DNA from: a virus
Reading direction: 5' to 3' (one strand)
DNA length: 21,901 nt
Virus record (IMG/VR): IMGVR_UViG_3300026479_000058
Coordinates: 1-21,901 of that record
Part shown: positions 1 to 21,901 of the stretch, in pieces
Numbering within the stretch: position 1 is the stretch's first letter
How the letters are laid out: each line of letters begins with the position of its first letter
Program-made: the position numbers and the translations under genes
The notes under the pieces: model-generated
Seen by the model: only the letters and a program-made list of their open reading frames with translations
What the model was told of the DNA's origin: nothing
The model's database searches: none

Positions 1-157
1 AGGTACTAAGGAAGCTATCGGTACTGTTAAGTTGCTCGACTTGGCTACTGAGTCTGAGTACCAGATCCAACGCCAAGGTACATTGTTCGTTGCTAAATAC
101 GCAATGGGGCACGGATCTTTGAGGCCAGAATGTGCTGTGAAGGTTCTTCCTGCATAG
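1..157 (+). CDS. major capsid protein (gp10-like), C-terminal end only
   Basis: The frame starting at base 2 is open from the window edge and ends at TAG 155-157, giving the last 51 residues (ending AVKVLPA). The tail is short and basic-to-neutral, with a KYAMGHGSLRPE stretch like the carboxy end of T7-group major capsid proteins. The call rests mainly on position: it is followed directly by an intrinsic terminator and then by gp11- and gp12-like genes, exactly as T7 gene 10 is followed by T-phi, 11 and 12. The stop is TAG immediately followed in frame by TAA, so readthrough would add one residue only. There is no sign of a T7-style frameshifted long form, because the next in-frame codon is a stop. 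The 5' part of the gene is outside the window. Confidence 0.75.
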   Translation, partial: GTKEAIGTVKLLDLATESEYQIQRQGTLFVAKYAMGHGSLRPECAVKVLPA

Positions 158-174
158 TAATTAACAATTAAGCG

Positions 175-209
175 GAGCCCCTTGGGACTATCCCCTTGGG
201 GCTCTTTTT
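175..209 (+). terminator. intrinsic terminator after the capsid gene
   Basis: Stem GAGCCCC (175-181) pairs perfectly with GGGGCTC (198-204). A TT/TT internal loop is followed by a further GGG/CCC stem, and TTTTT follows at 205-209. It lies between the capsid gene and the gp11-like gene, the position of T7 T-phi, where partial termination raises capsid expression over the downstream tail genes. Confidence 0.9.
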
Positions 210-237
210 AACCTCTCTTTAACTTTATATAAATAAT

Positions 238-1920
238 ATGCCTACAACCTCGCTCTCTACGACTCTCCTTGAGTCTGTAAATATCGTCCTTGCTAACTTA
301 GGTGAGTCTCCAGTTAATTCTCTTTCTGGTGGCGCTCTGCCACAGCAAGTGTCGCTGGCGTTAAACACTATCGAGGAAGTAAGTACCGACATCCAGTCTA
401 AAGGCTGGTGGTTCAATCAGAAGTCGGGGAGTAGTTATAGTACTACTGCTAATGTTGTTATCTATCCAAGTAATACAGGTAATAACTGGAGTTCGGACAT
501 CCCAGAGGAAGCACGACGGTACATCACAATCCGTGCTTCTCGCATCGCACAAACACGACTAATTGGCTCAGAAGAGCTACAAAAATTTAGCTACAACGAG
601 GAGCTAGTCAGTCTAGCAATCCTCCAACAAGCTCAGGTTCGTAACTCCAACGGAACCCTAGACTTCAACTCGTTCCCAGCGGAACTCAGAGGTCTCGGAA
701 TAGACGAGGTTATGTTCCTACAAGGGAACGTAGAGGAGAAGATTGGTACACTCCGTCTGGGTGGTGAACTAGCTAACACAGCCAAGACTAAAGCTGATAC
801 AGAACTTGTTGAGGCTCAAGAGGAACTAGTAGACCAACAAAAACGTACCGAGGTTCAAGAGACGGTTAAAAGGGCTAATGAAGCATCCTTAGTTGAAGCT
901 CAAGAAGAACTGACAGATGCTCAAAAGACCCAGTCTCTCGCTGAGTCAATTCTTCGTTCTCAGCAGGCACTTACAGAGCTTGAAGAGACATCCAAGCGCA
1001 CCTCCGAGAAGCTACTGGTTGATGAACAGGCTGGACTGGTTACTAACCAAGCCGCTACCGAACTTAAGAAAGCTCTCGACCTCGTTGCTGATACGACCCT
1101 CAAGGGTAAACAAGGAAGTCTTGTGGATGCTCAAGCTACTGACGTAGCAGCCGATACTACTCTCAAGGGCAAGCAGGGTTCACTTGTGGACGCGCAGACA
1201 ACTGACGTAGCTGCTGATACCACCCTTAAAGGCAAACAAGGGACTGCTCTTGATGCTGACACAGCCCTAAAGACATCTCAAAAGACCCAACTAGACGCCC
1301 AGACTGCCATCGAAGCAACAGCCGAGAAAGCCTTCTACGATGGTGTTGTAGCTGGCACTCAAGACACCTATCGAGACTTTGCAGCAGAGATGCGTATCAT
1401 GGGTGTTCAAGAGACCACATTCCAGCAGACTCCTGCCTACAAGAAGGTAGAGATACTAAAGGATGCAGCTAAGCTACGCCTAGTGACAGCCACGGAGACA
1501 GGCACAGCCGCAGAACTCCTAGAGGTCAACAAGGTGATGCGGTTTATTGGTGAGCCTCCAGTGACAGCCCTTAATGACAACTCCTTAGCTTCTGAGTGTG
1601 TTCGCCTAATGCGTGACACCAACACAGAGCTACAAGGACGTGGTTGGTATTTCAACATTGATGAAGACGGCGCTATTGTTCCTAAGTCACTCAGCGACAC
1701 CCCACAGAAATACCGTGAGTATCTCAGTGTTCGTGTGGCTATCCTATTAACCGAGCTATACCCACAGAGCGGTGTAGACATCCAGCGCCTTCCTAAGATG
1801 GAAGCAGAGCTACGGGCTTACTTTAAAGACCGTGAGTTTGATGATGCTAACTACTCCATATTTGACAGCTACGACGTAGCCTCCAGAATTGGTATTAACC
1901 GTAACTACGACCTTATCTAA
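238..1920 (+). CDS. tail tubular protein A (gp11-like), expanded, with two gp11-like modules
   Basis: In T7 gp11 forms the ring joining the portal to the tail nozzle. At 560 aa this protein is nearly three times T7 gp11 (about 196 aa). Two related modules are visible. The first is at about residues 5-145 (LLESVNIVLANLGESPV, then GWWFN at 56-60). The second is at about 425-560 (LLEVNKVMRFIGEPPV, then GWYFN at 469-473, then an arginine-rich helix). Between them lies about 260 residues of Ala/Gln/Glu/Leu/Thr-rich, probably coiled-coil sequence with three 21-residue repeats from residue 284. The gene overlaps the next by one base (TAATG at 1918-1922), which suggests coupled translation. No Shine-Dalgarno precedes the ATG, and the leader is TATATAAATAAT. 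Family assignment comes from module motifs and gene order. The role of the insert is unknown. Confidence 0.88.
   Translation: MPTTSLSTTLLESVNIVLANLGESPVNSLSGGALPQQVSLALNTIEEVSTDIQSKGWWFNQKSGSSYSTTANVVIYPSNTGNNWSSDIPEEARRYITIRASRIAQTRLIGSEELQKFSYNEELVSLAILQQAQVRNSNGTLDFNSFPAELRGLGIDEVMFLQGNVEEKIGTLRLGGELANTAKTKADTELVEAQEELVDQQKRTEVQETVKRANEASLVEAQEELTDAQKTQSLAESILRSQQALTELEETSKRTSEKLLVDEQAGLVTNQAATELKKALDLVADTTLKGKQGSLVDAQATDVAADTTLKGKQGSLVDAQTTDVAADTTLKGKQGTALDADTALKTSQKTQLDAQTAIEATAEKAFYDGVVAGTQDTYRDFAAEMRIMGVQETTFQQTPAYKKVEILKDAAKLRLVTATETGTAAELLEVNKVMRFIGEPPVTALNDNSLASECVRLMRDTNTELQGRGWYFNIDEDGAIVPKSLSDTPQKYREYLSVRVAILLTELYPQSGVDIQRLPKMEAELRAYFKDREFDDANYSIFDSYDVASRIGINRNYDLI
1087..1257 (+). 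repeat. 63-bp in-frame repeats encoding ADTTLKGKQG units in the gp11-like gene
   Basis: Units begin at 1087, 1150 and 1213, a period of 63 bp or 21 residues. Each encodes ADTTLKGKQG followed by SLVDAQ (the third unit reads TALDAD). The protein copies are nearly identical while many third codon positions differ (for example acg acc, act act, acc acc). This fits selection on the peptide, not recent slippage. They sit in the putative coiled-coil linker between the two gp11-like modules. Confidence 0.9.
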
Positions 1921-4709
1921 TGCCTTTAATTAACACTAGTGTTCCTAACCTTATCCAAGGTGTCTCTCAACAACCTGATGCCACTCGTTTTGATGGTCAA
2001 TGTGAGGAGCAGGAAAACGCTCTTAGCTCTGTTGCAGATGGACTGAAGAAACGCCCGAACACTCGACACGTTGCTAGGTTGCTACAGACGGCTATTGATG
2101 CGAATAGCTTTGTTCACTTTATCAACAGGAGCCATACGGAGCGGTATGTTTTAATACACGACGGTACTAGACTAAGAGCTTTTAACATACTGACGGGAGC
2201 GGCCGCCACAATTAATGGTTCAACGAGTGGGATTTTGGTTTCTTCAACGTATTTAGATGTAATCGGTCCTAGAGAGGCTCTGAAAGCTCTTACGGTTTCA
2301 GACACTACGATTATCCTAAATACAAAAGAAACGGTAACAAAATCCACGATAAAAACACCAGCGCATAATAAACAAGCCGTGGTTACGATTCTTCAGGGGG
2401 GTTATGAAAAAGATTATACTGTATCAATAGATATTAGGGAAAAAGGTGAGGTAAGCAGTATTCCACAGTATGTTGCTCCAGTATTTAGCTTTGATACCAC
2501 CTCATATGTATACCATCAGTTTCAATATTTAGATACTGGGACTTGGCGTCTCTGGGATATATATTATCACAGACACCGCGTTACAGGTATTAATATTGTA
2601 AGTGGTGGACAAAACGTTCCCGATGACTTCAATATTTATTTGACACCTTCAAACCCACTTCGCGGTAATGCTAGATTTAGCTTTACGGTGACTAATGGCG
2701 TCGTAACAGGTGCGACTATAACAAACCAAGGTAATTATGATGGAACAACGAGTGTAGCGCCAACGGGAACCCAACGCCATTATTACACAACGCCTCCAAC
2801 TTTTATAGTAAATGCATGGAACGTACCCGAAGCTACCTTAATTACTAAGTCAGCAACTTATAGAAGTTCAGGTAGCAATAGTAGTACCCACGCTAATAGT
2901 AACACTATCGCTAATGGACTTAAAAGTAAGCTCGTTGAAGAAGGAATCGACGACTACTTTTACATTTCTCGGTCTGGTAGTAGCATCTTTCTTACTCTTA
3001 CTCATGGTAATGATATCGAAAACAAAGAGTATGATTTTACAATCCAAAGCTCTGACTCCTTGGGAGATTCAGGAATGGCTGCTGTGTACAAATCCACTTC
3101 GTCAATTCATAACTTGCCCCAAAAAAATTTAGAGGGTTTTGCAACTAAAATTGTAGGAGACGCTGAGCTATCTCAAGACGATTATTATGTTAAGTTTGAA
3201 ACCGACAGCCAATCAAACATCGGAACAGGTTCATATGTAGAGACTGTTGCCCCCGACATAGTAAAAGGATTGGATGCAAGTACAATGCCTCATGTTCTTG
3301 TTAATTCAGGGGTAAATGAATTTACATTTAAAGAAGCAAATTACACAGATAGACTTGCTGGGGACGATGACACTAATCCACTCCCATCTTTCGTTAATCA
3401 AACGATTGACGGCATGTTCTTCTTTAAGAACCGACTCGGATTTCTCAGTGGTGAGAATGTCATAATGACGGAAAGTGGTCTGGGAAGTGTGACAGAATCA
3501 GGAGAAGTAGAGTACAACTTAGGACGAACCACGGTGACTTCACTGCTAGACTCTGCTCCGATTGACATTTCAGTGTCAAGTAGTCGTGTTACAGATTTAC
3601 AAGCAGCGAAAGGCTTCCAAGAAAACTTAATGCTATTTTCTAATAATGGGCAGTTTGTTCTTAAAGGTGGAGATGTATTAACACCTAAATCGGTAAGCGT
3701 CACTCCTGTTACAAACTTCAACTTTGAAAGTGCTGTTGAGCCTATACCATTGGGTTCTTATCTTTATTTTCCATTTACTAGAGGAGAATTTATAGGACTT
3801 CGTGAGTATACCGTAAATGCAGCAAGTGATACCTATGATGCTACGGAGGTTACTGAACATATACCTGCTTACATCCCTAAAAACATAATTGATATAGCAG
3901 GAACAACCTCTGAGGATATGATTGCTATCCTAAGCTTAGAAGATAAAACATCCCTATACATCTATAAGTATTTTTGGAGCAACAACCAGAAAGTGCTCAG
4001 TTCTTGGTCAAAGTTTACCTTCACAGGTGAGCTACGAGGCGTTGAGTTCATCGAGTCTACCCTCTACGCAATCATCACCCACAACGGTGAAACCAACCTC
4101 GTTGAGATGTCCTTAGCGTCTGGCCTATCGGACGCTGCTGGCTATGTTACTCACCTCGACAACCGAGTAGCAGATACAGTCACCAACGGCTCCTCTACAA
4201 TCACACTTCCGTACACCCCAGAGGACAACTCAGTGGAAGTTTATACAACTGACGGATTAAAACTCAACTGCACCAACTCTGGAGCTACTGTTACTCTTGC
4301 TCAAGCAGTCTCAGGAAACACAGATGTCTGGGTAGGTATCCCTTACACAATGAAGTACACGTTCTCTGAGCAGCTCTTCAAAGCTAAAGCAGGAAACGGT
4401 AAGAGTCCTAGTAATGCAGCCAAGATGCGTATCCGTAATGGCTCACTGTATTATGCTGACTCAGCTTACTTCAAAGTTAAGGTGACCCCTAAGTACCGTG
4501 ATACCTACGAGAACGTCTTTACACCTGATGTCGTTGGTTCATCTACCATTGGTTCCCTGACACTTGGCAGTGGTTTCTATCGCTTCCCTGTGTTCACCAA
4601 ACCTTTGGACACAACTATCACCATTGAAAACGAGAGTGCTCTTCCGAGTACATTCCAGAGTGCTGAGTTTGAATCCTTTGTTCACTCCCGCTCTAACCGA
4701 TATGGATAA
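1920..4709 (+). CDS. tail tubular protein B (gp12-like)
   Basis: In T7 gp12 forms the tail nozzle at the distal end of the short tail and is involved in host contact. The opening MPLINTSVPNLIQGVSQQPDA, followed by RFDGQCEEQENALSSVADGLKKRPNT, is the characteristic start of this family. The length is 929 aa against 794 aa in T7. The ATG overlaps the gp11-like stop by one base. The middle of the gene (roughly 2105-4000) is visibly richer in A/T and ATT/ATA/AAT codons than its ends, and the last about 230 codons return to the C-ending codon style of the neighbours. This suggests the central, probably exposed, part was exchanged. The end overlaps the next gene by 8 bases. Confidence 0.92.
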   Translation: MPLINTSVPNLIQGVSQQPDATRFDGQCEEQENALSSVADGLKKRPNTRHVARLLQTAIDANSFVHFINRSHTERYVLIHDGTRLRAFNILTGAAATINGSTSGILVSSTYLDVIGPREALKALTVSDTTIILNTKETVTKSTIKTPAHNKQAVVTILQGGYEKDYTVSIDIREKGEVSSIPQYVAPVFSFDTTSYVYHQFQYLDTGTWRLWDIYYHRHRVTGINIVSGGQNVPDDFNIYLTPSNPLRGNARFSFTVTNGVVTGATITNQGNYDGTTSVAPTGTQRHYYTTPPTFIVNAWNVPEATLITKSATYRSSGSNSSTHANSNTIANGLKSKLVEEGIDDYFYISRSGSSIFLTLTHGNDIENKEYDFTIQSSDSLGDSGMAAVYKSTSSIHNLPQKNLEGFATKIVGDAELSQDDYYVKFETDSQSNIGTGSYVETVAPDIVKGLDASTMPHVLVNSGVNEFTFKEANYTDRLAGDDDTNPLPSFVNQTIDGMFFFKNRLGFLSGENVIMTESGLGSVTESGEVEYNLGRTTVTSLLDSAPIDISVSSSRVTDLQAAKGFQENLMLFSNNGQFVLKGGDVLTPKSVSVTPVTNFNFESAVEPIPLGSYLYFPFTRGEFIGLREYTVNAASDTYDATEVTEHIPAYIPKNIIDIAGTTSEDMIAILSLEDKTSLYIYKYFWSNNQKVLSSWSKFTFTGELRGVEFIESTLYAIITHNGETNLVEMSLASGLSDAAGYVTHLDNRVADTVTNGSSTITLPYTPEDNSVEVYTTDGLKLNCTNSGATVTLAQAVSGNTDVWVGIPYTMKYTFSEQLFKAKAGNGKSPSNAAKMRIRNGSLYYADSAYFKVKVTPKYRDTYENVFTPDVVGSSTIGSLTLGSGFYRFPVFTKPLDTTITIENESALPSTFQSAEFESFVHSRSNRYG

Positions 4710-5172
4710 AGTTCTCAGTACCCACGGGGATTGTAAGGTAGTTGTTGCTACCCACGACCACATAGAGCGCATCTATCCGTACATGCGTAAAGCAGACCAG
4801 ATAGAGATAGCCTGTATGGGTCACGAGCCCCGTCAGGCGCTTTTAAGTGGCTTTGAGAACGATGATGTTACCCTGACAGCTCTAGATGCTGATGATGTTC
4901 CCTTTGCAATGTTTGGTGTTGGACAGGTAGGAGACCAAGCGTACATCTGGTGTCTAGGCACGGAGAGTGTTTCTGACAACTCCTACCAATTCCTTAAAGC
5001 GTCCCGTGAGTGGACTCAACGACTAACCAAGCCTTATGGCGCAACCTTTAACTATGTCCACGAGGATAACCACGTTGCCCTCAAGTGGCTCAAATTCTGT
5101 GGAGCTTCCTTCATTCGTAAACTTAACTTTAGCAATCAACCCTTCTTTGAATTTATAATCCCTTCTAAATAA
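4702..5172 (+). CDS. gp13-like protein with a GNAT-like look
   Basis: This is a 156-aa protein starting at the ATG at 4702, which overlaps the gp12-like stop by 8 bases. An open frame extends upstream, but that part lies inside gp12 and the short start matches the compact packing of the operon. T7 gp13 (138 aa) holds the same position between gp12 and gp14 and is needed for particle maturation. The C-terminal half contains NYVHEDNHVALKWLKFCGA, which resembles the conserved N..A..(Y/L)..(C)GF end of GNAT acetyltransferases. Phage proteins of the T7 gp13 family are sometimes annotated as acetyltransferase-like. No catalytic activity can be claimed from this sequence. Confidence 0.75.
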   Translation: MDKVLSTHGDCKVVVATHDHIERIYPYMRKADQIEIACMGHEPRQALLSGFENDDVTLTALDADDVPFAMFGVGQVGDQAYIWCLGTESVSDNSYQFLKASREWTQRLTKPYGATFNYVHEDNHVALKWLKFCGASFIRKLNFSNQPFFEFIIPSK

Positions 5173-5173
5173 T

Positions 5174-5821
5174 ATGTGTGAAATAGTAACATTAACGGCA
5201 CTGGCTCTCGGCACAGCCCAAGCAGGTATGTCTATCCACGGGCAGAGGCAACAAGCCAAGACCCAAGAGAAGATGCAAAAGAATGCCTCTCTAGCGGAGA
5301 GACAGAGACACCTAGCAGAGATGTCATCGTCACGCATAAGGGAACGCCAAGAGATGACAGCAGCAGCCCAAGCTATCCAAGAGTCCACCAAGAAAGCCCG
5401 TGAAGCTCGTGCAACAGGACGTGTGAGTGCTGGGGAGTCTGGAGTGGCAGGACTTAGTGTTGATGCGCTCCTGAATGATATGACACGTAAGGAAGCTGAA
5501 TATAGTTTCTCTGTTCAACAGCAACAACAGTTCAATCAAGTAAACCGTGACCTAGCGTTCCAAGATGGAGCTATGCAGTCACGTATGAACCTTCTTTCAA
5601 TTAACAAACCAATAGCACAACCAAACTACCTTGGTGCTATTCTTGAAGGAGCCCAGACAGGGATGAGTGCTTACTCATTCGGTAGTAAGGCTGGGTTTGG
5701 TCAGGGAGGAGGTACGCCTTCTGCCGCCTCATCGGGAGCCCCAGCGTTTGATGCTTCCTCTTCGTTCAACGTCAGTCCTTCCACCTACAAACCTTTTACT
5801 GCTCCTACAACATTTAAATAA
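5174..5821 (+). CDS. internal virion protein gp14-like
   Basis: The protein is 215 aa, close to T7 gp14 (196 aa). In T7, gp14, gp15 and gp16 form the internal core that is ejected into the cell envelope and builds the DNA channel, with gp14 in the outer membrane. The N-terminus MCEIVTLTALALGTAQAG is short and hydrophobic with Cys at position 2, as in T7 gp14 (which also begins MC and has an Ala-rich hydrophobic stretch). It is followed by a long Gln/Glu/Arg-rich helix (about 20-130) and a Ser/Ala/Pro-rich tail. The gene starts one base after the gp13-like stop and has no Shine-Dalgarno. Confidence 0.82.
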   Translation: MCEIVTLTALALGTAQAGMSIHGQRQQAKTQEKMQKNASLAERQRHLAEMSSSRIRERQEMTAAAQAIQESTKKAREARATGRVSAGESGVAGLSVDALLNDMTRKEAEYSFSVQQQQQFNQVNRDLAFQDGAMQSRMNLLSINKPIAQPNYLGAILEGAQTGMSAYSFGSKAGFGQGGGTPSAASSGAPAFDASSSFNVSPSTYKPFTAPTTFK

Positions 5822-5824
5822 GAA

Positions 5825-8158
5825 ATGGCTACTAGACAAATTACAATCGACGACGGCTCCAAGAAACGGAAGCAGGTAGAACTTAACCTGAACCCTGTAG
5901 CCCTGAACCCCACAGTTCGAGCTGGAGGTAACTACCGTGTAGCTGTTCAGCAGACACCTCTAACCAACTCAGCGATGCAGTTGAGTAATGCGTTAAAACA
6001 AGGCGTCAATGCCTACGGTCAAGCTGTAGATGTAGCACAGACAAAAGCAGCAGAAGACGTCGCTAATATGTCGGATGCTGAGTACGATAAGTTCTTACAA
6101 AAAGGACTAGACCCAGAAGCCCGTAGTTTGTTTGGATACACAAAGACGTACAACCGTCAGGTAGCTGCAAAGTACTACGCAACAGAGATACCAACAAAGC
6201 TCCAAGAACTATCGAACGATATGTTCAAGAACTACTACGACTACAAAGATGCTGCGTCTTTTGAGGCAGCTTTGGAGGAACGAGTAGGGTCTGTTTATGA
6301 AGAGGCTGACCAGCTCCTTGGTGGTAATGTATTTAGTGAACAAGCCAACAATGCCCTCAAGTCTGCTACACGGGCTGACTTCCTAAGTAAGGAGGTTGCT
6401 AAGTTTAGTAGAGAGTTACCTGCTCGTAATCAACAGATGGCTATGGAGTCTATGGCTCGTCAGTTTGATGGTATTACGTCTACAAATGTAGACCAGATAG
6501 CCACGATTGGAGGGGAATTAATTAACTCTCACAAAGGAACACTTGGAGGACGTGCAGCAGCAGAGGCTGTCTTTGGTACACTACAAACCAAGATGGATAC
6601 CTTGTTAGCCAGTGACAGCTCACTTGACCACCAGCTCCTCGAAGACATGATTGAGGAGATTGGGGACGGCAAAGGAGAGGACAATATGGTAGCAGGGCAA
6701 GAGTTGTTCGCTACTCCTACACGTCAGCTATACCTCACACAGATGGAAAAGAAACTAGAGGCGCGTAAGGATGAATCCTACAACGATGCTGTTAGGGATA
6801 CCAAGGTACACATAGCGGGTATTCAAGCAGCAGTCATTCGTATCCCAAGTGAGGGAACAGGAAAAGCCTACATTGATGCAGCTATTAAAGCCATGAGTAT
6901 TCACGGTGGTGTGTTTAACGATGTCACTTATGAGAATGACCTCTTACGGGATATGATGACCGTGGAGCTTCATAAGATGAAAGCGAACCCACTGTTATTT
7001 CGTAAGGAGTATGCCACCTCGTGGATGGCGCAACATCAGAACCTACAAACCTCCGTCTACGATTCCACAGTCGCATCTCTCCCTGAGAGTCACTTAGACG
7101 AGGCGGTAACGGCACATGGTCAACCAACATTTACTGAGGTTGGAGACTTATTTATGGGTCAATGGAAGTTAAAACGCGATACTCTGTATCAAGAGCTCTA
7201 TGACTCGGTTGAGGACATTCAAGATGATGGCGAGAGAAGTCTAGCCTTCAAGGAGGGTGAGATTGAGGTAGTTAAAAAGCTAAATGAGTGGTCTCAGGGT
7301 ACTCTTAATTCTGCGACTGTTGGTGTTGCTGCTGCAAAAACCCAACAACAAAAAGAGGACATAGAGATAGTTGGTGAGAAGCGTGTAGAAGAACTTCAAA
7401 GCGTGATGAGCCCAGAGAATGCCGCCAAGGTTATTGCTTTAGAAGCTGAGGAGGCAAGACAAGATAAGACCGAAAAAATCACACATGAAAATATAAATGG
7501 TACGCTGGTCCCCGCAGGGAGGTCGCCTCAAAAACGATTAGAGAATTATCAAAAACTTAAAAAGCTCGGTACATTAAGCGATGACGAAGTTTACCAAGCT
7601 CACGTATCTATTTATGAGGATGCGTGGGTCAATAAGAAAGCCAGAATAGGTTTTGCAGGTAAACCATTTATGCCCTCCGAGGCTGACAGACTCATCATGG
7701 GCATCATACCTAAGTGGAGCTTCAAACAAGGTCCAGAGGTATACATCAAACCCCCTCTCGACCAACGCCTAGAAAAAGGTACAGAGCTTTTTGAACTTAT
7801 GAAGGTAGCAGGGGTTCCTGCCGAAACGTTGGTTAGTGGTGTCTTTAAATTGGGAGCGCAAGCCTCTCAAGTTGAAAGAGGACAAGTAGACAGACGTCAG
7901 AAGGGACAGTTCTCCGTAGATTTTTTGGTTGAAAATAACCTTTTAGACTTCTCCTTAGTACCCATCATAATCGGTGGTAGTATCAAAAACACTGCGGCGG
8001 CTGTTCAAGCTTGGAAAGATGGAGGGATGACCCTTGAAAATGTTGACCCTCAGCACCGGGAAACCCTTAATAAAATAGCAGAGAAATACGAAATGAGCGT
8101 TTCACAGCTTATGACGTTCCAAAACCTTTACCTAACAACAAACGGCTACCTTAAATAA
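5825..8158 (+). CDS. internal virion protein gp15-like
   Basis: The protein is 777 aa (T7 gp15 is 747 aa), with the expected place between gp14- and gp16-like genes. In T7 gp15 forms a hexameric ring of the ejected channel across the periplasm. The sequence is largely helical and charged, with no clear enzyme motif. It starts three bases after the previous stop. The last third (from roughly 7300) is more A/T-rich and uses more AAA, ATA and ATT codons than the first two thirds, a hint of mosaic origin. Assignment rests on size, order and general composition. Confidence 0.8.
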   Translation: MATRQITIDDGSKKRKQVELNLNPVALNPTVRAGGNYRVAVQQTPLTNSAMQLSNALKQGVNAYGQAVDVAQTKAAEDVANMSDAEYDKFLQKGLDPEARSLFGYTKTYNRQVAAKYYATEIPTKLQELSNDMFKNYYDYKDAASFEAALEERVGSVYEEADQLLGGNVFSEQANNALKSATRADFLSKEVAKFSRELPARNQQMAMESMARQFDGITSTNVDQIATIGGELINSHKGTLGGRAAAEAVFGTLQTKMDTLLASDSSLDHQLLEDMIEEIGDGKGEDNMVAGQELFATPTRQLYLTQMEKKLEARKDESYNDAVRDTKVHIAGIQAAVIRIPSEGTGKAYIDAAIKAMSIHGGVFNDVTYENDLLRDMMTVELHKMKANPLLFRKEYATSWMAQHQNLQTSVYDSTVASLPESHLDEAVTAHGQPTFTEVGDLFMGQWKLKRDTLYQELYDSVEDIQDDGERSLAFKEGEIEVVKKLNEWSQGTLNSATVGVAAAKTQQQKEDIEIVGEKRVEELQSVMSPENAAKVIALEAEEARQDKTEKITHENINGTLVPAGRSPQKRLENYQKLKKLGTLSDDEVYQAHVSIYEDAWVNKKARIGFAGKPFMPSEADRLIMGIIPKWSFKQGPEVYIKPPLDQRLEKGTELFELMKVAGVPAETLVSGVFKLGAQASQVERGQVDRRQKGQFSVDFLVENNLLDFSLVPIIIGGSIKNTAAAVQAWKDGGMTLENVDPQHRETLNKIAEKYEMSVSQLMTFQNLYLTTNGYLK

Positions 8159-8160
8159 TT

Positions 8161-11100
8161 ATGGCAATAGACGACTTCCTTAACGCTACTCCTCGTAGCA
8201 CCCAACAAACCCCTAATCCACAAGAAGATGCTAATATGTTTACAGACGTATTGGCAGCTCCCTTCCGTGGTGTAGAAGGAGCAGTTCAAAGTCTCTATGA
8301 CCTAGCTGACTTCGCTACAGGTGACGACCTACTACCTGATTACGACACTCGTTTCCTTGGTCGCTCTAAGACCTTTGCGGGCGGTATGGTTGAAGGTGTT
8401 AGTCAGTTTATGACTGGCTTCATTCCTGTTGCAGGACAGCTCAGTAAAGTCGGTAAGCTAAGTACAGCAGCCAAGGGTCTCAAAGGAGCCCGTGGAGCCC
8501 GTAAGTTAAACCTAAAGGGTAACATGGCAGCGGGAGCTGTGGCTGACTTCTCGATGTTCCAAGCACAAGAAGACCGCCTAAGTAACCTCATCGAAACCTT
8601 TCCGACACTAAGTAACCCTATATCCGATTACCTTGCCGCAGATGAGGACGACGGAGAGATTGAAGGACGACTAAAGAACACCCTTGAGGGCTTAGCTCTT
8701 GGTGGTGTGGTAGACGGACTGATTGCTGGTGTTAAAGCTATTAAGAAGTCCCGTAGAGGAGATGACCCAAAGGCAATCCTTGAGGAGTATGAGAACGTAG
8801 TATTCTCAGGACAGCGAGACGCTAAGTTACTTCAAGAAGACTTTGACAGCACACAGACCTTCCGTGCCTCGTTATCGAAGGCTATGGGTCGTGATGTAAC
8901 AGGTGAGTCCACAAGTGCCTTTGACTTACTTCAAGGTTACTCACAGGGCTACGACGGTGAGCTTGCTCCTCTGTTTAAAGCTCTACTGACCAACGCACCA
9001 GAAAGCCTCAAGAACACTGTGGTGAACTTTGGTGAAGGTGGTTCTACATTTAAAGCTAACGTTGACGAAGCCACAGGACAAGCATCTGGCACTATCACGA
9101 TGGGCAACGGTGGTGTTCGTACGTTGGCTCACGAGCTGATGCACGCTACAACTTTACACAAGCTCAACGTAGACGTTCGACACACGGCAGACAGTCCCAC
9201 AGCATTTAAAGAAATGATGACGGAGGTTGCAGCTCAGTCTGACAACGCTACGTCTGGTCTTGCTCGTACATACCTAAAGGCTGTTGAGAAGCTAGGGCTT
9301 GACGAAAAGGTCTTTGGTGAAGGCGGTATTGCTGGTTCCAGTGAAGTTACAGGAGCAGCGACACGTACTACTGATACACCTTATGCGTTCACTAACCTTG
9401 CTGAGTTTGTCTCTGAGGCATTCTCTAATGAAGAGTTCCGTATGGTTCTCAGTGCAATGGAGAGCGACGTCCCTAAGAAGTCTGTCTTTGATGAACTCCT
9501 AGCTGCTGTTAAAGGTATGCTGGGGCTGAGTGCAACCGACGGTTCCCTGTTAGATGATGTATTCAAGTACACAGGTGACATTGTCTCTGAACAGAACCGT
9601 ATGTTTGATGAGCAGTTCTCATTCCTCAAGGACATCGACCAGCTACACGGACAGACCCACCGTACACTTGATGACCGTGGTTCGGACTTTACGGCGGCTG
9701 TTGATGAAGATGGCTTAGAAATACGTAATGAAAAGGGTGAAGCTCTTAATGCAGACGGAAAGGTTATTGAACGTCTTTCAGAACTGCAGGAGGATGACTT
9801 ACTCTCCACCAAGCCTCGTGGTCGTGTGGATTGGAAGTTAGACTTTGGAAGTAAGAATTGGAGAGGGAAGAAAGTCTCCGAAGTACCCTCCGAATACCTC
9901 AACAAAGCCTTGGAGTGGGACAGTGTTAAACCTCACACAAAGGAAAAGATTGAGATAGAACTCCAAGACCGTAAGGACAACGGAGAGGAGTTATATGAAT
10001 TCCACAAAGAACGAAAAACAGAATATACCTCCAAGCAGAAGCAAGAAGCTCAGGAGAAGCTTAGACGTCTTAAAGAGTACCAACAGCTAGATGTAACCCT
10101 GAACAACCCTAAGAAGGGGATGAAGGCAATCCTTGAGTCTTACAAAAAGCAACTTGAGAATACACCTTCGTCTGACCTTCCTAACCCTAAGAATCCTGAA
10201 GACATCAGCCCTGACAAACGTCAGAAGCTAGAAGCTAAGATTAAAGAGGTTGAGAAGAACATAGCTGTTGGCGAGAAGAAGATGGCTAACGTCAAAAAGG
10301 CTATGGGTGGTAAGTCCGTAGAGGAACTACAAGCTGAGAATAGTTTCATCCTTAACTCTGTAAAGAACCCCGCTACTAAGGAAGAACCAAAGAAGAAAAG
10401 AAAAGCTAAGGCCGAAGACTTCACACCCGAAGAGTTGGCTCGTGGTGATGCTACTAGAGCAAGTATTCAACAAGGAATGGAGGCACGTCGTCCTGTCCTC
10501 AATCCGACTCTTCAGGAAGCCTACCGTAACTACCGTCGCAACAAATCGGGCGTACAAGCCAATCCACGTGTAGAAAGCTTTAAAGAGTATGTTCGGAACC
10601 GTGGGTTGGATAAGACATCTAAAGTAAGGCAGAAGAAAGTCCCTAACCAGTTCCGTGATGAGGAAATTACAAATCCTTATAATACTGAGATGGGACAAGC
10701 TGAAGCTACCAAAGCAGTAGAAGAAGAAGTAGCCTCAGCAATCACTCGTCTTGCACGTCAGCTAAAGACAGGTGGCGACCAAGCTATCATGAGTGCTGCT
10801 CGTAATATCTCCTCTAGCCGTGCTGCTGTGGGTGTTATCTCTGCTGTTGCGGAGAACCTCAAAAGCGCAGGCGTCAAGGGTGAGAAGGTTACTGCTGAGG
10901 AACTCGCTGCTGAAACCAAAGAGATGGTAGACCTTCTAGGAGGTAATCAAAACACTTGGGCAGGAGCAGTCGCTAAACTTAAACGAGCAGGTGGTTCAAG
11001 TCTAGCAGACTTCAGAACACAGCAGCGTGCCGCTAAGACACTCATTGACCTTATGAGTCGTGACCTTGTTGACCTAGCAAAGGAAGCAAGTGCAGCTCGA

Positions 11101-13488
11101 AAGGACTCCTCGAAGAACCTAGCGGAACTAGAGGCAAAGGTTGTTTCTGGTATCGACCAGCTAACCGAAGTCCAACGCATATGGTCGTTGATGGGTAAGG
11201 AAGCAGGTCTGTCATTGGTTCAACGTAAGTTCCTTGATGGTTCCAACGGTGGCTACCGTCTGAATAAGGATGTTGGCTTTGACTTCATTGCTCGTGACCC
11301 AGAGGACTACGCTAAGTACACCAACGAAACCACAGGTACGATGGATGTCCAAGACGTCATCAATAAACTGGTTATGGCTGGTAGTGACTCTGATGTAGCA
11401 AGAGCTATTGACGGTACAGCAGCAGCTAACGCTAGAATGAAATCTGTTGGTGCTCTCACAAAGGAGATGCAAGGTGGCAAGATGATGAACATGGTCACTG
11501 AGTATTGGATGAACTCCCTACTCTCTGGTCCTGCTACTCAGGTCGTTAATACGCTTGGTAGTGCTCTTACCACTTCCCTACGTATGGGTGAGATGGCATT
11601 CGGAGGACTACTGCGTGGTGAACCTGACGTTGCCAGAGCTATCCTTGGTTATGCCTTTAAGATGGAGAACATCAAAGAAGCCATCACCTTTGCTGGTAAG
11701 GCTTGGAACACCCAAGACGCTGTGTTGACTAAGGGCTCTGTAGCCTTCAACGATACCGCTAAGCGTACTGATGCAATCACAAGTCAGAACGTATCTCAAA
11801 TGATGACGGACAGAGGCAAGAAGTTTGATGTAAATCAACACGACTCTATTGCCAAAGCTGTGGACACAATTGGTACTGGAGTGAGACTACCTAGCCGTGG
11901 TCTTATGACTGTGGATGAGTTCTTCAAACAGCTCAACTACCGTGCATATGTTCGTACCAACCTAGCATACGAAGGTCTCCAAGCAGGAAAGGCTAACGGT
12001 AAGGAACTAGCCGAGTTCGTTAATGAACGTTTCCAGAATTACATTACAAAAGGTGGGCGAGCTTATAATGAAGCTAACGTCTATCTGGATGCTGTGGAAA
12101 CCTCTAAAACCCTACACGGGCTTGAGTATGGTGGCGACCAGATGTCAGTTATCCAAGCACAGTTAGCTCAGAATCCCTATGATGCATCACGAGGTGGACT
12201 TGCTGATGCAGCGTTAGAGTTCTCTAAGGTAAACACTTTTACTAACGACCTAGCACAAGACTCTGTTGTTGGTATTCTTGGTGACACCCTTGGTAAGCTG
12301 AAGACAAAGATACCAATGCTTAACTTTGTTGTTCCGTTCATTAATACTCCAACAAACATCTTGAAGTTTGCGCTAGACCGAACTCCGTTAGGAATGGGAG
12401 CAGACTTAACGTATCGCCGTAAGAAGCTCACTGAAGGATTGAATAGTGACGACCCATTCGTCCGTGCTGAACACGCGGGACGCCTAGCAACAGGTGTTTC
12501 AATAGTTGGAGCAGGTATGTGGTATGCGCTGTCTAACAAGGAGTTCATCACAGGTGGTGGACCACGAACCCAAGAGGAAAAGGAAGCCCTTAAATTAACA
12601 GGGTGGCAACCTTACTCACTCAAGATAGGTGCCAAGTATTTTAGCTACCAACGCTTAGACCCAATGGCTACTGTGATTGGTCTCTTTGCTGACCTTGTGG
12701 AAGCACAGGAATACTATGACTTAGATGATACTATGATGGGCAATATGTTCTCAGCCGTATCGTTATCTTTCAGTAATAACGTCACCAACAAGTCCTACGT
12801 TCAAGGTTTGGACAACATGCTGAACATGCTTCGTGACCCACAAGCTAACTCTAAGGCATTAGTAGGTAACATTGCTGGTGGCTTTGTTCCAACACTGTTC
12901 TCCCAAGGACAGAACTACAGTGACGAACGAGTGCTTCGTGAAACACGTACAGTCTTTGACTATATGCTCAAGAAGTCTCCTGCATCTGGTATGCTTCCTA
13001 AGAAGCGTAACTTCCTTGGTGAAGCTGTTAAGTACGAGAATCTTCCAATGGGTGCTGGCATCTTTAACCCTGTATACATCAGTAGCGAGAGTGACAACAT
13101 GCTTGACCAAGAGTTAGGAAGTTTGGCTCACGGGTTCAACAAGCAGAACAGTAAGATTGGTGGTACTCTTCAAACAAAGGACATCTACAACGAAGAAGGA
13201 CGCCAAGCGTATGACGTGTGGCTTGAAAAGACATCGACCACAAAGATTGGTGGAAAGAACCTTCGTCAAACCCTTGCACGACTAGTCAAGAGCAAGCAGT
13301 ACCAAGCGTTACAAGCAGAAAACGACAGTTCTATCGGAGAGAAGTCTCCTCGTATTAGGCTAATCAATAACTGGCTCAGACGTTTCCGTAAGCAAGCCCG
13401 TCGAGAAATGCTCGAAGAGTTCCCTGAGTTAAAACAGTCGATGGCGCAACTAACCCAAGAAAAGCAACAATACCGCTTAATCCAATAA
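8161..13488 (+). CDS. internal virion protein gp16-like with an HExxH metallopeptidase motif
   Basis: At 1775 aa this is the largest protein of the window (T7 gp16 is 1318 aa). In T7, gp16 is the innermost ejected core protein and carries an N-terminal lytic transglycosylase. I see no transglycosylase motif here. Residues 324-328 read HELMH, preceded by GGVRTLA and followed by AEFVSEAF with E415 and E419, a typical gluzincin arrangement (two His plus a downstream Glu as zinc ligands, E325 catalytic). A Lys/Glu-rich, probably coiled region lies at about 580-760. A region from about residue 1108 (NMVTEYWMNSLLSGPATQVVN) to the C-terminus resembles the conserved end of gp16-like proteins of marine podoviruses. 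The gene starts two bases after the gp15-like stop. The peptidase could cut envelope proteins or process virion proteins, which is inference. Confidence 0.85.
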   Translation: MAIDDFLNATPRSTQQTPNPQEDANMFTDVLAAPFRGVEGAVQSLYDLADFATGDDLLPDYDTRFLGRSKTFAGGMVEGVSQFMTGFIPVAGQLSKVGKLSTAAKGLKGARGARKLNLKGNMAAGAVADFSMFQAQEDRLSNLIETFPTLSNPISDYLAADEDDGEIEGRLKNTLEGLALGGVVDGLIAGVKAIKKSRRGDDPKAILEEYENVVFSGQRDAKLLQEDFDSTQTFRASLSKAMGRDVTGESTSAFDLLQGYSQGYDGELAPLFKALLTNAPESLKNTVVNFGEGGSTFKANVDEATGQASGTITMGNGGVRTLAHELMHATTLHKLNVDVRHTADSPTAFKEMMTEVAAQSDNATSGLARTYLKAVEKLGLDEKVFGEGGIAGSSEVTGAATRTTDTPYAFTNLAEFVSEAFSNEEFRMVLSAMESDVPKKSVFDELLAAVKGMLGLSATDGSLLDDVFKYTGDIVSEQNRMFDEQFSFLKDIDQLHGQTHRTLDDRGSDFTAAVDEDGLEIRNEKGEALNADGKVIERLSELQEDDLLSTKPRGRVDWKLDFGSKNWRGKKVSEVPSEYLNKALEWDSVKPHTKEKIEIELQDRKDNGEELYEFHKERKTEYTSKQKQEAQEKLRRLKEYQQLDVTLNNPKKGMKAILESYKKQLENTPSSDLPNPKNPEDISPDKRQKLEAKIKEVEKNIAVGEKKMANVKKAMGGKSVEELQAENSFILNSVKNPATKEEPKKKRKAKAEDFTPEELARGDATRASIQQGMEARRPVLNPTLQEAYRNYRRNKSGVQANPRVESFKEYVRNRGLDKTSKVRQKKVPNQFRDEEITNPYNTEMGQAEATKAVEEEVASAITRLARQLKTGGDQAIMSAARNISSSRAAVGVISAVAENLKSAGVKGEKVTAEELAAETKEMVDLLGGNQNTWAGAVAKLKRAGGSSLADFRTQQRAAKTLIDLMSRDLVDLAKEASAARKDSSKNLAELEAKVVSGIDQLTEVQRIWSLMGKEAGLSLVQRKFLDGSNGGYRLNKDVGFDFIARDPEDYAKYTNETTGTMDVQDVINKLVMAGSDSDVARAIDGTAAANARMKSVGALTKEMQGGKMMNMVTEYWMNSLLSGPATQVVNTLGSALTTSLRMGEMAFGGLLRGEPDVARAILGYAFKMENIKEAITFAGKAWNTQDAVLTKGSVAFNDTAKRTDAITSQNVSQMMTDRGKKFDVNQHDSIAKAVDTIGTGVRLPSRGLMTVDEFFKQLNYRAYVRTNLAYEGLQAGKANGKELAEFVNERFQNYITKGGRAYNEANVYLDAVETSKTLHGLEYGGDQMSVIQAQLAQNPYDASRGGLADAALEFSKVNTFTNDLAQDSVVGILGDTLGKLKTKIPMLNFVVPFINTPTNILKFALDRTPLGMGADLTYRRKKLTEGLNSDDPFVRAEHAGRLATGVSIVGAGMWYALSNKEFITGGGPRTQEEKEALKLTGWQPYSLKIGAKYFSYQRLDPMATVIGLFADLVEAQEYYDLDDTMMGNMFSAVSLSFSNNVTNKSYVQGLDNMLNMLRDPQANSKALVGNIAGGFVPTLFSQGQNYSDERVLRETRTVFDYMLKKSPASGMLPKKRNFLGEAVKYENLPMGAGIFNPVYISSESDNMLDQELGSLAHGFNKQNSKIGGTLQTKDIYNEEGRQAYDVWLEKTSTTKIGGKNLRQTLARLVKSKQYQALQAENDSSIGEKSPRIRLINNWLRRFRKQARREMLEEFPELKQSMAQLTQEKQQYRLIQ

Positions 13489-13500
13489 CCCCCACTAATT

Positions 13501-14355
13501 ATGGCTAACAGTTACATTGAATATACCTCAGGACTCACATCAACTACCTACGACGTCCCCTTTAACTTCCTCTCGATTGATGACGTTAACGTGAAGGGTT
13601 ACAACGGAACAACTTGGAGTGACCTTACAGTCTCTTCTCGTGACGCTGTGGCAAAGACCGTAACACTCAATGTAGCACCCAGTGCATTCCAAAAGATACG
13701 TGTATGGCGTAATACTGGAACCACACAACTAGTGGACTTCCAGAACGGCTCTAGGTTGTCTGAGAGTGACCTAGACACAGCTTACCAACAAGGTCTGTTT
13801 GTGGCTCAAGAGGTTTCTGAGAATGCTTCTACTGGTGCTTTAGCTAAAGGGGAACAAGGCGAACAAGGTGTTGCTGGTAACAATGGAGCTGATGGAGCTG
13901 ATGGAACTGATGGAACTAATGCGTCACCCTTCCCCGCAGGTTCGGTGATTTACCATGCAGCTAACACACCCCCTACAGGCTTTCTCAAGGCTGACGGTTC
14001 AACAGTCTCTCGGTCAACTTATTCAGACTTGTTTGCAGCTATTGGTGAAACCTATGGTGCTGGTGACGGTAGCACTACGTTCCTTGTTCCTGACCTTCGA
14101 GGTGAGTTTATGCGTGGCTGGGATGACTCTCGTGGAGTGGATGGTAGTCGTTCCTTTGGCAGTTATCAGGCTGACCAGATGGAATCCCACAGTCATACGT
14201 TTAACGTTCACTATAGTCCGGGAGCTGGTGGTCAACCATTGCAGGGAGCTGGCTCTGTTGCGGCGACCCGTTCTACAAGTAGCGTTGGCGGGACTTCTAA
14301 CTCTTCAGAAAACCGTCCACGAAACGTAGCACTTCTAGCTTGTATTAAATTCTAA
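13501..14355 (+). CDS. tail fibre (gp17-like N-terminus, collagen-like spacer, tail-collar tip)
   Basis: Residues 1-110 (SYIEYTSGLTSTTYDVPFNF, later VWRNTGTTQLVDFQNGSRL) match the virion-attachment domain of T7 gp17, which docks the fibre on the tail. Residues 117-140 are eight Gly-X-Y triplets, a collagen-like spacer. Residues about 146-207 (FPAGSVIYHAANTPPTGFLKADG, later VPDLRGEFMRGWD) are a phage tail-collar domain. The tail HSHTF plus ENRPRNVALLACIKF is the usual end of collar-domain proteins. At 284 aa it is about half of T7 gp17 (553 aa) and lacks its long shaft and tip, so receptor contact probably depends on the collar domain or on another protein. The gene starts 12 bases after the gp16-like stop. 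Confidence 0.92.
   Translation: MANSYIEYTSGLTSTTYDVPFNFLSIDDVNVKGYNGTTWSDLTVSSRDAVAKTVTLNVAPSAFQKIRVWRNTGTTQLVDFQNGSRLSESDLDTAYQQGLFVAQEVSENASTGALAKGEQGEQGVAGNNGADGADGTDGTNASPFPAGSVIYHAANTPPTGFLKADGSTVSRSTYSDLFAAIGETYGAGDGSTTFLVPDLRGEFMRGWDDSRGVDGSRSFGSYQADQMESHSHTFNVHYSPGAGGQPLQGAGSVAATRSTSSVGGTSNSSENRPRNVALLACIKF
13885..13920 (+). repeat. four 9-bp repeats in the collagen-like part of the fibre gene
   Basis: GGAGCTGAT occurs twice, followed by GGAACTGAT and GGAACTAAT, encoding GAD GAD GTD GTN. Such repeats can slip and so change the length of the spacer between virion anchor and fibre tip. Confidence 0.9.
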
Positions 14356-14383
14356 TTAACCCTCTCAATCCCATTAACCCAAA

Positions 14384-14542
14384 ATGTTACCTGAAAACCC
14401 TTACGTGACCCCGTTTATAGCCACCAGTGGAATCCTCGGAACCCTAACCCTTGACCATATTAACACTACCGTAGCTATAGGCGTAGGCGTCTTAACGATG
14501 TTCTATTTAGGTATTAAAATCTACAAGGAGATTACCAAGTAA
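14384..14542 (+). CDS. small holin-like membrane protein (gp17.5 position)
   Basis: This is a 52-aa frame, ATG 14384 to TAA 14540-14542, lying between the fibre and the small terminase just as T7 holin gene 17.5 does (67 aa). The N-terminus MLPENPYVTPFIATSGILGT is followed by a hydrophobic segment at about 28-46 (NTTVAIGVGVLTMFYLGI) and a basic end, KIYKEITK. One clear membrane segment is visible, with a weaker hydrophobic stretch at 11-23. By family knowledge a class-II holin makes inner-membrane lesions that time lysis. The sequence itself shows only a small membrane protein in the right place. The leader CCATTAACCCAAA has no Shine-Dalgarno. Confidence 0.68.
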   Translation: MLPENPYVTPFIATSGILGTLTLDHINTTVAIGVGVLTMFYLGIKIYKEITK

Positions 14543-14544
14543 TA

Positions 14545-14784
14545 ATGAGTGATAAAACAGAAAAGCTATACAGCCTTCAAGACCTTTTAATCAGTGAGTT
14601 CATCCAGCGTATCCAGAGCGGGGAAGCATCCCCTAGTGACCTGAACGCAGCTAGGCAACTCCTAAAAGACAATGGCATCCACGCTCAGGTTACCAACGAA
14701 AACCCATTGGGTAACCTAGTAGACATGCTTCCATTCCGAGATGACTCCGAACACATAACGTTAGCCGCTAATGAGAAACTATAA
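14545..14784 (+). CDS. small terminase subunit (gp18-like)
   Basis: The protein is 79 aa (T7 gp18 is 89 aa), encoded two bases after the holin stop and upstream of the large terminase. In T7, gp18 recognises concatemer DNA and guides gp19 to the portal. The N-terminal half is helical (LQDLLISEFIQRIQSGEASPSDLNAARQLLKDNGI), consistent with the DNA-binding part of short small terminases. The tail is acidic. An AAGGAG lies 14 bases before the ATG, inside the holin codons and too far upstream for a standard ribosome site. Assigned by order, size and general pattern. Confidence 0.72.
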   Translation: MSDKTEKLYSLQDLLISEFIQRIQSGEASPSDLNAARQLLKDNGIHAQVTNENPLGNLVDMLPFRDDSEHITLAANEKL

Positions 14785-14992
14785 AAAAGAATACGCCAAC
14801 TACCACTCCAAACCTGAGCAACGTAAGCGCAGGTCAGGAAGAAACCAAGCAAGACGGTTAGCCGTCAAGAAGCACGGCAAGGCAGCCCTAGCGGGTAAAG
14901 ACGTTGACCACAAAGACCGCAACCCTTTGAATAACTCTCGTGGTAACTTGCGTATCCAAAGCAAGGCAAAGAACCGTAGTCGCAACAAGTAA
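14771..14992 (+). CDS. small HNH-type protein beside the terminase
   Basis: The protein is 73 aa and very basic. The C-terminal half, DVDHKDRNPLNNSRGNLRI, followed by QSKAKNRSRNK, is a compact HNH core: D-H (H47), the N54-N55 turn, and a second N-L-R plus N-R-S-R-N helix in place of the last His. The N-terminal half is Lys/Arg-rich and could bind DNA. The gene overlaps the small terminase by 14 bases and ends two bases before the large terminase, so the three are co-translated. In other tailed phages, HNH proteins next to terminases assist genome cutting. Here it occupies the place of the T7 Rz-type genes 18.5/18.7. Homing activity is unlikely given the tight packing, but cannot be excluded. 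Confidence 0.8.
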   Translation: MRNYKKEYANYHSKPEQRKRRSGRNQARRLAVKKHGKAALAGKDVDHKDRNPLNNSRGNLRIQSKAKNRSRNK

Positions 14993-14994
14993 AT

Positions 14995-16656
14995 ATGGAC
15001 GAACTCAAAGACTTTAGGAACTTCTTGTTCCTCATTTGGAAGCACCTAAACCTTCCAGAACCAACACCCATCCAGTATAACATTGCAGACTTCATGCAAG
15101 GTGAGGACAAGCGTGTCATTATCGAAGCGTTCCGTGGTGTTGGTAAGTCTTGGATTTGTTCCGCCTATGTGGTTCATCAGTTACTCTTGAACCCCTCGTT
15201 AAATTTCCTTGTGGTCTCTGCGTCCAAGACACGTTCTGATGATTTCAGCACGTTCACCTTGCGTCTTATCCACGAAGTACCCTTTCTGGCTCACCTGAAG
15301 CCCAACGACAAGCAACGGTTCAGTAAGATATCTTTTGACGTAGGTCCTGCTCCTGCGTCGCACGCCCCGTCTGTAAAGTCTCTGGGTGTTACCAGTCAGC
15401 TTACAGGTTCCCGTGCGGACATCATCATTGCCGATGACATCGAGGTAGCGAACAACTCAGCTACACAGGCTATGCGTGAGAAGCTCAGCGAACAAGTAAA
15501 AGAGTTTGATGCTATCCTGAAGCCCGAAGATGACTCTAAGATTATATTCCTAGGAACACCTCAGACTGAGGACAGTATCTACAACAAGCTACAAGAGCGT
15601 GGCTACAAGGCTCGTATATGGCCTGCTAAGTATGTGACCCCTCAGACGAACGAAAAGGGCTATAACGGGGCTGTGAAGGACGTCTGTGTGGACGCTGAGA
15701 AGGTAGGCAAAGCTACCGAACCTACACGGTTCTCAGATATTGACCTGTTAGAACGAGAGATGTCCTACGGTCGCTCTGGGTTCGCCATGCAGTTCATGCT
15801 GGATACACGCCTGAGTGACGTGGACAGACACCCACTGAAACTTAATGACCTGATTGTAGCGGACATCGACAACGACATAGCCCCAGAGAAACTTGTGTGG
15901 GCTCAAGCTCCTGACCTAGTGTGGGACGGGAGTGTACCGAACGTAGGATTCAGTGGAGACAGATACCACCGTCCATTTAAGGCTGTTGGTGACCACATAC
16001 CGTTCACAGGGAGTGTTCTTGCTATTGACCCCAGTGGTCGCGGTAAGGATGAGACTGGGTACGCTGTGGTCAAAATGTTGAACGGAATGTTGTTCGTTCC
16101 TGACGCAGGAGGTCTACAAGGAGGGTACAGCGAAGAGACCCTGAAAGCCCTTGCGATGATTGCTAAGAAACATCAGGTCAACGCCATTGTGGTTGAGAGT
16201 AACTTTGGTGACGGTATGTTCAACGAAATCTTCAAGCCAGTACTCACCAAGGTACACCCGTGTACTATGGAGGAGGTCAGACACAACATACAGAAAGAGA
16301 AACGTATCATTGATACCCTAGAGCCCATAATGAACCAACACAGGCTCATTGTGTCTCCAGAGGTCATCAGAAAGGACTTTGAGACTGCTCAAGGATACCC
16401 ACCTGAGCTACAGCTACGTTACCAACTGATGTACCAGATGTCCCGTATAACAAAGGACAGAGGTGCAATAACACATGATGACCGCCTTGATGCCCTGAGT
16501 ATCGCTGTAGCCTACTGGACCGAACAAATGGCTCAAGATGCAGAGACAAAGATACAGGACAGAAAGACAGAACTCCTAAACAAGGAACTCCAAGCTTTCT
16601 CTGATGCCTATTACAAGCGTTCTAAGGGGTCAAATACGTCCGTTAGATGGATATAA
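14995..16656 (+). CDS. large terminase subunit (gp19-like), ATPase and nuclease
   Basis: This is the packaging motor that translocates DNA into the prohead and cuts concatemers. It has 553 aa (T7 gp19: 586 aa). The ATPase half shows a Walker A motif, FRGVGKSW, with K51-S52, and a Walker B motif, IIIADDIE, with D147-D148 and E150 as likely catalytic Glu. A coupling-motif-like IIFLGTPQ follows. The nuclease half shows an RNase-H-like acidic set: AIDPSGRGKDETG with D345, VVESNFGDG with E401, and HDDRLDALS with D495, D496 and D499. All key residues seem present. It starts two bases after the HNH stop and is the last gene before a long non-coding stretch, as gene 19 is in T7. Confidence 0.97.
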   Translation: MDELKDFRNFLFLIWKHLNLPEPTPIQYNIADFMQGEDKRVIIEAFRGVGKSWICSAYVVHQLLLNPSLNFLVVSASKTRSDDFSTFTLRLIHEVPFLAHLKPNDKQRFSKISFDVGPAPASHAPSVKSLGVTSQLTGSRADIIIADDIEVANNSATQAMREKLSEQVKEFDAILKPEDDSKIIFLGTPQTEDSIYNKLQERGYKARIWPAKYVTPQTNEKGYNGAVKDVCVDAEKVGKATEPTRFSDIDLLEREMSYGRSGFAMQFMLDTRLSDVDRHPLKLNDLIVADIDNDIAPEKLVWAQAPDLVWDGSVPNVGFSGDRYHRPFKAVGDHIPFTGSVLAIDPSGRGKDETGYAVVKMLNGMLFVPDAGGLQGGYSEETLKALAMIAKKHQVNAIVVESNFGDGMFNEIFKPVLTKVHPCTMEEVRHNIQKEKRIIDTLEPIMNQHRLIVSPEVIRKDFETAQGYPPELQLRYQLMYQMSRITKDRGAITHDDRLDALSIAVAYWTEQMAQDAETKIQDRKTELLNKELQAFSDAYYKRSKGSNTSVRWI

Positions 16657-16668
16657 GGACAAAGGGTA

Positions 16669-16905
16669 TACCTTTAGTGTTAAAAAGCCCTCCTGTGGGC
16701 GAACAACTAAGAGAAATAACAACCAGAAACAAGGAAAAGGACTAATATGAGGGAAATAAAGGAGCCCCCTCTTAGTGTACTAAGAGTGAACAATGAAATT
16801 AGTGTACTCTTAAACTACTAAGAATCTTTCTTTTAAGGTGGTTATTGGTAATAATTCCCCATAGTAAGGGACTGGGAGCCAGCTTTTAGTTTACCTTTAG
16901 TGTTA
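16669..16905 (+). repeat. TTAGTGT motifs, two inside a 14-bp direct repeat
   Basis: TTAGTGT occurs at 16674, 16772, 16799 and 16897. The outer two lie in the exact 14-mer TACCTTTAGTGTTA (16669-16682 and 16892-16905). The inner two share TTAGTGTACT. Four copies of a 7-mer in 230 bases are far above chance. They may be protein-binding sites or parts of phage promoters. Confidence 0.7.
16769..16786. repeat. perfect 7-bp inverted repeat around TGTA
   Basis: CTCTTAG (16769-16775), loop TGTA, then CTAAGAG (16780-16786). No T run follows, so it is more likely an operator or RNA hairpin than a terminator. It contains one of the TTAGTGT motifs. Confidence 0.7.
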
Positions 16906-16914
16906 CACCTATGG
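16896..16914 (+). promoter_or_regulatory. candidate phage RNA polymerase promoter, SP6-like
   Basis: TTTAGTGTTACACCTATGG resembles the SP6 promoter core (ATTTAGGTGACACTATAG) if two single-base insertions are allowed: TTTAG, G-T-x-ACAC, TAT-x-G. It lies after the large terminase, where T7 has phi-OR. GTTACAC (16902-16908) also forms a perfect inverted repeat with GTGTAAC (16921-16927), so an operator is an alternative reading. Confidence 0.3.
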
Positions 16915-17036
16915 TTCCAAGTGTAACTGTGGTCAGATAACCGTCAAGCTTATAATTAATGTGTTTTGTTGTTGACCTGTTCAACCTCAGGACACAGACT
17001 ACTCTTTATAGCACTCTTTGTTACGTGTGTGTGTGT

Positions 17037-17080
17037 GAAGGTCATCTCTGGGAATGCTCGGAGGTGGCCTTCTTTTTTTT
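17037..17080 (+). terminator. strong intrinsic terminator after the packaging genes
   Basis: GAAGGTCATCTCT (from 17037) pairs over about 13 positions, with a few G-T pairs, with GGAGGTGGCCTTC ending at 17072. Eight T follow at 17073-17080. It would stop late transcripts about 400 bases after the large terminase, or end a short RNA started nearby. A GT dinucleotide run precedes it (17024-17037). Confidence 0.9.
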
Positions 17081-17170
17081 GTCACGTATTGGGGCTACGC
17101 TTTGTGACGAGTGGTGAACGCCTTGGTTTTGTTGCAAAAATCTGAGACCCTGTCGTTATGTGAACGGCGA

Positions 17171-17208
17171 ACAATTCCCCCCAGACCCCTTCGAAAACCT
17201 CGAATTGT
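17171..17208. repeat. 7-bp inverted repeat ACAATTC / GAATTGT
   Basis: ACAATTC at 17171-17177 and GAATTGT at 17202-17208 are exact complements 24 bases apart. AATTGTC occurs once more at 17214-17220. This may be a repressor site or weak hairpin, and nothing identifies a binding protein. Confidence 0.45.
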
Positions 17209-17408
17209 CTCCAAATTGTCAACTATCACGTCCCCGCCCCTAAAAATAAGGGTTCAAGTCGCATAACACATGCCTTTTCAACCAACTACTATCATGTTGA
17301 ACGCCCGATGCTTTGTTCGCGTCTGTGTTTGTTTGCATGGGTTTTTTTTCGCACTCAGTTCACCAACAGTCACGCAATACTATCACATACGGTTCAAAAC
17401 ACGTCTTT

Positions 17409-17575
17409 TTCAAAAATTTTTTTGCTCCGCTCCTTCGTCGCTCTCTTATGTAGTTCCTCGCAGTATATACTCTATATTCTCAAAAAATTTTTTCCAGATT
17501 CCTCGCTCAGATTCTTAGAGTTATCAACATTCATCATTCTTAAAAAATTTTTCTCCGCTCGTTCCTCGCTCCGAC
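17409..17575. repeat. three diverged repeats headed by A5-6 T5-7 boxes
   Basis: Self-complementary A/T boxes start at about 17412, 17482 and 17542. Each is followed by related C/T-rich sequence. CTCCGCTC-x-TTC-x-TCGCTC is clearest in copies one and three, and ATTCCTCGCTCAGATTCTTAG in copy two resembles GGATTCTTAGG after copy three. The A/T boxes would bend or melt easily, which suits an origin, a genome-end region or a protein-binding array. Confidence 0.7.
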
Positions 17576-17670
17576 GGATTCTTAGGGTAGGCACCGTGCG
17601 TGGGCTCTGTGGGGACTACCGTCCCTACCTCCAGACTATGTGTTTTTATAGGTCGTTCCTCCCTTTTAAT

Positions 17671-17707
17671 AAAAAAACACAGAGTCTTCCTAGTAGTAGG
17701 CTCTGTG
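17671..17707 (-). terminator. terminator-like hairpin for - strand transcription
   Basis: CACAGAG (17678-17684) pairs with CTCTGTG (17701-17707), with an inner CCTA/TAGG stem around GTAG. On the - strand the hairpin is followed by seven T (the A run 17671-17677). No - strand gene is seen upstream of it, so it may block antisense or readthrough transcription, or work as an RNA structure in the + leader of the next gene. Confidence 0.55.
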
Positions 17708-17739
17708 GCTTAATTCTTCTCTCTTAATTCTTATATCTT

Positions 17740-17907
17740 ATGCAAAACACATCCAACGTACTCTCCGTCCACACACGTGGTGACTATGAATTCCTCTCGT
17801 TAGCTGACGGCACTGTGCAGGTCAATCTGCTCCTCCGTAACAACGAGTCCGTACCTTACGACGTACTGCCTGTTGCTGACGCTCGTACCTTCTGGTCATC
17901 TCTGTAA
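17740..17907 (+). CDS. small protein of unknown function, 55 aa
   Basis: ATG 17740 to TAA 17905-17907 encodes 55 aa starting MQNTSNVLSVHTRGDYEF. Codon use is rich in C-ending codons (aac, gac, ctc, acc, tac) like the following genes, which supports its being real. The sequence looks like a small beta-rich soluble domain (YEFLSLADGTVQVNLLL) with no signal peptide or membrane segment. It is the first gene after the 1.08-kb signal region, and its leader TCTTATATCTT has no Shine-Dalgarno. I do not recognise a family. It is probably co-expressed with the 78-aa gene 45 bases downstream. Confidence 0.7.
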   Translation: MQNTSNVLSVHTRGDYEFLSLADGTVQVNLLLRNNESVPYDVLPVADARTFWSSL

Positions 17908-17952
17908 CTTTTTTCTCGTAATAATAATAACATACATACATACATATACAAA

Positions 17953-18189
17953 ATGCAAAAACTAAACACTACATCCGCTCGCGTTATCTCCATCAACGGT
18001 AACGCTGCCGAACCAACTGCCTACGCTGTCGAAGCTGTGGCTTTCAAAGATGGTGACTTCTTCACTATTCCTACTCTCTGGCACAACAGCCGCACTGCTC
18101 CCAAGTTTGACGTTGGTGACGACATTTTGTTCGCTGACATCAAAGGTACAGACGGTGTTACTCGCAGTACACTTCTCGGTAAAGCGTAA
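17953..18189 (+). CDS. small protein of unknown function, 78 aa
   Basis: The 78-aa product begins MQKLNTTSARVISINGNAAE and contains DDILFADIKGTDGVTRSTLL near the end. No signal peptide, membrane segment or metal-site motif is visible, and it looks like a small beta-rich soluble protein. The first residues (MQ-x-x-N/T-T-S) recall the 55-aa protein before it, though the match is too short to prove a paralogue. The leader is a TAA/CATA microsatellite (about 17918-17948) and should be unstructured, with no Shine-Dalgarno. I do not recognise a family. Confidence 0.8.
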   Translation: MQKLNTTSARVISINGNAAEPTAYAVEAVAFKDGDFFTIPTLWHNSRTAPKFDVGDDILFADIKGTDGVTRSTLLGKA

Positions 18190-18251
18190 GCAAAACCACA
18201 AAACATAAACACGTAACAGTTTGCGGAGCTGCTCAAAACCGCCTTTTACAC

Positions 18252-18365
18252 ATGAAAAAACTAGTAACTATCATTCTCAGCGTACTCACTGCGCTGTCCA
18301 ACACTAACGCGGCTAACCAAGCTGCATCTGACGTACTTGCCAACTCTGGCATCGACACATACTAA
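18252..18365 (+). CDS. 37-aa protein with an apparent signal peptide
   Basis: ATG 18252 to TAA 18363-18365. The N-terminus MKKLVTIILSVLTALSNTNA has the three parts of a Sec signal: KK, an 11-13 residue hydrophobic core, and a polar end with Ala at a plausible cleavage point. Cleavage after residue 20 would release ANQAASDVLANSGIDTY, a 17-residue peptide with two Asp, two Asn and one Gln. Alternatively the whole protein stays as a single-span membrane peptide. The gene lies 20 bases before the amidoligase-like gene and is probably on the same transcript. A role as substrate of the neighbouring enzymes, superinfection exclusion peptide or lysis regulator are all possible. None is shown. Confidence 0.62.
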   Translation: MKKLVTIILSVLTALSNTNAANQAASDVLANSGIDTY

Positions 18366-18385
18366 TACCCAACCACACACATAAA

Positions 18386-19951
18386 ATGAGTAACATAACT
18401 ACACTAGAGCTCGAAAAGCTCACTATCGCAACCGAAGAACAACTCTCAGCTTTCTATGAAGGTGAAGAAAAAGTCTTAACAGATGCCTACGGTATAGCCG
18501 CAGGTATCAACAACTTAGTTATATATCGTGGATACCTGATACCAAAAACAATGGTATCTCCCGCACTAGATATAGATTCATTCTCTTTAAATGCAGAAAC
18601 ATTTGAAGAATATATTTCTAAATATACGTGGATTGAAACCGCAAATACCAACAGTTCAAGCAATAGATTACGTCATAAAACAGACTTTGAGTTATGCCAT
18701 GTCAACCTTAGGTACTATCCAAAAGAAAAACTGTGCGCACTAAGCGAAGAATACTACGACGAAAACTCCTATGCGCACGTCGATGAAACAGTTATGTGCG
18801 CTCAAGGAACGTACATAACACAAAGAGACTCAATACACGTCTACGGTCACTATGACCCCTTCCACGAAAACGACGACAATCTCACTTGGTCTGAACATCA
18901 CGACCAGTACTTACTAGATGAAGAAGTAGTCTACCCAATGGATGACGATTGTGTGCCATATCACCAAGATGCGGTGTATATGCACAACGGTACTCCATAT
19001 ACAAGTGAAGAAGCAGCCTTTAAAGGATGCATTCGTGACTATCACTGTACACCAGACGGCCATCACTTTCTCAAAGATGACCCAAATGACATCCTCTCCA
19101 AGTTCACCATTGGGTTTGAAGTAGAAAAGTCCTCAGTTGACGGTTACAGCGGATGCGGTGACCCTGTAGATGACGAAGCTTTGTTCGCTGGTTGGGAAAC
19201 CGACAGTTCATGCGGAGTCGAAGGAATCACTAACGTATACGGTCTCAACAACCTTGACGAATTCACTGACCACGTAGACAGCTCTTCATACGTCAACGAA
19301 GAAACCTCAAGCCGCTGTGGTGGTCATATCAACATCTGTGACAACACCAATTCTATCAAGTACTGGCACATCAAAAGCTGGTGTGGTCTCTGGTGGGCTA
19401 TGTACCGCAAACGTCTGCGTAACGACTACAGCGGAGGTAACAAAAAGGTATGCCCTTATGAGTCACGTGCTGGTCAACGTTACCAAGCCATCCGTGAAAA
19501 AAGCATCTGTGGAGGTAAACAACTGTTCGAGTTGCGCTTACCAAATCGAGTCCGAAACGGTGAACAACTCATACGTCGCTTCAAACTATCACAAACGTGG
19601 ATGCGCTGCATTCATGCCTTTGCTACCGAGGATTGGACATACTCAACTCAAAAATATACCGACGTTATCAAAGGTGTACCTGACTGGGCATATGACAACA
19701 ACAGTGAAACAGTAACAGCGCACCTCAAAGCCACAACAAACCTAATGGCAGACGTTCCTCCGCATATCTACAACCGTATGCGTTTCCTCATCGAGGGTTC
19801 AAAAGAGCAGCTGTTAGAAAGTTACGCTGACCAACCTCTAGGGTTACTAACAGTCATACGTCTGACGTACGCCTTTCAGGTGTTCATCGAAACAGAACGA
19901 TACGCTCCTTTACCAGACAGCATAAGCAGCGCAATTAACCAATACCTATAA
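18386..19951 (+). CDS. amidoligase_2-like protein (GS/ATP-dependent carboxylate-amine ligase fold)
   Basis: The 521-aa protein has a C-terminal half matching the pattern of the putative amidoligase family: GFEVE (243-247), a W-x-x-D-S-S...G-V-E block (GWETDSSCGVEG, 269-280), CGGHINI with H314 (311-317), an Arg/Tyr-rich stretch, and FELRLPN (381-387) before a helical end. The family is related to glutamine-synthetase-like and gamma-glutamyl-ligase folds and is predicted to join a carboxylate to an amine using ATP. The acidic pairs E245/E247 and E382 with R384 would bind metal-ATP. Residues 1-240 are acidic and Tyr/His-rich (HYDPFHENDDNLTWSEHHDQ) and not recognised. Their DNA (about 18400-18700) is more A/T-rich than the rest. 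The gene is followed 20 bases later by the amidotransferase/cyclotransferase fusion, a partnership that supports the assignment. Confidence 0.72.
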   Translation: MSNITTLELEKLTIATEEQLSAFYEGEEKVLTDAYGIAAGINNLVIYRGYLIPKTMVSPALDIDSFSLNAETFEEYISKYTWIETANTNSSSNRLRHKTDFELCHVNLRYYPKEKLCALSEEYYDENSYAHVDETVMCAQGTYITQRDSIHVYGHYDPFHENDDNLTWSEHHDQYLLDEEVVYPMDDDCVPYHQDAVYMHNGTPYTSEEAAFKGCIRDYHCTPDGHHFLKDDPNDILSKFTIGFEVEKSSVDGYSGCGDPVDDEALFAGWETDSSCGVEGITNVYGLNNLDEFTDHVDSSSYVNEETSSRCGGHINICDNTNSIKYWHIKSWCGLWWAMYRKRLRNDYSGGNKKVCPYESRAGQRYQAIREKSICGGKQLFELRLPNRVRNGEQLIRRFKLSQTWMRCIHAFATEDWTYSTQKYTDVIKGVPDWAYDNNSETVTAHLKATTNLMADVPPHIYNRMRFLIEGSKEQLLESYADQPLGLLTVIRLTYAFQVFIETERYAPLPDSISSAINQYL

Positions 19952-19971
19952 CACCACAACACACACACACT

Positions 19972-21024
19972 ATGTGCTTAATCATACACAAACCTAAAGC
20001 AGACTCCACCATTGCGGAGTTCATTCTCGACAACGCCGAACGCATCAATCCTGATGGCTTCGGTATCGTCTACACAGACACTAACGAATGCGTCCGCACT
20101 ATGGACTACGAAACAGCACGTGAGCTTATATCAGCTCCACGTCCCTTTGTAGCTCATTACCGCTACGCAACCCGAGGTACTATCAACAAACGCGGCTGTC
20201 ATCCATATGTCATCACAAGTATGTCACAAGACAGCGACAACATTGTTCGTCTCTTCAGTAACGGTACTGTTGCTGACCTAGGTGATGACAAGCTATGTGA
20301 CACCAAAGTTGTTGCACAAATGCTCATGCGTATACCCAGCCAACACTGGTCTGACGTACTCAGTATGACCGAAACTCGGTTTGCTATCTGTGACCAAAAC
20401 GGCGTACAACGTCACGGAGAGTGGCACGAACGCGACGGTGTCTGGTTCAGTAAAGCTAACTGCTTTCACAAGTCTTACAACAAGACTGTCGGTTACAGTT
20501 ACTCAGCTGACCACTATACCAGCCCGTACTCAACCAAGGCTTACGACCCGTACTCAACCAAGGCTTACGACAAGTACTGGTATGACGAGGACCTAATTGG
20601 TGACGAGGAAGAAGACATCAACAAACCTACTATCACAGACAACTGCACAGCTGACTGGCAAGACGTCAACCTTGTAGCCGTATACGGTACACTCAAAGCT
20701 GGACGCAGTAACCACAAGACAATGGGTCAAGCAACCCTAGTCGGAGCTGGTCAAACCGTCTACAAATATCCGATGCAAGTCTACTCTACCATTCCGTTCG
20801 TTTACGAGAAGCCCGGAGAAGGACATCAGATTGCCGTCGAAGTCTACGATGTACAATCCGAATTCACAAAAGATGACATCGACTGGCTCGAAGGACACCC
20901 ACACAACTACGAACGTAAACTAACAGACATCGAAATGGCTGACGGAGCCGTCAAGACCTGCTGGTTATACTTCGCCAACCCCTCGTATTACGAGCCAACT
21001 ATGACAAACATACAACGATACTAG
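19972..21024 (+). CDS. fusion of class-II glutamine amidotransferase-like and gamma-glutamylcyclotransferase-like domains
   Basis: The 350-aa protein has two domains. Residues 1-about 170 look like a class-II (Ntn-hydrolase) glutamine amidotransferase: Cys2 as N-terminal nucleophile after Met removal (MCLIIHKP), NPDGFGIVY, HYRYATRG (R64-G69), NG at 97-98 for the oxyanion site, and CDTKVV with D110. Such domains free ammonia from glutamine or hydrolyse amides. After an acidic linker with a duplicated PYSTKAYD, residues about 232-345 look like a gamma-glutamylcyclotransferase: VYGTLKAG (237-244), AVEVYDV with E290, and WLEGHPHNYER (305-315). That fold cleaves gamma-glutamyl amides with release of 5-oxoproline. 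The gene ends in TAG. Its leader is a CA repeat. With the upstream amidoligase it forms a make-and-break amide module, but the substrate is unknown. Confidence 0.82.
   Translation: MCLIIHKPKADSTIAEFILDNAERINPDGFGIVYTDTNECVRTMDYETARELISAPRPFVAHYRYATRGTINKRGCHPYVITSMSQDSDNIVRLFSNGTVADLGDDKLCDTKVVAQMLMRIPSQHWSDVLSMTETRFAICDQNGVQRHGEWHERDGVWFSKANCFHKSYNKTVGYSYSADHYTSPYSTKAYDPYSTKAYDKYWYDEDLIGDEEEDINKPTITDNCTADWQDVNLVAVYGTLKAGRSNHKTMGQATLVGAGQTVYKYPMQVYSTIPFVYEKPGEGHQIAVEVYDVQSEFTKDDIDWLEGHPHNYERKLTDIEMADGAVKTCWLYFANPSYYEPTMTNIQRY
20523..20570 (+). repeat. perfect tandem duplication of 24 bp in the fusion-gene linker
   Basis: Bases 20523-20546 and 20547-20570 are identical, so the protein carries PYSTKAYD twice, between the amidotransferase and cyclotransferase domains. 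Complete identity, including third positions, suggests a recent duplication or active slippage. Confidence 0.95.
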
Positions 21025-21025
21025 C

Positions 21026-21094
21026 TTAAACTTACTGTTAGCTTGGTGCTGCCTCCTCGGATGGCTAGTCATCATCGCCTCATCAGTAAGTTAA
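21026..21094 (+). other. hydrophobic +1-frame stretch inside an inverted repeat
   Basis: In the +1 frame relative to the preceding gene, 22 codons to TAA 21092-21094 encode an almost ideal membrane segment (AWCCLLGWLVIIASSVS). There is no ATG, GTG or TTG in this frame after TGA 21002-21004; the only near-start is CTG 21035. AACTTACTG (21029-21037) and CAGTAAGTT (21084-21092) are exact complements bracketing it. It may be a +1 frameshift tail for the fusion protein or simply chance. Confidence 0.3.
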
Positions 21095-21103
21095 ACACAC
21101 ACA

Positions 21104-21133
21104 GCCTCTAGCCTAACCGCTAGGGGCTTTTTT
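21104..21133 (+). terminator. intrinsic terminator closing the amidoligase cassette
   Basis: GCCTCTAGC (21104-21112) pairs with GCTAGGGGC (21119-21127), nine pairs with one G-T, loop CTAACC, then TTTTTT (21128-21133). It separates the amidoligase/amidotransferase genes from the right-end genes. Confidence 0.92.
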
Positions 21134-21200
21134 GTACCACACCGCTCCGCCCGCACCGACGACACCGCCTACGCCAAGCACTGCGCCTGCCGCTCATCGC

Positions 21201-21279
21201 AACCCCTTGCCCGCCAAAAATCCAGAAACACCGCCACTACTATCATCAGCTCCGCTACAAACCCCTTGCCCACCAAAAA
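21201..21279 (+). repeat. 20-bp direct repeat in the non-coding stretch before the 73-aa gene
   Basis: AACCCCTTGCCCGCCAAAAA at 21201-21220 recurs at 21260-21279 with one change (G to A). The copies are 59 bases apart, so they lie in different reading frames. This argues that 21134-21329, although open in one frame, is not coding and carries a DNA- or RNA-level signal. Confidence 0.75.
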
Positions 21280-21329
21280 CTTTATTTTTGTCTTGCAACC
21301 ACCTTGGTCACCTGTCTGACTGTCCATAT

Positions 21330-21551
21330 ATGACACCACTACATACAAGACCAAAAGAATACCGTAACTTATTTCAAGCTAACCGCATCTCTAATCGAGA
21401 GGGTAAAACTGAAGAAATGCTCGACAGAGAATACAACAAAGAAACCGCCAAGCTTATTGCAGAGGGACACAAGGCCTTCTGGAAGAAACGCGGGGTAAAC
21501 AAACCGCCATATGTATCAGACAGACAGATAGGTGTCTTCGATACGTTATAA
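21330..21551 (+). CDS. small basic protein of unknown function, 73 aa
   Basis: ATG 21330 to TAA 21549-21551 gives 73 aa, starting MTPLHTRPKEYRNLFQANRI. The frame is open further upstream to a TTG inside the terminator T run, but that part is a Pro/Thr-rich translation of C-rich repeats, so the first ATG is preferred. The product is helical and charged (REGKTEEMLDREYNKETAKL) with an aromatic-basic centre (KAFWKKRG), which would suit a small DNA- or RNA-binding or host-takeover protein. No family is recognised. No Shine-Dalgarno is present. Confidence 0.55.
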   Translation: MTPLHTRPKEYRNLFQANRISNREGKTEEMLDREYNKETAKLIAEGHKAFWKKRGVNKPPYVSDRQIGVFDTL

Positions 21552-21577
21552 CATCACATGAGGCAGTATGTCGCAAA

Positions 21578-21784
21578 ATGATACCTTCTGTTGTACTTGA
21601 TGCACGTGCCTAGAAAGATAGGTTAGCTCAAACATATTCAAAGAATCGAAGATTTGAATATCTAAAGGGAGGATTCACAAAACGCATTTATGCAATAATG
21701 TACTACCCAAACAGACACACACACGAAAGAATAGAAGATGAGTATAAGAAAGAGTGGGAAAAACGACAACAAGTTCATGGCTGA
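21578..21784 (+). pseudogene. small reading frame broken by an in-frame TAG
   Basis: ATG 21578 opens MIPSVVLDARA, then TAG at 21611-21613. The same frame then stays open for 56 codons to TGA 21782-21784, with protein-like composition (KDRLAQTYSKNRRFEYLKGG, later ERIEDEYKKEWEKRQQ). The only internal ATG is at 21698 and would give 28 aa. It could be a gene inactivated by a nonsense change, an amber-readthrough gene, or a 28-aa gene. The 3' end overlaps the integrase-like start by 47 bases. Confidence 0.35.
21635..21660. repeat. perfect 8-bp inverted repeat upstream of the integrase-like gene
   Basis: TATTCAAA (21635-21642) and TTTGAATA (21653-21660) are exact complements around GAATCGAAGA. It lies about 80 bases before the integrase-like start and could be an integrase arm/core site or an operator. 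No T run follows, so it is not a terminator. Confidence 0.55.
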
Positions 21785-21901
21785 CTTCATGGTCAAAGGC
21801 GTAAGATACCGCCGCCAATGGCCTACCTATGAGGAAGCAGCCGCGTGGGAGTCAGAGCTAAAAAAGAGAATACGCCTAGGGATACCCTACACGGAACTCT
21901 T
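21738..21901 (+). CDS. probable tyrosine integrase, N-terminal part only
   Basis: The frame from ATG 21738 is open to the window edge (54 codons). It reads MSIRKSGKNDNKFMADFMVK followed by GVRYRRQWPTYEEAAAWESE and a basic, amphipathic helix ending GIPYTEL. A short beta-hairpin with K/R residues, then a (F/W)-x-T-x-x-E-A-x-x-W-E segment, is the usual start of phage tyrosine recombinases (arm-site DNA-binding domain). The catalytic R-H-R-Y set would lie outside the window, so the call is not proven. Starts at 21777 or 21789 would avoid the overlap with the upstream frame. Several marine T7-like phages carry an integrase in the early region, which fits this place. Confidence 0.55.
   Translation, partial: MSIRKSGKNDNKFMADFMVKGVRYRRQWPTYEEAAAWESELKKRIRLGIPYTEL

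Follow-up and report, generated by a model that had tools for sequence, protein, structure and literature searches.

A two-gene phage cassette predicted for gamma-glutamyl-type amide chemistry: a divergent amidoligase beside a fused glutaminase-cyclotransferase

The window, i.e., the whole stretch of 21,901 nucleotides analysed here (IMG/VR record IMGVR_UViG_3300026479_000058, positions 1 to 21,901), carries a pair of genes that is a variant of the known amidoligase/glutamine-amidotransferase/cyclotransferase cassette; its novelty lies in the fusion of the glutaminase to the cyclotransferase and in the lineage of the ligase. Sequence comparison and structural models give good support to the prediction that the pair acts as a module in amide chemistry of the gamma-glutamyl type. 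Confidence is high for the classes of the enzymes and for the functional link between the two genes, while the whole statement, i.e., such a module acting early in infection on a peptide of the host envelope, is tentative. An initial annotation of the same DNA had proposed three enzyme domains and a make-and-break logic for amides of this type; both are supported, the former by profile or profile-profile matches, fold and invariant residues.

The ligase

The gene at 18386-19951 (+ strand) is intact and encodes a protein of 521 aa. From its sequence and fold, it is predicted, with good support, to be an ATP-dependent carboxylate-amine ligase of the glutamine synthetase (GS) superfamily, more precisely a divergent GS-fold amidoligase (AML). 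Single-sequence searches in Pfam, PHROG and NCBIfam gave no significant match, thus the assignment needs profile-profile and fold comparison. The Pfam model PF12224 (Amidoligase_2) matched neither the window ligase nor any of its 49 relatives, PADLOC gave no match with the ligase, and searching its sequence against solved structures returned nothing but an unrelated chance match. The profile searches that the initial annotation had called for thus recovered the two domains of the fused protein (see below) and left the ligase without a Pfam Amidoligase_2 match.

About 70 loci with relatives were collected from IMG/VR with an alignment of three sequences. The alignment of 49 relatives matched, by hhalign, a second phage group at 99.9% (E 4.3e-35) and, directly, an alignment of 9 phage Amidoligase_2 members at 94.1% (E 1.3e-7), these E-values being one-to-one and not database E-values. 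The members of the second group have weak matches to Amidoligase_2, and the group itself matched Amidoligase_2-type proteins at 97.1%. Against one lone Amidoligase_2 protein, the ligase alignment reached a probability of 1.2% only.

In the predicted structure, the catalytic core (residues ~210-521, about 19013-19948) is modelled at about 90 pLDDT; the N-terminal ~200 residues are of low confidence and of unrecognised fold. All of the top 50 solved structures matched by the model belong to the GS superfamily (Z 7.3-9.0), with GS, YbdK, PafA, Dop and GshA among them. The best Foldseek E-value is only 1.1e-3 and Z values of 7-9 are moderate, though a single superfamily fills the list.

The motifs GFEVE (243-247), CGGHINI (311-317) and FELRLPN (381-387), already named in the initial annotation, are present and, as judged from the alignment, far beyond chance. 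Residues E245, E247, E271, D273, S275, E279, C311-H314, R343, N352, E382 and R384 are invariant in the 49 relatives and follow the Amidoligase_2 motif order, i.e., ExE, DxS, GxE, H, ExR. This order is also that of the metal- and ATP-site motifs of GS, and we infer from the sequences that the residues may be equivalent to the GS sites. A GS-like fold and the retention of the ATP-binding acidic residues were the points on which the initial annotation had staked the ligase; the match to the GS superfamily was obtained and the acidic residues are invariant.

The ligase thus resembles PF12224 in its motif order (ExE, DxS, GxE, C-G-x-H, ExR), in its GS-superfamily fold and in the profile-profile match, and differs from it by a sequence that falls below the Pfam model and by the additional N-terminal part of ~200 residues. 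In one relative (L040, 407-1279) the frame is broken into two, either by a frameshift or by an assembly error. A scan of bacterial genomes returned one partial relative, on an Erythrobacter MAG contig, and no glutaminase or cyclotransferase match was found on the available DNA of that contig; the ligase family therefore looks almost confined to phages.

The fused protein

The gene at 19972-21024 (+ strand), 20 bases downstream of the ligase gene, is intact and encodes 350 aa; the coordinates and frames of both genes agree with those first reported. Its protein contains all the expected motifs, i.e., Cys2, NPDGFG, HYRYATRG and VYGTLKAG. Three parts can be distinguished: (i) a class II glutamine amidotransferase (Ntn) domain with Cys2 as nucleophile (residues 1-168, 20475 being its last base and 19972 its first); (ii) a linker of low confidence (residues ~169-226, 20476-20649, pLDDT <50); (iii) a GGACT-like gamma-glutamylamine cyclotransferase domain (residues 230-350, 20659-21021), assigned by profile, fold and active site. 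An exact tandem duplication of 24 bp in the linker (20523-20570) encodes PYSTKAYD two times.

The glutaminase domain matches the GlmS glutaminase (1xff) with a profile E-value of 1.7e-12, and its fold gives Z scores of 12.4 (GlmS) and 12.2 (EgtC). In its alignment with GlmS, the features of class II are found, i.e., a Cys after Met1, the Arg/Thr residues, the oxyanion pair Asn97-Gly98 and Asp110; C2, N26, R64, T67, N97, G98 and D110 are invariant in 27 relatives of the fusion. The domain shares with GlmS and EgtC the Cys nucleophile, R-x-x-T, NG, the D of the glutamine site and the Ntn fold, and fold scores do not distinguish a GlmS-like glutaminase from an EgtC-like hydrolase. Unlike GlmS, the fusion has no synthase domain: a short glutaminase of ~165 residues is joined to the GGACT-like domain.

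The cyclotransferase domain matches PF06094 with an E-value of 1.5e-18. Its nearest solved relative is GGACT (Z 17.6 vs. 10.8 for GGCT and 9.9 for ChaC2), the human enzyme (3jub) being superposed over 118 residues with an rmsd of 1.6 A. With the human and mouse enzymes (A2LD1; 3jub, 1vkb) it shares the fold, the active-site series Tyr/Gly/Thr/Leu/Glu/Tyr/Tyr and ~29% identity; in contrast to them, it sits behind a glutaminase domain in one chain. Structure prediction, proposed at the outset as a check on both proteins, thus returned the GS superfamily for the ligase and the GlmS/EgtC and GGACT folds for the fusion.

The active site was mapped with the residue list published for GGACT (PMC2954230). 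Y238, G239, T240, L241, E307, Y313 and Y333 are invariant in the 27 relatives, and the equivalent of GGACT Ile50 is I or L. The initial annotation had taken E290 as the catalytic residue, which has to be corrected: by alignment to GGACT, the catalytic Glu is E307 (in LEGHP), equivalent to Glu82, whereas position 290 is E or D across the relatives. The substrates are gamma-glutamylamines in the case of GGACT, gamma-glutamyl derivatives in that of GGCT and glutathione in that of ChaC (PMC7022552). Since the domain is closest to GGACT, a gamma-glutamyl amine is, from sequence kinship, the likely class of substrate.

Most relatives of the fusion (L014, L017, L018 and others) have an extra, third part at the C-terminus, i.e., a CxxC...YxCxxC tail that probably binds zinc. 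This tail is absent from the window fusion and from its nearest relatives.

Linkage of the two genes

Linkage was examined in both directions. Starting from the ligase alone, 70 loci gave 54 clusters at 90% identity. The fused protein was found in 37 of these 54 and a glutaminase without cyclotransferase in 11 (one of which, L044, is truncated at the contig end); the other 6 have neither partner and lie on contigs that stop at most 1.1 kb downstream. A same-strand glutaminase was near the ligase in all clusters with enough flanking DNA (48/48). In nearly all cases the partner follows the ligase on the same strand, at 3 bases to about 4.9 kb downstream; in L047 the glutaminase is upstream of a ligase of the 49-relative type and flanked by two ligase genes. 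Starting from the fusion alone (79 loci), a same-strand ligase was found upstream in 68, the remaining 11 having <2 kb of upstream DNA, i.e., in 68/68 loci with enough upstream DNA. The two sets have contigs in common and are thus not independent. The view that the two large genes form one unit, put forward in the initial annotation, holds in both directions.

In 9 of the 68 loci, e.g., in phage C75C1, the ligase has its better match in the Amidoligase_2 alignment and not in the new lineage. The ligase thus appears exchangeable, since the fusion is found with enzymes of either kind, new lineage or ordinary Amidoligase_2. This sharing of one cutting partner by two ligase lineages is what speaks most strongly for the new lineage being a true amidoligase.

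The pair is under purifying selection, with dN/dS values mostly of 0.03-0.22; the values between the window and its nearest relative L006, e.g., 0.14 for the ligase, are near saturation. Between L048 and L050, the ligases are 99% identical and the fusions only 85%, an unequal divergence that suggests separate exchange of the two genes. Four loci (L068, L073, L076, L077) have two different amidoligases on either side of one glutaminase, on one strand and with no cyclotransferase match.

A pairing by chance, i.e., neighbours or decaying host genes with no joint role, has no argument of weight in its favour: it would agree with the distance between the genes, which reaches about 5 kb in part of the relatives, and with the unequal divergence in L048/L050, but is practically dismissed by invariant active sites, by purifying selection and by the finding that the two genes are linked at each testable locus, whichever of them is taken as the start.

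Genomic context

Judged from its genes, the virus behind the 21.9-kb window is a T7-like phage of bacteria, in agreement with the phage context first proposed. The window encodes a tail tube, a nozzle, gp13- and gp14-like internal virion proteins, a large internal virion protein, a tail fibre, a small terminase, an HNH protein and a large terminase, the last with at most 71% identity to marine autographivirids (Ayaqvirus S45C18, Roseobacter and Pelagibacter phages). The contig ends within the start of a putative integrase gene (21738-21899, + strand; weak PHROG integrase match, E 0.021), the position and beginning of which resemble those of the integrase in G010, the near-complete 42.5-kb contig of L010. 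The gene order of G010 is terminase, small genes, ligase, fusion, integrase, T7-type RNA polymerase and replication genes; in Ayaqvirus, another gene set occupies the interval from terminase to integrase. Since in G010 the ligase-fusion pair is located between the terminase and the integrase/RNA polymerase, it is probably expressed early, and most likely sits, from gene order, in an early region.

Three small genes (55, 78 and 37 aa; 17740-18365, + strand) lie upstream of the pair. The initial annotation had counted them with the cassette and had named fixed co-occurrence in related phages as a check, which did not hold: they are present only in the window, in L005 (same sequence) and in L006, and L010, in which terminase and pair are the same, has unrelated small ORFs in their place. 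They are thus neighbours and not parts. As peptide substrates or cassette members they were ruled out, not being conserved beyond L006.

On the other side of the pair, a terminator-like hairpin (21103-21128, stem of 10 bp) with a T tail (to 21133, + strand) is present as described initially, and plausibly ends the pair, as read from its sequence; its weight as a terminator is reduced by a scan of the window that found 5 such elements vs. 4.2 in shuffles, i.e., no excess. An unannotated ORF of 73 aa (21330-21551, starting MTPLHTRPKEYRNLF) is located 5' of the integrase; its counterpart in L006 (9883-10110) is clear, that in L010 only possible.

Phage promoters or the genome ends may lie in the ~1.1 kb with no clear genes that follows the terminase (16657-17739). 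This region contains two exact copies of a 14-base sequence (TACCTTTAGTGTTA, at 16669 and 16892), a strong hairpin resembling a terminator (17037-17072) and, at 17406-17552, three repeats rich in A/T. Most genes of the window, including both cassette genes, have no Shine-Dalgarno sequence; A/C-rich leaders, e.g., ACACACACACT, are found 5' of the ATG and may hint at the host group. The Rfam search of the window gave zero matches.

Relation to known cassettes

A «peptidoglycan modification cassette» composed of amidoligases, glutamine amidotransferase, ATP-grasp and gamma-glutamyl cyclotransferase has been described (PMC5498523, PMC10580990, PMC3890496). It is listed for RIO-1-like phages, PSA-HP1, phiEco32, relatives of LUZ24/tf/PaP3 and CW02, and attributed to Iyer 2009 and Hardies 2013 (as cited in PMC5498523); phage amidoligase cassettes are on record since at least 2009. 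The initial annotation had not named this cassette, which is the closest known system. The role proposed is the modification of peptidoglycan or of the cell surface (PMC5498523, PMC10580990), with the blocking of superinfection as purpose (PMC5498523, PMC10580990, PMC3890496). In an evolution experiment with a Pseudomonas phage, missense mutations were reported in the amidoligase gene as well as in the glutaminase gene of both evolved lines (PMC11450229); these mutations would hint at a joint role of both genes in the interaction with the host. The accessible, mostly non-subscription literature contains no description of the fused protein or of the new ligase lineage, and no demonstration of an enzyme activity or substrate for any cassette member.

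The window pair resembles this cassette in that an amidoligase, a class II amidotransferase and a cyclotransferase are close together on one strand; the genes of the cassette are often near replication genes. It differs in that (i) the glutaminase and the cyclotransferase are one protein; (ii) the ligase belongs to a separate lineage missed by Pfam Amidoligase_2; (iii) the phage is T7-like. A search of 12 relatives with the RimK model as only probe gave no ATP-grasp gene of this type, the window being a fragment.

Related gene sets are present in Pseudomonas phage Bjorn, Vibrio phage 1.293.O, CW02 and Arthrobacter and Geobacillus phages. Phage C75C1 (OQ984151) and the Manatee Spring phage (MW202828) have the same fused protein with an amidoligase 5' of it; unlike the window pair, C75C1 has an ordinary Amidoligase_2 and small genes in between. 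Neither pair is treated as a system in the literature found. The Manatee Spring phage (L001, 964-2854) also has genes annotated GroES and GroEL.

Proposed mechanism and alternative explanations

In the mechanism we propose, the ligase would use ATP to phosphorylate a carboxylate, which would then be joined to ammonia or an amine; from glutamine, ammonia and glutamate would be provided by the glutaminase domain; the cyclotransferase domain would take gamma-glutamyl groups off amines as 5-oxoproline and thereby trim wrong or old products. Early in infection, the module would alter a host envelope peptide, in the first place the peptidoglycan stem peptide or its cytoplasmic precursor, and the cell surface or wall would be changed, e.g., against superinfecting phages. 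The envelope peptide is a possible target that falls short of being probable and is suggested by analogy; since it rests mainly on published proposals, it is to be taken as the best available guess. Against it, genes for envelope proteins, lipoproteins or RimK-type ATP-grasp enzymes, which accompany some relatives, are absent next to the pair, and the chemistry of GGACT fits small gamma-glutamylamines at least equally well as a wall peptide.

One alternative is the metabolism of small amines, where the ligase would gamma-glutamylate a polyamine or another amine and the fusion would reverse or recycle the product, freeing amine and 5-oxoproline for replication or packaging. PuuA gamma-glutamylates putrescine, and the ligase has the fold common to GS, GmaS and the amine-ligating GS enzymes. 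The GGACT type of the cyclotransferase is also in favour, GGACT acting on gamma-glutamyl groups joined to alkylamines (PMC7022552). However, making and breaking the same small amide is futile unless both are separated in time, the constant presence of the glutaminase domain is left unaccounted for, and no polyamine gene was seen adjoining the pair. We regard this explanation as unlikely, though of some weight.

Reversible protein tagging, with the ligase putting glutamate or a peptide on lysines of host or phage proteins and the fusion removing it (cf. pupylation/depupylation), is distinctly improbable. The structural neighbours of the ligase include PafA and Dop, but GS, YbdK and GshA are just as close. 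GGACT acts on a bond of the gamma-glutamyl-epsilon-lysine type, which suits such tagging, although the source used for the substrate classes itself says gamma-glutamylamines (PMC7022552). The C-terminal CxxC...CxxC tail of most fusion relatives could bind a macromolecule, but it is the window fusion that does not have it, and no conserved small protein accompanies the pair. A more specific version, i.e., a write-and-erase system in which the ligase would reversibly gamma-glutamylate protein lysines of host or phage and the fusion would control the glutamine supply and erase the mark, has a slim chance.

The likely early position of the pair, its location in a variable region and its wide spread among unrelated phages would suit a role in counter-defence or host signalling, where a small defence or stress molecule (amine or carboxylate) would be destroyed or capped early in infection. 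Since PADLOC gave no match and since ligase, glutaminase and cyclotransferase exceed the needs of simple destruction, we hold such a role to be doubtful at best.

Some relatives are near replication genes, and amino-acid and amide chemistry on bases occurs in some phages, so that the pair might put amino-acid or amide groups on modified bases. Neither in the window nor in annotated neighbours was the pair seen to adjoin a gene for a base hydroxymethylase, a kinase or the like, and DNA or nucleotide hypermodification is very improbable.

Significance

In this phage, the cassette is cut down to two genes with fixed linkage, the bond-cutting partner being fused, so that expression and assay of the complete set are feasible. 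A testable prediction comes from the active site: being of the GGACT type, it restricts the bond to be expected to that of a gamma-glutamyl amine. Finally, the new ligase lineage is missed by Pfam, PHROGs and NCBIfam, and many unannotated phage genes could be named with it.
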